Origin: Candidatus Sulfopaludibacter sp. SbA3
GTDB lineage: Bacteria > Acidobacteriota > Terriglobia > Bryobacterales > Bryobacteraceae
NCBI GenBank assembly: GCA_945890485.1
Contig: CAMDCN010000007.1
Span: forward strand, 310,001 to 374,000
Reading direction: 5' to 3'
DNA: 64,000 nt
This document shows, piece after piece, positions 1 to 64,000 of this stretch (within the stretch, counting starts at the first letter, position 1; every line of letters starts with the position of its first letter). Position numbers and translations under genes: made by a program. The notes beneath the pieces were generated by a model, which saw only the letters and a list, made by a program, of their open reading frames with translations, searched no databases and was not told the origin of the DNA.

Positions 1-3000
1 GCGTTTTGCTGAATGACCGACTGGAGCTGCTGCAGGGCGGAGTTGATCTGCTCCGCTCCCGTCTGTTGTTCGGCGCTAGCGGCGCTGATCTCCTGGACAA
101 GGGACGCCGTCTTCTCGATGTTGGGGACGAGCCGGTTCAGCATCTCCCCCGCCCTTTCGGCCACCTTGACGGTAGAGGCCGAAAGATGGTTGATTTCACT
201 GGCGGCCTTTTGACTCCGCTCAGCTAGCTTGCGGACCTCCGCGGCAACGACCGCAAAGCCCTTTCCATGTTCGCCGGCCCGCGCGGCTTCGATAGCCGCG
301 TTCAGGGCCAACATATTGGTCTGCCGGGCGATCTCCTCGATAATCGAGATCTTGCTGGCGATGTCTTTCATGGCGTTGACGGCATCGCCTACTGAGCGTC
401 CGCTCTCTTTGGCATCCGTCGCGGACTGGACAGCGATCTTTTCGGTTTGTTCCGCATTGGCGGCGTTTTGCCGGATGTTTGACACCATCTCTTCCATCGA
501 GGAGGAGGCCTGTTCCGCGGCGGCGGACTGCTCACTGGCGCCTTCGGACAACTGCGTGGTGGCGGTGGATAGCGCCACGCTGCCCGCGGCTACTTCACTG
601 GCGGCCGTCTTGATCTGGCCGATCGTCGAAGTGAGAGAGGCGACCATTTGCCCCAGCGATCGCATCAACTGGTCCCGGTCGGAACGCGCCAGGATCTCCA
701 CCGTCAGGTCGCCCTGCGCGACCGTATCGGCGGTGTGGCTGACCTTGTGCATCGATTCGATCAGGCTGTTCAGGTTGTTGCGGAGCGTGTCGAAGTCGCC
801 CTGATAGGTCTGCGTGATGACTGGAGGCAGATCGCCGATGCTGATGCGCTCGACGTAAGCGGCCGCGGTATCGAGCGGACCGATTACCGCATCGAGGGCG
901 CGGTTCACGCCGTCAACGACCTTGCGAAAGCTGCCCTGATGCACGGCCGCGTCCACACGAACCTTGAGATCGCCGGCCTGCGCAGAGGCCGCCAAGTGTC
1001 CGGTGTCGGCGATGAGACGCTGAATGGCGGAAGCGGTGGAGGCGAGACCGCTGTTGAGCTTGGCGAAATTTCCCACGACGGCATGGATGTCGTCCTCCCC
1101 GGTGGCGATCGAGGCATCGACCGACTCCAAGGTGCCGGCGGCCATCAGTTCGAGATTGTTCACGAGGCGGGCCACTTCGCGTTCCTGGAAGGCAGCCTCG
1201 CGACGGTTCCGCTCCTCGGTGAATAGGCGGTCGATGGTGCGGGAGACCAGCCGGCCGACATTCCGCAACGCCTCCAGGCGCTCCGGGCTCGGAGAGATCG
1301 TGCTCATTACGAAGAAATCGAGGGTGCCGAGCACGGAGCCTTGCAACAGAAGCGGGAAGGCAACCCCGCTCTTGACGCCCAGCCGGACGGCAGACTCCCG
1401 GCGGGAGCAGTCGGTGACCGTACCGAGGTCCTCAACGAATACAAGGTCGCGCGCCCGCCAGGCGCGGCCGTTGAAGCCTTCGCCCTCGCGGAAGCGGGCT
1501 TCGGTCGAGACCCGGCGGAACTCCTCGCTGACGGAGCCCGAGTCCTGGCCGAACCGGAGCGTCTGGGTCACGGGATCGACGGGCCAATAGGAGCCGTAGG
1601 CCCAGCCGAAGGCCTCCCGGACAATCTCGAGCGCACTGCCGATAGCTTGGGTCACCGTGCTGGCGCGCCCCATGGCTTCGAGCACGCGATTGATGGCCGC
1701 TGTGTCCCGGGCGGTTTCCGCCTGTTGCGTTGTATCGCGGATCCGCTCGAAGGCCGACGAGACCAACTGACCGACACTGCGCAAGGCGTTTAGCCGCTCG
1801 GGGCTGGGGTCGAGGGTTTCCAGGGTGAAGAAGTCCATGGTGCCGGTGATTTCCCCGCCGGAGAGGATGGGGAAGCAAACGCCGGATTTTACCCCAGCCC
1901 TTTGGGCCGGTTCCCGACGCACGCAATCCGTCAGCTCGCTGAGGTCTCGCACGAAGTAGAGTTCGCGGGCCCGCCACGCGCGGCCGGACAGCCCCTCTCC
2001 TTCGGCAAACCGAGCGGATTGAGTAACGCGGCGAAACTCCTCGGTGACACTCCCCGACTCAGCAGTGAATCGGAGATTCTTGTCCTTGCGATCCAAAGTC
2101 CAATACGATCCGTAGTTCCAGCCGAAAGCGGCCCGCACCGTATCGAGAGCAAACCGGGCAGCCTCTTCTTCCGAGGCAGCCGCGCTGAGAGCCGTGAGGA
2201 CGCGGCTGACGGCATCGGAGTCCTGCGCCGCGCTCTTCTGGCGCTGGGCCTCCCGGATGCGGGCGATCGCGGACGAGACGAGACGTCCCACGCTGCGCAA
2301 AGCTTCGAGCCGTTCCGGGCTGGGAGTTAGCGTCTCCGTGGAGAAGAAGTCCATCGTGGCCACTACTTGGCCATCCACCTCAATCGGGAAACAGAGACCG
2401 GACTTCACGCCAACCGCCTGCGCGACGGGAGCGCGCACGCAATCCTTCACGTCAGCCAGGTCAGCGACGAAAACCAGCTCCCGGCGAGCCCAGGCACGGC
2501 CACTGAGCCCCACCCCTTCCTGGAAGCGAGCCTTTTGCGTTACTCTCCGGAACTCCTCGTTGACATTCCCTACCTCGACGGAGAAGCGAAGGGCGCGGTC
2601 CTGCGAGTCGACTACCCAATAGGACCCGTAGGCCCAGCCGAACGCCTCTTTAACCGTCGCCAACCCTGCCTCGGCAGCGGCCACCTCCGTTATCGCACCA
2701 CTAACGGCTTCGAGGACACGGCCCACGGCGCGCGAATCCGCCGCCGCTTGGGCGGCCCGGCTGACCTCCTCGATCCGTTCGAGCGCCGCCGAAATGAGGC
2801 GGCCGACGAGGCGGAGCGAGTTGAGACGATTGGCGCTGGGAGTGATGGAGCCCTGGGCGAAGAAGTCCATGGTGCCGCGGACTTGTCCCCCGACAAACAA
2901 AGGGAGACACACGCCCGCCTGCACGCCTGCCAACCGAGCAATGGGTGCCCGCACGCAGTCGTGGACATCGGCAAGATTGGGAACGAAGACAAGTTCGCGG

Positions 3001-3497
3001 TGCTTCCAGGCTCGTCCGCTTAGGCCAACACCCTCAGGGAACCGGGCTTCGCGGGTGACACGCGCAAACTGTTCATTCACCGTGCCGGATTCGAGCGAGA
3101 ACACAAGAGCCTGCGAGGCAGCGTCGATGGTCCAGTACGATCCATAGGTCCAGCCAAAGGCCGAACGCACCGCGTCCAGCGCCAGGTTGGCGGCTTCGTG
3201 GGGCGTGGCGGCGTGCGAGATTTCGGCAATGACCCGGGCGATAGCGCGGGCGTCGGCGAGTTCTTCAGCCAGAACCGCCTTCTCCCCTTCCGCGGTACGG
3301 TGACTCTCACTTGCCTGCTGCGCCAGGTGATCGATGAGCTCGTTCACCGCCCCCGCCATCTTCTGATCGCCGGCGGGCAACTCCTCCAGCACCATACGCT
3401 CAGAGAGATTTTCGCAGTTCAGTTTCGGCTGAAGCTCCTGCATCATCTCCAAAAAGCGCGACTTCGGTTGACGAGCACTCTTCACTGTAGGCTTCAT
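1..3497 (-). CDS. Soluble methyl-accepting chemotaxis protein with four tandem GAF domains (3' end cut off by window)
   Basis: The reading frame is open from an ATG at 3497 (GGAGAG Shine-Dalgarno just upstream) to the window edge, about 1165 codons without a stop. After a polar N-terminus come four GAF-type repeats spaced about 172 residues apart, each with an FGWxYGSYW segment (near residues 115, 288, 460, 633) and a later FVxDL...DC(V/S)R segment with a conserved cysteine. A HAMP-like region (about 830-960) precedes the MCP signalling hairpin, whose tip reads [20 protein letters not shown]. No transmembrane segment or signal peptide is visible, so this should be a cytoplasmic receptor for CheA/CheW, sensing a small molecule or redox state through the GAF array. 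The ligand is unknown. The family call is very safe; the sensory role is inference. Confidence 0.93.
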
Positions 3498-3659
3498 AAA
3501 GTTCTCTCCAGGCAGGGTTGGGACAGGAATATTCCATTGCCTAGGTCTCTCATCGGAGGTACCACCGGAGCCAATAGAAAATTTCAAAGGGGATAAAATT
3601 TTCCTGTTTTCCTATGGCCAGAGTGAACGGCGGGCATGGCAACATGAAGGAAGAGTGTC
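3498..3659. promoter_or_regulatory. Intergenic region between divergent genes, with two palindromes
   Basis: This 162-base spacer separates the chemoreceptor from the divergent unknown gene at 3660, so it should hold promoters for both. Two symmetric elements are visible: a perfect 10-base palindrome GGAATATTCC at 3526-3535, and an inverted repeat GAAAATTT (3577-3584) / AAATTTTC (3596-3603). No convincing sigma-70 or sigma-28 promoter stands out. The symmetric elements may be regulator sites or an RNA hairpin; that is inference. Confidence 0.35.
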
Positions 3660-4436
3660 ATGTCGCTATCCCGCCGCCAATGGCTTGCCGCGCAGCTACG
3701 GCCGCCGACCGCGCCGTCGGTTGAGATCTACTCGGAGTATGTCCGGGTCGATCCCTTTGGATCCGTGGTTCCGGCGGATCGCGGGGCGAAACCGCGAGAG
3801 ATCCTCTCGCCCGCCGCACCGAGGGGTGCGAACCTAAGTTTTCATATCGCGGTGACCGCTCCGGCGCGAGCCAGCTATTTCCTGTACATCGTTCCGAATC
3901 CGTTGAACGGTTGCGGGGTGCGACTCTTTCGGGAGCACTTCACGGAAGGGGTTCCGGACCGTCTCGAAGAGCTGCACCGATTGCCAGAATTCGGGGTGAT
4001 GCCGGATCCGGACCAGAAGGTGCCGGGCCAGACGACGAGCCTGTATCTGCTCGATCTGGCGATCCCACGGGATACGGCGCTGCCGGGCTTTCGGCTAGAG
4101 GTCCAACTCAAGATCGGCAGTTGGATTGTGCGCCCGTTGGAAGTGCGGGTGCTTCCGTTTTCGACGCCCGAGCCGCTGGCGCCTGCACCGGGGGCCGTGG
4201 CGCCTATAGCCGCGGCCGCGCGGGCGACCGCCGATCTGGCGGTGAGCGAAGCCCGGGCGGGACGACAGGCTCGGTGGGACGGTCAATTGGCCACCGTACG
4301 GGACGTAATTCGCCGGAACGCGGTGGCGGATCTGCAACTGGTGGGATCGCGGGAAGAGATTCCACCGGTGGAGGACGGTCCGGAGGGGCACCTGCGGCTC
4401 CGATCCGCCCTCTATACAATGCGACAGAGGGGTTAG
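3660..4436 (+). CDS. Hypothetical protein, 258 aa, not recognised
   Basis: The ATG at 3660 follows an AAGGAAGAG Shine-Dalgarno. The N-terminus has a Tat-like SRRQWL sequence but no hydrophobic stretch after it, so export by Tat is doubtful. Residues 60-175 are rich in alternating hydrophobic residues and look like a beta-sandwich (for example FHIAVTAPARASYFLYIVP). The C-terminal third is alanine-rich and helical, ending in a charged tail. I do not recognise the family. The gene is divergent from the chemoreceptor and convergent with a 65-residue protein, and the two stop codons share the tetranucleotide TTAG at 4433-4436. Codon use matches the neighbours, supporting a real gene. Confidence 0.7.
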   Translation: MSLSRRQWLAAQLRPPTAPSVEIYSEYVRVDPFGSVVPADRGAKPREILSPAAPRGANLSFHIAVTAPARASYFLYIVPNPLNGCGVRLFREHFTEGVPDRLEELHRLPEFGVMPDPDQKVPGQTTSLYLLDLAIPRDTALPGFRLEVQLKIGSWIVRPLEVRVLPFSTPEPLAPAPGAVAPIAAAARATADLAVSEARAGRQARWDGQLATVRDVIRRNAVADLQLVGSREEIPPVEDGPEGHLRLRSALYTMRQRG

Positions 4437-4630
4437 GCGATCGCGGCGGCGTCGATGGAATCGACCTTGACGACAATGCGGCCGAACTGCTGGCTGCGGC
4501 CTTCCACCTGCGCGTTGCCCAATGCCGTGACGAGCATCGCGATGCTCTGGCCCTTGACGTACAGGGTGACACCCTTTTTGTTCTGCAAGCTGGCCTGCAG
4601 GATGCTCACAATACCGTTGTTGTTTTCCAT
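4433..4630 (-). CDS. Small hypothetical protein, 65 aa, possibly Sm/SH3-like beta barrel
   Basis: I start this gene at the ATG at 4630 because AAGGAG lies at the right distance; an upstream in-frame ATG at 4711 would run into the CorA-like gene and lacks support. The product begins MENNNGIVSILQASLQNKKG, then has several short hydrophobic strands (VTLYVKG, RIVVKVDSI) and ends DAAAIA. A short N-terminal helix followed by about five strands ending in a hydrophobic tail recalls the Sm/Hfq fold, but no diagnostic motif is present, so this is only a suggestion. It lies 57 bases downstream of the CorA-like gene on the same strand and may be cotranscribed with it. Confidence 0.6.
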   Translation of the reverse strand: MENNNGIVSILQASLQNKKGVTLYVKGQSIAMLVTALGNAQVEGRSQQFGRIVVKVDSIDAAAIA

Positions 4631-4686
4631 GATGAAATCTCCTTGCCTTGGAGGGCGCAGCGGTAGGCCGGTTTCGATCAGACGGA

Positions 4687-6354
4687 TCAACGATTTCGAA
4701 TGCTGAACCACCGGTGGGCCCTGCGGCGGGCGTGGCGGCCGCGGAGGATGTAGCGGTAGTCACGCCAGTTGGAGGCGACGAGATAGACGCCGAAGCCAAT
4801 GATTCCGAGCGCAATCAGCGATACAGCCAGGACCGAACTATAGTGAACCCACTCGCTTCCCGGGGAGGCCTCGAAAAAGAATGCGCCGAACTCCCGCCCG
4901 AAGTTCATGCCGAAGAAACCGGTCAACACGGCGCCGGCACCGAAGATCATGCTGAGAACCGCGAGGCGATTCACGGAGTCCGTGGAGCGGCTTTGATTGA
5001 ACTCGAGGATTGAGGCGTTCATGCTTTCGAGCTCTTCGCGAATTTCCTTGCGCAGGTCTTCGACGCGGAATGCCTGGCATTGCAGCTCGAAGTGCTCGAT
5101 CTCCTCGTCCTTGTTGGCGAGTTCGCTGAAGTACCAGTAGTTCGAAAAGTTCAGGAAGTCGCCGCGAAGGTCAGAGGCGATCTCCATGTTCTGGCGGGTG
5201 AGGGCGCCGGCCTGGAGGTCGACGAAGATGCGGCGGGAAACGAGCGCGATGTTTTCCGTGAAATCGAGCAGGGAGGCGCGATAGAAGCTGGCGATGACGG
5301 CCATCAGGTAGTAGCGCGTGACGAACATCCGATGGATGAGGGCGCCTTCGCGGACGAGATGGTCGCCACGATCCGTGATGCCAAGCGTGAGGGTGACGTT
5401 CGAATAGCGGGTGAAGCCGTAGTAGGTGCCTTCATGGGCCCACCGGGTGTAGAGGTGCTCTTTCATCTGCTGGCGCAGAAAGAGAGGGTCGTAGCGGAAC
5501 TCGTCGCCGGCACGGTCGACGTAGAGAAACCGGCTGAGCATGACCTGGAGTTCGTCGCTGTAGACGTAACTCTCGCCCGTGCTGGTGGGGTCTACGGCGG
5601 CATAGGAGTAGACGATCATCCGTTCGTCGAAGATCTGCTCATACTCACGTTTACCGTAATCGAGGAAATAGAGCAGGTCCCGGATGACGTGTGTAAGGGG
5701 AGGCTGAAAATTGACGAGCGAGCCTTCTTCAAATGTCTCCTCGGCAAGGGTGGTTTGCGCAAGGTGAAGCCGGGAGAGGTGGGGGGTGCGGCCCTCGCGG
5801 CGCTGCCGGCCGCTGGTGGGATAGACCTTCCGGAACATTTCGTTGATCCAGAGGGCTTCCGCGAAGGGTAAGTCGTTTTTCTCCACCCCGACTGAGAGCA
5901 GGCCGACGCCGTTGGCAAAAAGGAAGAGGCGGAGGTCGGTGACCGTGACGGTGACGGGGCCGCGTTCGGCCACGGAGACGGTCCACTGCACGGTTTCTCC
6001 CGGCAGTGGCATTTCGTAGCATCGGACCATGGTGTCCTGCTCCCCGGCGGTATCGCGTCCGGCCTTAACGTCGAAGAAGACGCGCCGGACGAACGGGTGG
6101 AAGAACACCATGTCCTGGTAGGCTGGCGAATCGAGATCGAAGCGATCGTAGGAGGCGCGCCGCCATGGGCCAAGGTTCTCGAGCAGCGGCTTGTGGGCGG
6201 CGTCGCGACTTTCGGCTTGCACAAACTCGTCGATTCCGTCGATCCACGTTCGATTTCCGCGCCAGTGCTCCGGATGCGCGTCCGCCACCACTTCCCGCTC
6301 AATGACGAACGGGAAAAGGAAGTAGGTGTGAAGGTGGAGCACCTGTCGGGACAT
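4687..6354 (-). CDS. CorA-like divalent cation transporter family protein, long form
   Basis: This 555-residue protein ends with two predicted membrane helices (about 463-482 and 507-526). The first closes with the GMN signature (482-484, FGMNFGREF) that forms the CorA selectivity filter. A basic cytoplasmic tail follows, as in CorA. The remaining 450 residues would be the cytoplasmic domain and include a long helical stretch before the membrane, as in the CorA funnel. The family is usually about 320-370 residues, so the N-terminal part is extended, and its first 200 residues (LHLHTYFLFPF..., FHPFVRRVFF) are unfamiliar. Mg2+, Co2+, Ni2+ or Zn2+ transport is plausible; substrate and direction cannot be told. 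A 65-residue protein gene follows. Confidence 0.8.
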   Translation of the reverse strand: MSRQVLHLHTYFLFPFVIEREVVADAHPEHWRGNRTWIDGIDEFVQAESRDAAHKPLLENLGPWRRASYDRFDLDSPAYQDMVFFHPFVRRVFFDVKAGRDTAGEQDTMVRCYEMPLPGETVQWTVSVAERGPVTVTVTDLRLFLFANGVGLLSVGVEKNDLPFAEALWINEMFRKVYPTSGRQRREGRTPHLSRLHLAQTTLAEETFEEGSLVNFQPPLTHVIRDLLYFLDYGKREYEQIFDERMIVYSYAAVDPTSTGESYVYSDELQVMLSRFLYVDRAGDEFRYDPLFLRQQMKEHLYTRWAHEGTYYGFTRYSNVTLTLGITDRGDHLVREGALIHRMFVTRYYLMAVIASFYRASLLDFTENIALVSRRIFVDLQAGALTRQNMEIASDLRGDFLNFSNYWYFSELANKDEEIEHFELQCQAFRVEDLRKEIREELESMNASILEFNQSRSTDSVNRLAVLSMIFGAGAVLTGFFGMNFGREFGAFFFEASPGSEWVHYSSVLAVSLIALGIIGFGVYLVASNWRDYRYILRGRHARRRAHRWFSIRNR

Positions 6355-6408
6355 GAAGAGGGACGCTACTCTCCAGTGTAGTCGGCAGGTGCTCCCGGGC
6401 CGGAATTT

Positions 6409-7206
6409 TTATCGATTGGGCAGGGCCAAACCGGACACCTGATCGGACTTGTCGAAGATGCCGAGCAGGAGTGAGGTCGCATTCATCAGATTGACCTGAT
6501 AGAGCACCGAGGCGTTTGTGCCGCGGACCCGGGAGGCGACATAGGCCATGCCGGTGGTGGGTGAGATATCGAACCCCGCGAGGTCAGACATATCGATGTT
6601 CAGCATGCCGACGCGGTTCTGGCGCCCGTCGTTGGGCGGGATCTGGGTTTGGAGAGCCCGTGTTTCCGCATCAATTGTGTAGAGCGTGGTAGCGGTGGCA
6701 CCGGCAACGCTGTTGGTGTACGCCGCGCCGACGATGGCCGGCGGATGGTCTCCCTCAATATTCAATGACAGGTCGACCGCGACGATAGCACCGGTGTCGG
6801 GGTGAGCCCGAAGGTTCTGGCCAGTGTTGCTGACGATGCGGATGCGGTCAACGGTGGGATTGAAATCGAAACCGAACTCGACGCCATCGAGGGCGGGGGT
6901 AAACGGTTGTTCGCCAATCGCGCGGGCCATACCGGTGGCGACGTCGATGGTGTACAACCGGCTGGTGCTGCCGAGACCATAGAGCATGCCATTGGCTGGG
7001 CGGAAGTCGATGCCAAGCACCTTTTCACCCGGGGCGAGCCCACGGATTACCTGCGTACTCTCAATGAAGCCGGGCGAGTTCGTATCGAACTTGAGCAATA
7101 GGCAACGGGAGTCGAGGGCATAGGCCGTTTCGGCCGCCAAGGGCACGGGGGCCAAGGCGGCGACGGCGGTCAAGGCAAGGAGTGGGAGTGTATGGAAAAT
7201 TCGCAT
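6409..7206 (-). CDS. DUF4394-type secreted protein
   Basis: The 265-residue product has a clear signal peptide (LPLLALTAVAALAPVPLAAE, cleavage near residue 25). The body repeats beta-propeller-like segments: ALDSRCLLLKFDT, LGIDFRPANGMLYGLGS, LYTIDVATG, FGFDFNPTVDRIRIVSNTGQ, LYTIDAETR and FDISPTTGMAYVAS. The FDFNPTVDRIRIVSNTGQN segment is what I recall from DUF4394 proteins, exported beta-propeller-like proteins of unknown function. It sits 50 bases downstream of tig on the same strand, but its export and lack of functional link suggest a separate role. No ligand can be assigned. Confidence 0.8.
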   Translation of the reverse strand: MRIFHTLPLLALTAVAALAPVPLAAETAYALDSRCLLLKFDTNSPGFIESTQVIRGLAPGEKVLGIDFRPANGMLYGLGSTSRLYTIDVATGMARAIGEQPFTPALDGVEFGFDFNPTVDRIRIVSNTGQNLRAHPDTGAIVAVDLSLNIEGDHPPAIVGAAYTNSVAGATATTLYTIDAETRALQTQIPPNDGRQNRVGMLNIDMSDLAGFDISPTTGMAYVASRVRGTNASVLYQVNLMNATSLLLGIFDKSDQVSGLALPNR

Positions 7207-7256
7207 AACACTCCCTGGTACGAGATCCGTTGGAGATCGGATTTCGGCCCGGCGAA

Positions 7257-8567
7257 TTATTCGGCGGGCGCTTCGATTTCCGCAGCCGGCTCAGGCTCGG
7301 GAGCCGGAGCGACCTTCGTAGCCTGTTCAAACAGGAACGAAAGCACCTTCTCCGTGCGGATGTGCCCGGCGATTCGGCCAAGAATGCCATCCTTCTCGAG
7401 GCGGCGGCGCACGGCGGCGACAGCTTCCCGCTCCTGGCGAGCGATGCGGTTGACTTCGGCGTCGACCTCTTCCGAGGTGGCGTGAATGGCTTCGCGTTCG
7501 GCGATCCGTTCGAGGAGCAGCGAAGCGCGGACATCCTTCTGCGCCTGCGGGGACTGGGCTTCGCGGATCTTGGCCCAATCGAGGTTCAGCTTGCGCGGGT
7601 CGATGCCCTGCTCGGCGAGGCTGCGGAAGCGCTGTTCGAGGGAGCTTTCAATCTGGCGGTCTACGTAGGCTTCCGGAATCGGGAAATCGTAGAGGGAAAC
7701 GAGAGCGTCGAGCATTTTCTCGCGGGCCCCGCCCTGCGCTTCGCGCTCGCGTTCGGCGAGCATGGAGCGATGCACGGCCTGCTTGAGTTCGTCGAGGCTC
7801 TTGAAGTCGCCGAGATCCTGAGCGAACTCGTCGTTCAGTTCGGGAAGTTCTTTGCGGCGGACCGTGGTGAGCTTGACGCGGAACTTGACGGTTTTGCCCG
7901 CCAGGTGCTCAGCGCCGTAGTCTTCCGGATAGGTGATTTCGATCTGCTTCTCGTCGCCGGGTTCCATGCCGACGACGTTCTCGTTGAACGCGGGCAGGGT
8001 GGCTTCGTCGCCGAGGGCGAGCGCGATGTCTTTCTCGTTGATGGGCTCAGCGACGCCGCCGAGGCTTTCGAGTTCAACCAGAACGTTGTCGCCGGTCGCG
8101 GCCGGCCGGGGATCTTCGTTGACAAACTCGGCTTTCTGCTGCTGCAAGGTGAGAAGGCGCTCTTCCACCTGAGCGTCTTCGACGACAGGTTGCAGGTAGG
8201 GGACCGTGAGTCCGCGGTAGTTGTCTTCGAGTTCGAACTGGGGCGCCACTTCAAACTGGGCTTTAAACCAGAGGGGCTCATTCGGTTCCCATTTCAAATC
8301 GACGACGTTGGGCTGGCTGACCACTTCCAACTTTTCGGCCTGAGCGTGTTCATGGAACACTTTCGGAATGATGGACTCCATCACATCCTGCCGGATTTCA
8401 CTTTGGAACCGTTGGCGGATAAGGGAAGCCGGCACCTTGCCGGGACGGAAACCAGGAATCTGAACCTTCGCGCGGATTTTTTCAACCGCTTTGTCCGTTT
8501 CGTCCGCAATGGTGAGCAGGGGGACGGTCAATTCAACTTCGTGCTTGCAACCTTCGAGTAAAGCCAT
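7257..8567 (-). CDS. tig: Trigger factor (ribosome-associated chaperone, peptidyl-prolyl isomerase)
   Basis: The 436-residue product matches the length and layout of trigger factor. The N-terminal ribosome-binding domain contains IPGFRPGKVPASLIRQRF, the loop that docks on ribosomal protein L23. The FKBP-like domain lies about 150-245 (GDNVLVELESLGG, ITYPEDYGAEHLAGKTVKFRV). The helical C-terminal domain forms the chaperone cradle, and an acidic, alanine/proline-rich tail (APEPEPAAEIEAPAE) ends it. The ATG at 8567 has AAGGAT upstream. It follows ahcY by 12 bases and so is probably the last housekeeping member of a metK-ahcY-tig transcript. In many bacteria tig instead precedes clpP-clpX, which is not seen here. 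Confidence 0.96.
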   Translation of the reverse strand: MALLEGCKHEVELTVPLLTIADETDKAVEKIRAKVQIPGFRPGKVPASLIRQRFQSEIRQDVMESIIPKVFHEHAQAEKLEVVSQPNVVDLKWEPNEPLWFKAQFEVAPQFELEDNYRGLTVPYLQPVVEDAQVEERLLTLQQQKAEFVNEDPRPAATGDNVLVELESLGGVAEPINEKDIALALGDEATLPAFNENVVGMEPGDEKQIEITYPEDYGAEHLAGKTVKFRVKLTTVRRKELPELNDEFAQDLGDFKSLDELKQAVHRSMLAEREREAQGGAREKMLDALVSLYDFPIPEAYVDRQIESSLEQRFRSLAEQGIDPRKLNLDWAKIREAQSPQAQKDVRASLLLERIAEREAIHATSEEVDAEVNRIARQEREAVAAVRRRLEKDGILGRIAGHIRTEKVLSFLFEQATKVAPAPEPEPAAEIEAPAE

Positions 8568-8579
8568 GGAATCCTTATC

Positions 8580-9767
8580 TTAATTTGCTTCGGGCCGGGT
8601 CGCCAAGTAGGCTTCCTGTTCCGGCGTCAGGCGGTCGATTTTCAAACCGAGCGCCTCGAGTTTGAGGCGGGCAACCTGGCGGTCGATCTCCTCGGGTACG
8701 GGGTGGATGCGGTGCGGCATCTCCGTGTAATTCTTGCTCAAGTATTCGAGCGAAAGGGCATGAATGGCCAGGCTGATATCGCGGACGGCGGTGGGCTGTC
8801 CGCCCGTGGCGTTAACGGGTTGGCCCTGGGCCAGGACCTGTATGCGGCGGCCATCGCGGAGCACATATTCTTCGACGGCATCGCGAATGGGGCGGTGGCT
8901 GGACGCCATCCGGTCGAGGGCGCCGAGGTCGATTTCGGCGGGAGCATGACCGGCATTGGCAACGATGGCGCCGCTCTTCAGGCGATCAAAATGATCGCGG
9001 CCGATCACGTTTTTGCTGCCGGTGGCGGTAAGGAAGAGGTCGCCAACGGCGGCGGCTTCGGCCATAGACATGACGCGGTTGCCGTCCATCAGCGCTTCGA
9101 GGGCGCGGGTGGGATCGATCTCCGTGATGATGACGTTGGCGCCCATGCCGCGGGCGCGGGTTGCGATGCCGCGGCCACACCAGCCGTAGCCGGCTATGAC
9201 GACGGTGATGCCGCACAGAAAGAGATTGGTGCACCGCAGGACGCCGTCCAGGACGGACTGGCCTACGCCGTAGCGATGGTCAAACAGGTGAGTGGCCTGG
9301 GCCTGGTCGATCGAGATGACCGGGAACGGGAAGAGCTTGGCGGACGCCAGTTCCAGGGTGGCGCCGAGGACGCCGGTGGGGAGTTCCCTCAAGAGGCGGC
9401 CCCCTTGATCGAGCACCCAGTGAGGCTCCGTCGCCAGTGCGGCGGCGACCGGGAGTACGGGAATGCCGTAGTCCTTACTGAGGCAGGCGAGAACGTCGGG
9501 CGGTTTCGGGGCGGTGTCGGGGGTGGTGGCGACGACTTGCGCCCCGCCGTCGCGCAGGGTGATGAACAGGTTGGCGGTTTCGGGGGACAAAGAAAACCCA
9601 GCCAGCACGCGGAATCCCGCGAGCGGCTGGGCTTTAATGAACTGCTTCCGGATAGCTTGGAGGACGGGCATCGACTGGAAAACCCATTCGGTGCGCCGCC
9701 TCCCGGGCTCGGCCAAGCCGAGATCCAGGATGTCGGAATCGACAATCGGATCCGCGTTCATGGCCAT
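8580..9767 (-). CDS. ahcY: Adenosylhomocysteinase
   Basis: This enzyme hydrolyses S-adenosylhomocysteine to adenosine and homocysteine, removing the inhibitory product of methyltransferases. At 395 residues it is a short form of the family. Visible motifs include SPETANLFITLRDGGAQV near the N-terminus, VVIAGYGWCGRGIA (the GxGxxG NAD-binding loop), ITEIDPTRALEALMDG, TATGSKNVIGRDHFDRLKSG and the C-terminal HRIHPVPEEIDRQVA. The first of two close in-frame ATGs (9767 and 9761) is used. It lies 24 bases downstream of metK, so SAM synthesis and SAH recycling share a transcript. I saw no room for a SAH riboswitch between the two genes. Confidence 0.96.
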   Translation of the reverse strand: MAMNADPIVDSDILDLGLAEPGRRRTEWVFQSMPVLQAIRKQFIKAQPLAGFRVLAGFSLSPETANLFITLRDGGAQVVATTPDTAPKPPDVLACLSKDYGIPVLPVAAALATEPHWVLDQGGRLLRELPTGVLGATLELASAKLFPFPVISIDQAQATHLFDHRYGVGQSVLDGVLRCTNLFLCGITVVIAGYGWCGRGIATRARGMGANVIITEIDPTRALEALMDGNRVMSMAEAAAVGDLFLTATGSKNVIGRDHFDRLKSGAIVANAGHAPAEIDLGALDRMASSHRPIRDAVEEYVLRDGRRIQVLAQGQPVNATGGQPTAVRDISLAIHALSLEYLSKNYTEMPHRIHPVPEEIDRQVARLKLEALGLKIDRLTPEQEAYLATRPEAN

Positions 9768-9791
9768 CGTATCCCTCAGACGAACTGCGAG

Positions 9792-10943
<1,152 letters not shown>

Positions 10944-11014
10944 GAAAAAGCCAGCCTCCAAAACTGATTGGTTATTTTTGGTCGACAAACCAATTTTTCA
11001 GCTTAACACACACA

Positions 11015-11380
11015 CTAGGCTTCATCACGATGGACTGTATCCGGAGCGAATGCGGGAAGGCAAACGGCCAGGTACTCGGCGCCTTCCTCCCCGGGCGTGC
11101 TGTAGCGAATCCACTCTCCGGCTTTGGTCAGTATCGCTTGCCCGGCGGCGACGACCATTTGGCCGCCCTCGTACTCGACTTGAACGGCGCCGCGAAGGAC
11201 GACCGTGTATTCGTCGAACTCCGGCCGCTGGCCGGGCTCGACCCATCCGCCGGGCGAACGCATGTGGGCAATGCTGATGCCGGTAGAACCGGTATTGACG
11301 CGGCCCACGTATTCATCGATGAGCTTGGGCTTATTGCCGGCGGAGGTGATCCGGGTGGGCTGGGGAATGAGTTGGGGCAT
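11015..11380 (-). CDS. Cupin-domain protein
   Basis: The 121-residue product starting at the ATG at 11380 is a single cupin beta-barrel. The first motif reads SPGGWVEPGQRPEFDEYTVVLRGAVQVEYEG, in which the usual GxHxH histidines are replaced (W, E and P positions), though acidic residues remain. The second motif region is AGQAILTKAGEWIRYSTPGEEGAEYLAVCLPAF. It is probably a small-molecule-binding or sugar-phosphate-type cupin of unknown substrate. An upstream in-frame ATG would overlap the zinc-ribbon gene and gives an unrelated N-terminus, so it was not used. It lies between a small zinc-ribbon gene and metK on the same strand. Confidence 0.8.
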   Translation of the reverse strand: MPQLIPQPTRITSAGNKPKLIDEYVGRVNTGSTGISIAHMRSPGGWVEPGQRPEFDEYTVVLRGAVQVEYEGGQMVVAAGQAILTKAGEWIRYSTPGEEGAEYLAVCLPAFAPDTVHRDEA

Positions 11381-11384
11381 AGTT

Positions 11385-11663
11385 TTATTCCGAAAGAAAC
11401 GACATCGTTTTGATGCCGGAGATTTCAAAGGTTTTGCGGCAGCGGGGGTTGGCGCAGCGCATTTTGTCGTCCAGCAATACGAGGTAGCTTTGCGACTTGG
11501 CAAACTTAGCGCGGTCCCGGTCGTCGCCGCCGGGTGGCAGCCGGTCCCGCTTTTTCCGGAGCAGGTAGCGCAGTTCGTATGACCCGCTCACCCGACAGAA
11601 TGGACAATAGAGATTCGCTGGCCTTGTGGTGTTGCTTTCGATGAAATATTGGCGTTCGTCCAT
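11385..11663 (-). CDS. Small zinc-ribbon-like protein, 92 aa
   Basis: Starting at the ATG at 11663 the product contains two cysteine pairs, YCPFC near residue 20 and RCANPRC near residue 75, separated by a basic, charged middle. This is the arrangement of a zinc ribbon and suggests a nucleic-acid- or protein-binding role. No family name can be given. The start at 11663 leaves only 30 bases to the divergent sbcD; longer upstream starts would overlap sbcD and are less likely. The stop lies four bases before the cupin start, so the two are probably cotranscribed. Confidence 0.65.
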   Translation of the reverse strand: MDERQYFIESNTTRPANLYCPFCRVSGSYELRYLLRKKRDRLPPGGDDRDRAKFAKSQSYLVLLDDKMRCANPRCRKTFEISGIKTMSFLSE

Positions 11664-11693
11664 GGGGCCGTCGCAGGTTACTCTAACAACTTC

Positions 11694-12758
11694 ATGCGTA
11701 TTCTGCATACTGCTGATTGGCATTTGGGCCGGATTCTGGGCAATCACTCCCTTTTGGACGACCAGGCGTATGTCCTGCGCCAGTTCGTCGACCTGGCCGT
11801 GGAGACCCGGCCGGACGCAATCGTGATTGCCGGGGACCTGTACGACCGGTCGGTGCCACCCGCGGACGCGGTGACGCTGTTGGACGATACGCTACATGAA
11901 TTGACCGACCGCTGCGAGGCGCCGGTGATCGCCATCAGCGGGAACCACGATAGCCAGCAGCGGCTGGATTTCGGGGCGCGGCTGCTGCGGCACCGGGGCT
12001 TGCATTTGTTTGGCTCGGTGGGGTCGGCAGGGGTGGTGCAAATAGGGGATACGGCGTTTGTGGCGGCACCGTTTGCCGAACCGGCGGCGGTACGGAGCGC
12101 GTTTCCGGAGTTTGCGGGGCAGGACCATCACACGGCGCTAGCGTTCTTGTTGGAACGGCTGCGGCCGTCGACGGGCAGGGCCGTGGCGATTGCCCATGCG
12201 TTTGTGGCGGGTGGGGCGGAATCGGATTCGGAGCGGCCGCTTTCGGTGGGGACGGCGGGGCAGGTGGGGGTGCAGGTTTTCGCTGGCTTCGCATATGCAG
12301 CGTTGGGCCATCTGCACCGGCCTCAGACGCTGGGGAATGTCCGGTATGCGGGGTCGCTACTCAAGTACAGTACGAGCGAGGCGGGGCAGAAGAAATCGGT
12401 GTCGCTGGTGGATCTGGATGGGGGCGTGGAGGAGTTCGAACTGAGGCCCCGGCGCGATCTGCGCTGCGTGGCGGGGGCTTTCGACGAGCTGCTGACGGGG
12501 CCGCCAAGCGAGGACTATTTGTTCTTCACGCTGACGGATACGGGGCTGATCCCGAATGCGGCGCAACGATTGCGGGAGGTGTATCCGCAGTTTCTGGGTC
12601 TGGAACTGAGGAAGGCGAAGGAGGCGGGGGAGGCTCGGGTGGGCAAGTCGGCTTCGCCGATGGAGATGTTTGCGGGGTTCTGGGAACACGTGACGGGAGA
12701 GGCTGCGAGTGCGGAGCAGCGAGCCGTGGTGGCGCCGTTCCTGGGGGAAGCAGAATGA
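11694..12758 (+). CDS. sbcD: Exonuclease SbcCD, nuclease subunit SbcD
   Basis: SbcD/Mre11 is the Mn2+-dependent nuclease of the SbcCD complex, which opens DNA hairpins and protein-blocked ends. The ATG at 11694 gives the expected N-terminus MRILHTADWHLGR, carrying the first phosphoesterase motif (DxH). Later motifs follow in order: GDLYDRSVPP, SGNHDS and AIAHAFVAGG, with AALGHLHRPQ holding the last metal-binding histidines. The length (354 residues) is normal. Longer upstream starts are rejected because they precede the conserved N-terminus. The stop overlaps the sbcC start in ATGA, indicating translational coupling of the two subunits. Confidence 0.96.
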   Translation: MRILHTADWHLGRILGNHSLLDDQAYVLRQFVDLAVETRPDAIVIAGDLYDRSVPPADAVTLLDDTLHELTDRCEAPVIAISGNHDSQQRLDFGARLLRHRGLHLFGSVGSAGVVQIGDTAFVAAPFAEPAAVRSAFPEFAGQDHHTALAFLLERLRPSTGRAVAIAHAFVAGGAESDSERPLSVGTAGQVGVQVFAGFAYAALGHLHRPQTLGNVRYAGSLLKYSTSEAGQKKSVSLVDLDGGVEEFELRPRRDLRCVAGAFDELLTGPPSEDYLFFTLTDTGLIPNAAQRLREVYPQFLGLELRKAKEAGEARVGKSASPMEMFAGFWEHVTGEAASAEQRAVVAPFLGEAE

Positions 12759-15568
12759 AGCCGTTGCAACTGGAGATGCAGGCGTTTGGGCCTTATGCGG
12801 GAGTGGAGACCATTGATTTCACGCGGTTGGGCGAGGCGCCCCTGTTCCTGATTTGCGGCCCGACGGGGTCTGGGAAGACCTCGATTCTGGATGGCATCTG
12901 CTATTCGCTGTATGGTGATTCAGCGGGCGGGGAGCGGACCGGGCGAACGATGCGGAGTGATTTCGCCGATCCGAAGACTCCGACGCAGGTGAACTTTTCG
13001 TTCGCTTTGGGGGAGAGGCGATACAGGGTGCAGCGGACGCCGGAACAGCTTCTGCCCAAGGTGCGGGGAGAAGGCTTCACGACCAAGCCGGCCGAGGCCT
13101 ACCTATGGGAAGGCGACCGGCTGATGACCAGCAAGGTGGGCGAAGTCACAACGCGGGTAACGGAGTTGCTTGGTTTTAAGGGCGACCAGTTCCGGCAGGT
13201 TGTTCTGCTGCCGCAGGGACAGTTTCAGCGATTTCTGATGGCCACGGGCGCGGAGCGGGAAAACATTCTGGCCGTGCTGTTCCAGACCCATATCTATCGC
13301 CGGGTGGAGAACGAACTGAAGGAGCGGAAGCGGGAGTTGGACGGCCGGTTCAACCTGCTGGAGATGCAACGAAAATCGATGCTCGCGATGGCCGGTTGCG
13401 AGACGGCGGAGGAGTTGGCGGCGAAGCAAGCTGGGCTGGCCGCCGAGATCGTGGCGCTGGAGATTGAGGTGGGAACAGCGACGGCCGCGCTGCAGTCGGC
13501 CGAGGCCGCCTATCAGGAGGCGACGCACCGGCAGCGGCTCTTCGCAGAACGAACCGCGGCGGCTGAGGCGCTGGCGGCGCAGGAGGCGCGGCTCGAAGCC
13601 GTGGCAACGACGGAGGCCCGCCTGGAGTCCGCCAAGCGTGCCGAGGTGGCCTGGCCGGCGTGGGCCGAGCGAGGCAAGCGGCAGGAGGCTTGGACTCGGG
13701 CGCAGGGCAGAAGCAAGGAGGCCCAGCTCAACGTAGAAGCGACGACCAAAGCCCTGCTGGAGGCGACGGCCGCTCTACGGGTGGCGGAAGAGACTCGGCC
13801 GGAGCGCGAACGGGTCTCCGCGGAGCGTGCCCAGAAAGAGGCGCTGCGGCCTGTGGTAGGCCGTTTGGCCGCGCAACGGGAGGCGATGCAGAACGCGGAG
13901 AAGGCGTACCGGGCCGCCGATAGCGAACTGCAGGCGCGGCTAACCGAACGGATGGCGATCGAGGAAAGGCTCCCGGCGGCGGAGCAACTCGCGGAGTTGG
14001 CCGCGGCGCGCGCCGTAGCGTTGCTCGAAGCCCGGCAAAGATTGGAGCAGCGGCGGAATTGGGAGAAGTGGACGAAGGAGTTGCAGGAGGCCGAACCCAA
14101 GGCCGCTGCGGCGGAGCAGGCCGAGGCCGCGGCGCTGGCGGAGCGCCTTTGCGAGGGCGAGCCTTGCCCGGTCTGCGGATCGACAGAGCACCCGAACCCG
14201 GCGGGACACAGCGGTGGATCTGGGGCGGGTTGGCGGGCGCTTTCAGAGAAGGTCGCGGTGTTGCGGGAGCAGTTGGCGGGTCTACAGCCGGACCTGCCGC
14301 CCAATGCGGCCGAACGGCTGGAGGCGGCCGAGCGGGAGGAGCAGGAGAGCAGGAGAGCGGCGGAGTTGAGGACGGAATTGACGAAGCGGAAGGCCGCCTT
14401 GCAGGTGGACGAAAGCCAGAAGCGCGCGGAGGAGCTCCATCGGGAGTGGCTTCGTTTCGTAATTTTGGTGGAGCAGGAAGAGGCGGCGGTCCCGGAAGAG
14501 TTACGTCAGGTGGGGGCGCTGGAGAGAGCCTTGGGCGATCTAGATAGGAAGATCGTCGCGTTGGACCGGGAGTTGGCCAAGGCTCAGGCCAGAGAGGGCC
14601 AGGCCCGAACGGCGGCAGGCGGAGCGGAATCGGCGCTTGCGGAGACGGAACGAACGCTGCGCGAGGCGGAAGAGGGGTTGGCGGAGGCCGAGCGGGAGGC
14701 GGCGAAGATACTGGCCACGAGTGGGTTCGTGAATTGGGACGCGGTGGCGGCGGCGCGGCTGCCTGCTGAAAAACAGGAGAACTGGACGCGGCAGATCCGC
14801 GAGTTCCGGGAAGGATTGGCGGCAGTGCGGGCCCGTGCGGCAGCGGCGGAATTGTCAGTGGCGGGCTTGGTGCCTGTCAACATGGACGAGGTGCAGTCGG
14901 CCAAGATCGGGGCGGCGGAGGCCGTCAGCCGGTTGACCGAACGCCGCGGCAAGCTGGCACAAGAGTCGGCCAGTTTGCAGGACACGGCGGCGGCGGTGGT
15001 GCGGGTGAGCGCGGAGGCAGCGACCGTGGAAGCGGAACTTCGTCTGGCGGGGCAAGTCGCTGAGGTGGTGCAGGGCAGGAATCCGCGCAAGCTGAGCCTG
15101 CAGGAGTACGCGCAGATGGCATTTCTCGAAGAGGTGCTGGCGGCGGCCACGATGCGTTTGCGACGGATGAGCAGCGGGCGCTATGAGCTGCTTCATCCGG
15201 CCGGGGCTAAGGGGTTGGAGTTGGCGGTGCGGGACTACTATACGGGGCAAACGCGGGGAGTCGAAACACTGTCGGGCGGGGAGATGTTTCTGGCCTCGCT
15301 GGCGCTGGCACTGGGGCTTTCGGACGTCGTGCAGGCGAACAGCGGCGGAACGCGGCTGGACTCGCTCTTCGTTGACGAAGGCTTCGGGACACTCGACCCG
15401 GAGGTGCTGGACCTTGCCATGAACACGCTGACAGAACTGCAGCGAACCGGCCGCCTGGTGGGATTGATCTCGCATGTCGCCGACATGCGAGACCGGATTC
15501 CATTGCGCCTCGAAGTAGTTCCCGGACAACGCGGCAGCACGACCCGCGTGGCCGGAGTCTTGGACTAG
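12755..15568 (+). CDS. sbcC: Exonuclease SbcCD, ATPase subunit SbcC
   Basis: The 937-residue product is an SMC/Rad50-type ATPase. The N-terminal Walker A reads GPTGSGKTSILDG. It is followed by the Q-loop region (VVLLPQGQFQRFLMA) and a long alanine/glutamate-rich coiled coil, interrupted by the zinc hook CPVC at residues 471-474, through which two molecules dimerise. The return coiled coil leads to the ABC signature LSGGEMFLASLALALGLS, the Walker B LFVDEGFGTLD and the H-loop (GLISHVADM). The gene overlaps sbcD by four bases. Its stop codon overlaps that of the convergent gene in CTAG (15565-15568). Confidence 0.97.
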   Translation: MKPLQLEMQAFGPYAGVETIDFTRLGEAPLFLICGPTGSGKTSILDGICYSLYGDSAGGERTGRTMRSDFADPKTPTQVNFSFALGERRYRVQRTPEQLLPKVRGEGFTTKPAEAYLWEGDRLMTSKVGEVTTRVTELLGFKGDQFRQVVLLPQGQFQRFLMATGAERENILAVLFQTHIYRRVENELKERKRELDGRFNLLEMQRKSMLAMAGCETAEELAAKQAGLAAEIVALEIEVGTATAALQSAEAAYQEATHRQRLFAERTAAAEALAAQEARLEAVATTEARLESAKRAEVAWPAWAERGKRQEAWTRAQGRSKEAQLNVEATTKALLEATAALRVAEETRPERERVSAERAQKEALRPVVGRLAAQREAMQNAEKAYRAADSELQARLTERMAIEERLPAAEQLAELAAARAVALLEARQRLEQRRNWEKWTKELQEAEPKAAAAEQAEAAALAERLCEGEPCPVCGSTEHPNPAGHSGGSGAGWRALSEKVAVLREQLAGLQPDLPPNAAERLEAAEREEQESRRAAELRTELTKRKAALQVDESQKRAEELHREWLRFVILVEQEEAAVPEELRQVGALERALGDLDRKIVALDRELAKAQAREGQARTAAGGAESALAETERTLREAEEGLAEAEREAAKILATSGFVNWDAVAAARLPAEKQENWTRQIREFREGLAAVRARAAAAELSVAGLVPVNMDEVQSAKIGAAEAVSRLTERRGKLAQESASLQDTAAAVVRVSAEAATVEAELRLAGQVAEVVQGRNPRKLSLQEYAQMAFLEEVLAAATMRLRRMSSGRYELLHPAGAKGLELAVRDYYTGQTRGVETLSGGEMFLASLALALGLSDVVQANSGGTRLDSLFVDEGFGTLDPEVLDLAMNTLTELQRTGRLVGLISHVADMRDRIPLRLEVVPGQRGSTTRVAGVLD

Positions 15569-16566
15569 CGGGCGGCGTAGGATTTGGTGAACTGGTTGCG
15601 GGAGTTGAAGACGGAGAACGAGCCGTCCTTGTTCGCGCTGACCTTCAGGTAATTGCCGGAGCCGAATTCCGCGGTATCGGCGAGGAAGGCGTCGGGAGCA
15701 TTGTTGTCCTTGCCGCCGGCGATGGCGTAGTGAAGCTGCCAGAGGTCTTCAAGGCCGGGCGAGGAGCGCACAATCTGCCAGGCGGAGGGGGAACCGCCCT
15801 TCTTCGAACCGTTATTCATGATGGCGACCTTCGGCCGGAGCGCATGGACGAGTTCCTTCGGGCCGGACGCGTCCATGCCGTGATGGGTCGTCAGATAGAC
15901 CGAGACGGGGCCGAGGCGGTTGGCCGGGCAGGCGAGTTCGAGTTCCTTATTCCAGGTCAAGTCGCCGATATCGAGGAACTTGAACTTGCCGAAGGACAGC
16001 AGGAAGCCTAGGCTGCGAGCGTTTTCCGAAGGATCGTCGGCCTTTCTCGTGGCTTCCGAACAGAGGGGGTTCTTGGATCCAGCCTGATTGATGGTCTCGC
16101 CATCAGAGGAGACGACGAGAACTTCGGCGCCCTTCAGCGGGATCTTCTCGCCGGCCTTGACGGAGGTGCGCTGCCCGGTGGCGGTGGCCTTCAGATAGGC
16201 GTTCATGAGCTGTTCGGCGGGGAGACCGGTTTCGCGGTTCGGCCCGTGGTCGATGAAGTTCACGACGGGCATTTTCTGCAGCAACTGCGAGATGCCGCCG
16301 ACGTGATCGCGATGGTAGTGGGTGATGACGAGATAGTCGATTTTCTTGAGGCCGGCCTTCTTGGCAGTCTTCACGATGCGGTCGGCATCGCGGTCTTCGA
16401 AGCCGGGCCAGCCGGTGTCGACGAGGAGGGACTGTTTATCGGGAGTGACAATCAGAGTCGCCTGACCGCCTTCGACATCGATAAAGTAGATGTCGAGAGT
16501 CTTCTCGGCAGCGGCGAGGCCGTAGGAAAGCAGGAAGAGCGCGCAAAGGGCCGGCAGGAGTTTCAT
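15565..16566 (-). CDS. Exported metallo-beta-lactamase-fold hydrolase (ComEC/Rec2 C-domain type)
   Basis: From the ATG at 16566 the product has a signal peptide (MKLLPALCALFLLSYGLAAA); an ATG at 16575 is a possible alternative. The mature part begins LDIYFIDVEGGQATLIVTP, followed by LLVDTGWPGFEDRDADRI and the metal-binding THYHRDHVGG motif. Later come FLDIGDLTW and LTTHHGMDASGPKELVHAL. This order is typical of the ComEC/Rec2-like branch of the MBL fold, here as a stand-alone secreted enzyme of about 330 residues. The substrate is unknown: nucleic acid or a phosphoester are possibilities. Upstream extension to 16758 is rejected because it would overlap the divergent gene at 16640 and hide the signal peptide. 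Confidence 0.85.
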   Translation of the reverse strand: MKLLPALCALFLLSYGLAAAEKTLDIYFIDVEGGQATLIVTPDKQSLLVDTGWPGFEDRDADRIVKTAKKAGLKKIDYLVITHYHRDHVGGISQLLQKMPVVNFIDHGPNRETGLPAEQLMNAYLKATATGQRTSVKAGEKIPLKGAEVLVVSSDGETINQAGSKNPLCSEATRKADDPSENARSLGFLLSFGKFKFLDIGDLTWNKELELACPANRLGPVSVYLTTHHGMDASGPKELVHALRPKVAIMNNGSKKGGSPSAWQIVRSSPGLEDLWQLHYAIAGGKDNNAPDAFLADTAEFGSGNYLKVSANKDGSFSVFNSRNQFTKSYAAR

Positions 16567-16639
16567 CGCTGCCATGCTACTGAAGACGGAAGGAACATCG
16601 CAAGCGGGAATTGCGTAGGGTTGAATAGGGAGGCGGCGA

Positions 16640-17107
16640 ATGCCCTTTTGCACACATTGCGGGACATCGGTTGAGGACCAAGCGGCGTTCTGCAGAAATT
16701 GCGGGAAGGCGCAGCCAGTGACGGCCATACCACCGGCCGCGGACCCGTTGAATGGCATCAGCGGCGAGACGGCGTCGACGCTTTGCTACATCCCGTGGGT
16801 GGGATGGATTGTGAGTCTTGTGGTTTTATCGACGAACCGGTTTCGAGCGAACGGGCTGGTGCGATTCCACGCATTTCAAGGGATGTATCTGGCGGTGGCG
16901 TGGATGATTGTGGATATTGCCCTGGAACCGGCAATGCGGGTTTCCGGGATCAGCCGGTCCATCGTCCCGCTGCTAAAGCTGGGGATTCTGGGTACTTGGG
17001 TGTTTATGTTAATCAAGACGAACGCCAAGCAATTGATCCGGCTTCCGGTGATCGGCGAGATGGCGGAGCGGAGCGTCAACGAGCAGGGAAACGGCTGGAA
17101 GACGTAG
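16640..17107 (+). CDS. Zinc-ribbon membrane protein, 155 aa
   Basis: The N-terminus carries a zinc-ribbon of two CxxC knuckles (CTHCG and CRNCG, residues 4-22). A linker leads to hydrophobic segments TLCYIPWVGWIVSLVVLS (about 47-65) and two further ones (about 80-98 and 108-125). The IPWVGWIVSLV and FHAFQGMYLAVAW segments resemble the DUF4870/TM2-like small membrane proteins. It is probably an inner-membrane protein with the zinc ribbon in the cytoplasm; function unknown. It is divergent from the MBL-fold gene and lies 44 bases upstream of argC, but the ArgR boxes in that gap suggest separate control. Confidence 0.75.
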   Translation: MPFCTHCGTSVEDQAAFCRNCGKAQPVTAIPPAADPLNGISGETASTLCYIPWVGWIVSLVVLSTNRFRANGLVRFHAFQGMYLAVAWMIVDIALEPAMRVSGISRSIVPLLKLGILGTWVFMLIKTNAKQLIRLPVIGEMAERSVNEQGNGWKT

Positions 17108-17112
17108 GCGCA

Positions 17113-17150
17113 ATGGTATATTTATTCATGGGGATGCATAAATAGTCAAC
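17113..17150 (+). promoter_or_regulatory. Candidate tandem ArgR operator (two ARG boxes) before argC
   Basis: Two 18-base sites resemble the ARG-box consensus WNTGAATWWWWATTCANW. Box 1 (17113-17130) retains the ATTCA half exactly and four A/T bases in the centre. Box 2 (17133-17150) has TGcAT, four A/T bases, then AgTCA. Their centres (17121.5 and 17141.5) are 20 bases apart, the two-turn spacing expected for a hexameric ArgR. The inner halves also form an imperfect palindrome with 9 of 10 matching positions (17120-17143). TATATT at 17117-17122 could be the -10 element covered by the repressor. Site assignment is by eye. Confidence 0.5.
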
Positions 17151-17151
17151 C

Positions 17152-18132
17152 ATGAAGAAAATCGGGATCGTAGGTTTCCGGGGCTATAGCGGCGCCGAGC
17201 TGGTACAGATTGGGAAGCGGCACGGAGAGTTGGAGGTGTTCCTGATGGAGCACCGCGACGAAAAGGCCTCCGTGAAGGGCGTCGCGACGATGGGCGCGAC
17301 GGCGGAAGCCGTGGCCGACCAAGGCTTGGACGGAGTTTTTCTGGCGACGCCGCCCGAAGTTTCGATGGAGTTGGCAGGCGGCTACCTCGCCGCGGGTGCG
17401 AAAGTCGTCGATTTGTCCGGAGCGTTCCGTTTGGGGACCGGGGAGAACTATCAGCGCTGGTACAAGGAAGAACATACGCAGCCGGAGCTCCTGGCCGAAG
17501 CGGTCTATTCCATTCCCGAGTTGCACCGCGCCTCGGTGCCGGGCAAGCGGTTGATCTCTAATCCGGGCTGCTACCCGACCGCGGCAAGCCTGGCGTTGGC
17601 TCCGCTGGTAGACGTGATCGACAGGCAGGCGGGCGTGGTGTGCGACGCCAAGAGCGGCGTGAGCGGCGCCGGACGCAAGCCTTCGCTAACCACGCATTTC
17701 TGCGAGGTGACGGAGAACTTCAGCGCCTATTCCATCCTCTACCACCGGCATGTGGCCGAGGTGCTGCAGAACACCGGTCTGCGGGAGGCGGAGTTCAGCT
17801 TTACAGCGCAACTGCTGCCGGTACACCGGGGAATTCTCGAAACCATCTACTTCCGGGCTTCGGACGTGAAGAGCGCCGCGGAGTTGGCGGGGATGTACGA
17901 GACCCTGTATGGCAATGAACCGTTCATCCGCATCCATGAACCGGGCAAGGTGCCGGATCTAACGGCGGTGGCGCGGACGAACTTCTGCGATATTGGCGTG
18001 GTATTCGACGGCCGCACAAAGCGTGGCGTGGTGGTGGCCGCGATTGATAACCTCGTCAAAGGCGCCGCGGGACAGGCTATGCAGAATATGAATCTTGCCC
18101 TAGGCTTCCCGGAGACCCAAGGATTGCTATGA
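17152..18132 (+). CDS. argC: N-acetyl-gamma-glutamyl-phosphate reductase
   Basis: Third step of arginine synthesis: NADPH-dependent reduction of N-acetylglutamyl phosphate to the semialdehyde. The 326-residue product starts MKKIGIVGFRGYSGAEL with the nucleotide-binding glycine loop. The catalytic cysteine is C140 in SNPGCYPTA, and HRGILETIYF and the C-terminal NLVKGAAGQAMQNMN motif are present. No clear Shine-Dalgarno precedes the ATG because the candidate ArgR box 2 ends two bases before it, so the mRNA leader may be very short. The stop overlaps the argB start (ATGA). The argC-argB-argA cluster points to coordinated control by arginine. Confidence 0.96.
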   Translation: MKKIGIVGFRGYSGAELVQIGKRHGELEVFLMEHRDEKASVKGVATMGATAEAVADQGLDGVFLATPPEVSMELAGGYLAAGAKVVDLSGAFRLGTGENYQRWYKEEHTQPELLAEAVYSIPELHRASVPGKRLISNPGCYPTAASLALAPLVDVIDRQAGVVCDAKSGVSGAGRKPSLTTHFCEVTENFSAYSILYHRHVAEVLQNTGLREAEFSFTAQLLPVHRGILETIYFRASDVKSAAELAGMYETLYGNEPFIRIHEPGKVPDLTAVARTNFCDIGVVFDGRTKRGVVVAAIDNLVKGAAGQAMQNMNLALGFPETQGLL

Positions 18133-18902
18133 GAGTGCTGGTGAAGTTGGGCGGAACGCTGCTGGACAGCGAGGATTCGCGGGCGGCGATCGCCGAACAG
18201 TTGACGCGCGCCTTTGCGGCGAACCGGGGGACGGTGGTCGTACACGGCGGCGGCAAGCAGATGACTCGCTTTCTGGCCGAGCGGAACGTGGAGAGTCAGT
18301 TCGTCGAAGGACTGCGCGTGACCACGCCGGAGGTGCTTGACGCAGTGCTGAAGGTCTTTGCGGGGACGGTGAATCATCTTCTGGTGGCTTCGCTCGTGAA
18401 GGCTGGGACGATGGCGGTGGGGCTAACCGGCATCGACGCCTGCCTGACCGAAGCGGAGCAACTGCGCCCGGAGTTAGGAGCGGTGGGGCGCCCGGTACGT
18501 TCGAACCCAGCCGTGCTGGAAACTTTGACGGGCGGGGGCTTTCTGCCCGTCGTGGCGTGCGTGGCTGGCGACCGGCAGGGAAATATCTACAATGTGAACG
18601 CCGACCAGATGGCGGTGGCCTGCGCGAGCGGGTACGGGGCGGCAAAATTGCTGTTTCTGACCGACGTCGATGGGGTAAAGGGCGCGGACGGCGCCGTGAT
18701 TCCGCGTTTAACGCTGGAAGAGAGCCGTCAACTGATTGCCGATGGCGTGGCGACGGGCGGGATGCAGGCCAAGCTTAACGCAGCCGCGGATGCGTTGCTC
18801 GGTGGAGTCGGCGAGGTCGTGATTGCCCCGGGCGCGGCCTCTAATATAGTGGCGCGACTGCTGGCGGGAGAACCCGTAGGCACCCGGTTCGTCAAAGGAT
18901 AA
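18129..18902 (+). CDS. argB: Acetylglutamate kinase
   Basis: Phosphorylates N-acetylglutamate with ATP, the second arginine-pathway step. It belongs to the amino-acid kinase family. The N-terminal lysine/glycine loop VKLGGTLLD is followed by VVVHGGGKQMTRFL, TGIDACLTEAEQL, NVNADQMAVACA, LLFLTDVDGVKGADG and the substrate segment GVATGGMQAKLNAAADAL. At 257 residues it is the short form, lacking the N-terminal helix associated with arginine-feedback hexamers, so feedback may act at another step. It is coupled to argC by ATGA and is followed six bases later by an ArgA-type acetyltransferase. Confidence 0.96.
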   Translation: MRVLVKLGGTLLDSEDSRAAIAEQLTRAFAANRGTVVVHGGGKQMTRFLAERNVESQFVEGLRVTTPEVLDAVLKVFAGTVNHLLVASLVKAGTMAVGLTGIDACLTEAEQLRPELGAVGRPVRSNPAVLETLTGGGFLPVVACVAGDRQGNIYNVNADQMAVACASGYGAAKLLFLTDVDGVKGADGAVIPRLTLEESRQLIADGVATGGMQAKLNAAADALLGGVGEVVIAPGAASNIVARLLAGEPVGTRFVKG

Positions 18903-18908
18903 AGTCCT

Positions 18909-19433
18909 ATGAGCAGTCCCTTGATTTCGATCGCCACTCCCCGGGTGGCTCAGCCTTCTGTTTATACGGAGGGACCGACGGAGCTGCGGAAGGCGACGCT
19001 TCGCGACATCGGACCGTTGCTGGGGCTGATTAACGACTACGCGGCGCAGGGCATTATGCTTCCGCGCACGGAGTTTGAAATGGCCGAAAATATTCGCGAC
19101 TTTACGGTGATATATGCCGGCTCCCGGTTGGTCGCCTGCGCCGCTTTGCACATTTATAGCCCGCTGGCGGCGGAGATTCGGAGCTTGGCTGTAGACCCTG
19201 GCTGGAAGCAGCATGGCCTAGGACGGCAATTGCTGGAGGCTGTGGAAATCGAGGCGCGCGAATTCGGCCTAAAGACCTTGTTTGCCTTCACCTATGTGGA
19301 TGGATTCTTCAGAAAACTGGGCTACGACGTGGTAGACCGCGGGGAACTCCCGCTGAAAGCATGGAAAGATTGCCTGCGCTGCCCGAAATTTCAAGCATGC
19401 GACGAAATTGCGATGCTGAAACAACTGGGGTAG
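18909..19433 (+). CDS. argA: N-acetylglutamate synthase, short GNAT type
   Basis: A single GNAT domain of 174 residues. The acetyl-CoA loop reads EIRSLAVDPGWKQHGLGRQLL, with the QxxGxG-type turn. The C-terminus carries CLRCPKFQACDEIAM, a cysteine-containing ending I recall from stand-alone short ArgA proteins. Acetyl-CoA plus glutamate gives N-acetylglutamate, the first arginine-pathway step. The location directly behind argB, separated by six bases, supports this. Roughly the first 25 residues (MSSPLISIATPRVAQPSVYT) are a non-conserved extension; the domain proper starts at ELRKATLRDIGPLLGLI. A GGAT sequence precedes the ATG. There is no kinase-like regulatory domain, unlike E. coli ArgA. 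Confidence 0.85.
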   Translation: MSSPLISIATPRVAQPSVYTEGPTELRKATLRDIGPLLGLINDYAAQGIMLPRTEFEMAENIRDFTVIYAGSRLVACAALHIYSPLAAEIRSLAVDPGWKQHGLGRQLLEAVEIEAREFGLKTLFAFTYVDGFFRKLGYDVVDRGELPLKAWKDCLRCPKFQACDEIAMLKQLG

Positions 19434-19438
19434 ACCGA

Positions 19439-19457
19439 GGGGGTAGACGCTACCCCC
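19439..19457 (+). terminator. GC-rich hairpin after the arg operon
   Basis: A perfect 8-base-pair stem GGGGGTAG/CTACCCCC with loop ACG lies five bases after the argA stop codon. There is no uridine tract behind it, so it may act as a pause site, 3'-end protector or Rho-assisted terminator rather than a classical intrinsic terminator. Confidence 0.5.
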
Positions 19458-19595
19458 ATTTGCGGGTATTCCCAGACAGTAGTACCAGAATCTAAGTAGG
19501 AATACTTGCAATAGTTGCATGGGGTCCAGTACTGCCACGGGCGTCAGCTTTCCGCTTTCGGTGTGCGCCGACGCTACCTCGATTACCCGCAAATG
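19457..19595. repeat. Exact 12-base inverted repeat with 115-base spacer
   Basis: CATTTGCGGGTA at 19457-19468 is matched by its exact complement TACCCGCAAATG at 19584-19595. Both lie in the noncoding region between argA and the molybdopterin-binding gene. The motif GACGCTACC also occurs twice there (near 19447 and 19570). The arms could bring together a long RNA structure or be paired regulator sites. No reading frame of convincing quality covers this stretch. Confidence 0.5.
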
Positions 19596-19644
19596 AACTG
19601 AAAAATAATCCGAGAACTTTAGTACGACAAATGCCACCTGTCTG

Positions 19645-19650
19645 TATAAT
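19645..19650 (+). promoter_or_regulatory. Perfect TATAAT -10 element
   Basis: TATAAT, preceded by TG, occurs 68 bases upstream of the molybdopterin-binding gene start. No good -35 hexamer lies 16-18 bases upstream, so it would rely on the strong -10 or an activator. If used, transcription would begin near 19657 and give a leader of about 60 bases that ends in the AAGAGG Shine-Dalgarno. Confidence 0.45.
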
Positions 19651-19718
19651 CAACAACAAAGAATCTGTTGTGTAGCGCAAAAATAGACCAGTATTCTTTT
19701 CGATTTAAGAGGCAAGTT

Positions 19719-20690
19719 ATGAAGGCACTGACCGTCGATGTTCGGGAATCCACCGGACGTATTCTGTGCTGCACGATCTTTAGACCGGGCGGCAAGAAGC
19801 TTTTGGCGAAGGGGCACGTTTTGAGCGACGAGGACGTCCGTCTGCTCGAAACCGAGGGCATGGCGGAAGTTTGGGTGACGTCCTTGGACGAAGGCGAAAT
19901 TGGCGAAGACGACGCGGTGCTGCAGGTGGCAACGGCCATTGGCTGCGGATCGCTGGAGATCCGCCCTGCGGCGGGCGGGCGCGCCAACATTGTAGCGACG
20001 CAGGACTGCTGCGTACTGGTAGACGACGAGCTGTTGAAGCAGATTAACTGCACGGCCTCCATCGTAATTGCCACGATGACGAACTTCAGTTTTGCGCAGG
20101 CCGGCCAACGGGTGGCGACGATCAAGTCAACCCCATTTGCGGTCGCGGCGCCCGAACTGGAGGCGGTAACTTCTATACTGCGAGAGCGGGGACCGATCCT
20201 GCAGGCACGGCCATTGCAAGATCCGCAGGCGGCGGTGCTGTATACCGATCCCGTGGCGGGTGACCGGGCGCGGCAGTTGTTTGAGAATGTCATGCGTCAG
20301 CGCCTGGAGAAGTTTGGCGCCTCCTCCAATTTCGTCCTCAGCGCGCTTGAAGACGAAGCGGCGGTGGCGCGGGCCCTGCAGCATTTGGTGCGCGCCAGAC
20401 CCTCCGTGATTCTGGTTGCTTCAACGACGGCCCCTGCCGGTCCGGAAGACGTGATTGGCCGGGCCATGCTCCGCGTGGGCTGCCATCTCGAACGGTTCCT
20501 GGCGCCGGTAGAACCGGGAAGCCTCCTATTAATGGGCTATAAGGACGAGATTCCAATTGTTTCGGCTCCGGGATGCTTCCGCTCCGCCAAGACAAATGTT
20601 GTAGATTTGATTTTGCCGGCGCTCCTGGCCCGGTATCGCATTTCGGGTTGGGAGATCGCGTGCCTGGGGCACGGTGGTCTGCTGAGTTAG
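19719..20690 (+). CDS. Molybdopterin-binding domain protein (MoeA/MogA-like fold)
   Basis: The start at 19719 (MKALTVDVRES) has AAGAGG at the right distance; the longer frame from 19668 adds an unconvincing leader. In the C-terminal 120 residues, a MogA-like order appears: FVLSALEDEAAVARALQHLV, then RPSVILVASTTAPAGPEDVIGRAM, then EPGSLLLMGYKDEIPIVSAPGCFRSAKTNVVDLILPALL, which recalls the MoeA GxPGxP segment in altered form. The N-terminal half is a separate beta-rich domain, including AVAAPELEAVTSILRERG. It probably binds molybdopterin or its nucleotide, possibly in cofactor delivery to molybdenum hydroxylases such as the IorAB pair at 47087-49770. That link is inference, since the genes are 26 kb apart. 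Confidence 0.7.
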   Translation: MKALTVDVRESTGRILCCTIFRPGGKKLLAKGHVLSDEDVRLLETEGMAEVWVTSLDEGEIGEDDAVLQVATAIGCGSLEIRPAAGGRANIVATQDCCVLVDDELLKQINCTASIVIATMTNFSFAQAGQRVATIKSTPFAVAAPELEAVTSILRERGPILQARPLQDPQAAVLYTDPVAGDRARQLFENVMRQRLEKFGASSNFVLSALEDEAAVARALQHLVRARPSVILVASTTAPAGPEDVIGRAMLRVGCHLERFLAPVEPGSLLLMGYKDEIPIVSAPGCFRSAKTNVVDLILPALLARYRISGWEIACLGHGGLLS

Positions 20691-20708
20691 GGATTTCTCC
20701 TCCAACGC

Positions 20709-20783
20709 GTCAGCCTTACCTCCGAGAGGCTGACGGTGCTGAAGAAAGCCGGGCGTCGCTTTTGCGCGCCCGGCTATTTTTTT
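20709..20783 (+). terminator. Double hairpin with intrinsic terminator
   Basis: A first stem GTCAGCCT/AGGCTGAC (20709-20734) is followed by AGCCGGGCG (20747-20755) pairing with CGCCCGGCT (20767-20775). A run of seven T (20777-20783) follows the second stem. The second hairpin is a textbook Rho-independent terminator for the molybdopterin-binding gene and isolates the next operon. Confidence 0.9.
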
Positions 20784-20806
20784 GATTCGGGTATGCTGGT
20801 TCCGAT

Positions 20807-22045
20807 ATGAGAATTCGTTCTGTGCAGGCGCACCTGCTGTCCTATGTTTTCCCGCAGCCGGTGGAATTGACCTACTTCGGCGGAACCCGGCAGATTGTAA
20901 AGCGAGACGCGATGCTGATTCGCGTCGAGGCGGACAACGGGCTGGTGGGTTACGGCCCAGGGGAGGCCAGCGAGAGTGCGGCGCGGTTGATCATGGAGAC
21001 GATCAAGCCTTGGCTGGAGGGCCGTGTGCTGGCGGATGCGGACGCCCTGCGTGTGCAATTTCATCAGGCGGTGAAGCCCGATTTGCGCACATCCCACACC
21101 TACGGAACGCTGGAAGTGGCGCTCTATGACCTTCTGGGTAAAGCAGCAGGCGTACCCATATCGGAGCTACTGGGCGGGCGAATCCGCGACCGGATTAAGT
21201 GCTATGGCTCCTCCGGCATGTACCAATCGCCTGCGGGCTATGCCGCGGAGGCGAAACTGGCGCAGGAGATGGGATTCTCGGCTTATAAGATGCGGCCGGC
21301 GGCCGGTCCGGACGAGGACGTAGCGGCGGTGCGGGCGATGCGGGAGGCTACGGGTCCCGGATTTGGCCTGATGGTGGACGCCCACGCGTGGTGGCGGATG
21401 GGTGATCGCTCGTATTCGCCCGCGACTATCGAGAAGGTCGCCGAGCAGATGAGCTCCTATGACCTCACGTGGCTGGAAGAGCCGTTGCCGCCAGCCGACC
21501 ATGCCGGCTACCGGAAGCTGCGGGAAACTGGTTTGGTACCGATCGCCAGCGGGGAGCACGAGCCATCAGAGGATTCCTTTCTCGATTTGATTGAAGGTGG
21601 ATGCGCCGACTACATCCAAATGGACGTGGTTTGCCAGGGCGGGTATGCCCAAAGCCGCCGTCTCTTCGACGCGGTGGAACGGGAGGGGCTGCGCTTCGCA
21701 TTCCATTCCTGGGGTAGTGAATTGGAGTTGGCGGCGGCGGGGCAGTTGGGAGTCTGTTGGCCGGAGCAGGTGGTGGAGTGGTTAGAGTACCCGCTGTACT
21801 CCCAGGAAGGCCGAAAATTCATGTACGAATTCCCGCTGGCGCTTGAGATGTTAACGGAGCCGCTGGCGGTGGAAGCAGGCGAACTGATCGTACCGCGCGG
21901 ACCAGGGCTGGGCGTGACAATCGATGAGCGGGTGCTAGAAAAGTACCCTTGGGTGAGTGGACCGTGGTCGTACTTTTCGCTTATCTCGCCGCCGGGAAGG
22001 TTTGCGGTGACGGGGGACCACGCCAACACCGGCCTGAGCCAATGA
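20807..22045 (+). CDS. Enolase-superfamily enzyme (mandelate racemase/muconate lactonizing type)
   Basis: The 412-residue product has an N-terminal capping domain (MRIRSVQAHLLSYVFP...) and a TIM barrel. Metal ligands are seen in MVDAHAWW, LEEPL and SGEH, and the second-strand base motif reads YKMRPAA (KxR). HSWGSELELAAAGQL at the eighth strand may carry a further catalytic histidine. These fit a sugar-acid dehydratase or racemase of the mandelate racemase subgroup; the substrate cannot be told. It follows a strong terminator and so starts a transcription unit. Its stop overlaps the start of the polysaccharide deacetylase gene in ATGA, suggesting the two act on a common carbohydrate theme. Confidence 0.87.
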   Translation: MRIRSVQAHLLSYVFPQPVELTYFGGTRQIVKRDAMLIRVEADNGLVGYGPGEASESAARLIMETIKPWLEGRVLADADALRVQFHQAVKPDLRTSHTYGTLEVALYDLLGKAAGVPISELLGGRIRDRIKCYGSSGMYQSPAGYAAEAKLAQEMGFSAYKMRPAAGPDEDVAAVRAMREATGPGFGLMVDAHAWWRMGDRSYSPATIEKVAEQMSSYDLTWLEEPLPPADHAGYRKLRETGLVPIASGEHEPSEDSFLDLIEGGCADYIQMDVVCQGGYAQSRRLFDAVEREGLRFAFHSWGSELELAAAGQLGVCWPEQVVEWLEYPLYSQEGRKFMYEFPLALEMLTEPLAVEAGELIVPRGPGLGVTIDERVLEKYPWVSGPWSYFSLISPPGRFAVTGDHANTGLSQ

Positions 22046-22731
22046 TCCCGGAACTGGGGGCGCTAGCTCTGGCGGCCGCCGGGGGCGCCGCCTGGGCCGT
22101 GAGGGGACGCTCGGCGCAGGTCTTCGCGCCTTCGATTTGGCACGGGAACCGCGAGCGCCGCGCGGTGGCGTTGACGTTTGACGACGGCCCCTCCGCGGGG
22201 ACCGGGGACATCCTAGAAGCGCTGCATGGGGTGGGTGCGCGGGCAACATTCTTTCAATGCGGGTTGAATGTAGAGCGGCACCCGGAGTGGGCGCAGGCAG
22301 TTTCAGCGGCTGGTCACGAGGTGGGGAACCATACCTGGTCGCATCGGCGGCTGGATTTCGCCTCGCGGGAGGTGATGCGGGGGGAACTGGGACAAGCGCA
22401 GTCAATACTCACGGAGGTCCACGGAACAGCGCCGCGGTGGTTCCGCGCCCCCTTTGGAGTGCGATGGATCGGGTTGGGGGAGGCGCAGGGGCAGCTCGGC
22501 CTGATGGGCGCGATGTGGACCTGCATGGGGCGGGACTGGAAACTGCCGGCCGGGGCAGTGGCGAAAAGGGTGATGGACAGGGCCGAGAACGGCGCGATCG
22601 TCTGTCTGCACGACGGCCGCGGCGTGTTGGAAGGCGCCGATGTGAGGGAAACGGTAGCGGCGGTGCGGAGGATCACCCGGGAGCTGAAGGCGGAAGGATG
22701 GGAGATGGTGAGGCTAAGCGACTTCGTTTAG
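22042..22731 (+). CDS. NodB-type polysaccharide deacetylase (carbohydrate esterase 4)
   Basis: From the coupled ATG at 22042 the product is 229 residues with an N-terminal hydrophobic segment (IPELGALALAAAGGAAWAV) that could anchor or export it. All main CE4 motifs are visible: TFDDGP (catalytic base and metal aspartate), HTWSH (metal histidines), RWFRAPFG and IVCLHDG. It should remove N-acetyl groups from an aminosugar polymer or a lipid-linked sugar. A longer frame from 21949 is rejected because it lies inside the preceding gene. The acyl carrier protein and ketosynthase genes follow within 36 bases, an arrangement reminiscent of nodB with nodF/nodE. Confidence 0.9.
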   Translation: MIPELGALALAAAGGAAWAVRGRSAQVFAPSIWHGNRERRAVALTFDDGPSAGTGDILEALHGVGARATFFQCGLNVERHPEWAQAVSAAGHEVGNHTWSHRRLDFASREVMRGELGQAQSILTEVHGTAPRWFRAPFGVRWIGLGEAQGQLGLMGAMWTCMGRDWKLPAGAVAKRVMDRAENGAIVCLHDGRGVLEGADVRETVAAVRRITRELKAEGWEMVRLSDFV

Positions 22732-22766
22732 TGCGGAGCGGCCCGAACTTTGCGATGCTGGAATGC

Positions 22767-23015
22767 ATGTCTGACGACATCCTGCAGCGGGTGATCAAAG
22801 TAGTGGCCGAAGCCCAGAAGCTTCCGATCGAGAAGGTGACCGTGGATTCCACGTTTGAGGAGCTGGCGATCGATTCGCTGGACGGAATCCAACTCCTGTT
22901 CCATTTGGAAACGGAATTTGACATCAACATCCCGGACGAAGCGGCGCGGCAGGTGCGCGGAATTAAAGAGTTGGCGGAGGGCGTCGAAAAACTGGTAGCG
23001 CAGAAGAGCGCGTGA
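22767..23015 (+). CDS. Acyl carrier protein
   Basis: The 82-residue product (MSDDILQRVIKVVAEAQKLP...) has the phosphopantetheine attachment site at S37 in ELAIDSLDGIQLLFHLETEF. An in-frame ATG 12 bases upstream is an alternative start. The sequence after DSL (DGIQLLFHLETEF rather than DTVELVMALEEEF) differs from the usual housekeeping AcpP, so this looks like a specialised carrier partnered with the next gene. Its stop overlaps the ketosynthase GTG start in GTGA, implying translational coupling and a stoichiometric pair. Confidence 0.9.
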   Translation: MSDDILQRVIKVVAEAQKLPIEKVTVDSTFEELAIDSLDGIQLLFHLETEFDINIPDEAARQVRGIKELAEGVEKLVAQKSA

Positions 23016-24235
23016 GTCGACGGCGGGTAGTTGTAACGGGATTAGGCTGCGTCTCCGCGCTTGGCCCGGACGTGGATTCGTTCTGGCAGCGCGCGCGAGT
23101 GGGCGAATCAGCGATTGGGCAGATTCGAAACCTGGACATGAGTGATGTCCGCTTTCAGAATGGCGCGGAGATCACTGGATTTGTCCCGACGGATCATTTC
23201 GACGAAAAACAGTTGATTCCGCTGGACCGCTTCGCGCAGTTAGCCGTGGTGGCAGCGCGGCAAGCGGTGGGGCAGGCGGCGCCGGAGTGGAGCGATGCGG
23301 AGCGCCAACTGACTGCGGTGGTAACCGGGTCGTGCTACGGCGGTAAGACCAGCGAAGACGAAGGGTTTCGCGAGATCTACAGCGGATCGAACAAACGGGC
23401 GCGGGTGCACCCGATGACTATCCCCCGGCTCATGGCGAACGCGGGCAGCAGTTGGATCGCGATGGAGTATGGCCTGCAGGGTCCCGCCTACACGGTCTCG
23501 ACGGCGTGCTCGTCAGCGAATCATGCGATTGGGCAGGCCTACTGGCTGGTCCGTAACGGCATCTGTGATGTCGCACTTACCGGCGGCTGCGAGGCGCCTT
23601 TCACACCCGGCTCAATGAAGGCGTGGGAAGCGCTTCGGGTGGTGAGTGGGGATACGTGCAGACCGTTCTCGAAGGACCGGAAGGGGCTGATCCTGGGCGA
23701 AGGAGCCGCAATGCTCGTTCTCGAGACCGAGGAGCGGGCCAAGGCTCGGGGCGCCAGGATTCTGGGCGAGATTGCCGGTTTCGGCATGAGTGCCGACGCC
23801 CACCATGTGACCCAGCCGAGTGTGGACGGGCCGGCCATGGCTATGGAACGGGCATTGGCTGACGGCGGGGTGGACGGGGCGGCCATCGGCCACATCAACG
23901 CGCATGGCACTGGCACCCCGGCGAACGATCCGGTGGAAACAGCAGCGATCCGGCGGGTGCTCGGCGGCCAGGTGAACAATGTGCGGGTGACGTCGACTAA
24001 ATCGCTGCATGGGCATGCGCTTGGCGCGGCCGGAGCGATTGAAGCCGTGGCTACGGTCTTGACGCTGCATCGCGGAGAGGCCCCCCCAACGGCGAACTAC
24101 CTGGGGTTGGATCCGGATTGCGATCTGCCGTTGATCCTGTCGCCGGAGGCGTGCCAAGCCGAGTACGCCCTTTCCCACTCGTTCGCGTTTGGCGGCTTGA
24201 ACGCGGTGGTACTGTTCCGGGCTTATCGGGCCTGA
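23012..24235 (+). CDS. Beta-ketoacyl-ACP synthase, FabF/KAS II family
   Basis: Starts with GTG, coupled to the acyl carrier protein gene. The 407-residue thiolase-fold enzyme has C166 in VSTACSSANHAIG, H298 in NAHGTGTPANDP and H335 in KSLHGHALGAAGA, the full Cys-His-His set for decarboxylative Claisen condensation. The N-terminus RRRVVVTGLGCVSALG is canonical. With its dedicated carrier it probably elongates or builds a special acyl chain rather than serving bulk fatty acid synthesis; this is inferred from context. The 3' end overlaps the convergent membrane-protein gene by 13 bases. Confidence 0.9.
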   Translation: MSRRRVVVTGLGCVSALGPDVDSFWQRARVGESAIGQIRNLDMSDVRFQNGAEITGFVPTDHFDEKQLIPLDRFAQLAVVAARQAVGQAAPEWSDAERQLTAVVTGSCYGGKTSEDEGFREIYSGSNKRARVHPMTIPRLMANAGSSWIAMEYGLQGPAYTVSTACSSANHAIGQAYWLVRNGICDVALTGGCEAPFTPGSMKAWEALRVVSGDTCRPFSKDRKGLILGEGAAMLVLETEERAKARGARILGEIAGFGMSADAHHVTQPSVDGPAMAMERALADGGVDGAAIGHINAHGTGTPANDPVETAAIRRVLGGQVNNVRVTSTKSLHGHALGAAGAIEAVATVLTLHRGEAPPTANYLGLDPDCDLPLILSPEACQAEYALSHSFAFGGLNAVVLFRAYRA

Positions 24236-25365
24236 CGGTATTCGAGAGTCTCGGCGACGCTGGTCCGATCTTTCGGGAAGACCTCCAGGCGGAAGATAAC
24301 CGTGCTGGGGGAACTCCGATAGATGAGCTGGCCAGCCTGCAGATCGTTGAAGCTGAGATCGATGCGGCGGCTATCGTCACCGGCGAGGATTGTCATGACG
24401 CCGCGATTGGCATTCCGCACGGCGGGGGCGGTCCGGTCCCAACTCACGACCAGCCGATCTTCAAGGCGCTGGACGCCCAGCGCGAGGTTCCAGGCTTCGA
24501 GATAGGGATTGGCCGGGGTGCGTGGGCGCATGCTGATGGCGATCTGGAAACCCAGAATGACCCCGAGGAGCATGAAGATGAACGAGAGGGGAATCCAGAC
24601 CCAGCCGCTACGGGCGGGCTTTGCCTTGGCCGGTTCAGCGAGCGAAGCCGCCGGCAGAGGATCGAGCGATGGCGTGAGCAACGGAGAGTCCAAGGGGGCC
24701 GAAGTGGGGGCCGCGGGTCGGGATTGCTGGCCGAAGCGCGCGGCCGTCGTCACGCGATCCAGCGGAGATACCCCGCCGCCAAGCTCTTTGCGGCGGAACG
24801 GAAACTCGAGGTAGGTGGAGTCGCTACGCAGCGAGTCGCCTTCCCAAAAGAAGAAGCCGGCCACGCTGGCGCGGGTCGCATAAGGCTTAACAATCAGCGA
24901 TACCAGGTCATGATCGGGGAAGTACTCATCGAGGAGGTTTAGATCTTCATTCGCCAGGTGGAGTCCGTCGCGAGTGTGGCTACGGTAGTAGCCGACAATT
25001 CGCCGAGGGCCCCCCTTCAGGCGCTCGATGGCTGCATTCCAAATTTGTAGATCGTTGGCGGAAAGGACGAACGATGGCCCTTCGGCGTGCTCGCAGCGAA
25101 TCGGTTCGAATTCCTGAATCTCGACAGTGAGATGGTCGCCAGATTGCTCCCACGTGCCGAGAAGGAACCCGCCCACCTCGGCTCCCCGCCGTGGAACCGC
25201 GCCAAATCCTTTCATCACTTCGAGCAATAAGCGGTCGACGACATCGAAATGAAGCTGGATGGTGATGGGCTTCTGCGGAGGCTGCCAGGTATAGAAAAGG
25301 GCTTTATTGGCGGTATCCGGTCCAGGGTTCAATTGCGTCAGCTCCTCGCGGGGAAATCTCTTCAA
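24223..25365 (-). CDS. Membrane protein with a degenerate JAMM/MPN-like domain
   Basis: The 380-residue product has an N-terminal domain whose segments GAEVGGFLLGTW (near 62) and IVGYYRSHTRDGLHLANEDL (near 124-143) align by eye with the JAMM protease motif (E ... HxH ... SxxD). The first histidine is Arg and the serine is Ala, so peptidase activity is doubtful. A proline/serine-rich linker (about 215-255) leads to one membrane helix (about 256-278, WIPLSFIFMLLGVILGFQIAI). A C-terminal beta-sandwich-like domain of about 100 residues (LVVSWDRTAPAVRNANRGVMTI...) follows, presumably outside the cytoplasm. Function unknown; a membrane scaffold or receptor is possible. It is divergent from rsmI with only 14 bases between starts. 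Confidence 0.75.
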   Translation of the reverse strand: MKRFPREELTQLNPGPDTANKALFYTWQPPQKPITIQLHFDVVDRLLLEVMKGFGAVPRRGAEVGGFLLGTWEQSGDHLTVEIQEFEPIRCEHAEGPSFVLSANDLQIWNAAIERLKGGPRRIVGYYRSHTRDGLHLANEDLNLLDEYFPDHDLVSLIVKPYATRASVAGFFFWEGDSLRSDSTYLEFPFRRKELGGGVSPLDRVTTAARFGQQSRPAAPTSAPLDSPLLTPSLDPLPAASLAEPAKAKPARSGWVWIPLSFIFMLLGVILGFQIAISMRPRTPANPYLEAWNLALGVQRLEDRLVVSWDRTAPAVRNANRGVMTILAGDDSRRIDLSFNDLQAGQLIYRSSPSTVIFRLEVFPKDRTSVAETLEYRQAR

Positions 25366-25379
25366 GTATAGTCAGGGAA

Positions 25380-26198
25380 GTGTCTGGAGTCTTGTACTTG
25401 ATTGCAACGCCGATAGGCAACCTGGAAGATATGACCATCCGAGGGTTGCGACTGCTACGTGAAGTGGATGTGATCGCCTGCGAGGACACCCGGCATACGC
25501 AGCGGCTGCTCGACCATTTTGCCGTTACGACTCCGTGTGTAAGCTACCACGAACACAACGAAGCCGCCAGGGCTGAGCAGTTGGTGCAGCGGATCGTGGG
25601 CGGCCAATCCGTCGCGGTGGTGAGCGACGCCGGAACGCCGTTGATCTCGGACCCGGGCTATCGGGTGGTGCAGGCCGCGATCGAGGCCGGAGTCACCGTG
25701 ATTCCCGTGCCAGGCGCTTCGGCCGTGCTGGCGGCGCTCGCGGGTTCCGGTTTAGCCACGGACGCGTTTTGCTACGCCGGATTCCTGCCGCCGAAGCAAG
25801 GGCAGCGGCGGAAGGCTCTTGAAACGTGGGGGGCGGTTGAGGCGACGCTGATCTTCTACGAGGCGCCATACCGAATCCTGGAGGCACTGGCCGATGTGGC
25901 GTTCACATTGGGAGATCGCCACATAGTCTTAGCCCGAGAACTGACCAAGCTGCACGAAGAGTTTCTGCGGGGCAGGGTTTCCGAGGTGCTCGCGACGCTA
26001 TCGCAGCGGCCGGTGCAGAAGGGGGAAATGACATTGCTGATTTCCCGCGAGAAGGCGGTGATGGGGGAGGAGCTTCCTTTAGCCGAAGCGGTGCGGCGCT
26101 TGGTTTCCGGTGGCATGGACCGCATGGAGGCGATCAAGAAGGTGGCCAAGGACCGGGGGATGGCCAAACGCGAGGTCTACGCCGCGTTGGAGCGATAA
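25380..26198 (+). CDS. rsmI: 16S rRNA (cytidine-1402 2'-O)-methyltransferase
   Basis: RsmI methylates C1402 in the decoding centre using SAM. The GTG at 25380 gives MSGVLYLIATPIGNLEDMTIRGL, the conserved N-terminus of this tetrapyrrole-methylase-fold family. Further signatures are CEDTRHTQRLL, YHEHNE, VVSDAGTPLISDPGYRVV, VPGASAVLAALAGSGL, FLPPKQGQRRK and FYEAPYRI. The length (272 residues) is usual. The C-terminal helical part (MDRMEAIKKVAKDRGMAKREVYAAL) is also typical. It is divergent from the JAMM-like gene and followed by glpD after ten bases. Confidence 0.95.
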   Translation: MSGVLYLIATPIGNLEDMTIRGLRLLREVDVIACEDTRHTQRLLDHFAVTTPCVSYHEHNEAARAEQLVQRIVGGQSVAVVSDAGTPLISDPGYRVVQAAIEAGVTVIPVPGASAVLAALAGSGLATDAFCYAGFLPPKQGQRRKALETWGAVEATLIFYEAPYRILEALADVAFTLGDRHIVLARELTKLHEEFLRGRVSEVLATLSQRPVQKGEMTLLISREKAVMGEELPLAEAVRRLVSGGMDRMEAIKKVAKDRGMAKREVYAALER

Positions 26199-26208
26199 TC
26201 AAGTTTGG

Positions 26209-27660
26209 ATGCAGGCACTCAGCAAGCTGACGGACCGGACGTACGACGTTGCAGTAATTGGCGGGGGGATCATCGGGGCCGGCGTGGCCCGGGATGCGGC
26301 CTTGCGCGGATTGTCCGTGGCGTTGGTGGAAAAGGGAGATTTTGGCAGCGGCACTACAGCCGGTTCGACGCGCCTGATCCACGGCGGACTGCGGTATCTC
26401 GAAATGTATGATTTCGGGCTGGTCCGGATGGATCTGCGGGAGCGGGAGATTCTGCTGCGGATCGCACCCCATCTGGTGAAGCCGCTGGAGTTCCTAATTC
26501 CGTTCTATGGGGCCTCGCTATGGTTCCGGACCAAGATGCGGGTGGGAATGGCGCTCTACGATCTGCTGAGCTACGACAAGAGTTTGCCCAATCATCGGAT
26601 GCTTTCGGCCGAGGAGACCCTGCGGGAGGAGCCCTCGCTGCGGCCAGAAGGATTGCAGGGCGCCGCGGCGTACTACGATGCACAGGTATCGATGCCGGAA
26701 CGGCTTTGCCTTGAGAACATTATCGACGCGGAACTGCACGGAGCCGTGGTTCGGTCGTACACCGAAGTGGTGGGAGCGGTGCAGGAAGGCGGCCGCGTAA
26801 GGGCCGTGCGCGTACGATGCGCCGAGAGTGGCGAAGCCGGGGAGTTGCGGGCGAAGGTTTTCGTGAATGCCACCGGAGCATGGTTTGACCGGGTTGCTCG
26901 CCAGACAGGTGATGCCCATCAGTCGCGAATTCGAACGACCAAGGGAATCCACATCACGTGCGAACGGATGAATCTGAAGGCGAACGTGCTGTTTTCGCCG
27001 CTCGATGGGCGGCTGTTCTTCGTGATTCCTCTCCTGGGCCAATGTTGGATCGGCACAACCGACACCGACTTTACCGAGGACCCGAGCACCGTGCGAGCCG
27101 ACGGCGATGACGTGGAGTATCTGCTGAAGTCGGTGGAACCATTTTTCCCACGCGTCCGGGAGTTGGCCGTGTATTCTTCAAACGCCGGGGTCCGCGCGCT
27201 GGTGAAGCAGGAGGGCTCGGCATCTTCCGTATCCCGCATGCATAAAATCGCCGAGACCCAGCCAGGGATGATCTCCGTGCTGGGGGGCAAGATCACCGGA
27301 TATCGCGCCATTGCTGAAGAGGCGGTGGACGCAGTGTGTACCCAGTTGAAGCACGGCCAACCGTGCCGAACGCACCAGGAACTCCTGCCGGGAGCACTGG
27401 CCGAGGCGCCGGCAGACAGGGAGGAGGCGGTGCGGTGGGCGGTAGAAAGGGAGCACTGTTGGCATGTGGCCGACTACCTGCTGCGCCGGAGGCCAGCCGC
27501 ATTCGCCGCGGACCAGGGACGGGGAGACGCCGAAGAAGTGGCAGCCGCCATGGGGGAGGCGCTTGGTTGGGACGCGAGCCGGCGGGAGCGGGAATTAGAG
27601 CGGTATCGGGGCGAGGCTGACCGGGCGCTGTTGTTTCGAGGCGAAATGGCGCGGAAGTAG
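26209..27660 (+). CDS. glpD: Glycerol-3-phosphate dehydrogenase (FAD-dependent)
   Basis: Oxidises glycerol-3-phosphate to dihydroxyacetone phosphate at the membrane and passes electrons to quinones. The start at 26209 gives MQALSKLTDRTYDVAVIGGGIIGAGVARDAALRG with the FAD-binding dinucleotide fold at the N-terminus. The GlpD signature SGTTAGSTRLIHGGLRYLE follows, then WIGTTDTDF, VLGGKITGYRAIAEEAVD and a C-terminal helical domain. At 483 residues it is near the usual length. No good Shine-Dalgarno precedes the ATG, so translation may depend on coupling with rsmI. No glpF/glpK neighbours are present. Confidence 0.92.
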   Translation: MQALSKLTDRTYDVAVIGGGIIGAGVARDAALRGLSVALVEKGDFGSGTTAGSTRLIHGGLRYLEMYDFGLVRMDLREREILLRIAPHLVKPLEFLIPFYGASLWFRTKMRVGMALYDLLSYDKSLPNHRMLSAEETLREEPSLRPEGLQGAAAYYDAQVSMPERLCLENIIDAELHGAVVRSYTEVVGAVQEGGRVRAVRVRCAESGEAGELRAKVFVNATGAWFDRVARQTGDAHQSRIRTTKGIHITCERMNLKANVLFSPLDGRLFFVIPLLGQCWIGTTDTDFTEDPSTVRADGDDVEYLLKSVEPFFPRVRELAVYSSNAGVRALVKQEGSASSVSRMHKIAETQPGMISVLGGKITGYRAIAEEAVDAVCTQLKHGQPCRTHQELLPGALAEAPADREEAVRWAVEREHCWHVADYLLRRRPAAFAADQGRGDAEEVAAAMGEALGWDASRRERELERYRGEADRALLFRGEMARK

Positions 27661-27806
27661 TGGTCGGGATAATCTGAGGACTTAGTGTTCGCTTTTTCTT
27701 CACATTTTCGTGAAGTCTGCCGAGGGGGCCGACGATAGACTGGCAGGGCCAAGAAATCGGTCGGCTAGAATCCGATGCGATTGAGGATCGGGCCTTTTGA
27801 AAGACT

Positions 27807-28295
27807 ATGGCGACGATAGACACTCAGCAATTTGGAACGCTTCAGTACAGCGACGATGCGATCTTCGAATTTCCGGAAGGGATACCTGGATTCGAGCAGG
27901 CGCATCATTTCGTCTGCGTGGAGCGACCCGGTCTCCGGCCGATCACGTTTCTGCAGAGCGTGGACGATCCCGGGGTCTGTTTTATCACCTTGCCGGCGAA
28001 GGCAGTGGAGCCGGAATACGAGCTGGATCTGGCGAGAGAGGACCTGCGAGTGCTAGGATTGGCGCAGATGGAGGAGAGTCTGGCCTGTCTGGCAATCGTC
28101 TGCATGCCGCAAGATGCGGCGCCGACGGCAAACCTGTTGGGTCCAGTGGTACTCTCTCGGGAGACGATGCGCGGGATCCAAGCCATTCGCGAAGATAGCA
28201 GGTATTCGGCGGTTCACCCGTTGAGAACGAACCGGACGGAGTCTGTTCCGAGCGCGACGGCATCCAAAGCGGCAACAGGAGAGACGGAGTGCTGA
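27807..28295 (+). CDS. fliW: Flagellar assembly factor FliW
   Basis: FliW binds flagellin in the cytoplasm and, when free, binds CsrA and removes it from flagellin mRNA. The 162-residue product has the conserved FEFPEGIPGFEQAHHFVCVE, FLQSVDDPGVCFITLPAK and LVVLSRET-type segments (here VVLSRETMRGIQAI), plus a serine/threonine-rich tail of about 20 residues. The 146-base upstream gap contains a CTTCAC/GTGAAG inverted repeat (27698-27715) but no promoter I can trust. The gene overlaps csrA by seven bases and is followed by three flagellin genes, the classic fliW-csrA-flagellin arrangement of Bacillus-type regulation. Confidence 0.94.
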   Translation: MATIDTQQFGTLQYSDDAIFEFPEGIPGFEQAHHFVCVERPGLRPITFLQSVDDPGVCFITLPAKAVEPEYELDLAREDLRVLGLAQMEESLACLAIVCMPQDAAPTANLLGPVVLSRETMRGIQAIREDSRYSAVHPLRTNRTESVPSATASKAATGETEC

Positions 28296-28609
28296 TAATC
28301 CGGCGCAGGCGGGGAGAGTCCATCACCGTTGGTGATGAGGTGGAGATCGAAATCCTGGAGACCTCGCCGACCCAAGTGAAGCTCGGAATCCGGGCACCGA
28401 AGAGTGTATCGGTGCTGCGGAAAGAGATCATCGTGACCCGAGATCAAAACCGTGTCGCCTCCGGTTCCCCGGCCGTAGACGACAAACTGAACACGTTGGC
28501 CGAGCAGTACCGAGCCGCCGAAGCCGGCATGGAATTACCGGATCCGGCTGCACCCAATGTCCTCGAAGTATCCCTCCCGCCCGCCCTTGATCCGAAGCGC
28601 AATTCCTAA
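28289..28609 (+). CDS. csrA: Carbon storage regulator CsrA with C-terminal extension
   Basis: CsrA is a dimeric RNA-binding protein that recognises GGA in hairpin loops. The GTG at 28289 gives MLIIRRRRGESITVGDEVEIEILETSPTQVKLGIRAPKSVSVLRKEI, which contains the full CsrA beta-fold. The L4 and R44-type RNA-contact residues are represented by LIIRRR and RAP near those positions. At 106 residues it is longer than the usual 60-75; the extra 40 residues are acidic and proline-rich (MELPDPAAPNVLEVSLPPAL), perhaps part of the FliW-binding face. It overlaps fliW, and AGGAGA upstream could be an autoregulatory target. Flagellin leaders downstream carry candidate sites. Confidence 0.93.
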   Translation: MLIIRRRRGESITVGDEVEIEILETSPTQVKLGIRAPKSVSVLRKEIIVTRDQNRVASGSPAVDDKLNTLAEQYRAAEAGMELPDPAAPNVLEVSLPPALDPKRNS

Positions 28610-28680
28610 AGCGCTTTCGGCCCCCTCTCAGATTAACGAATGAAAGGCAGCCCGCCGCACCAAAGGGCGGACTGCGTTCC

Positions 28681-28744
28681 CGGGAATGGATTCCCGCATC
28701 CCCCATCCTCTGGCGCTCGCCAGAGCTGTTTCAAGGAGTGAAAC
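28681..28744 (+). promoter_or_regulatory. Flagellin 1 leader with two CsrA-type hairpins, one over the Shine-Dalgarno
   Basis: Site 1 is a hairpin CGGGA-AUGGAU-UCCCG (28681-28696) presenting AUGGAU in a six-base loop, a very good CsrA core. Site 2 is GUUUCA-AGGAG-UGAAAC (28728-28744), a perfect 6-bp stem whose loop is the Shine-Dalgarno itself, ending immediately before the ATG at 28745. Between them a further stem CTCTGGC/GCCAGAG (28708-28725) would shorten the distance between sites. A CsrA dimer bridging both loops would block ribosome binding. The hairpins are read directly from sequence; CsrA binding is inference. Confidence 0.75.
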
Positions 28745-31129
28745 ATGTCCTTTCGCATCAACACGAATATTGCATCGCTGCAGTCGCGCGAGTACCTGCG
28801 GACGACTACCGAACAGCAGGCTAAAGCCATCGGGCGGGTTACGTCCGGGCTGCGGATTCTCTCGAGTGGAGACGACGCCGCCGGCCTGTCCATCGCCAAC
28901 AGCTTTCGCAGCGACCAAGCCGTCCTGCAGCAGGGTATCCGCAATGCCAATGATGGTCTGAGCACCCTGCAAACGATTGACGGCGGCATCAACAACATCA
29001 GCAAATTGCTGGACCGCGCGCGCACGCTGGCCACGCAGTCGGCCTCGGGCACCTTCACGGGAAGCCGCGAGGTGCTGAATACGGAATTTTCGAGTGTTAT
29101 CGGAGAAATCGATCGCCAGGCGCAGTCTATCGGCCTCAATACCGGCGGCGAGTTCGCGCGCGCGTTATCCGTTTTCGTCGGTGGTGGCAAGAGCTCGAAC
29201 GGCATCAATGCCATCCAGAATGGCGCTTCCAATGTTGACCTGTCGAACTCGACGGTGGACGCCAAGAGTCTCGGGCTGAAGGGGTCGCAGGCACAGGGTG
29301 TGCCGGCCGTTGATATTGGCACCGGATCGGCCGCCACAAGTGTATCGGCAATCATCAACGATCCGACCAACCTGGCGTCCTTGAACGCCGCCGGATTCAC
29401 CGATTTCTATTTTCGTGGGCCTGGATTCGGCGATGCCGACCGGGTGAAAGTGTCCGTCAACCTTTCGGGTGTCACTAATGTGGACAACCTGGTTGGAGCC
29501 ATCAACGCCGCCATCGAAAGCGCGGGACAGGTGGTGAGCCCCGCCGCGACCGCTTTCCAGAACGCTAACGTGCGCGCCTCGGTGATCACGGCTCCGGACG
29601 GCAAGCGTTCGTTGGCTTTCGCCTCGGCAAATTCCGCTTTTCAGGTAGCGGCGGGCGACCAGACCGCAAATGCTCTTTTGGGAAATGTGACCTCCTCATC
29701 GAATCCGACGGGGACATCGCTCATCAACACCCTAACGGGTGGTTCGACGGCCGCCGCCGCCGCGACCACTTTTGGGGCCTCGGGTGCAGGGACGGTTACT
29801 GTTCGATTCCAGGGCGCTGGCCTCGCGGCTCCGGTGGACATCGACCTAACGGTGGCGGCTGGCACGACCATCGATCAGGCGTTGACCACCCTTTCGACCG
29901 CTGTGGCGGCAAATGCTTCGCTACAGGCCGCAGGCATCGAAACTGTCACAACGTCACCGGGTTCGGCACTGGTTTTCAGTAATTCGCGCGGTGAACGGTT
30001 CGAGGTGCAGAGTTCCGGCGACTTAAACAACCGGCTTGGCCTGGGCAGCTTCCGGGCCTCGGGCGGTGCGAGCGGTTCGTTTGACTATGCCGCGGTGACC
30101 GGTTCCGGTGGAACCTTTGCAGCCGCGGCGCAGACGCTCGAATTTTCGCTTGGCGGAGGCTCGACGATCTCGCTGGCGATCACGCCGACGGCGGCGACGA
30201 TTGCCGGAGCGACGCAAGCCCTCAACGCCGCGTTTGCCGGCAACACGGAGCTGGCGGCAGCCGGCTTGGTGGCCACCAACGACGGCACCGATATTACGAT
30301 TACGAGCAGCAGTGATACCCGCTTCCGTCTTGCGACCGTCGGAGCGGCCAACGTCTTCGGCTTCAACGCCGCCGGGGCCACCGGTGTCGCCGACGTGGCT
30401 GAGACGCAGGGAGGCAATACAACGATCAATCAGTTCATCTCTGGCGGCACGCAACAGACGGCACTGATTCCGTTCAGCGGCATTCGCAGTGGTGGCGACG
30501 ACCAGACGATTACGCTGACGGCGGCCGAGAACGGCAATGCCGAGCAGTCTCTCGCCGTGGTTTTGCGAAACGACACCATTCGGAACGCCGGTACAGTGGA
30601 CGAGGCAATCACGGCGATCAATACAGCGTTGCACCAGTCGAACAACCCGACGCTGCAAAAAGTGTTCGCGGTGAAGGCGAAGGCTTCGGCTGGAGGCCCC
30701 GAAGGTATCCAGTTTGTCAGCACGCTGAATTCGTTCAAGGTTACGGTTGGAACGAACGGGGGAGCGAGCGGCTTGGGTTCTCAAGGGACGGTGATCTCCT
30801 CCGCCACGACCGGGACGGGGGCCACGGCCGACATCAGTACGCAAGAGAGTGCTCAGGCGGCGGTTTCGGCGTTGGCCGATGCTGTGACATCGCTGGGCCA
30901 AGCGCAAGCTGTGGTTGGCCGTGGACAGAATCAGTTCACCTTTGCCGTGAATCTGGCGGCCAGCCAATTGACTAATCTTGCCGCGGCGGAATCGCGCATC
31001 CGCGACGCGGACTTGGCCGAAGAGGCGGCCAACCTGACGAAGGCTCAGATTCTTTTGCAGGCTGGCGTTTCGGCGCTGGCCCAGGCGAATTCGGCACCCG
31101 AACAGGTACTGTCGCTGCTCCGGTCGTAA
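28745..31129 (+). CDS. Flagellin 1, giant form (794 aa)
   Basis: The N-terminal D0/D1 domain (residues 1 to about 150; MSFRINTNIASLQSREYLR, TSGLRILSSGDDAAGLSIAN, DGLSTLQTIDGGINNISKLL) and the C-terminal D1/D0 domain (about 710-794; ESRIRDADLAEEAANLTKAQ) are canonical flagellin. The roughly 450-residue middle is an insert of about four beta-rich modules near 218-320, 342-436, 462-543 and 574-673. Each has a strand-helix-strand layout with segments such as TVDEAITAINTAL and LVATNDGTDITITS, reminiscent of flagellin IN-type repeats. They would form outer domains on the filament surface. Translation is probably controlled by CsrA through the leader. It is the most divergent of the three paralogues. 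Confidence 0.95.
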   Translation: MSFRINTNIASLQSREYLRTTTEQQAKAIGRVTSGLRILSSGDDAAGLSIANSFRSDQAVLQQGIRNANDGLSTLQTIDGGINNISKLLDRARTLATQSASGTFTGSREVLNTEFSSVIGEIDRQAQSIGLNTGGEFARALSVFVGGGKSSNGINAIQNGASNVDLSNSTVDAKSLGLKGSQAQGVPAVDIGTGSAATSVSAIINDPTNLASLNAAGFTDFYFRGPGFGDADRVKVSVNLSGVTNVDNLVGAINAAIESAGQVVSPAATAFQNANVRASVITAPDGKRSLAFASANSAFQVAAGDQTANALLGNVTSSSNPTGTSLINTLTGGSTAAAAATTFGASGAGTVTVRFQGAGLAAPVDIDLTVAAGTTIDQALTTLSTAVAANASLQAAGIETVTTSPGSALVFSNSRGERFEVQSSGDLNNRLGLGSFRASGGASGSFDYAAVTGSGGTFAAAAQTLEFSLGGGSTISLAITPTAATIAGATQALNAAFAGNTELAAAGLVATNDGTDITITSSSDTRFRLATVGAANVFGFNAAGATGVADVAETQGGNTTINQFISGGTQQTALIPFSGIRSGGDDQTITLTAAENGNAEQSLAVVLRNDTIRNAGTVDEAITAINTALHQSNNPTLQKVFAVKAKASAGGPEGIQFVSTLNSFKVTVGTNGGASGLGSQGTVISSATTGTGATADISTQESAQAAVSALADAVTSLGQAQAVVGRGQNQFTFAVNLAASQLTNLAAAESRIRDADLAEEAANLTKAQILLQAGVSALAQANSAPEQVLSLLRS

Positions 31130-31175
31130 CAGTGGTCGGTGAGGTTGCGAGGAGTGAATAGCGCGAGACTGCGCA

Positions 31176-31233
31176 GGTGGATGAATTCACCGGCCGGGAA
31201 GGAGTGGCGGTACGCCGTTTCAAAGAGAGGAAC
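31176..31233 (+). promoter_or_regulatory. Flagellin 2 leader with decayed CsrA-type hairpins
   Basis: This leader aligns with that of flagellin 3. The first hairpin keeps the left arm CGGGA and loop AGGAG (31195-31204), but the right arm is TGGCG instead of TCCCG, so the stem is lost. Before the ATG, GUUUC (31217-31221) can pair with GGAAC (31229-31233) using one G-U pair; its loop is AAAGAGA and the GGA now lies in the stem. An upstream GGTG/CACC hairpin (31176-31191) is kept. Weaker or altered CsrA control is inferred. Confidence 0.55.
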
Positions 31234-33627
31234 ATGTCATTTCGGGTCAACACGAACGTCGCGGCTTTGCAGTCACGGGAGTATCTGCGCCAGACGTCGG
31301 AGTCTCAGGGAAAAGCGATCAGTCGCGTAACCTCCGGACTCCGCATCATCGCTAGCGGCGACGATGCGGCCGGATTGGCGATTGCCAATACATTCCGGAG
31401 TGATCAGGCCGTTTTGGCGCAGGGGGTCCGCAACGCCAACGACGGACTGAGCACCCTGCAGACGCTTGATGGCGGAATCAACAACATCAGCAAACTGCTT
31501 GACCGGGCACGGACTCTGGCAACCCAGTCAGCCTCTGGAACGTTTACCGGTGACCGGAGTGTGTTGAACGCCGAGTTCACGTCCGTCATGGGAGAAATTG
31601 ATCGTCAGGCGCAAGCGGTTGGCCTGGCGACGGGAGGTGCGTTTGCGCAGTCGCTGTCGGTGTTCGTGGGTGGCGGGCGCACGGCAAACGGCATTTCGAC
31701 AACGACGAACGGGTCGGTGGAAGTGGACCTGTCGACCTCCACGGTGGACGCTAAGAGTCTCGGAATGAAGGGTGTGCAGGCGCAGGGCATCAGCACAATC
31801 GACATCGGAACCGGTTCGGCGGGCACCAGCGTTCAGGCCATTGTGAAGAACGCGACCAACCTCGCCTCGACCGCCGTTAGCGGTTTCACGAACTTTTACT
31901 TCCAGGGTCCGGGGTTCAGCGACGGCGAACGAATTAAGGTTGCGGTTAGCCTCTCCGGGATTACGAGCGTCGACAATCTGGTAGAGAACATCAATTCCGC
32001 AATTGATGCGGCGGGCAAAGCTTCGTCTGAAGAGGCCACTTCCTTTCAGAATGCGGGCATCCGGGCGACGGTGGCGACGAATGCGGCCGGCCAGAAGTCG
32101 GTTGGATTCACCTCGTCCTCGGTGGCATTTCAGGTGGCGGCCGGCGACCGGCTGTCGAATGCTCTCCTCGGCAACGTGACGTCAAGCTCGAACCCCGCGG
32201 GCCGAACCCTGGGGAACCTCGCACTGACCAGCGCGAACGTAATGCCTAGCGGGACAATGTTCGGAGCTACCGGGGCCGGCACGGTGACATTCCGGTTCCA
32301 GGGCGCCAATTTGACGAGCCCCGTGGACCTTGCCATAGGGGTGACCGCGACGACCACCATCGATCAGGCACTCGTCGAACTGAGTTCGGCCGTGGGAAGT
32401 AACGCGCTACTCCAAGCCTCTGGCATTACGACGATATCGGCGGCGCCTGGCAGTCCGCTCATTTTCGGGAGCGCCCGAGGTGAGACATTCGAAGTGCGGA
32501 CATCGGGAGATGTCAATAATCTCTTTAGCATGGGATCCTACCAAGGATCGGCGGGCGCCGGCGGAACCTTCGACTACTCGTCAATTACGGGGGCTGCGGG
32601 GACGTTCGCGACCGCCTCGGAGTTATTGCAATTCTCGATTGGGGGCGGACCGAATGTGTCCTTCTTTGTTGCGCCGGTGGCGGCAACGATTGCCGGGGCG
32701 ACGACGGCATTGAATGCGGCCTTTGCCAGCGATGTCCAAACGGCCGCCGCGGGATTGGTGGCAACGAACGATGGTACGGTGATAACGATCACGAGCACAA
32801 ACGGTTCCCGCTTCCGCTTGAGCTCCGTAAGCGCCACCAACATCTTCGGCTTCAACGATCGAGGTGGAGCGCAGGCGACTGGCGGCACAGGCAACGCTGG
32901 GTCGAGTTTGGGTACGGAGATTCACTACTTCGCTTCCGCTGGCGCCCAACAGACCGGCCTGTTAAGTTTCTCAGCCATTCGAAACGGCGACGACGACCAA
33001 ACCATCACCCTGATGGCGACCGACCCGGCGGGAGCCGAGCAGTCGCTAGCCGTGGTCCTGCGCAACGACATCACGTTGCGGAATGCAAGCACCGTGGATG
33101 AAGCGATCCACGCGATCAATAGTGCGCTGCAGCAATCGAACAACGCGACCTTGCGACAGATCGTGGCCGTTAAGGATAAAGCGACGGGGACTGGCCCGGA
33201 GGGCATCAGATTCATCAGCACTCTTGCATCGTTCCAGGTCGGCATCGGCACCAACGGCGGTGGCACGGGGATAGGCAGCCAAGGCACGGTGGTCACGGCT
33301 GCGACGGTGGGCACCGGCGCGACGGCGTCGATCAGTAGCCAGGGTGCGGCAGAGAACGCCGTCGCCGCGCTGGGTGAAGCCATCGCAAAACTCGGCACGG
33401 CGCAGGCCGTCGTGGGCCGGGCCCAGAACCAGTTCACCTATGCCGTGAACCTGGCGCAGTCGCAGTTGACGAATCTGGCGGCCTCAGAATCCCGGATCCG
33501 CGATGCGGATTTGGCCGAGGAGGCCGCCAGCCTGACCAAGGCGCAGATATTGCTGCAGGCTGGCATTTCGGCGCTTTCGCAGGCGAACTCGGCCCCGGAA
33601 CAGGTCCTGACGCTGCTGCGGAGTTAG
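31234..33627 (+). CDS. Flagellin 2, giant form (797 aa)
   Basis: The start at 31234 gives MSFRVNTNVAALQSREYLRQ; a frame from 31177 is rejected because it reads through the leader hairpins. Flagellin D0/D1 ends are nearly identical to those of flagellin 3 (SGLRIIASGDDAAGLAIAN at the N-terminus, ESRIRDADLAEEAASLTKAQ at the C-terminus). The central four-module insert is present but diverges where paralogues carry VTGGS (here ALTSANVMPSG) and at GGTGNAGSSLGTEIHYFA. It is the middle of three tandem copies and has no obvious promoter of its own, so it may be read from upstream. Its altered leader suggests different expression from its neighbours. Confidence 0.95.
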   Translation: MSFRVNTNVAALQSREYLRQTSESQGKAISRVTSGLRIIASGDDAAGLAIANTFRSDQAVLAQGVRNANDGLSTLQTLDGGINNISKLLDRARTLATQSASGTFTGDRSVLNAEFTSVMGEIDRQAQAVGLATGGAFAQSLSVFVGGGRTANGISTTTNGSVEVDLSTSTVDAKSLGMKGVQAQGISTIDIGTGSAGTSVQAIVKNATNLASTAVSGFTNFYFQGPGFSDGERIKVAVSLSGITSVDNLVENINSAIDAAGKASSEEATSFQNAGIRATVATNAAGQKSVGFTSSSVAFQVAAGDRLSNALLGNVTSSSNPAGRTLGNLALTSANVMPSGTMFGATGAGTVTFRFQGANLTSPVDLAIGVTATTTIDQALVELSSAVGSNALLQASGITTISAAPGSPLIFGSARGETFEVRTSGDVNNLFSMGSYQGSAGAGGTFDYSSITGAAGTFATASELLQFSIGGGPNVSFFVAPVAATIAGATTALNAAFASDVQTAAAGLVATNDGTVITITSTNGSRFRLSSVSATNIFGFNDRGGAQATGGTGNAGSSLGTEIHYFASAGAQQTGLLSFSAIRNGDDDQTITLMATDPAGAEQSLAVVLRNDITLRNASTVDEAIHAINSALQQSNNATLRQIVAVKDKATGTGPEGIRFISTLASFQVGIGTNGGGTGIGSQGTVVTAATVGTGATASISSQGAAENAVAALGEAIAKLGTAQAVVGRAQNQFTYAVNLAQSQLTNLAASESRIRDADLAEEAASLTKAQILLQAGISALSQANSAPEQVLTLLRS

Positions 33628-33648
33628 GTAGCCGTTCAGCGGCGGGGG

Positions 33649-33666
33649 TCTGGGCCCTATCCCAGA
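33649..33666 (+). terminator. Weak terminator-like hairpin after flagellin 2
   Basis: TCTGGG (33649-33654) and CCCAGA (33661-33666) form a six-base stem with loop CCCTAT, extendable by GG/CC beyond one mismatch, followed by a short pyrimidine stretch. It may separate the flagellin 1-2 transcript from the independently promoted flagellin 3. Confidence 0.4.
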
Positions 33667-33696
33667 ACCTTCTTACCCTATTCCTCCAAATTTTTC

Positions 33697-33722
33697 TAAA
33701 ACTCTCCTGATCGCTCCGATAA
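33697..33722 (+). promoter_or_regulatory. Candidate sigma-28 (FliA) promoter of flagellin 3
   Basis: TAAA at 33697-33700 is followed after 14 bases by TCCGATAA at 33715-33722, seven of eight bases of the GCCGATAA -10 element. Sigma-28 promoters usually have about 15 bases between these parts. Transcription would start near 33730, producing a leader of about 60 bases that begins just before the conserved hairpins. No equally good match is seen before flagellins 1 and 2. Confidence 0.65.
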
Positions 33723-33733
33723 GCCTCTTGTAA

Positions 33734-33789
33734 CCGGTGCATTCACCGGGCGGGAAGGACTCCCGGATAGTCGTTTCAAGGAGAGAAAC
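33734..33789 (+). promoter_or_regulatory. Flagellin 3 leader with hairpin and two CsrA-type sites
   Basis: Three hairpins occur in order: CCGGTG-CATT-CACCGG (33734-33749), a perfect stem near the predicted RNA 5' end; CGGGA-AGGAC-UCCCG (33751-33765), with GGA in the loop; and GUUUC-AAGGAGA-GAAAC (33773-33789), with the Shine-Dalgarno in the loop directly before the ATG at 33790. The two GGA cores are 23 bases apart, suited to one CsrA dimer. The first hairpin may protect the 5' end. Confidence 0.75.
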
Positions 33790-36186
33790 ATGTCATTTCG
33801 TGTAAATACTAACGTGGCGTCTTTGCAGTCGCGGGAATATCTGCGTCAGACTTCAGAGTCGCAAGGGAAAACCATCAACCGCGTGACCTCCGGGTTGCGC
33901 ATCATCGCCAGCGGCGACGACGCGGCCGGGTTGGCGATCGCCAACGGGTTCCGTAGCGACCAGGCGGTTCTGTCGCAGGGCGTTCGGAACGCCAACGACG
34001 GATTGAGCACTTTGCAAACGCTGGACGGCGGTATCAACAACATCAGCAAACTGCTGGACCGGGCGCGGACCTTGGCGACTCAGTCGGCCTCTGGTACGTT
34101 CACGGGCGACCGGGGAGTTTTGAACACCGAGTTCTCGTCGGTGATCGGTGAAATTGACCGGCAAGCCCAAGCGGTTGGCCTGACGACGGGTGGCGCTTTC
34201 GCCAAGTCGCTATCGGTCTTCATCGGTGGTGGTCGCAGTGCGAACGGCATTTCGACGACGACGAACGGATCCGTGGGTGTGGACCTGTCGACCTCGACGG
34301 TGGACTCGAAGAGCCTTGGTTTGAAGGGCGTGCAGGCGCAGGGCATCAGCACAGTGGATATCGGTACGGGCTCGGCTTCGACGAGCGTATCGGCGATTGT
34401 GAACGATGCGACGAACACTGGCTCGACGGCGGTAGGCGGGTTCACGGACTTTTACTTTAAGGGACCGGGATTCAGCGATAGCGAGTCGATCAAGGTGGCG
34501 GTGAATCTGTCGGGTGTGACGAATGTCGACAACCTGGTGGAGAACATCAACTCGGCGATCGAGTCGGCCGGCAACGCATCGTCCCAGCAGGCGACAGCTT
34601 TCAAGAACGCAGGTATCCAAGCGACCGTGGTTACGGATTCGACTGGCCAGAAGTCGATTGGCTTTACCTCGGCGTCTTCGGCGTTCCAGGTAGCGGCCGG
34701 GGACCGGTTGTCGAATGCTCTGCTGGGTAATGTAACCTCCAGTTCGAACCCGACGGGTCTCACGTTGGCCAACACTGTCACTGGTGGCTCGAACACGGCG
34801 GCGACAACGACAACGTTCGGTGCGACGGGCGCCGGCACAGTAACGGTCCGTTTCCAGGGTGCGAATTTGACCAGCCCGGTCGACATCGCACTGACTGTCG
34901 CGGCGGGTACGACCGTTGATCAGGCGCTAGAGAGCTTGAGCTCCGCGGTTGGCAGCAATGCGGATTTGCAGGCGGCAGGAATCACGACGCAGAGCGCTAC
35001 GGCGGGATCGGCGCTGGTGTTTGCCAACGCTCGCGGCGAGAAGTTCGAGGTTTTGGCTTCTGGCGACGTGAACAACCGTCTGGGCTTGGGTTCCTTCCAG
35101 GGATCGACTGGTGCAGGTGGCACTTTCGACTACTCGGCGATCACGGGCGCGGCGGGTACTTTTGTGGCTGCTTCGGAAACGTTGGAATTTTCCGTGGGTG
35201 GCGGCGCCAAGGTAGCGCTGGCAGTCACTCCGACAGCAGCAACAATCGCCGGAGCGACCACGGCTCTGAACGCGGCGTTCGCTGGCGACACGACGTTAGC
35301 TGCCGCCGGATTGGTGGCGACAAATGACGGCACGGCGATCACGATCACGAGTTCGAACGGTTCCAACTTCCGCCTGAACTCCGTGGGCGCAACGAACGTC
35401 TTTGGCTTCAACGACCGCGGCGGCGCGCAGGCGACCGGCGTAGCCGATGTTGCCGAAACGCAGAGCGCTGGTACCGACATCAACTTCTTCGCGGCCGCCG
35501 GGTCGCAGCAGACCAGTCTGTTGAGCTTCTCGGCGATTCGGAGCGGTGCGGATGACCAGACGATCACTCTGACGGCCAACAACACTGCGGGTGTTGAGCA
35601 GTCTTTGGCCGTGGTGCTGCGCAATGACAGCACTGTCCGCAATGCAGGTACAGTGGACGAGGCGATCGACGCGATCAACACCGCGCTGCAACAGTCGAAC
35701 AACGATACGTTGAAGCAGATTGTTGCGGTGAAGGACAAAGCGAACGCCGGCGGCGCAGAGGGCATCAAGTTCGTCAGCAACCTGTCGTCGTTCAAGGTTG
35801 GCATCGGCACCAACGGTGGCGGCACGGGTATCGGCAGTCAAGGCACTGTGGTGACGGCGGCGACGGTTGGCACCGGCGCAACCGCCTCAATCGACAGCCA
35901 GGATTCGGCGGAGAAGGCCGTTACTGCTCTCGGCGAGGCCATCGCAAAGCTCGGCACCGCGCAAGCCGTCGTCGGCCGTGGTCAGAATCAGTTCACCTAC
36001 GCGGTGAATCTGGCCCAGTCGCAGTTGACCAACTTGGCCGCTTCCGAATCCCGGATCCGCGACGCGGACTTGGCCGAAGAAGCTGCCAACTTGACCAAGG
36101 CGCAGATCCTTCTGCAGGCCGGTATCTCTGCTCTTTCGCAGGCGAACTCGGCTCCGCAGCAGGTGTTGTCACTCCTCCGGGGCTAA
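33790..36186 (+). CDS. Flagellin 3, giant form (798 aa)
   Basis: Canonical flagellin ends (MSFRVNTNVASLQSREYLRQ, DGLSTLQTLDGGINNISKLL; ESRIRDADLAEEAANLTKAQ) flank a central insert of four beta-rich modules, with clear strand-helix segments such as TVDQALESLSSAV and TIAGATTALNAAFAG. The sequence is closest to flagellin 2. It probably has its own sigma-28 promoter and a strong intrinsic terminator after the gene, so it can be expressed as a single-gene late class transcript. With an intact double CsrA site in the leader, it and flagellin 1 look like the principal FliW/CsrA-controlled subunits. The surface modules contain many Ser/Thr and may be glycosylated. Confidence 0.95.
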   Translation: MSFRVNTNVASLQSREYLRQTSESQGKTINRVTSGLRIIASGDDAAGLAIANGFRSDQAVLSQGVRNANDGLSTLQTLDGGINNISKLLDRARTLATQSASGTFTGDRGVLNTEFSSVIGEIDRQAQAVGLTTGGAFAKSLSVFIGGGRSANGISTTTNGSVGVDLSTSTVDSKSLGLKGVQAQGISTVDIGTGSASTSVSAIVNDATNTGSTAVGGFTDFYFKGPGFSDSESIKVAVNLSGVTNVDNLVENINSAIESAGNASSQQATAFKNAGIQATVVTDSTGQKSIGFTSASSAFQVAAGDRLSNALLGNVTSSSNPTGLTLANTVTGGSNTAATTTTFGATGAGTVTVRFQGANLTSPVDIALTVAAGTTVDQALESLSSAVGSNADLQAAGITTQSATAGSALVFANARGEKFEVLASGDVNNRLGLGSFQGSTGAGGTFDYSAITGAAGTFVAASETLEFSVGGGAKVALAVTPTAATIAGATTALNAAFAGDTTLAAAGLVATNDGTAITITSSNGSNFRLNSVGATNVFGFNDRGGAQATGVADVAETQSAGTDINFFAAAGSQQTSLLSFSAIRSGADDQTITLTANNTAGVEQSLAVVLRNDSTVRNAGTVDEAIDAINTALQQSNNDTLKQIVAVKDKANAGGAEGIKFVSNLSSFKVGIGTNGGGTGIGSQGTVVTAATVGTGATASIDSQDSAEKAVTALGEAIAKLGTAQAVVGRGQNQFTYAVNLAQSQLTNLAASESRIRDADLAEEAANLTKAQILLQAGISALSQANSAPQQVLSLLRG

Positions 36187-36215
36187 TTAGCTCCCGGTAA
36201 CCTAACTCCAAACTT

Positions 36216-36249
36216 GGCCCGGGTTGTCGGAACAATCCGGGCCTTTTTT
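36216..36249 (+). terminator. Intrinsic terminator of flagellin 3
   Basis: GGCCCGGGTTGT (36216-36227) pairs with ACAATCCGGGCC (36232-36243), allowing one G-U pair, and is followed by six T (36244-36249). This is a strong Rho-independent terminator 30 bases after the flagellin stop codon. Confidence 0.92.
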
Positions 36250-36300
36250 CACCGCCGCCGCCCTCGCCATTCCACCTCGTCCCGCCGATGGATACAGTAG

Positions 36301-38163
36301 ATGACGGCCGCGGCTCGAATAATTGAAAAAGCACAGCAACTGCACCAAGCTGGCCGTTGGCAGGAGGCCGAACGCCTCTACTTGCAGGCTCTGGAGCAAG
36401 CACCGGGAGAAACCACCGGGCTGCACCTGCTCGGCTTGTTGCACGCCGAGACGGGCCGAGAAGATACCGCGGCACAACTCCTGTCTGCCGCGATTGGCAT
36501 CGAAGGACCATCGTCCCATCTTTGCCGTAATCTGGGGATCATCCTCGAAAGGCAGGGCAAGCGGGAAGCCGCCGTGGCTTGCTATCGCCAGGCGGTCACG
36601 ATCCAGCCAAGGGCCACCGACATCTGGGTTCGCCTTGCGGAGGTACTGGGCGGGCTCGGGCGTTTTGGCGATGCAACACAGGCGTGGCGCCGGGCGCTTG
36701 AAACAAGCTGCGATCCGGTGGAAATGCAGATTCCGTGGCGATTGGCCTGGGCCAAGGCCCTGGTGCTGGCGGGAGATCGGGAGTCAGCGAGAGAAATGCT
36801 CGGGCGGATTCTGCGGATGGACCCAGGCCACATCTCCGCACGCTACGACCTTGGCGTCGTCCTCATGCAGTTGGATCGCGTACCTGAGGCCGTGGCAGAA
36901 TTCGCGAAGGTGGTGACCGCCGACCCAGTCCATGCAGAGGCGCACAACAATCTAGGCGTTCTCCTGCACAGTCTCGGGGACACCGACCGGGCGCGCCACC
37001 ACTACATAGCATCCCTCGAAGCCCGTCCCGACACGATCACGGCCCGGTATAACCTTGGAACGCTGCTCCAGGAAACCGGCGAGATCGAGCTGGCGATCAA
37101 CGAGCTCCGTCGCGTCCTGGATTACGACACCAGACACGAGGGAGCCTGGACCAACCTGAGCAACTGCCTGCTTAGTCTCGGCGATCCGGATGCAGCACTC
37201 GAATGCGCCGGGAAGGCATTGGCCCTCGCTCCAGGCCACCGGTCGGCAACTTGGAATGCGGGGCTCGCGCAACTTACGATTGGACGGTTGCGCGAAGGCT
37301 GGTCCGGATACGAAGTACGGTTTGAGCTAGGCGGGGGAACCCGGCGGCGACCCTTCCCGATGCCGCTTTGGCGAGGGGAGCCGCTCGCAGGTAAGACCAT
37401 CCTGGTCTACGCGGAACAAGGGTTGGGCGATACGCTGCATTTCTGCCGGTATCTGGCCAAGCTGGAGGAGCGCGGGGCGCGGGTGCTCTTTGAATGCCCC
37501 GAGAAACTCGCGCCGGTACTTGGGACGCTTCGCCCAAAGCCGGAATTGGTCGTAGCTCCCATCAATTCCATCCCCTTCGCTGATTATCACGTTCCCCTGC
37601 TCAGCTTGCCCGGGTTATTCGAAACCACACTGAATTCTATTCCGGCCTATGGCCGCTACCTTGCTGCCGATCCAGAAGCTCAGGCGCGATGGCGGCATCG
37701 CGTGGCTCCGCTGCGCCCACGGCGGCTAGTTGGGTTCGTTTCGCAGGGCAACCCCAAGTACAAAAACGATCGCAACCGAAGCATCCCGTTCTCGGAGTGG
37801 GCTCCGCTCCACTCTCTGCCCGGCATTGCCATGGTGCATTTGCAGTTTGGGGTGGCGGCGCCGCCGGAACTCGCCGATCTTGATCTGGGGCCGGAAGTTG
37901 GCGACTTTGCCGACACCGCCGGACTCGTGGAAGAGTTAGATCTGGTCATCACAGTGGATACGTCCATGGTCCACTTGGCCGGAGCACTCGGTAAGGAGAC
38001 TTGGCTGCTCCTGCCGTACGCTGCCGATTGGCGTTGGCTCCGGGGAAGGAGCGATTCACCTTGGTACCCATCTGTTCGCATCTTCCGCCAACCGCGGCCG
38101 GGAGACTGGCGATCTGTCATGAGCGACGTTGCGGCTGCCATTGTGTATGAACTCGCGCCTTAA
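36301..38163 (+). CDS. TPR protein with C-terminal glycosyltransferase-like (GT9/heptosyltransferase-type) domain
   Basis: Residues 1 to about 330 form some eight or nine tetratricopeptide repeats (AGRWQEAERLYLQALEQAP, YNLGTLLQETGEIELAINEL, WTNLSNCLLSLGDPDAAL). The remaining 280 residues resemble GT-B glycosyltransferases: ILVYAEQGLGDTLHFCRYL (donor-side loop common in heptosyltransferase-like proteins), VGFVSQGNPKYKNDRNRS, and the C-terminal DLVITVDTSMVHLAGALGKETWLLLP, matching the GT9 sugar-nucleotide segment. Such TPR-glycosyltransferase fusions often glycosylate proteins. Directly downstream of three flagellin genes, it is a good candidate for flagellin modification; this role is inferred from position only. 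Confidence 0.85.
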   Translation: MTAAARIIEKAQQLHQAGRWQEAERLYLQALEQAPGETTGLHLLGLLHAETGREDTAAQLLSAAIGIEGPSSHLCRNLGIILERQGKREAAVACYRQAVTIQPRATDIWVRLAEVLGGLGRFGDATQAWRRALETSCDPVEMQIPWRLAWAKALVLAGDRESAREMLGRILRMDPGHISARYDLGVVLMQLDRVPEAVAEFAKVVTADPVHAEAHNNLGVLLHSLGDTDRARHHYIASLEARPDTITARYNLGTLLQETGEIELAINELRRVLDYDTRHEGAWTNLSNCLLSLGDPDAALECAGKALALAPGHRSATWNAGLAQLTIGRLREGWSGYEVRFELGGGTRRRPFPMPLWRGEPLAGKTILVYAEQGLGDTLHFCRYLAKLEERGARVLFECPEKLAPVLGTLRPKPELVVAPINSIPFADYHVPLLSLPGLFETTLNSIPAYGRYLAADPEAQARWRHRVAPLRPRRLVGFVSQGNPKYKNDRNRSIPFSEWAPLHSLPGIAMVHLQFGVAAPPELADLDLGPEVGDFADTAGLVEELDLVITVDTSMVHLAGALGKETWLLLPYAADWRWLRGRSDSPWYPSVRIFRQPRPGDWRSVMSDVAAAIVYELAP

Positions 38164-38499
38164 ACGCTATTCGTGATCAGCGACGGATTTCCAATCCCCA
38201 CGCTGCGTCCGGCGTTCCTGGCCCTTAACCCAAGGAATTGCAAGGGGACACCTGTTCGTCGAAGATCAGATCGCCCCGCCCGATGGATGGCCTTCACTCT
38301 TTAGGACCTTGCCGATGACAACCACACCACGATCCGATCGCCGTTCTTGCGCTCCGCACAGCACCACAACTCATTTCCCAAGCAGCGTCGCGCGGTGCGC
38401 GCCGCTCGAATCGTCGTCTCCGCCGGCGCCATCGCTTTTGAGAGGTCATGCGGTCGAGTTGCGTCATGCCCTGAATTCGTGTCATCCGTAGTCATACTC
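38164..38499. other. 336-base region without a well-supported gene
   Basis: Between the TPR-glycosyltransferase stop and the aminotransferase start no plus-strand frame looks coding. I see no tRNA, terminator or strong promoter. The right part (38301-38495) has one short minus-strand frame with coding-like GC-rich third positions, listed separately. The rest shows nothing recognisable. Confidence 0.5.
38301..38495 (-). CDS. Possible small protein, 64 aa (tentative)
   Basis: A minus-strand frame from the ATG at 38495 encodes an N-terminally acidic, then basic product ending CCAERKNGDRIVVWLSSARS. The second half uses codons with G or C at the third position, as the neighbours do, and reads like a small globular protein. 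No Shine-Dalgarno is visible, and the start nearly abuts the divergent aminotransferase start at 38500. A shorter start at 38432 (43 residues) is possible. I do not recognise the family, and it may not be a gene. Confidence 0.35.
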   Translation of the reverse strand: MTTDDTNSGHDATRPHDLSKAMAPAETTIRAARTARRCLGNELWCCAERKNGDRIVVWLSSARS

Positions 38500-39618
38500 A
38501 TGCAGCCTGTACTTCTGAACGACTTCAAACGCCAATGGTCCGAGATCGGCGAGGATGTGCTGCGGGCAGTGGAGCGCGTCGGAGCCAGCGGCTGGTACGT
38601 GCTGGGCGAAGAGGTGCGGCGTTTTGAGACTGTTCTAGCGGGGCACTGGGGTCTGGCCGAGGCAGTCGGCGTAGCCAGCGGATTGGATGCGCTGGAAATT
38701 GCGCTTCGGGCTCTGGACATTCAGCGTGGCGACCGGGTTCTGACGACACCGCTGTCGGCGTTTGCCACAACGATGGCGATTGTGCGCCTCGGTGGCGTTC
38801 CGGTGTTTTGCGATACCGACAGCAACGGGTTGCTGGATCTGGATGCGGCGGAATCGGTGCTAGCCGCCGATCGCAGCATCCGCTTCCTGTTGCCAGTTCA
38901 TTTGTTCGGGCAGAGCTTAGATCTGGACCGGTTGGCCACACTGCAGGAGCGGTTCAACGTAGGGGTCGTCGAAGACTGTGCGCAGTCAGTCGGTGCGGAG
39001 TGGGCGGGGCGGCCGACAGGAACCGTGGGCCGATTGGCAGCAACAAGCTTCTATCCCACGAAGAATCTCGGGGCGATGGGCGACGGGGGAGCGGTGCTGA
39101 CGAACGACGCTGGTCTCGCCGCCCGGGTCCGGCGCCTGCGGGACTATGGGCAGAGCGCGAAATACCGGCACGATGAAATTGGTTGGAACAGCCGGCTGGA
39201 CGAGTTGCAGGCGGCCATTCTCGGCGAAGCGGTGCTGCCCCGGCTACGCGATTGGACGAGGCGAAGGCAGGAGGTCGCTGCAACGTACACCGCTGGGATT
39301 CATCACCCCGGCGTACGGCTGCTCAGACCACCAGCAAGCGCAACGTCCTGTGAACACTTATTTCCCGTGGCCGTCGCCAAACGGGAACATTTTGAGGCAC
39401 ACCTAAAAGCCTGTGGGATTGCTACGGGAAGGCACTATCCGATTCTGATTCCCGACCAGAAAGCGATGGTGGGGACCGAATTTGAGGTCAAGGGAGAACT
39501 CAGCCGCGCCAGAGAACTGGCTGGCCACGAGGTGAGCCTGCCAATCCATCCGCAACTCACGGAGGAGGAGATCGATCGGGTGATCGCCGCGGTGAACGAG
39601 TGGACTGTCGCCGACTGA
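38500..39618 (+). CDS. DegT/DnrJ/EryC1/StrS family sugar aminotransferase
   Basis: PLP-dependent enzyme of 372 residues that typically transfers an amino group to a keto-sugar nucleotide. Motifs: VGVASGLDALEIALRAL (cofactor phosphate), TTPLSAFATTMAIVRLGGVPVFCDTD, PVHLFGQSLDLDRL, VVEDCAQSVGAEWAG, the PLP lysine K188 in YPTKNLGAMGDGGA, and NSRLDELQAAIL. The start at 38500 gives MQPVLLNDFKRQW; the longer frame from 38347 is not used because its leader is arginine-rich and unlike the family. Next to flagellins and a glycosyltransferase it may make an amino sugar for flagellin or surface glycan; that link is inferred. Confidence 0.9.
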   Translation: MQPVLLNDFKRQWSEIGEDVLRAVERVGASGWYVLGEEVRRFETVLAGHWGLAEAVGVASGLDALEIALRALDIQRGDRVLTTPLSAFATTMAIVRLGGVPVFCDTDSNGLLDLDAAESVLAADRSIRFLLPVHLFGQSLDLDRLATLQERFNVGVVEDCAQSVGAEWAGRPTGTVGRLAATSFYPTKNLGAMGDGGAVLTNDAGLAARVRRLRDYGQSAKYRHDEIGWNSRLDELQAAILGEAVLPRLRDWTRRRQEVAATYTAGIHHPGVRLLRPPASATSCEHLFPVAVAKREHFEAHLKACGIATGRHYPILIPDQKAMVGTEFEVKGELSRARELAGHEVSLPIHPQLTEEEIDRVIAAVNEWTVAD

Positions 39619-39661
39619 GATTTGCCTTGCACGAGGCGCCCTTCTCGCGCGTCTTAGGCTT

Positions 39662-40312
39662 ATGGTGACGTCAATTCGCTCCCTCTTCGTCTTTTTGCTG
39701 GCCACGACGGTTCTGCCCGGCGCGGAGTCCGTGGACCTTGCCCGGCTGCTCAAGGGCGTGGAGGACCGGTATAACTCCATTCGTACGTTAGAGTTAGGCT
39801 TTGAACAGACGTACATTGCGCCGAACAAAGCACGTCGCGTCGAGACTGGCAGCCTGCGCCTGCGGAAGCCTGGCAGAATGCGGTGGGAATACACCAAGCC
39901 CGATGGGAAATTGTTTCTCTCTGATGGCAGCAACTACTGGTACTACTCAGTACTCGCCAAGCGCGCCGAAAAGATGAAGCTGAAAGAGGCGCAGGATATC
40001 CAGGCGCCGCTCGCGTTTCTCATCGGGAAGCTGGATTTTCAGCGCGACTTCGGCAAGTTCCTGATCCAGCCCGCCGGAGAACTCGTTACGATTACAGCGG
40101 AGCCGAAGAACCCTCAGAAGTCCCCCTTCGCAAGCGTTGGATTCACGGTTGGCAAGGATAGCCGGATTTCCACTCTGACGATCAAGGGCCAGGACGGGGC
40201 GACGATGATCTTTCAGTTTGCGAGCGAAGTCCGGAACCCGCCGCTGAACGACTCGATCTTCACCTTTGTCGCGCCGCCCGGAGTGGAAGTGGTGGCCGGA
40301 GGCGAGCAGTAA
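39662..40312 (+). CDS. LolA-like outer-membrane lipoprotein carrier protein
   Basis: The 216-residue product has a signal peptide (MVTSIRSLFVFLLATTVLPGAES, cleavage near residue 21). The mature part follows the LolA pattern: LLKGVEDRYNSIRTLELGFEQTY, GSLRLRKPGRMRWEYTKPDGKLFLSDG and NYWYYSVLAKRAEKMKL. LolA carries lipoproteins across the periplasm. It stands directly (no gap) before the pilC gene and probably shares its transcript; in Acidobacteria-like genomes this may serve assembly of envelope machinery. LolA-family proteins are diverse, so the exact cargo is unknown. Confidence 0.87.
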   Translation: MVTSIRSLFVFLLATTVLPGAESVDLARLLKGVEDRYNSIRTLELGFEQTYIAPNKARRVETGSLRLRKPGRMRWEYTKPDGKLFLSDGSNYWYYSVLAKRAEKMKLKEAQDIQAPLAFLIGKLDFQRDFGKFLIQPAGELVTITAEPKNPQKSPFASVGFTVGKDSRISTLTIKGQDGATMIFQFASEVRNPPLNDSIFTFVAPPGVEVVAGGEQ

Positions 40313-41533
40313 ATGGCCGAATTCGTCCTGAAGTACGCCGACGCGCGCGGCCAGATCAAGCAGGAGATCGCCCAGGCGTCGACCGAACAGGAGTTGCGCG
40401 AGAAGTTCACGCAACAGGGGTTCCTCGTTTACTCGGTGAAACCGAAGGGCAAGTTCGACCAGCTTGCGCCCTCCCTGACCGGCGCCAATCGGAAGAAGAA
40501 GCTAAACCTCGAAAAGTTTCTGATCTTCAATCAGCAGTTCGTCACATTGATCAAAGCGGGCTTGCCGATTCTCAAGTCGCTTGATCTCCTGGCGACGCGG
40601 CTGACCGACGCCAAGATGAGCCCGCTGATCACTGCGGTCCGCGACGACGTTCGGGTGGGCACCAGCTTGTCCGACGCGTTTGCCAAGCAAGGCATCTTTC
40701 CGCCGATTTATGTTACCTCGCTGCTGGCGGGCGAACGGTCTGGCGCACTCGTGGAAGTGCTCGAACGCTTCGTTGGCTATCAGCGGATGACGCTGGCGGT
40801 GCGGAAGAAACTGATCGCGTCCCTGATCTACCCGAGCCTGCTGATCGTGCTGGTGTTGCTGTTGGTTGTCTTTCTGATCGCCTACGTCGTCCCGCAGTTC
40901 AGTTCGCTTTACAGCAGCATGAACGCAAAACTGCCGCTGCTGACGACACTGTTGATTTCGTTCGGCTCGACGGCGCAGGAGTACTTGTGGCTGGGCCTGT
41001 TGAGCTTGGCAGGGGCCGTGATCGGCTTTCGTTGGTGGGCCAAAACCCCCAGCGGCCAGGAGATGCTCGACCGGATCAAGTTGAAACTGCCGATCGCAGG
41101 CGAGATCTGGATTAAGTATCAAGTCGCCCAGTTTGCCCGGGTCTTGTCGACCTTGCTACTCGGCGGCATTCCGCTAATTCAAGCGCTGGAGACAGCGGCG
41201 GCGAGCGTCGGAACGCGGGTGTTGGCGAAGGCGCTAGAGTCGACGCGGAAGTCGGTCCGGGAAGGACAGACGCTCTCGTCGTCGCTGGATGCTACCGGGG
41301 TTTTCCCACCGTTGGCAATCGACATGATCGAGGTCGGGGAATCGACGGGCGCATTGCCGGCGATGCTTGGTTCGGTGGCTGAGTTCTTCGAAGACGACGT
41401 CCAGACGCGGTTAGGCGCGGCTCTGTCCTTGATCGAGCCGGCGATCATGATTTTTATGGGAATTTTTGTGGCCTTTGTTCTGGTGGCGCTTTATTTGCCC
41501 ATCTTTTCGCTGGCGGATACGGTTGGAGGATAG
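40313..41533 (+). CDS. pilC: Type IV pilus/type II secretion inner-membrane platform protein (PilC/GspF)
   Basis: The 406-residue product has the standard GspF layout of two homologous cytoplasmic helical bundles and membrane helices. Features include FLIFNQQFVTLIKAGLPILKSLDLL, LREVG-type segments (here GERSGALVEVLERFVGYQ), the membrane segment LIYPSLLIVLVLLLVVFLIAYVVPQF, the second bundle FARVLSTLLLGGIPLIQALE, IDMIEVGESTGALPAML and a final helix AIMIFMGIFVAFVLVALYLPIF. It anchors the assembly ATPase encoded next. The start follows the lolA stop immediately. Confidence 0.94.
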   Translation: MAEFVLKYADARGQIKQEIAQASTEQELREKFTQQGFLVYSVKPKGKFDQLAPSLTGANRKKKLNLEKFLIFNQQFVTLIKAGLPILKSLDLLATRLTDAKMSPLITAVRDDVRVGTSLSDAFAKQGIFPPIYVTSLLAGERSGALVEVLERFVGYQRMTLAVRKKLIASLIYPSLLIVLVLLLVVFLIAYVVPQFSSLYSSMNAKLPLLTTLLISFGSTAQEYLWLGLLSLAGAVIGFRWWAKTPSGQEMLDRIKLKLPIAGEIWIKYQVAQFARVLSTLLLGGIPLIQALETAAASVGTRVLAKALESTRKSVREGQTLSSSLDATGVFPPLAIDMIEVGESTGALPAMLGSVAEFFEDDVQTRLGAALSLIEPAIMIFMGIFVAFVLVALYLPIFSLADTVGG

Positions 41534-43165
41534 ATGGCGACGCAAATTAGCCCCCCGGGAGTTTCCTCACAAATCGCCGAAGCGAAGGCTTTGGCCGCAC
41601 GGTATCGGACTCCTTACGTTGACTTGAAGGAGTCGGCGGTCGATTTGGAACTGTTGCGGCTGGTGCCGGTAGACATGATGTTCCGGTACAACTTTGTGCC
41701 GGTGGCGCTTGAAAAGACGGCAACGGGCGAGACTCTCGAGATTGCGGTGGCCGATCCCCGAAATCTGCAGTTGATCGACGAACTCAGCGTGCTGCTGCGG
41801 CGGCGGCTGCGCGTAAAGGTAGCTCCGCTGTTCCAGATTACGGACCTGCTCAAGAAGACGGAGCAGTCGCAGCGCGTTCTCGAAGAGGTGACCGAAGGCT
41901 TCACGCTCGACGTCGTCTCCGACCAGGAGAACCCGGACGAGACGCTTTCGATCGATAAGATCTCAGCGGGCGGCGACGACATCGCACCGGTGATCAAACT
42001 GGTGGACAGCACGATCTTTAACGCGCTCGAGCGCCGGGCAAGCGACATCCACATCGAGACGCGCGACCAGGAAGTGGTGATCAAGTACCGCATCGACGGC
42101 GTGTTGCACTACGCGATGTCGCCCATCGCCAAGGACTGGAGTTCGATGATCATCTCGCGTATCAAGGTGATGAGCGAGCTCGACATTTCCGAACGCCGAG
42201 TACCGCAGGACGGCCGTTTCCGCGTGCGCTACAAGGGACGGTTGATCGACTTCCGCGTGTCGGTGATGCCGACGGTACACGGCGAGGACTCGGTGCTCCG
42301 CGTACTCGACAAGGAGTCGATGAGCGAGAAGTTTTCGAAGCTTTCACTCGATGTCGTGGGCTTCTCCGAGAACGACATCCGCAAGTTCCGGCTGTATATC
42401 AAAGAGCCGTACGGAATGGTGCTGGTCACGGGCCCGACCGGTTCCGGCAAGACGACGACACTCTACGCGGCGCTCAGCGAGATCAAGAACGACGAGGACA
42501 AGATCATCACAATCGAGGATCCGGTGGAGTATCAGTTGAAGGGCATCACGCAGATTCCTGTCAACGAGAAGAAGGGGCTGACGTTTGCGCGCGGGCTGCG
42601 CAGCATTCTGCGTCACGACCCGGACAAGATTCTCGTCGGCGAGATCCGCGACCAGGAGACGGCGCAGATTGCGATCAACTCGGCGCTGACGGGCCATCTG
42701 GTGTTCACGACCGTCCATGCGAACAATGTGTTCGACGTGTTGGGACGCTTCCTGAACATGGGCGTGGAACCCTACAACTTCGTTTCGGCAATGAACTGCA
42801 TTCTGGCGCAACGGCTGGTGCGGAACATCTGCGAGCATTGCAAGCAGCCGGTGGCGGTGACCGAGGAAGAGTTGCGCGAGTCGGCTTTAAATCCCGAGGA
42901 ATGGAAGGACACGATCTTCTACGAGGGCGCGGGCTGCTTTGAATGCGGCGGCACGGGATACCACGGCCGGAGCGCGATCCACGAACTGCTCGATATGTCG
43001 GAGAAGATTCGGGAGATGATTCTGGACCGGCGGCCGACCAGTGAGATTAAACGCTATGCCCGCGGCGAAGGCATGTCGACCTTGCGAGAGTCCGCTATTG
43101 AGCGGGTGCGGTCGGGAATCACGACGCTGCGGGAGATCAACAAAGTGACATTTATCGAGGGGTAA
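41534..43165 (+). CDS. pilB: Type IV pilus/type II secretion assembly ATPase (PilB/GspE)
   Basis: Hexameric ATPase that powers pilus or pseudopilus extension. The N-terminal MshEN-like domain (about 1-130) is followed by DGVLHYAMSPI, the Walker A GPTGSGKTTTLYAAL near residue 300, an Asp box (TIEDPVEYQLKGI), Walker B (LVGEIRDQETA) and the His box (TTVHANNVFDVLGRF). A tetracysteine zinc site is formed by CEHCKQ and CFECGGTG. The length (543) is typical. Its stop codon shares one base with the pilM start (TAATG), so it is translationally coupled. Confidence 0.95.
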   Translation: MATQISPPGVSSQIAEAKALAARYRTPYVDLKESAVDLELLRLVPVDMMFRYNFVPVALEKTATGETLEIAVADPRNLQLIDELSVLLRRRLRVKVAPLFQITDLLKKTEQSQRVLEEVTEGFTLDVVSDQENPDETLSIDKISAGGDDIAPVIKLVDSTIFNALERRASDIHIETRDQEVVIKYRIDGVLHYAMSPIAKDWSSMIISRIKVMSELDISERRVPQDGRFRVRYKGRLIDFRVSVMPTVHGEDSVLRVLDKESMSEKFSKLSLDVVGFSENDIRKFRLYIKEPYGMVLVTGPTGSGKTTTLYAALSEIKNDEDKIITIEDPVEYQLKGITQIPVNEKKGLTFARGLRSILRHDPDKILVGEIRDQETAQIAINSALTGHLVFTTVHANNVFDVLGRFLNMGVEPYNFVSAMNCILAQRLVRNICEHCKQPVAVTEEELRESALNPEEWKDTIFYEGAGCFECGGTGYHGRSAIHELLDMSEKIREMILDRRPTSEIKRYARGEGMSTLRESAIERVRSGITTLREINKVTFIEG

Positions 43166-44031
43166 TGGCGATCACCGACACAATCAATGGCTGGTTGGCG
43201 GATCCGGCGCCGGAGCTGAGCTTCGAAATCTCAACGCAGGGCATTGCTTATGCAGCGCGCGGTGGTTCGCCGCAATGGGCTCCTTTTGAAGGGGAGACGC
43301 TGCGGATCTCCCCAATTGAAGAGAACATTATTCGGAACGATTCGTTTCTGAAGGCGGTCCGCGAGGCGGCGGGTGCAGACAACGGGCGGAAGCGGCGGAC
43401 GGCGGTGGTGATCCTGCCGGATTACGCGGCGCGCATGGCGGTTCTGGACTTCAGCCAATTCCCATCGGACCCGGACGAACAGCGGGCGCTGGTTCGTTTT
43501 CGGATGAAGAAGACGGTTCCGTTTGACGTGGATGCGGCGGCGGTGAGCTGCTTCGTCCAACCGCGCGCGAACGGATCGAAAGAGGTGGACGTGCTGGCGA
43601 CACTCGTCTCGCTTGAAATCCTGGCGAAGTACGAGGCCCCGTTTCGGGTGGCCGGGCTGTGGCCGGGCCGAATTACCACGTCCATTCTGGCGGCGCTGGA
43701 ACTGATCCCGGCGGACGGCTGTCGAGTGCTGATTAAGCTATCAAACAAGGTGCTGACCATTGCGGTAACGATGGAAGGCCGGCTTCGATTGTTGCGATGC
43801 GTCGAACTCGCTTCAGGAGATGAGGAAGAGTTGGGCGGGGTGCTGTATCCGACCTTGGCGTATCTTGAGGATGAGTTGAAGACGCGCCCGCAATCGGTTC
43901 ATTTGTGCGGTTTGTCGTCGCTCCCGACGGATGTCGACTTGCCAGTCGAAGCGCTGCAGTCGCCGTTCGGATCTCCCTCTCCGTTGAATGCCGGGCTGCT
44001 GGGATATCTGGCTTCGGGGGGCCGAAACTAG
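43165..44031 (+). CDS. pilM: PilM-like actin-fold assembly protein
   Basis: The 288-residue product lacks a signal peptide and has segments consistent with the PilM/GspL cytoplasmic actin-like fold: LSFEISTQGIAYAARGG, VVILPDYAARMAVLDFSQFPSDPDEQRALVRFRMKKTVPFDVD, and late LAYLEDELKTRPQSVHLCGL. Divergence from the well-studied PilM is considerable, so the assignment rests mainly on its place between pilB and pilN and on these segments. PilM links the ATPase to the PilN/PilO inner-membrane complex. Confidence 0.78.
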   Translation: MAITDTINGWLADPAPELSFEISTQGIAYAARGGSPQWAPFEGETLRISPIEENIIRNDSFLKAVREAAGADNGRKRRTAVVILPDYAARMAVLDFSQFPSDPDEQRALVRFRMKKTVPFDVDAAAVSCFVQPRANGSKEVDVLATLVSLEILAKYEAPFRVAGLWPGRITTSILAALELIPADGCRVLIKLSNKVLTIAVTMEGRLRLLRCVELASGDEEELGGVLYPTLAYLEDELKTRPQSVHLCGLSSLPTDVDLPVEALQSPFGSPSPLNAGLLGYLASGGRN

Positions 44032-44032
44032 C

Positions 44033-44599
44033 ATGCGCTATCCCATTAATTTATCGAGTGAGCCGTTTCGCCGCGATCGGGCGGTGACGGTGTTCGCTGC
44101 CGTGGCGGCCGGGCTGTTGGTCGTCACCTTGGGCCTGCTTGGCACGATGATCTGGAACGAGCGGCAGGCAAAATCGGATCTGGTAGCGACGTTGGCACAG
44201 ACACAGCAGCAGATAGCGACGATGACGACAGAGCAGACGGCACTGGAGGCTTCGATGCGGAAGCCGGAAAACGCCGACGTGCTCGAGCGCAGTGTGTTCT
44301 TGAATACCCTGATTGCCCGGAAGGGGATCAGTTGGTCGCGTCTGTTCGCCGATTTGGAGCAGGTACTGCCCTACAACGCGCGCCTCATCGCATTGCGGCC
44401 GCAAGCGAACGCGCGGAACGAGATTCAGTTGGAGATGACGATTGGAGCGCAGAGCATTGAGCCAGTGATTGACCTGTTGAAGCGAATGGAGGCGTCCCCG
44501 GTCTTCTCCATCCCGTCGATGGCGACGATGCTGCCACCGTCACAGAGTGAGCCCCTGTACCGGTATCGCGTGAGTGTGAACTATGCCCAAAAACTTTAA
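44033..44599 (+). CDS. pilN: PilN-like inner-membrane assembly protein
   Basis: From the ATG at 44033 the product starts MRYPINLSSEPFRRDRAV, the short PilN-type N-terminus that docks to PilM (INLxxxPFR). One membrane helix follows (about 20-42, VFAAVAAGLLVVTLGLLGTMIW), then a coiled coil and a small periplasmic ferredoxin-like domain. Longer frames starting within pilM were rejected. The 188-residue length is usual. The gene overlaps pilO by 17 bases. Confidence 0.85.
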   Translation: MRYPINLSSEPFRRDRAVTVFAAVAAGLLVVTLGLLGTMIWNERQAKSDLVATLAQTQQQIATMTTEQTALEASMRKPENADVLERSVFLNTLIARKGISWSRLFADLEQVLPYNARLIALRPQANARNEIQLEMTIGAQSIEPVIDLLKRMEASPVFSIPSMATMLPPSQSEPLYRYRVSVNYAQKL

Positions 44600-45170
44600 G
44601 CTCGATCTGCCGCGCCTTATCGTGCTGGTACTGCTGGGATTGAATCTAGTGGCGGCGTGGTTTGTGTATCAGCCCATTGGCGGTTCGGCTGAGGAGATCG
44701 AAGCGCAGCTTAGCGCGCTGCGGAACCAGGCTCGGGAGCGAAAGAGTTCGCTCGAACGGACGAAGAAGCTGACTGCGAATATGGACCGGGGGCGGAACGA
44801 GGGCGACCAGTTCCTGGCGGGATACTTTTTGAGCCGCTCGACGACGTATTCGACGGTTGTCGACGAGTTGTCGAGTATGGCGAAGCGAGCAGGGGTGAGA
44901 GTACGCGAGCACGGATTCGTGGAGGACCCGGTGGAGGGTTCCGACGAGTTGTCCATGCTGTCCGTGAATGGCAACTACGAAGGCACATACGCGGACTTGC
45001 TGCACTTTCTTCGAGAGGTGGACAAAGCGCCGAGGCTCATCATCATTGAGGCGCTATCCGCCTCGCCGCAGCAGGGTACGGGGGTGCTGAACATCAACAT
45101 GAGGGCCAATACCTTCGTCCGTGAGTCCCCGCTGTCGGAAGTGGCGCAGAACACCGGGGGTGCCCGATGA
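44583..45170 (+). CDS. pilO: PilO-like inner-membrane assembly protein
   Basis: The 195-residue product has a short cytoplasmic start (MPKNFKLDLPRL), one membrane helix (IVLVLLGLNLVAAWFVY), a coiled coil (EIEAQLSALRNQARERKSSLERTKKL) and a periplasmic domain typical of PilO, with SVNGNYEGTYADLLHFLREVDKAPRLIIIEAL. PilN and PilO form a heterodimer in the alignment complex. The 17-base overlap with pilN and ATGA overlap with the next gene point to coupled translation of the complex. Confidence 0.85.
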   Translation: MPKNFKLDLPRLIVLVLLGLNLVAAWFVYQPIGGSAEEIEAQLSALRNQARERKSSLERTKKLTANMDRGRNEGDQFLAGYFLSRSTTYSTVVDELSSMAKRAGVRVREHGFVEDPVEGSDELSMLSVNGNYEGTYADLLHFLREVDKAPRLIIIEALSASPQQGTGVLNINMRANTFVRESPLSEVAQNTGGAR

Positions 45171-45877
45171 AGCTCGGTGCAGAACCGAAGAAGATCGCGA
45201 TGCTGGTGGGGATCCTGGGCGTGGGTTTGGCCGCGATGTTTATAGGCGACGACACGCCGCCGGGGCGGAAGACGCCTGCGGCGCCAGCGCGCGCGGCATT
45301 ACCTTCGGCAGGGGGACCGCGAGTGATCCCTGCGGCGACTCAACGGGAAGCGGTGCGCACGCGGCCGGCGCTGCGCGCGGCGGTGCAGGAGTTCAAGCCG
45401 GTGCTCAAGTCGGCGCGGGCGGAGGATCGGGTGGACCCGGCGACGATTGATCCGACTCTCCGGCTGGAGCTGATCAAGCGCTTGGCGGCGGTGCAGATTG
45501 AAGGGGGAAGCCGCACGATCTTCGACTTCGGCGCGGCTCCGCCTCCGAAGCAGCCGGATCCGCCCAAGATTTTCCCCAAGCCCCCGTCGGCGGTTGCAGC
45601 GGCGGCCCCGCCCCCCCCGGTGAGCTTGACGCCGGCCGCGCCGGCGAAACCGACGGCGCCCCGGATCCGTCTAAAGTTTTATGGGTTCGTTGGCGGGGCC
45701 CGGACCACGACCAAGCGGGCCTTCTTCCTGGACGGCGAGGATATATTTGTCGCCGGCGAAGGGGACGTGATTCAGAAGCGCTACCGGGTGGTGCGAATCG
45801 GGTTGAACTCGGTGGTTATGGAAGATCTGGAATTCAAGAGCGAGCAGACGCTGAACCTAGAGGAGCAACAGGGATAG
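45167..45877 (+). CDS. PilP/GspC-like periplasmic linker protein
   Basis: The 236-residue product has one N-terminal membrane helix (IAMLVGILGVGLAAMFIG), long alanine/proline-rich linkers (PPKQPDPPKIFPKPP, AAPPPPVSLTPAAPAKP) and a C-terminal beta domain of about 75 residues (IRLKFYGFVGGARTTTKRAFFLDGEDIFVAGEGDVIQKRYRVVRIG). This is the GspC homology-region layout, which normally contacts a secretin. PilP itself is usually a lipoprotein, which this is not. It is coupled to pilO by ATGA and followed immediately by the pseudopilin gene. Confidence 0.72.
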   Translation: MKLGAEPKKIAMLVGILGVGLAAMFIGDDTPPGRKTPAAPARAALPSAGGPRVIPAATQREAVRTRPALRAAVQEFKPVLKSARAEDRVDPATIDPTLRLELIKRLAAVQIEGGSRTIFDFGAAPPPKQPDPPKIFPKPPSAVAAAAPPPPVSLTPAAPAKPTAPRIRLKFYGFVGGARTTTKRAFFLDGEDIFVAGEGDVIQKRYRVVRIGLNSVVMEDLEFKSEQTLNLEEQQG

Positions 45878-47029
45878 ATGCGGCGACGCTCGGACTCCGG
45901 TTTCGCGATGCTGCTCGTTTTCGCCATGGCGGCGGCGATGGCTTGGGTTCTCTATATGGAGCTGCCGCGGCTGGCCTTTGAGGCGCAGCGGAACAAGGAG
46001 GAGTTACTCGTCGAACGCGGACAGCAGTATATCCGGGGTGTGGAGGTGTTCGTCCGCAAGAACAAGAAGCTGCCGCAGACCATTGAGGAGCTGGAGCAGA
46101 CGAATGGGACGCGGTTCCTTCGGCGCCGGTACGTCGACCCGTTAACCGGCAAAGACGAATGGCGGGTGATCCATGCGGATGCTTCGGGGAAGATGACCGA
46201 TTCGCTGGTGCAGAAGCAGGCCAAGCCGGGTGAGACGGCGGTAGCCGCGGCCGAGGTGCCGAATCCTTACTCCGTTGGTTCGACGGCCACGATCAGCACG
46301 GATCCGAATGCTCAAATGGCCGGTGGTCCGCGACGGGAGTCGGAGATGCCGGGGGCTCCCGGGATGGTTCCGCCGCCGCCTGGCGGAGATGGGGCAGCGC
46401 CGCCGCCACCAGGCTCGATCCCAACGGCGCCGGGCTTGCCGGGACCATTCGCGAGACCGGGCACTTACCCGAACGCGGCATCGAGTTCTCAAACGGGCGG
46501 GCAGGTAGCGCAGCAGCCGGGGAGCGGGGCCTATTCGGTCGGCGGGGGCGGCTATACAGTGGGCGGCACAGGACCGCCGGATCCGGCAAAGTTCAATGCG
46601 ACGCCGGCGAACAATGGACAACTGCGGTTACCCGGCAGCGGGTCGACTAGCTTTGGCCCGGCGATGGCGGGTCCGATGACGGGCCAGGGAACCACGGGCG
46701 TAAACGTGAACCCTGCGACCGACATGATCCGGCGATTGTTGACCACTCCGAATCCGCAGGGCTTGGCCGCGGCAATGGGAGCGCAGCAGTCTCAAGGCTT
46801 AGGCGGCGGGATCGTGGGATTCGCAAGCAAAGTGGACCGGGAAGGGATCAAGATCTACAACGAGAAGACGAACTACAAAGAATGGGAGTTCGTCTACGAT
46901 CCGTCCAAACAGGCTGGGCTTGGCGGTGGCATGAACACCCCGGGGCAGCGGCAAGGAACGGTAGGACCAGGCATCAATCCCGGCGGCCAGATGCAGATGC
47001 CAGGCCAGATGCAGGGCATTATCAAGTAG
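45878..47029 (+). CDS. Pseudopilin-like protein with Gly/Pro-rich tail (383 aa)
   Basis: The N-terminus MRRRSDSGFAMLLVFAMAAAMAWVLYMELPRLAFEAQR has a prepilin-type G-F junction at residues 8-9 and a hydrophobic helix, but residue +5 is Leu rather than the usual Glu. The next part, LPQTIEELEQTNGTRFLRRRYVDPLTGKDEW, matches the core of GspG-like pseudopilins. From about residue 145 on it becomes a glycine/proline-rich disordered tail (PPPPGGDGAAPPPPG, GGGGYTVGGTG), ending in a short structured piece. It follows the pilP-like gene without gap. An atypical pseudopilin, perhaps a minor one, is the best guess. Confidence 0.72.
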   Translation: MRRRSDSGFAMLLVFAMAAAMAWVLYMELPRLAFEAQRNKEELLVERGQQYIRGVEVFVRKNKKLPQTIEELEQTNGTRFLRRRYVDPLTGKDEWRVIHADASGKMTDSLVQKQAKPGETAVAAAEVPNPYSVGSTATISTDPNAQMAGGPRRESEMPGAPGMVPPPPGGDGAAPPPPGSIPTAPGLPGPFARPGTYPNAASSSQTGGQVAQQPGSGAYSVGGGGYTVGGTGPPDPAKFNATPANNGQLRLPGSGSTSFGPAMAGPMTGQGTTGVNVNPATDMIRRLLTTPNPQGLAAAMGAQQSQGLGGGIVGFASKVDREGIKIYNEKTNYKEWEFVYDPSKQAGLGGGMNTPGQRQGTVGPGINPGGQMQMPGQMQGIIK

Positions 47030-47086
47030 GGTTTGGTGTTGACTCCGGCTCCTGTATGGGCATAGGCTCAATCTCGGGAGACTGTT

Positions 47087-47542
47087 ATGATTCAGCTCAA
47101 AGTAAACGGATCCGCCAAGAAGTTTGATGGTGATCCGGAGATGCCGCTGCTGTGGTATCTGCGGGACGTGCTTGATTACACGGGTACCAAGTTTGGGTGC
47201 GGCGCGGGATTGTGCGGCGCCTGCACGGTACATGTGAATGGCGAGGCGACTCGCAGTTGCGTGACGTCGATGAAAGACGCCGCCGGCAAGGACATCACAA
47301 CGATCGAGGGCCTGGGTGCGAAGAGCGAACATCCGCTGCAGGCTGCTTGGAAGCATTGCAACGTATCGCAATGCGGCTACTGCCAGAGCGGCCAAATCAT
47401 GCAGGCAGCGGCGCTGCTGAAGACCAAGCCCAAGCCGACAGATTCCGATATTGACTCGGCGATGCAGGGCAATATCTGCCGTTGCGGCACCTATCAGCGG
47501 ATTCGCCAGGCGATCCAGATTGCCGCGGGGGTGAAGGCATGA
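47087..47542 (+). CDS. iorA: Isoquinoline 1-oxidoreductase-type [2Fe-2S] subunit
   Basis: The 151-residue small subunit of a molybdenum hydroxylase. It has two iron-sulfur motifs: [15 protein letters not shown] (plant-ferredoxin type), with a later cysteine in RSCVTSM, and the helical cluster [16 protein letters not shown]...[13 protein letters not shown]. The length matches the family. Electrons pass from the Mo site of the large subunit through these clusters. Its stop overlaps the large-subunit start in ATGA. The substrate is unknown; the isoquinoline name denotes the family only. Confidence 0.92.
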
Positions 47543-49770
47543 ACCGGGTAGATAAAGTTTCGCGGCGCGGATTTTTGGGCACGGCCATCGGTGCGGGTGC
47601 TCTGGTACTCGGGGTGCAGATCAACGAAGCCGAGGGCGCGACCCCGGCGTGGATGCCGAGTGTCTATCTCGGAATTGAGCCGAACGGGACGGCCGTGATT
47701 GTTGCGCACCGGTCGGAGATGGGGACTGGCATCCGCAGCGTGCTGCCAATGGTGGTGGCCGATGAGTTGGAAGCGGACTGGAAGAAGGTCCGCGTCGAAC
47801 AGGCCATCGGCGATACGAAGTACGGCTCGCAGAACACGGACGGGTCTTGTTCGATCCGCGATTTCTACGACGCGATGCGCGAGGCTGGAGCGACGGCGCG
47901 GCTGATGCTGGAGCAAGCCGCAGCTAAGAAGTGGAATGTGCCGTCGGCGGAGTGCAAGGGACAGAATCATTTCGTCGTTCACTCGAAGAGCGGGAAGAAG
48001 GCGGCCTATGGCGAGTTGGTGAAGGTCGCTTCGACGTTGCCGGTTCCCAAGAAGGCCGACCTGCGGCTGAAGCCCGAAAGCGAGTTCCGCTATATCGGCA
48101 AGGAGTTGCCGACCATCGACCAAGCGGACCACACGCGGGGCGCGGGCAAGTTCGGGATCGACGCCAAAATGCCGGGAATGCTGTATGCATCCATCGAGCG
48201 TCCCCCGGTGTATGGCGCGAAGCTGCGGAGTTTTGACGATGCCGCGGTGAAGGGAGTGAAAGGGGTGGTGCGGACGGCCACCATCGAAGGGTTTAAGCCC
48301 CCCCACATGTTCCAGGCGCTGGGCGGCGTGGCCGTTCTGGCCGATAGCACTTGGGCTGCGGCGCAGGGACGGAAGAAGTTGAAGGTGGAGTGGGACCTCG
48401 GACCGAACGGCAGTTTCGATTCGGCGAAAGAGAAAGCCGAGATCCTCGCGAAGATTAAGCAGCCCGGAAAGGTTGTTCGCAATGTGGGCGATGTCGACAA
48501 GGCCTTCGCCGGAGCGGGGAAGGTCCACGAGGCGTCGTACTACGTGCCGCTGCTCTCGCACGCGCCGATGGAGCCACCGGCGGCCGTGGCCGAGTGGCGG
48601 GACGGTAAGGTGGTGACGTACGCCGCGACCCAGAATCCGCAGGCCGTGCAAGAAGCAGTGGCCGGGGCAATGGGCATCAAGAAAGAGGACGTGACTTGCC
48701 ACGTGACGCTGCTGGGCGGCGGGTTTGGGCGGAAGTCCAAGCCGGACTACGTTTGCGAGGCGGCGATGCTGTCAAAGCAAGTGGGCAAGCCGGTGAAAGT
48801 GGTGTGGAGCCGGGAGGACGACATAAAATTCGACTTCTACCATGCCAACGCCGGCATGTACATGAAGGCTGCGCTGGATGCGAAAGGCAAGCCGACGGCT
48901 TGGCTGCATCGGAGTGTGTTTCCGTCGATCGGCTCGACCTTTGACGCTTCGGCCGAGTACGGGCAGGAGTTCGAGATGGGCATGGGCTGGGTGGACCTGC
49001 CCTACGCCATTCCGAACCATCGGGCCGAGAACGGGGCGCACAAGAACCATGTCCGGATCGGCTGGATGCGAGCGGTGGCGCATATCTATCATGCTTTCGC
49101 CATCCACTCATTCGTCGACGAGCTGGCCGCGGCGGCGAACCGCGACCGGGTCGAGTACATCCTCGACCTGCTGGGGCCGGACCGCAACGTGCCGATTGAG
49201 CCGGTCGGGATGAAGTACTGGAATAATGACCAGGACCAGACCAAATTCCCGGTGGATACGGCACGGTTGAAGCGGGTGGTGCAGCTTGTGGCCGAAAAGT
49301 CGGGCTGGGCCAATAAAAAGCCGACCAAAGGCCGTGCGTTGGGGATTGCGGCGCATCGGAGCTTTTTGACGTATGTCGCCGCGGTGGTGGAAGTCGAGGT
49401 CGACGACCGGGGCCGAGTGACGATACCGCGGGTGGACATTGCCGTCGACGCGGGGCAGATCATTAATCCGGAGCGGGCGCGGTCCCAGATCGAAGGTGCG
49501 GCCGTGTTCGGTACGAGCTTGGCGATGATGGGCGAGATTACGGCGGCGGACGGACGGATTGTGCAGTCGAACTTCAACAACTACCCGGTGGCGCGGATTA
49601 ATGAAGCACCGAAAGTGACCCACGTCCATTTGGTACCCAGCAAGGCGCCGGCGGCGGGGATCGGCGAGCCAGGCGTTCCGCCGATTGCGCCGGCGATTAC
49701 GAGTGCAATTTTCGCAGCGACGGGGAAGCGGATCCGGGAGTTGCCGATCCGGAAGACAAAACTTGTGTAG
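47539..49770 (+). CDS. iorB: Isoquinoline 1-oxidoreductase-type molybdopterin subunit, Tat-exported
   Basis: From the coupled ATG at 47539 the product is 743 residues. A twin-arginine signal ([18 protein letters not shown]) shows export of the folded complex, presumably carrying IorA with it. Molybdenum-hydroxylase motifs include [36 protein letters not shown] and the C-terminal [15 protein letters not shown], which holds the catalytic glutamate region. A frame from 47482 is rejected since it overlaps iorA and displaces the Tat signal. The pair has no third (FAD) subunit, as usual for IorAB-type enzymes that donate to cytochromes. A terminator follows. Confidence 0.93.
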
Positions 49771-49776
49771 TCTTAG

Positions 49777-49802
49777 GGCCCCCGGAAATCGGGGGCCTTT
49801 TT
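49777..49802 (+). terminator. Intrinsic terminator after iorB
   Basis: GGCCCCCG (49777-49784), loop GAAAT, CGGGGGCC (49790-49797), followed by TTTTT (49798-49802). A textbook Rho-independent terminator that separates iorAB from tyrS. Confidence 0.93.
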
Positions 49803-49842
49803 CTTGAACGGCAATAGGCGATAATGGTGAACTGGAGCGGCT

Positions 49843-51009
49843 TTGACAATTGAAGAGCAGATCGCCTATCTGAGAAAAGGCATGGCGGAGCTGATCCGGG
49901 AAGAGGATCTCCGCGAACGGCTGAAGTTGGGCCGTCCTTTAAAGGTAAAGGCAGGGTTTGACCCGACGGCGCCCGATCTGCATCTTGGCCACACGGTGCT
50001 GATTCGGAAGATGAAGCATTTCCAGGACTTAGGCCACACTGTCACGTTTCTGATCGGCGATATGACCGGCCTGATTGGCGACCCGACGGGGCGCAATGCG
50101 ATGCGTCCGCCGATGACCCGCGACGAGATTAACGCGAACGCGGAAACCTACAAGGCCCAGGTTTTCAAGATTCTCGATCCCGAAAAGACGGTGGTCGAGT
50201 TTAATAGCAAGTGGCTGGAGCCGCTGACGTTCGAGGAGATGGTGCGGCTGTGCTCGCACTACACCGTGGCGCGGATTTTGGAGCGCGACGACTTCTCGAA
50301 ACGGTATCAGTCGAACACGCCGATTTCGATTCATGAGTTCCTGTACCCGCTTGCGCAGGGCTACGACTCGGTGATGATGCAGTGCGATGTGGAGTTGGGC
50401 GGTAACGACCAGAAGTTCAATCTTCTCGTCGGCCGTGAGTTACAACGGGCGTATGGCCAGCCGCCGCAGATTGTCGGCACGGTGCCGCTGCTCGAGGGCC
50501 TGGACGGCGTCGAGAAGATGTCGAAATCGAAGAATAACTATGTAGGTATCACGGAGCCGGCTCCGGTGATGTTCTCTAAGTTAATGTCGATTCCGGATGA
50601 CTTGATGTTCCGGTATTTCGAGTTACTTACGGATAAGAGCGTGAGCGAAATTCAACAATTGCGGCAGGCCCATCCGAAGGAAACCAAGATGGAGCTGGCG
50701 CGGCTGATCGTGTCGGATTTCCATTCGCGGGAGGACGCCGAAAGGGCGGCCGGCGAGTGGATTCGCGTAGTGTCGCAGGGCTCCGTGCCGGCGGAGTTGG
50801 ACGAGTACCTGGTTACGGAACCGGGGTTGCGAATCGATAAGTTACTGGTGCGGTGCGGATTGGCTGCTTCGGGAAGCGAAGCGCAGCGAAAGATTAAAGA
50901 GGGCGCGCTCGAAGTGGATGGCGCGCGAGTTTCTGAGTTGGTCGTGTTGGAGTTCCCGGGCAGCTATGTGTTGCGGCTGGGTAAGAAGTGGAAGAAGGTA
51001 CAAGGATGA
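49843..51009 (+). CDS. tyrS: Tyrosyl-tRNA synthetase
   Basis: Class I synthetase charging tRNA-Tyr. The start is TTG at 49843, preceded by GGAG; an ATG at 49824 is out of frame and soon stops. The HIGH motif is HLGH at residues 47-50 ([15 protein letters not shown]), KMSKS begins at K225, and [26 protein letters not shown] carries the tyrosine-binding region. The C-terminal S4-like RNA-binding domain is [20 protein letters not shown]. At 388 residues it belongs to the shorter TyrRS type. The stop overlaps the folP start in ATGA. Confidence 0.95.
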
Positions 51010-52691
51010 TCCGCCCAAAACGGTATTTATTGAAGGTCCGCGGTTACGAGCTGCAGTTTGGCGACCGCACCCTGATTATGGGCGTCTTGAACGTCACCCC
51101 GGACAGCTTTTCGGACGGGGGACGATTTAGCGATCCGGACCGCGCCGTCGCGCGCGCACTGGAGTTAGAGGCGCAAGGCGCGGATATTATTGATATCGGC
51201 GCAGAGTCGACTAAGCCAGGCGCCAAGCCCGTCAGTGAGGCCGAGGAGTTGCGGCGGCTGATTCCGGTGCTGAAGAAGCTGGAAGGGCAACTGCACATCC
51301 CGATTTCGGTGGATACGTACAAGAGTGGCGTGGCCGAGAAGGCGCTGGAATATGGCGTCGCGTTCATCAACGATCCGTCGAATCTGACGATTGATCCGAA
51401 GTTGGCGAACGTGGTGGCGGCGCAGGACGCCGGGTTGATCCTGAACCACATGCGCGGGACACCGGAGACGTGGGCAAAGCTTGGGAACATGACGCATCCG
51501 ACCGAGTCGGTGCTGAGTGACCTCGAGAACAGCGTGAACCGGGCGCAAAAGGCGCTTGTGGACCGGGGCAAGATCATCATTGATCCTGGTTTAGGCTTCG
51601 GGAAGCGGGGCGACCAGAACTACGAGATCCTGGCTCGCCTGGGCAAATTGCGGGAGTTAGATCTGCCGATTTTGGTTGGCGCTTCCCGGAAGGCCTTCCT
51701 GGGCCAGAAAGTGAACGACGCCATGCAGCAGGACTTTGCGACGGCTGCAGCGGTGACGGGCGCGATTCTGGAAGGCGCGCATATGGTCCGGGTGCACAAA
51801 GTGTCCGCGCTGGTCTGCACCGTGCAGGCTGCGGACGCTTTGTTGCGGAATGGTCCAGAGGAAGTGAAGGAGCATAAGGAGAAGCGTAAGTTCGTCAAGG
51901 CGTCCGATCGCAGGCCCTACGGAGTGGGAGAGGCTTCGGACGTTCCGGGTCCGCGCGACTTCCGGCCGAGCCGGCCGCCGGCTCCGGAAGACGGGCCTCC
52001 GCCTGCCGAAGAGCGCCCTTACGCGGAGCGTCCTCCGCGAGAAGATCGGGGTGGTGAAGATCGTCCGTATATGAAGCGGCCACTCTATGGTGGCAAGCCG
52101 GGCGGCGATCGAGCGCCGCGCCCCTTCCAGGGTGGAGATCGGGGCGGCGGCGACCGGCCTTATATCAAGCGTCCTTCGTATGGGGATCGTCCGCAGCGTT
52201 CGGACCAGGGCGGGGAACGAAGCGGCTATGGCGACCGGCCGCAGCGGCCTTACGGTGGCGGTGATCGCGGTGGCGAGCGAGGCGGCGGTGACCGGCCTTA
52301 CGGTGGTGGCGATCGAGGCGGCGGCGACCGGCCTTCCTACGGGAACCGTCCGTCGTATGGCGATCGTCCGCAGCGGCCTTACAGCGGCGGTGACCGCGGT
52401 GGTGATCGGGGCGGCGATCGTCCGTATGGGAATCGGCCATCTTACGGCGATCGTCCGTCGCGTTCGAATGACGGCGGTGACCGGGGAGGCTTTGGCGATC
52501 GGCCGCCGCGCTCTGGCGGCAATGATCGTCCACCGTTCCGGCCCAGCCGGCCTCCGTTCGGCGATCGTCCTTCACGTCCGGGCGGGGGTGGGGATCGGCC
52601 CTTCCGTCCGCGTCCGAAGGGAGACGGGCCTCCGGGAGACCGGCCTTTCCGGCCGCGTTTTCCGAAACCACCCGGATTTCGCCGGGACTAA
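51006..52691 (+). CDS. folP: Dihydropteroate synthase with long Arg/Gly-rich C-terminal tail
   Basis: Residues 1 to about 275 are a complete dihydropteroate synthase: [81 protein letters not shown]. It makes dihydropteroate from p-aminobenzoate and the pterin diphosphate. After a charged linker ([13 protein letters not shown]) come roughly 275 further residues of low complexity with many GDRP, GGDRGG, SYGDRP and RPYG units, ending in PKPPGFRRD. The family usually stops at about 280 residues. The tail is in frame and lacks any stop, so it is unlikely to be a run-on error. It would be disordered and basic/acidic mixed, of RG/RGG type. The gene is coupled to tyrS. Confidence 0.9.
52010..52670 (+). 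repeat. Imperfect tandem repeats coding for GDRP/RGG-type tail of folP
   Basis: Short imperfect repeats built from GGCGATCG, CCGTCCGTATGG-like and GGTGGCGA units encode GDR, RPYG and GGDRGG runs. They are irregular in spacing and continuous in one frame. They are coding microrepeats rather than a CRISPR array, and may be prone to slippage. Confidence 0.8.
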
Positions 52692-53650
52692 TGGCCGCCC
52701 TGGGTGATCTGCCGTTGGACGGACGGCAGAATCATCGGCGAGATGTCCTTGGCGTCGATGTTGGCAAGGGTGATTAGGGTAGCTGGCAGATCACGGCGGA
52801 GCGGGGGAGCTCCGCCGTTTAATTTTGTGGTGATGGCCTTAACGGACTCGTAGCCCATTTGGTACGGGTCTTGCAAGATGAGAGCGTCGATCCAGCCGAC
52901 GCGGAGATCTTCGACGAACTGTTCGTTGGCGTCGAACGCGACAAATTTTATGTTTTTTGCTTGCCGGCTCTTGATCGCCTGCAGAGCCCCGGCCGAGCTC
53001 GATTCGTTGTCCGCGAAGATGCCGGCTAGGTCGGGATGGGCCGTGAGGGCGTTCTCGGTGACGGCCATGGCTTTCGCGCGGTCGGCCATGCCGTACGTCT
53101 CAACCACTATCTGCATGCCAGGGAAATTGGCGCGGATCTCGTCACGGAAGCCCTCCTCTCGTTCCATGGTGGACGCGCTGCCCGGCATGAATCCAATGAC
53201 GGCCACTTTGCCTTTCGCACCCAGAACCTCCGCGAGACGACGGGCAGCGAGGCGACCACCGGCCCGATTGTCCGTGGCGACGTAGGTGAGGCGATTGGGG
53301 GTGTCGACGTCAGAATCGAAAATCGCCATCGGAAGGCCGGCTGCGGCGCCGCGCTCGACCGTGCCGGCGAGAGCCTTGCGATCTACCGGCGCGAGGGCAA
53401 TCCCTGCCAAGCGGCGTGTGATCATCGAGTCGACGATGTCCTTCTGGCGGCTGGCGTCAACTTCGAGAGTGGGCGCGTTCCATTCGATGGTGTAGCCGGA
53501 TTCCGCCGCGGCCTTTTGTGCCCCGGCTTTTACCGTCAGCCAGAAGATATGACTGGCCCCTTTAGGAACGACTCCGATCACCTTCTCCGAAGTCGATTGG
53601 CAAGCCGTCAGCAAGAGCAGGGACGCACAAAGAAGAAGGAGGAATCGCAT
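52688..53650 (-). CDS. Sugar-binding periplasmic lipoprotein (RbsB/LacI-type, ABC substrate-binding)
   Basis: The 320-residue product starts with a lipoprotein signal ending LLLLTAC, acylated at C17. The mature protein follows the periplasmic binding protein type I fold: VIGVVPKGASHIFWLTVKAGAQKAAAESGY, DSMITRRLAGIALAPVDRKAL, VATDNRAGGRLAARRLAEVL and FADNESSSAGALQAIKSR. It should deliver a monosaccharide to an ABC transporter or sensor. No permease or ATPase gene is nearby, so the partner is elsewhere or the protein works as a sensor. Its stop overlaps that of folP in CTAA. It is divergent from the Rieske gene with 16 bases between starts. Confidence 0.88.
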   Translation of the reverse strand: MRFLLLLCASLLLLTACQSTSEKVIGVVPKGASHIFWLTVKAGAQKAAAESGYTIEWNAPTLEVDASRQKDIVDSMITRRLAGIALAPVDRKALAGTVERGAAAGLPMAIFDSDVDTPNRLTYVATDNRAGGRLAARRLAEVLGAKGKVAVIGFMPGSASTMEREEGFRDEIRANFPGMQIVVETYGMADRAKAMAVTENALTAHPDLAGIFADNESSSAGALQAIKSRQAKNIKFVAFDANEQFVEDLRVGWIDALILQDPYQMGYESVKAITTKLNGGAPPLRRDLPATLITLANIDAKDISPMILPSVQRQITQGGH

Positions 53651-53666
53651 GGTAGGTTAATTCTAT

Positions 53667-53975
53667 ATGTCCTTCGTGCGGGTTGGGTCGTTGGATGATT
53701 TACGGCCGGGCGGGGTAATGGATTTTCGGCAAGGCGATACGGAACTGGCAATCTGCAATGTTGGGGGAGAGGTGTACGCCGTGGACAATCGCTGTCCGCA
53801 CCGAGGAGGTCCGCTCGCTATGGGTGCGCTGCACGGCTCGCAGCTGGTATGCCCATGGCACGCGTGGGAATTTGATTGTAAGACGGGAGCCTGCGACTTC
53901 AATCCCGGCATCGAGCTTCGGCGATACGACGTGCACGTAGGGGAGGATCAATCGATCCTCGTCGAGCTGGACTAG
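53667..53975 (+). CDS. Rieske [2Fe-2S] ferredoxin (NirD/BphF-like)
   Basis: A 102-residue single-domain Rieske protein. The cluster ligands are C43 and H45 (CPHRGG) and C62 and H65 (CPWHAWEFD). No signal peptide or membrane anchor is present, so it is a soluble electron carrier, such as those serving aromatic-ring dioxygenases or nitrite reductase. No partner oxygenase is in the window. It precedes mutM by three bases on the same strand and is likely cotranscribed. Confidence 0.9.
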   Translation: MSFVRVGSLDDLRPGGVMDFRQGDTELAICNVGGEVYAVDNRCPHRGGPLAMGALHGSQLVCPWHAWEFDCKTGACDFNPGIELRRYDVHVGEDQSILVELD

Positions 53976-53978
53976 ACT

Positions 53979-54761
53979 GTGCCTGAACTACCGGAAGTGG
54001 AGACAATCGTACGGGCGCTGGCACCGCGACTGCGTGGGCAACGGATCATTGGGACCCGGTACTGGCCCTCGCGGGTGTTTCGGGGAGAGTTTCCGCCAGA
54101 CCTATCCGGGGCACGCGTTCTGCAGGTACGACGGTATGGCAAGTTTGTCGTAGCGGATATGGACCGAGGCTTTCTCGGAATCCACCTGGGCATGACGGGG
54201 AAGCTATTGTTTGATGTCGCACCACAGAAGCATACGCGGGCCGTTTGGGACTTCGCGGGGCTCTCCCTTACCCTCGAAGACATCCGCCAATTCGGCCGGG
54301 TACTGTGGGGAGACGAGTTGCCAGAACCCATTGCGGTGCTCGGGCCGGATCCGCTAGAGGTCTCCCGAGAGGAGTTTGTCTCGCGCGCCAAACAACATCG
54401 AATGCCGATCAAGGCACTTCTCCTCAATCAGCATTTCCTGCGCGGGATGGGCAACATCTACACCGATGAACTGCTTTTCCGGGCGCACCTTCATCCGGGC
54501 TGTAGGACAGATGAACTGTCGAAAGCTGCCTTGGAGCGGGCATGGATCGAAATGCGCGTCCTTCTCGAGGAAGCTATCGGCCGGGGCGGATCTTCGATCT
54601 CGGACTACGTCAACACCGCAGGAGAGAAGGGAACCTTCCAGCTCGAGCATCGCGTGTACGCACGAGAAGGGGAGCCGTGCATCGTATGCGGCTCCCCAAT
54701 TCAGAAAATTGTTTTGTTACAGCGAGGGACGCATTTTTGCGCCCAGTGCCAACGACGTTAG
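53979..54761 (+). CDS. mutM: Formamidopyrimidine-DNA glycosylase
   Basis: Removes oxidised purines such as 8-oxoguanine and nicks the abasic site. The GTG at 53979 is the right start since the mature protein must begin with the catalytic proline: MPELPEVETIVRAL. Further motifs are RRYGKFVVADM, IHLGMTGKL, RGMGNIYTDELLFRA and the C-terminal zinc finger CIVCGSPIQKIVLLQRGTHFCAQCQ. The length is 260 residues. Its stop overlaps that of the convergent rpmB in TTAG (54758-54761). Confidence 0.95.
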   Translation: MPELPEVETIVRALAPRLRGQRIIGTRYWPSRVFRGEFPPDLSGARVLQVRRYGKFVVADMDRGFLGIHLGMTGKLLFDVAPQKHTRAVWDFAGLSLTLEDIRQFGRVLWGDELPEPIAVLGPDPLEVSREEFVSRAKQHRMPIKALLLNQHFLRGMGNIYTDELLFRAHLHPGCRTDELSKAALERAWIEMRVLLEEAIGRGGSSISDYVNTAGEKGTFQLEHRVYAREGEPCIVCGSPIQKIVLLQRGTHFCAQCQRR

Positions 54762-54988
54762 AACTTCACGCCTTTGGCGCGGAGATCACGAACCACGACG
54801 TCAATGCCAACCTTATCGATGTGCTTGATGCCTTGGACGCTGATGGTCAACCGGATAAAGCGATTCTCGGCAGGATACCAGAAACGCTTGGTCTGCATGT
54901 TCGGTTGCCAGGTGCGGCGGGTTTTGTTATTCGCGTGCGAGACGCGGTTACCAAACCGTGTTTTGATTCCAGTTACAGGACATTCCAT
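54758..54988 (-). CDS. rpmB: 50S ribosomal protein L28
   Basis: The 76-residue product has the L28 pattern MECPVTGIKTRFGNRVSHANNKTRRTWQPNMQTKRFW, with the SHANNKTKR-like signature. It lacks the paired CxxC zinc knuckles of the C+ form. The gene stands alone; its promoter must lie in 54989-55083, where I see no clear hexamers. A family 2 glycosyltransferase lies upstream on the same strand. Confidence 0.95.
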   Translation of the reverse strand: MECPVTGIKTRFGNRVSHANNKTRRTWQPNMQTKRFWYPAENRFIRLTISVQGIKHIDKVGIDVVVRDLRAKGVKF

Positions 54989-55083
54989 AATGAGACTCCG
55001 AAAAGATGGGGTCGGCTAGGCACACCACAGGCGTGCACGCAAAACCCTAGATTAGCACAAATGGTTGGGATGGGTAAAGCAGC

Positions 55084-55932
55084 TCATTCTTGAGTCCCAT
55101 CAATTTTTGCCCCGGAAAGCATATGGCGAACAGCGCCTAACTTCCCGGTGAATAGAGAACCGAACACGGAACTGACCGAATGGCCAATTCCAGCCCCCTG
55201 GTGTTTCTTTAGATAAACCGCCGCGCCGGTGTGCCAATCGGCTTCCAACAGGTCGGTATCAACCTGTTTGGGCTGCTCGGGATGAAGTATACCCGTAGCC
55301 GTTGGGACCCGCAGAATCTTGCGCTGCGCGCGTTTGACCTGCGCCGCAATCTCGGCATCCGACCACTGCTCGCCGTAACGCTCGTCGAGGAAGTTCATCC
55401 CCTTCAAGAACGACTTTCGAATCAGTAACGCGTAGGCTCCTGGGTACTCCACCGCGGACGCTTCAGAGGGGTTGGCCGGCGGCTGAAAACCGGGCCTTAG
55501 CGACTGCGCGGTCGGTAGCGACCGCAGATACGATGCGGGAGTGCCATCCGGCAACGATAAAGTTGCCACAGCGGCCGCCACTGGACCGTTTTCTTCGACA
55601 TTGTCCAGAAGAGCGGCGACGGCTTCCGGCGAGAGCTCTATCCGAGGATCGAGAAACAAAATGCTTTCGCCCTGGGCTGAGCGGAGTCCGATATTGGCAG
55701 CTTTGGTCCAGCCGAAGTTCTTGGGCAATCGCAACGCCGTCAGTTCCGGGAACTCCGCTACTACAGCTCCAGTCTGATCGCGGGACGCGAGGTCCACCAC
55801 CACGATCTGGGTTTCGGCAGAGAGCGTTGAACGCGACAACGCCAGGAGACAACGCCGCAGATTCTCATCCTGATTGCGGCTTACGCAGAGGACGGAAATG
55901 CGGACGGCGGCTGTGGCGGGAGTTTGTTCCAT
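55084..55932 (-). CDS. Family 2 glycosyltransferase
   Basis: From the ATG at 55932 the product is 282 residues. The GT-A start ISVLCVSRNQDENLRRCLLALSRST is followed by QIVVVDLASRDQTGAVVAEF, LRLPKNFGWTKAANIGLRSAQGESILFLDPRIEL (with DPR in place of a DxD) and a C-terminal part with GAYALLIRKSFLKGMNFLDERYGEQWSDAEIAAQVKRA, typical of rhamnosyltransferase-like GT2 enzymes. No membrane helix is visible. An upstream start at 55959 is rejected since it abuts the terminator hairpin of the ribosomal operon. Substrate unknown; a surface glycan is likely. Confidence 0.85.
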   Translation of the reverse strand: MEQTPATAAVRISVLCVSRNQDENLRRCLLALSRSTLSAETQIVVVDLASRDQTGAVVAEFPELTALRLPKNFGWTKAANIGLRSAQGESILFLDPRIELSPEAVAALLDNVEENGPVAAAVATLSLPDGTPASYLRSLPTAQSLRPGFQPPANPSEASAVEYPGAYALLIRKSFLKGMNFLDERYGEQWSDAEIAAQVKRAQRKILRVPTATGILHPEQPKQVDTDLLEADWHTGAAVYLKKHQGAGIGHSVSSVFGSLFTGKLGAVRHMLSGAKIDGTQE

Positions 55933-55959
55933 ACGACCGGCGGATGGCCCGACACACAA

Positions 55960-55992
55960 CGGCGCAAGAATCAGAGAATGATCCTTGCGCCG
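55960..55992 (-). terminator. Strong hairpin terminator at the end of the alpha operon
   Basis: On the minus strand a 14-base-pair stem (arms 55979-55992 and 55960-55973, one G-U pair) closes a five-base loop. It lies 22 bases after the rplQ stop. The downstream sequence starts with TTG and is only weakly T-rich, so termination may be partly factor-assisted. It marks the end of the spc-alpha ribosomal transcript. Confidence 0.8.
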
Positions 55993-56014
55993 GGGTTGCG
56001 GGGGCCGAAAAAGA

Positions 56015-56470
56015 CTACTTCGAATCCTGCTCGCTGTCAGCTTCCTGACCCTGCTGCAACTGTTTCAGACGATCCTCGCGACGCTTGGCACGATCTGCCG
56101 CGCGGCGCACGAGCTCGGAACCGACCAGTTCCAACATCGCGGTTTCCGCTCCGTCGCCCTTCCGGACGCCGACGCGTACCACCCGGGTGTAGCCGCCATT
56201 GCGCTGCGTAAACCGCGGACCGATTTTGTCAAACAGTTTCTGAACAGCAGCGGGAGTCAGCAGGAAAGCCGCCGCCTGCCGACGGGCGTGGAGGGTATCA
56301 CGCTTGGCCAGAGTAATCATCTTTTCAACGATTGGCTTGGCGGCCTTTGCCTTCGGAACAGTCGTGACGATCCGCTCTTCGAGGATTGCGCTCGTCACCA
56401 AGCCGCGCAGCAGCGCGCGGCGGGCGCTGATGTTGCGCTTGAGTTTAAAACCTGCTCGATTGTGTCTCAT
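56015..56470 (-). CDS. rplQ: 50S ribosomal protein L17
   Basis: The N-terminal 115 residues match L17: [92 protein letters not shown] charged C-terminal extension ([29 protein letters not shown]) makes it 151 residues, longer than the E. coli protein (127). It is the last gene of the alpha operon, 21 bases after rpoA. Confidence 0.97.
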
Positions 56471-56491
56471 GCTATTTCTCTAACTTCTGAA

Positions 56492-57511
56492 TTACTCGCC
56501 AATTTCAGCGCTGTCACTGACCGGCGCGCCAGCCGGGGAGACCAACCGTCCCTGAGAGTCGAACTTCATACCGAAGCCGAGTCCCAAACCCGAGAGGATC
56601 TCTTTAATTTCGTTAAGCGATTTGCGGCCGAAGTTCTTGGTCCGGAGCATTTCGGCTTCCGAACGCTGCACTAAGTCGCCAATCGATTGGATGTTGGCGT
56701 TCTTCAAGCAGTTGTAAGACCGAACCGAGAGTTCCAACTCTTCCACAGAGCGATTGAGGACCTCATTGACCTGACCAGTCACACCGCGCTCAGCCGGCTC
56801 CTCTACCGCTTCCGAGATCTCTTCAAAGTTGATGAAGATGCTCATGTGGTCTTTGAGCAATTTGGCGGCCATGCCGATCGAGTCTTGGGGGGAAATCGCG
56901 CCGTTGGTTACGACTTCAAGAGTCAGCTTATCGTAGTCAGTCATCTGGCCCAAGCGTGCGGCCTCGACCGAATAGTTGACCTTGCGGACCGGCGAATGAA
57001 CCGAGTCGATCGGAATGAAGCCAATCGGCAGGTCTTCGTCGAAGTTGCGGTCAGCGGCAACATACCCGCGACCCTGCTTCAAACGGACCTCAATGTTCAG
57101 CTTGCCACCTTCGCCGACAGTAGCGATGTGTAGATGTGGATCGAGCACTTCGACATCGGCGTCCGTCTGGATCTGGCCCGAGAGGACCTCCCCAGGCTGG
57201 TCCACAATGATCCGTGCGGTGTGGATACCGTCCGACATCATCTTGAACGGAACCTGCTTGAGATTCAGGATGATATCGGTAGCATCTTCGGTGACGCCAG
57301 GAATCGGACTGAACTCATGGGCCACTCCCTCAATCCGGACGGCCGTAATGGCGGCGCCTTCGATCGAGCTGAGGAGTACGCGGCGAAGGCTGTTGCCAAT
57401 CGTCGTGCCAAAACCACGTTCGAACGGCTGAGCCGTGAACATGCCATAACGTTCCGTGAGCGTCTCGGTATTGGCAACCAGTCGCTTGGGTTTCTGAAAG
57501 CCCTTGAACAT
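56492..57511 (-). CDS. rpoA: DNA-directed RNA polymerase subunit alpha
   Basis: At 339 residues this has the full alpha layout. The N-terminal dimerisation domain contains [44 protein letters not shown] flexible linker leads to the C-terminal domain with [42 protein letters not shown], which binds UP elements and activators. It lies between rpsD and rplQ as in most bacteria. GGAG-type sequence precedes the ATG. Confidence 0.98.
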
Positions 57512-57545
57512 AGCTCTCCTTGTAGGGTTGGGGGACTTGGGTCGC

Positions 57546-58187
57546 TTACTTCGAGTACAGTTCGACGATCAACTGTTCGTTGACCTGGATCTGAACCAGT
57601 TCTTCACGCTTCGGATTCGAGGCGATAGTCGCCTTCAGGTTTTCCCGGTCAACCTCTAGCCACGTGGGCGACGGCAGATGAGCCGTGGCGTCGCGCGATG
57701 CGAGGATGGAAGGATGGTTCTTACTCTTGTCGCGGACAGAGACGATGTCTCCAGCGCGGACTTGGTAAGAGGGAATGTTCACCTTTTTGCCGTTCACGAG
57801 TAAATGCCCGTGACGAACAACCTGCCGAGCACCAGCTCGGGAGGTGGCAAAACCGATACGAAACGCTACGTTGTCAAGACGCTTCTCAAGCATCTGCAAC
57901 ATCACCTCGCCGGTAATTCCCTTGGAGCGGCTAGCCTTCTCGAAGATATTGCGGAACTGGCCTTCCAAGAGTCCAAAATAGCGCTTCGTCTTCTGTTTCT
58001 CGCGCAACTGCAAACCGTAGCCGACGATTTTCGGCTTACGAGCCTGACCGTGCTGGCCGGGGGGGAAGTTCCGCTTCTTCTCATCACTGACGGCGCACTT
58101 CGGGCCGTAACAGCGCTCACCCTTCAGGTAGAGCTTCATGCCTTCGCGCCGACACAAGCGGCACACAGGGCCAATATAACGAGCCAT
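57546..58187 (-). CDS. rpsD: 30S ribosomal protein S4
   Basis: The 213-residue product starts [23 protein letters not shown] and keeps the four cysteines of the zinc-binding form (CRLC, RCYGPKC). Then come the S4 RNA-binding domain ([31 protein letters not shown]) and [14 protein letters not shown]4 nucleates the 30S body and in many bacteria represses its own operon by binding mRNA. TAGGAG lies before the ATG. A 177-base gap with a long hairpin separates it from rpsK, unusual within this operon. Confidence 0.97.
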
Positions 58188-58300
58188 TCAATCTCCTAGA
58201 ACCTTTGAGCTCTCGCCCAGGGTGCAGTTTACGGCTAATGCCTTCGTCCTGCTTTGATGACGGACAGGCCAAAAGACACTATTCGTCAGGTAACAGTATG

Positions 58301-58342
58301 ACACACTCCGAGGCAACAGCACCACTGGCCGTCGGAGTGTGT
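58301..58342 (-). ncRNA. Long RNA hairpin in the rpsK-rpsD intergenic region
   Basis: On the minus strand an 11-base-pair perfect stem (ACACACUCCGA at 58342-58332 with UCGGAGUGUGU at 58311-58301) continues, past one bulged C, with GGC/GCC. This gives 14 pairs around a 13-base loop, itself able to pair CAG/CUG. It is preceded by six U and not followed by a U-run, so it is not a simple terminator for this operon. Position directly upstream of rpsD suggests a translational-control element or processing site; no known family was matched. Confidence 0.6.
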
Positions 58343-58364
58343 AAAAAAGTGGATTCCAATTCGA

Positions 58365-58772
58365 TCAGACGCGACGCTTTTTGGGCGGGCGGCAACCGTT
58401 GTGCGGAATCGGAGTCCGATCTTTGATCGATCGAACTTCAATGCCCGCAGTCGACAACGCTCGAATTGCCGATTCGCGTCCGGCACCCGGACCGCTCACC
58501 CGAACTTCGACAGTCCGCAGACCGGATTCCTTTGCCTTATTCGCAGCGGTCAGCGACGCCTGCTGAGCGGCGAACGGGGTACCCTTGCGAGAACCACGGA
58601 AACCGAGCGAACCGGAGCTCGACCAGGCGATAACGTTGCCGATCGGGTCCGTGAACGTGATGATCGTGTTATTGAACGTGGCCTGCACGTGGCAGAGACC
58701 CATCGGTACGTTCTTTCTTTCCTTCTTTTTGAAGGCCTTCTTTTTCGCGTTTTTTGCTGGTGCTTTGGCCAT
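58365..58772 (-). CDS. rpsK: 30S ribosomal protein S11
   Basis: The 135-residue product has a lysine-rich start ([21 protein letters not shown]) and the core [51 protein letters not shown]. The conserved end is [20 protein letters not shown]. Part of the platform of the 30S subunit. It lies 22 bases after rpsM. A 177-base structured gap follows before rpsD. Confidence 0.98.
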
Positions 58773-58794
58773 GTTCGTTTACTGGTGCGGACCC

Positions 58795-59178
58795 TTACTT
58801 CTGGCCCGGCTTCTTTTTGTTGGTTACAGTACCCTTCCGCGGGCCTTTCCGCGTGCGGGCATTCGTGTGAGTCCGCTGACCGCGGGCAGGGAGGCCGCGG
58901 CGATGGCGCAATCCGCGATACGAACCCATCTCAATCAGGCGCTTGATGTTGAGAGAGACTTCCTTGCGAAGGTCACCCTCGACAGCTCCCTCATTTTCGA
59001 GAAGCGTACGGATCTGGTTGACTTCGTCCTCGGTCAGGTCCGAAATCTTACGGTTCGGGTCGACGCCGACCCGATAAAGGATCGACTTCGCACGGGTGCG
59101 GCCAATGCCATAAATGTAAGTGAGACCGATCTCAGCTCGCTTTTTTGCGGGAAGATCGACGCCGGCGATACGTGCCAT
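58795..59178 (-). CDS. rpsM: 30S ribosomal protein S13
   Basis: The 127-residue product reads [34 protein letters not shown] and ends [35 protein letters not shown], the standard S13 head and basic tail. S13 contacts the P-site tRNA and forms intersubunit bridges. It follows rpmJ by 58 bases. The position at the head of the alpha segment is normal. Confidence 0.98.
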
Positions 59179-59236
59179 AGGCTGGGTTCTCCTGTTTCTC
59201 TAAAAATCGCTGTTAAAAAGCCAAAGCGCGTCGCGC

Positions 59237-59350
59237 TTAGCCTTGCCGCTGTTTGTGTTTCGGATTCGTACAGATAACCCGCACCGTTCCGTAGCGGTGA
59301 ATGATCTTGCACTTATCACAAATTTTCTTAACCGATGCCCGTACTTTCAT
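59237..59350 (-). CDS. rpmJ: 50S ribosomal protein L36
   Basis: This 37-residue gene is too short for most ORF cut-offs. It reads [21 protein letters not shown]... and keeps the zinc ligands CDKC, C27 and H32 (ICTNPKHKQ), so it is the zinc-binding C+ form. The ATG at 59350 overlaps the infA stop in ATGA, the usual infA-rpmJ arrangement. Confidence 0.96.
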
Positions 59351-59556
59351 GACTTCCTTGGTGCCCCCGTGATTCGGCCTCGCGTATGATCCTGCGGCGA
59401 GAGCGTCACTTCAACTTGGTCTCCCGGCCGTAGCCGGACAAACTGAACTTCTCGAATCCCGGCCGCGTGTGCGAGCACTTGTTGCCGGTTTTCTAATTCC
59501 ACCTTGACGATGCCGTTCGGCATGAGCTCTACGACAGTCGCTTGATGGACTTGCAT
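59347..59556 (-). CDS. infA: Translation initiation factor IF-1
   Basis: The 69-residue S1/OB-fold protein reads [59 protein letters not shown], matching IF-1 along its length. The N-terminus (MQVHQ) is shorter than the usual MAKEDVIEVEG and the G-K-x-R segment reads [10 protein letters not shown], so it is somewhat divergent. IF-1 blocks the ribosomal A site during initiation. Located between map and rpmJ as expected. Confidence 0.93.
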
Positions 59557-59570
59557 GTGGACTCAACAAT

Positions 59571-60341
59571 TCACGGCCGGGTTAGCACCCAGGGTCCGTC
59601 TTTCGTAACGGCCACACAATGCTCAAAATGAGCCGACGCCGAACCGTCCTGACTGACGGCGGTCCAACGATCGGATAAAACTTTCGACTGCGGTTTGCCA
59701 GCGTTCACCATTGGCTCAATCGCTAAGACCATCCCCTCTTTCAAGCGGGGATTTTCGTTGTTGCGATCTACGTAGTTGGGTACTTGCGGCTCTTCGTGCA
59801 GTTCCGTTCCAATGCCATGGCCAACAAATTCACGGACAATAGTGAATCCGTTTGACTCGACGTGTTTTTGCACCGTCGAGCAGATGTCAAACAGCCGGTT
59901 ACCCGGCCGCACCTTTTCAATTGCCTTTTCGAGCGATTCTTTGGTGACGGTAAGGAGTTTGGCCATTTGAGGACTGATTTCACCCACGCCGACAGTGATC
60001 GCCGAATCGCCATAATAGCCATCCAGTTGAACACCAGTATCGATCGAGATGATGTCGCCACGCTTCAAAATCTTGTGTTTCGAGGGCATGCCGTGAACGA
60101 TCTCGTCGTTCACCGACGTGCAGAGCACGTACGGGTAACGATTCCCGGCGGCGGCGGAATAATAGCCTTTGAAGGCTGGCCGCGCCCCGGCGTCGAGAAT
60201 CAGTTTTTCGGCAGTTGCTTCCAATTCTAAAGTCGATACACCTTCCTGAACGAGCTCGGCGACTGTCTGCAAAATCTTGTAAACGAGAAGGCCGCTTCGG
60301 CGCATTTTCTCGAGTTCAGCAGGACTTTTGCGAATAATCAT
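59571..60341 (-). CDS. map: Methionine aminopeptidase, type I
   Basis: Removes the initiator methionine from nascent proteins. The 256-residue product has the pita-bread metal ligands: aspartates in ISIDTGVQLDGYYGDSAITV, histidine in FVGHGIGTELHEEP, glutamate in AIEPMVNAG and the last glutamate in SAHFEHCVAVT. There is no N-terminal zinc finger. The ATG at 60341 overlaps the adk stop in ATGA. This secY-adk-map-infA order is common to many bacteria. Confidence 0.97.
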   Translation of the reverse strand: MIIRKSPAELEKMRRSGLLVYKILQTVAELVQEGVSTLELEATAEKLILDAGARPAFKGYYSAAAGNRYPYVLCTSVNDEIVHGMPSKHKILKRGDIISIDTGVQLDGYYGDSAITVGVGEISPQMAKLLTVTKESLEKAIEKVRPGNRLFDICSTVQKHVESNGFTIVREFVGHGIGTELHEEPQVPNYVDRNNENPRLKEGMVLAIEPMVNAGKPQSKVLSDRWTAVSQDGSASAHFEHCVAVTKDGPWVLTRP

Positions 60342-61057
60342 TGGGCTACAGATGGAGCAGGTTCAATCAGGGAGTGTTGTTGGAGTCTTTCTAAAAAGTC
60401 GTTGAGGATCTTGTTTGGGGTTTCGGTGCCGCTGAACTCCCAACTGCGGATAGGTTGTTCCGCTAAAAATTGAGCCACCGGTTCGGTGAGCGTTGCGTAG
60501 TGTTCGATTCGCCTGACAATCAAATCAGTCTGGTCATCCACTCGCTCGGTCAACCCCGCTCCGCACTCGTCACAGATTCCTGTCTTCCGGGGCGGCAATC
60601 GCACAACATTGAAGATCGCACCACATGAGGAGCAGAATCGCCTCGCCTGCAATCGAAGCTTCACTTCAGTATAGTCCAGAACCAGCCGGACCAGCAGAGG
60701 CTCGATTTCCAAGCGGCGAAGGACAGGCAAAAACTGAAGTGTTTGCTCCAGCGTTCTTGGATAACCGTCCAGGATAATTCCTTTCCGACAATCCGGTTGC
60801 GCCATCCGATCCGCGACCAATTCGTTAACAACGGAATCCGGAGCATAGCCGCCCCGCAGAATTTCTACTGAAGCTTGACCCGCCGGTGTTCCCTGCTCTA
60901 TATGCCGCCGAAGAAGGTCGCCTGTCGAAATGTGCGGCCAAGCGGTTACTTGACTCAGCATCCTTCCTAAGGTGCCCTTTCCGGAACCCGGTGCGCCGTA
61001 CAACAACACCGCCAGGGGTTTGGAAGCACGAAAGCTGGCGGCAACGACGGTATTCAA
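60338..61057 (-). CDS. adk: Adenylate kinase (zinc-LID type)
   Basis: Interconverts ATP+AMP and 2 ADP. Motifs: P-loop YGAPGSGKGTLGRML, HISTGDLLRRHIE, GIILDGYPRTLEQT (AMP binding) and a zinc LID with two cysteine pairs, CSSC and CDEC. ERVDDQTDLIVRRIEHY carries the phosphate-binding arginines. I place the start at the TTG at 61057, 20 bases after the secY stop, giving 239 residues. The ATG at 61159 would overlap secY by 83 bases and add an unconserved leader. The TTG choice still leaves a short extension before the P-loop, so the exact start is uncertain. LID and core are clear. Confidence 0.9.
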   Translation of the reverse strand: MNTVVAASFRASKPLAVLLYGAPGSGKGTLGRMLSQVTAWPHISTGDLLRRHIEQGTPAGQASVEILRGGYAPDSVVNELVADRMAQPDCRKGIILDGYPRTLEQTLQFLPVLRRLEIEPLLVRLVLDYTEVKLRLQARRFCSSCGAIFNVVRLPPRKTGICDECGAGLTERVDDQTDLIVRRIEHYATLTEPVAQFLAEQPIRSWEFSGTETPNKILNDFLERLQQHSLIEPAPSVAQ

Positions 61058-61076
61058 TTGCGAAAGAACGATCCGG

Positions 61077-62471
61077 TTAGGCCGATGAACGGCGTCCACG
61101 AATCCGGCCCGCACGAGGGGTGAAGCCCTCGTAGTGCCGCATAATGAGTTGGGCTTCAATCTGGTTTACAGTATCCATCGCCACACCGACTACGATCAGA
61201 AGCGACGTGCCACCGAAGTAGAAGTTGACATTCAGACCATCCAAGATGAAGCGCGGGAAGTAAGCATCCACCCAGTTTCCGATCAACGGAAGGTGTTGTA
61301 GCTTGATACCGGAAATCATGATCTCGGGGAGCAGGCAGAGGATTGAGAGATACAACCCACCAACGACCGTGATTTTGGTTAAGATGTTGTTCATGTAGTC
61401 CGCGGTGTTTTTGCCCGGGCGAATACCGGGGATGAAGCCACCGTACTTCCGCATGTTGTCGGCCGCTTCATTTGGATTGAAGATGATCGACACGTAGAAG
61501 AAGCAGAAGAATACGATCAGAACAATGAACAGAATGATGTAGAGCGGTTCGGAGTGCTGAATACTCCGCAGCATAGCGCTCAGGTAAGCGTTGTCCCGAA
61601 CCCAAGCGATTTGAGTCAGCGTCTGCGGGAATGTTAACAGCGAGCTGGCAAAGATGACGGGAATGACGCCGCCGGCATTCACCTTCAGCGGAAGGTGAGT
61701 CGATTGGCCTCCCATCATACGGCGACCGACCACCCGACGAGCGTACTGCACTGGAATCCGGCGCTCGCCTCGCTCCACGAGGACGATTAACCCAACCACC
61801 GCGACCATGATAGCGATGATGACCAGCAGTTGGACGATGTTCCACTCGCGAGTCTCAAAAGCCTTTTGGTAGATATTCCCGATCGCCTGGGGGAGACCAA
61901 CAACGATGCCCGTGAAGATGATCAGCGACATGCCGTTGCCGATACCGCGCTCGGTGATCTGTTCACCCAGCCACATAATAAAGGCCGTGCCCGTAGTCAA
62001 TGAAATCATGGTCATGAAGACGAAGCCAAATCCCGGATTTACTACGAAGTTCCCTTGGGACTGTAGCGCGGTAGCGATGGTGAAAGACTGCACCAAAGCC
62101 AAACCGACCGTCAGATAGCGCGTCCATTGCGTGATCTTGCGGCGCCCAAGCTCACCCTCTTTCGAGAGCTTCTCTAGGGTCGGCACCACGATTGTCATTA
62201 ACTGGAGAATAATCGAGGCCGTGATGTAGGGCATGATGCCCAAAGCAAAAACGGTAAGCCTACGGAACATTCCCCCGGAAAACAGATCGATAAAGCCAAA
62301 GAGCGTTCCTTGGTTCTGCCGGAAAAACTCCTCGAGTTGTTCAGCGTCAATTCCGGGGGTAGGGATGTGCCCACCCAGCCGATAAATCGCCAACATGCCG
62401 AGGGTGAAAAGGATGCGATTCCGGAGATCCGGAATCTTAAATGCGTTCGCCAGTGCTTCGAAGAACTTCAT
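61077..62471 (-). CDS. secY: Preprotein translocase subunit SecY
   Basis: Central channel of the Sec translocon. The 464-residue product has ten membrane helices. Recognisable parts: RNRILFTLGMLAIYRLGGHIPTPGID, the GGMFRRLTVFALGIMPYITASIILQL plug/TM2 region, ERGIGNGMSLIIFTGI, RRIPVQYARRVVGRRMMGGQSTHLPLKVNAGGVIPVIFASSLL, and TYFY-like FCFFYVSIIFNPNEAADNMRKYGGFIPGIRPG. The C-terminus IMRHYEGFTPRAGRIRGR is usual. It lies between rplO and adk. Confidence 0.98.
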   Translation of the reverse strand: MKFFEALANAFKIPDLRNRILFTLGMLAIYRLGGHIPTPGIDAEQLEEFFRQNQGTLFGFIDLFSGGMFRRLTVFALGIMPYITASIILQLMTIVVPTLEKLSKEGELGRRKITQWTRYLTVGLALVQSFTIATALQSQGNFVVNPGFGFVFMTMISLTTGTAFIMWLGEQITERGIGNGMSLIIFTGIVVGLPQAIGNIYQKAFETREWNIVQLLVIIAIMVAVVGLIVLVERGERRIPVQYARRVVGRRMMGGQSTHLPLKVNAGGVIPVIFASSLLTFPQTLTQIAWVRDNAYLSAMLRSIQHSEPLYIILFIVLIVFFCFFYVSIIFNPNEAADNMRKYGGFIPGIRPGKNTADYMNNILTKITVVGGLYLSILCLLPEIMISGIKLQHLPLIGNWVDAYFPRFILDGLNVNFYFGGTSLLIVVGVAMDTVNQIEAQLIMRHYEGFTPRAGRIRGRRSSA

Positions 62472-62495
62472 GACGCTTCGTTATAGGGGACCGAA

Positions 62496-62948
62496 CTACT
62501 GTTTCTTCTTCTCGATAACGGTGACGGTGCCACCAGCGGCCTTGATTTTTTCTTCGGCGGCCTTCGAAAAAATGTTGGCAGTGACGTGGATCGGCCGAGT
62601 GATTTCGCCGTTAGCAAGAATCTTGAGACCATCCAGCATCTTTTTGATCACACCCAGCTCAACCACCTTGGCAGCATCGAAGGTATCACCCGCCAACTTG
62701 TCTAACGTCGACAGGTTCACGATAGCGTACTCTTTCCGGAAGATGTTGGTAAAGCCCCGCTTCGGAAGACGACGGTGAAGCGGCATCTGGCCGCCCTCGA
62801 AACCGCGCATCCGGGAGTAACCGCTGATGGACTTGGCGCCTTTCGCGCCGCGACCGGAGAATTTGCCCCGACCAGTACCCATGCCCTGGCCAACGCGTTG
62901 CTTTTTCTTTACCTGTCCGGCAGGGGGTTTAATATCACTGAGATTCAT
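62496..62948 (-). CDS. rplO: 50S ribosomal protein L15
   Basis: The 150-residue product begins MNLSDIKPPAGQVKKKQRVGQGMGTGRGKFSGRGAKGAKSISG, with the glycine-rich L15 N-terminal tail. It continues FEGGQMPLHRRLPKRGFTN and ends with the GEITRPIHVTANIFSKAAEEKIKAAGGTVTVIE domain. It is in the standard rpmD-rplO-secY order. Confidence 0.98.
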   Translation of the reverse strand: MNLSDIKPPAGQVKKKQRVGQGMGTGRGKFSGRGAKGAKSISGYSRMRGFEGGQMPLHRRLPKRGFTNIFRKEYAIVNLSTLDKLAGDTFDAAKVVELGVIKKMLDGLKILANGEITRPIHVTANIFSKAAEEKIKAAGGTVTVIEKKKQ

Positions 62949-62972
62949 TTGAGGTCGTCTCCACGCGGCTGG

Positions 62973-63158
62973 CTATTCTACGATCCGGAGCAAATGAGGC
63001 ACTTTGGCCACCATGCCTCGAAAGGAGGCGGTGTCGGGGCGCTCGACGATCCGGTTCATTTTCTTCAAACCCAAAGAACGCACGATTGCTTTGTGCGGCT
63101 CCGGGGTGCTGATCGGACTCCGATACAGCTGGATTTTTATCATTTTAGCAGTGCTCAT
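62973..63158 (-). CDS. rpmD: 50S ribosomal protein L30
   Basis: The 61-residue product reads KMIKIQLYRSPISTPEPHKAIVRSLGLKKMNRIVERPDTASFRGMVAKVPHLLRIVE, the short bacterial L30. Standard position between rpsE and rplO, 12 bases after rpsE. Confidence 0.96.
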   Translation of the reverse strand: MSTAKMIKIQLYRSPISTPEPHKAIVRSLGLKKMNRIVERPDTASFRGMVAKVPHLLRIVE

Positions 63159-63170
63159 GGCAAAAGATCC

Positions 63171-63680
63171 TTACATCTTCTCCGGGGCGATCCCACGGAT
63201 GTCGGCCACTTCGCCCTTTTCGCGGAGTTGGACCAAAGCCGCCATTGTCGCCTTGACCATGTTGTGCGGATTACGCGAACCCAGACACTTGGTCAGGACG
63301 TTCGGAATTCCGACGGCCTGGATCACCGCGCGAACCGCACTGCCGGCAATGACGCCTGTGCCTTCCGGTGCCGGCTTGATCAAGACCAGGCCCGCACCAA
63401 AGCGGCCGGTAGCCGCATGAGCGATGGTGGTTTCGAGGACATTGATTTTGTGGAGATTCTTTTTGGCCGACTCAATACCCTTCTTGATGGCGGCCGGAAC
63501 TTCTTTGGCTTTCCCGGTTCCGAATCCCACAATTTTCGCCTGAGGATCTCCGACAACAACCAAAGCAGAGAAGCTGAGGTTCTTACCGCCCTTGACGACC
63601 TTGGTTACGCGGTTGATAGAGACGACTTGCTCTTTCAGATTGGCGGTCGCTTCGACGCGCTTTACTACGGTAGCTGGCAT
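63171..63680 (-). CDS. rpsE: 30S ribosomal protein S5
   Basis: The 169-residue product has the S5 double-stranded RNA-binding domain ([47 protein letters not shown]) and the C-terminal domain ([53 protein letters not shown]). S5 affects decoding accuracy. It follows rplR by 21 bases. Confidence 0.98.
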
Positions 63681-63701
63681 GCGTAAATTCTCCTCGGCCC
63701 C

Positions 63702-64000
63702 TTAAAATTCCAATCCGGCTTCGCGGGCCGCATCGGCCAACGCCTTAATCCGCCCGTGATAGAGAAAGCCGCCCCGGTCGAATACGACCTTGGTCACACC
63801 CTTCTCTTTGGCCCGCTCGGCGACAAGTTTGCCAATGGCTTGCGCCCCAGCAACGTTTCCGCCGTCTACAGCGCCCTTCTCGGCTGAAGAGGCCGAGGCG
63901 ATGGTAACGCCTGCCAAGTCATCGATAACCTGAACATAGATGTGCTTAATACTACGGAACACCGCCAGACGGGGCCGTTGCGGACTGCCCTCGACGCGCT
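63702..64000 (-). CDS. rplR: 50S ribosomal protein L18 (5' end outside window)
   Basis: The frame stays open to the right window edge: upstream of the GTG at 63962 it continues as [13 protein letters not shown], which matches the L18 N-terminal region before [19 protein letters not shown]. The true start therefore lies beyond 64000. The rest reads [51 protein letters not shown], standard L18. L18 binds 5S rRNA. It is the first visible gene of the spc segment. Confidence 0.96.

Follow-up and report, generated by a model that had tools for sequence, protein, structure and literature searches.

The window, a stretch of 64,000 nucleotides from a genome that the preliminary description had suspected to be acidobacterial and that indeed belongs to the family Bryobacteraceae, carries on its forward strand a flagellin locus preceded by two regulatory genes. 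A fliW gene (27807-28295; PF02623, E 1.1e-27), whose product is the expected antagonist of CsrA, and a csrA gene (28289-28609; PF02599, E 5.4e-18) lie immediately upstream of flagellin 1, as had been stated at the outset. Three flagellin genes follow in tandem, with starts at 28745, 31234 and 33790; they encode proteins of 794-798 aa combining the PF00669 and PF00700 domains, flagellin 1 (28745-31129) being 794 aa long. The csrA gene has a GTG start and is the sole CsrA match in the source genome. Its product keeps Arg44 (in the motif VLRKEI) and has a C-terminal extension, and the same genome encodes FliW. The best PDB match of this CsrA, aligned over residues 2-80, is 5dmb_D, from an entry that we take to be a FliW complex. 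Asn54, which presumably has a role in FliW binding in B. subtilis, is present in 88 of the 89 Arg44-type CsrA proteins of the family. The fliW and csrA genes overlap by 7 nt (28289-28295), which suggests coupled translation.

The leader of flagellin 1 contains three hairpins on the + strand. Hairpin 1 (28681-28696, CGGGA-AUGGAU-UCCCG) is a candidate upstream CsrA site, in which a CGGGA/UCCCG stem carries the loop AUGGAU with GGA core 1 at 28688-28690. Hairpin 2 (28728-28744, GUUUCA-AGGAG-UGAAAC) holds the Shine-Dalgarno (SD) sequence in its loop and abuts the ATG at 28745; GGA core 2 (28735-28737) lies inside the SD AAGGAG, and 7 nt separate it from the ATG. The leader therefore places an A(N)GGA site in each of two hairpin loops, one of these sites overlapping the SD. 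Between them, the 18-nt spacer hairpin (28708-28725, CUCUGGC-GCUC-GCCAGAG), announced as having 7-8 bp, has 7 bp. The preliminary description had given these two GGA-in-loop hairpins, the second ending at the flagellin 1 ATG, and a distance of 47 nt between their GGA cores; both points can be read directly from the sequence. It had also proposed folding of 28640-28760 as a check, and the minimum free energy (MFE) fold of this segment includes all three hairpins (z -2.95; 1 of 200 shuffles equally stable), with weaker z values of -2.28 and -1.60 when other end points are chosen. GGA 2 is predicted to be unpaired with a probability of 0.98-1.0, and the three bases of GGA 1 with probabilities of 0.59, 0.73 and 0.94. 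The drawn pairing of the 5' arm of hairpin 1 has a probability of about 0.58 and a rival fold exists, the competitor probably being a pairing with the C-run immediately downstream. An additional hairpin is found above hairpin 1 (28647-28675, GCAG-CCCGCC / GGGCGG-ACUGC), and its counterpart in the same-genus genome G113 (GCAGCCCAC / GUGGGCUGC) seems to have kept the pairing. An Rfam search of 26000-37000 returned two matches, both far under the gathering threshold and neither inside the leader; a described Rfam family was thus rejected as the identity of the leader, since none fits.

The combination of the two hairpins is rare by chance. When the 100 nt preceding flagellin 1 were subjected to 20,000 dinucleotide shuffles, the SD hairpin arose alone 54 times and hairpin 1 alone 249 times, both together at the strength seen at flagellin 1 never. 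A score of at least 12 for both hairpins is reached by flagellins 1 and 3 alone among the 338 in-frame ATGs of long ORFs examined within the window. At flagellin 3, hairpin 1 (CGGGAAGGACUCCCG, 33751-33765, +) and hairpin 2 over the SD (GUUUCAAGGAGAGAAAC, 33773-33789, +) are both present in the sequence with a GGA spacing of 23 nt; the MFE fold of this leader favours other pairings. Looping out the 18 bases of the spacer hairpin had been expected to bring the flagellin 1 cores to about the distance found at flagellin 3: the resulting 29 nt come near to these 23 nt without equalling them. The flagellin 2 leader (31184-31236, +) is a degenerate copy that scores 0 for both GGA-loop hairpins. Its hairpin 2 now has the GGA in the stem, and its hairpin 1 is unable to close. 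As for transcription, a sigma-28-like promoter (TAAA-N15-CCGATAA, 33697-33722, +; one match versus 0.03 expected, with the consensus that we assume for this factor) precedes flagellin 3. The region ahead of flagellin 1 yielded no sigma-28-like site. A scan of 27600-33800 gave no sigma-70-like promoter anywhere in that stretch and no terminator-like site in the interval from csrA to flagellin 1. Flagellin 1 may therefore be transcribed by read-through from fliW-csrA.

Loss of the stems or GGA loops in close relatives had been named in advance as the result that would speak against the element, and here the outcome is divided. The comparison covers the first-flagellin leaders of 15 out of 19 same-genus genomes, source genome included. 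Eight of them (the source genome, G004, G149, G113, G195, G198, G196 and G197) keep the three-hairpin leader, and seven (G135, G192, G193, G194, G199, G201 and G202) have no hairpin 1 at its usual place before the first flagellin. In G193 a GGGAAUGGACUCCC hairpin is located further upstream, and in the six of these seven genomes whose examined stretch includes a second flagellin, that flagellin bears GUUUCAAGGAGAGAAAC. Two keepers, G196 and G198, have an MFE fold that takes the alternative hairpin 1 pairing, with a probability of about 0.3 for the drawn arm. In G197, two consecutive hairpins replace the spacer hairpin, as would be expected if the spacer has the role of being looped out.

Seven of the eight keepers can be aligned without gaps, and their mean pairwise identity is 94% in the 66 nt that precede the ATG. 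In the same genomes, two stretches above the leader reach 70% and 55%, and third codon positions of the flagellin 56%; among the stretches compared at the locus in these seven genus genomes, our own included, the leader is the most conserved. Variation is limited to 8 of 69 alignment columns. One is the free N of ANGGA, which precedes GGA 1 and is U or C; three belong to the spacer hairpin loop, two are the partners of one spacer pair (U-A, U-G or C-G), and the remaining two are unpaired bases. Judged from this alignment, the leader appears to have changed almost only at positions that CsrA would permit or in ways that preserve pairing. Since 18 of the 19 leader pairs are invariant, covariation in the genus amounts to one pair and lies within shuffles (132/500). 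These data bear on two alternatives. The first is that the SD hairpin is the sole CsrA site of flagellin 1, the two other hairpins (hairpin 1 and the spacer) being structural remnants of the region between csrA and the flagellin gene. The absence of hairpin 1 from its usual place in 7 of the 15 genomes and the alternative pairing open to its 5' arm agree with this reading; but in the seven aligned genomes neither the stem nor the GGA of hairpin 1 varies, next to sequence of 55-70% identity just above, and hairpin 1 recurs family-wide with covarying stems, so that we regard such an origin as unlikely. The second alternative attributes the likeness of the flagellin leaders to recent duplication or gene conversion and not to selection. 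Flagellins 1-3 are indeed tandem paralogues with similar SD regions, but the leader exceeds the third codon positions in identity (94% versus 56%) in the same genomes. Furthermore, the stem sequence differs between genera with pairing kept, and the compensatory changes seen speak against this explanation, to which we give hardly any weight.

At the family scale, at least 139 of 150 genomes have a flagellin match. We collected 147 distinct flagellin leaders from 161 starts (13 duplicates and one short leader being dropped); they derive from selected stretches and do not comprise every flagellin of the genomes with a match. Both hairpins are present in 25 of these 147 leaders, compared with a mean of 1.5 and a maximum of 5 in 50 shuffles. 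When the GGA was picked by position only in 128 dereplicated leaders, at least four contiguous pairs centred on it were found in 14/121 leaders at the SD site (mean 4.5, maximum 11 with right halves permuted) and in 27/103 at the upstream site (mean 6.3, maximum 15). A strong upstream GGA hairpin occurs in 58 of the 128, and in 45 of those 58 its GGA lies 22-29 nt from the SD GGA; the 47 nt of flagellin 1 are an outlier in this respect.

Covariation in the leaders of relatives, another check proposed beforehand, is found between genera but, as seen above, does not stand out within the genus. Eighteen leaders were aligned by sequence only, having been picked from 27 candidates for shared spacing and SD type; the nine others, with different SD types, were excluded before alignment. 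The two stems are paired in 79% of cells (at most 59% when slid) and have a covariation score of 0.263 (at most 0.157 when slid). Double-sided changes affect 13 cells against a shuffle mean of 5.9 (1/500 as high), but sliding by +1 or +3 gives 14. Five pairs are changed on both sides (shuffled mean 3.7), which is within shuffles, as is the pair-type count. For instance, the SD pair 47-61 is U-A in seven leaders, A-U in three, C-G in two and unpaired in six. From the 18 leaders, RNAalifold recovered no pair of hairpin 2 and just three of hairpin 1, in our view owing to a one-position shift of the stem register from genus to genus; counts over two named registers were used in place of its consensus. 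Compensatory changes are thus observed at the family level, with some measures inside the controls, and both stems covary family-wide, which supports selection on two GGA-loop hairpins before flagellins.

Such hairpins might nevertheless act without CsrA, hairpin 2 being an intrinsic translation or stability element (e.g. for temperature sensing or RNase protection) whose GGA is simply the SD. Any SD would put a GGA in hairpin 2, and some family leaders retain hairpin 1 without GGA: among 78 leaders behind an Arg44 CsrA, the core is TGA in 7, AGA in 5, GGT in 4 and CGA in 2. Yet hairpin 1, which contains no SD, has GGA in 50 of the 68 of these leaders with a scored core (partly labelled by hand), the base that varies freely is the one before GGA 1, GGA is central in both loops and fliW-csrA adjoins them. 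Hairpins independent of CsrA are accordingly rather improbable, and we retain CsrA as the expected ligand.

A covariance model, R1, was built from the 18 aligned leaders, which include that of flagellin 3 but no flagellin 1 or 2 leader of the genus. In the 7.1-Mb source genome, R1 ranks flagellin 3 first (a training member), flagellin 1 second and flagellin 2 fourth, the last at 18.1 bits with mispairs; 12 of its 15 matches there lie away from flagellin starts and are chance-like. In the family, 59 of 237 genomes have a match at E <=0.01, and all 29 loci treated as new are at flagellin starts (27 placed by rule and two, with cut flanks, by eye). Among 119 genomes of the phylum, our own included, scores reach 24.5 bits in other families, and of the 19 matches treated as loci, 0 are at a flagellin start. 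R1 E-values are optimistic, 33 of these 119 genomes matching at 0.05. Because such chance-like matches score up to 24.5 bits, the score of flagellin 1, 21.4 bits, has no significance by itself. Evidence for the element as modelled by R1 appears confined to Bryobacteraceae. A different arrangement is seen in the family locus L089 (genome G100, with at least nine Flagellin_N matches): six flagellin starts lie within 11.6 kb, the flagellins are short (about 280-300 aa) and their leaders have no SD hairpin.

Taken at the level of sequence comparison, our results support the preliminary reading of the leader in terms of CsrA and FliW. The hairpins, the placement of the GGA cores, the linked fliW-csrA genes, the conservation and the family covariation are all in the sequence. 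The window holds a CsrA with Arg44 and a C-terminal extension, FliW and the leader, and on these grounds 28681-28744 is very probably a translational control element of flagellin 1 that is repressed by CsrA and relieved by FliW. A(N)GGAX motifs in loops are the targets of CsrA dimers, which can span two sites separated by 10-63 nt (PMC7652899), and the tightest CsrA/RsmE site is reported to be ANGGAX directly on a stem (PMC4005645). We infer CsrA binding, repression, relief by FliW and bridging as follows. A CsrA dimer, encoded directly upstream, would grip hairpin 1 and hairpin 2 with one RNA pocket each. Since hairpin 2 carries the SD, CsrA bound there would cover this sequence and keep the ribosome off. 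In B. subtilis, secretion of flagellin liberates FliW, which strips CsrA from the leader (PMC7652899, PMC7366521); likewise, flagellin export would here free FliW, which would remove CsrA and allow flagellin synthesis. The 18-nt spacer hairpin would shorten the path between the two sites so that a single dimer could bridge them; however, 47 nt are already inside the bridging range, and the spacer helix therefore need not matter. Flagellin 3 would be under the same control element as flagellin 1. Flagellin 2 has lost both GGA-loop hairpins, and its decayed element would therefore be expected to confer weaker repression.

The preliminary description had likened this leader to that of Bacillus hag. 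The parallel holds for the logic of two CsrA sites, one over the SD, with relief by FliW (PMC7652899), and FliW is described as touching the extended C-terminus of CsrA in B. subtilis (PMC7652899). The likeness is drawn at the level of site layout; as a difference, three flagellin genes are present here, two of them with an intact element. By analogy, the closest known case is instead flaA of Campylobacter jejuni, in which a leader of 45 nt forms two ANGGA stem-loops and the second of these covers the ribosome-binding site (PMC4894983); compensatory leader changes have been reported in other Campylobacter, and FliW antagonises CsrA at flaA (PMC4894983, Dugar 2016). The leader presented here shares the paired ANGGA-type stem-loops, the downstream one over the ribosome-binding site, and the CsrA-FliW pair, with CsrA binding inferred in our case. 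It differs in belonging to another phylum, in its third (spacer) hairpin between the sites and in having fliW-csrA directly upstream. An ANGGAX hexaloop atop a stem is also found in the Pseudomonas RsmE sites of hcnA and RsmZ (PMC4005645); the antagonists there are sRNAs, whereas FliW is expected here. The use of FliW against CsrA in Acidobacteria was proposed earlier from gene presence (PMC4682653), and work on FliW and CsrA also exists for Clostridioides and Geobacter. Among the matches listed in the open-access literature, no title or abstract opening describes an Acidobacteriota flagellin leader. The mechanism is thus known in kind; what is new is the description of such a leader in this phylum, together with its spacer hairpin and a sister clade whose CsrA has no Arg44.

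Residue 44 of CsrA splits the family. Most genomes have Arg, and one Bryobacteraceae clade does not (L128-L150, L006, L016, L060, L062, L078, L103 and L105). A quick tree of FliW and flagellin N-termini, with CsrA left out and the Pro44 relatives L116 and L268 (no FliW) excluded, groups this clade as a single one with one change (SH-aLRT 95, 98 rows), with Ala44 in 20 of 20 clade rows; a few relatives of the clade have Met or Pro. Among 22 leaders behind an Arg44-less CsrA, the hairpin 1 core is AGA in 14, GGA in one and TGA in one, and six have no hairpin, whereas GGA prevails behind Arg44 CsrA (50 of 78, 10 being unscored). In reading these counts, it should be noted that 36 of the 100 core labels were set by reading, not blind to CsrA type, and the rest automatically, and that the automatic procedure took the spacer hairpin in the genus of the window, so that relabelling moved the Arg44 GGA rows from 38 to 50 of 78. 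The loop in this clade mostly has AAGA in place of AGGA. A Fisher test of Arg44 loss against AGA (p 7e-6) was set aside as evidence, because it ignores relatedness, and an independent-pairs test of the link has one pair only. In two rows of the clade (L006 and L078) the csrA reading frame continues across the flagellin leader, and csrA translation could disturb the leader hairpins there.

The Arg44-less protein is the only CsrA in 18 of 23 genomes checked, with Ala at residue 44 in all 18; five genomes outside these 23 (G015, G157, G063, G102 and G066) have Ala, Met, Ser or Thr at 44, and four have two CsrA matches. The 23 distinct Ala44 proteins have Met4 (23), Ser5 (18) and Arg45 (20), and Arg5 is found in 87 of 89 Arg44 proteins. 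Median dN/dS is 0.13 for Ala44 proteins (160 pairs), indicating strong purifying selection, and 0.42 for Arg44 proteins (1,148 pairs), in both cases over non-independent pairs with pS 0.1-0.6. In other named records, Arg occupies position 44 in 39 of 40 distinct CsrA proteins, and in the fortieth, L228, a gap places it one residue earlier; this sample excludes L268 (Bryobacterales) and is biased, the query having been built from Ala44 proteins. Two genomes, G073 (L019, L060) and G148 (L016, L084), each contain two fliW-csrA-flagellin modules, one with an Arg44 CsrA and one with an Arg44-less CsrA.

The R44A change in E. coli CsrA is reported to abolish binding and regulation (PMC7652899), R44A ranks among the worst changes of C. 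jejuni CsrA (PMC6692469), and a GGA-to-AGA change has served to abolish RsmE binding (PMC4005645). Either change by itself abolishes binding in model systems, yet most of the clade combines the two, with the parts of the system kept. It is conceivable, if somewhat doubtful, that the Arg44-less CsrA lineage has acquired a new RNA specificity and co-evolved with its flagellin leader target, the contact being rewired. Arg44 was lost once on the tree, and the link with AGA therefore goes back to one event. Moreover, GGA has been lost from hairpin 1 several times in the family with Arg44 retained. Given this single origin and the GGA losses under Arg44, rewiring is proposed as a hypothesis and not as a result. 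A supported Arg44 clade (L027, L071, L191 and L193), in which hairpin 1 is AAGGUU, has also lost GGA there.

Altogether, these data provide comparative evidence for a flagellin-FliW-CsrA switch in Acidobacteriota, where it had previously been proposed from the presence of fliW only; at the level of the leader, such a switch had been described before for Bacillus and Campylobacter. It has been suggested that CsrA has an ancient function in the control of flagella (PMC4894983), and the present case agrees with this view. The spacer hairpin makes it possible to study in a natural leader how a CsrA dimer bridges two sites, and with the Arg44-less sister clade the long-standing rule that Arg44 and GGA are essential becomes directly testable with natural proteins and their natural targets.
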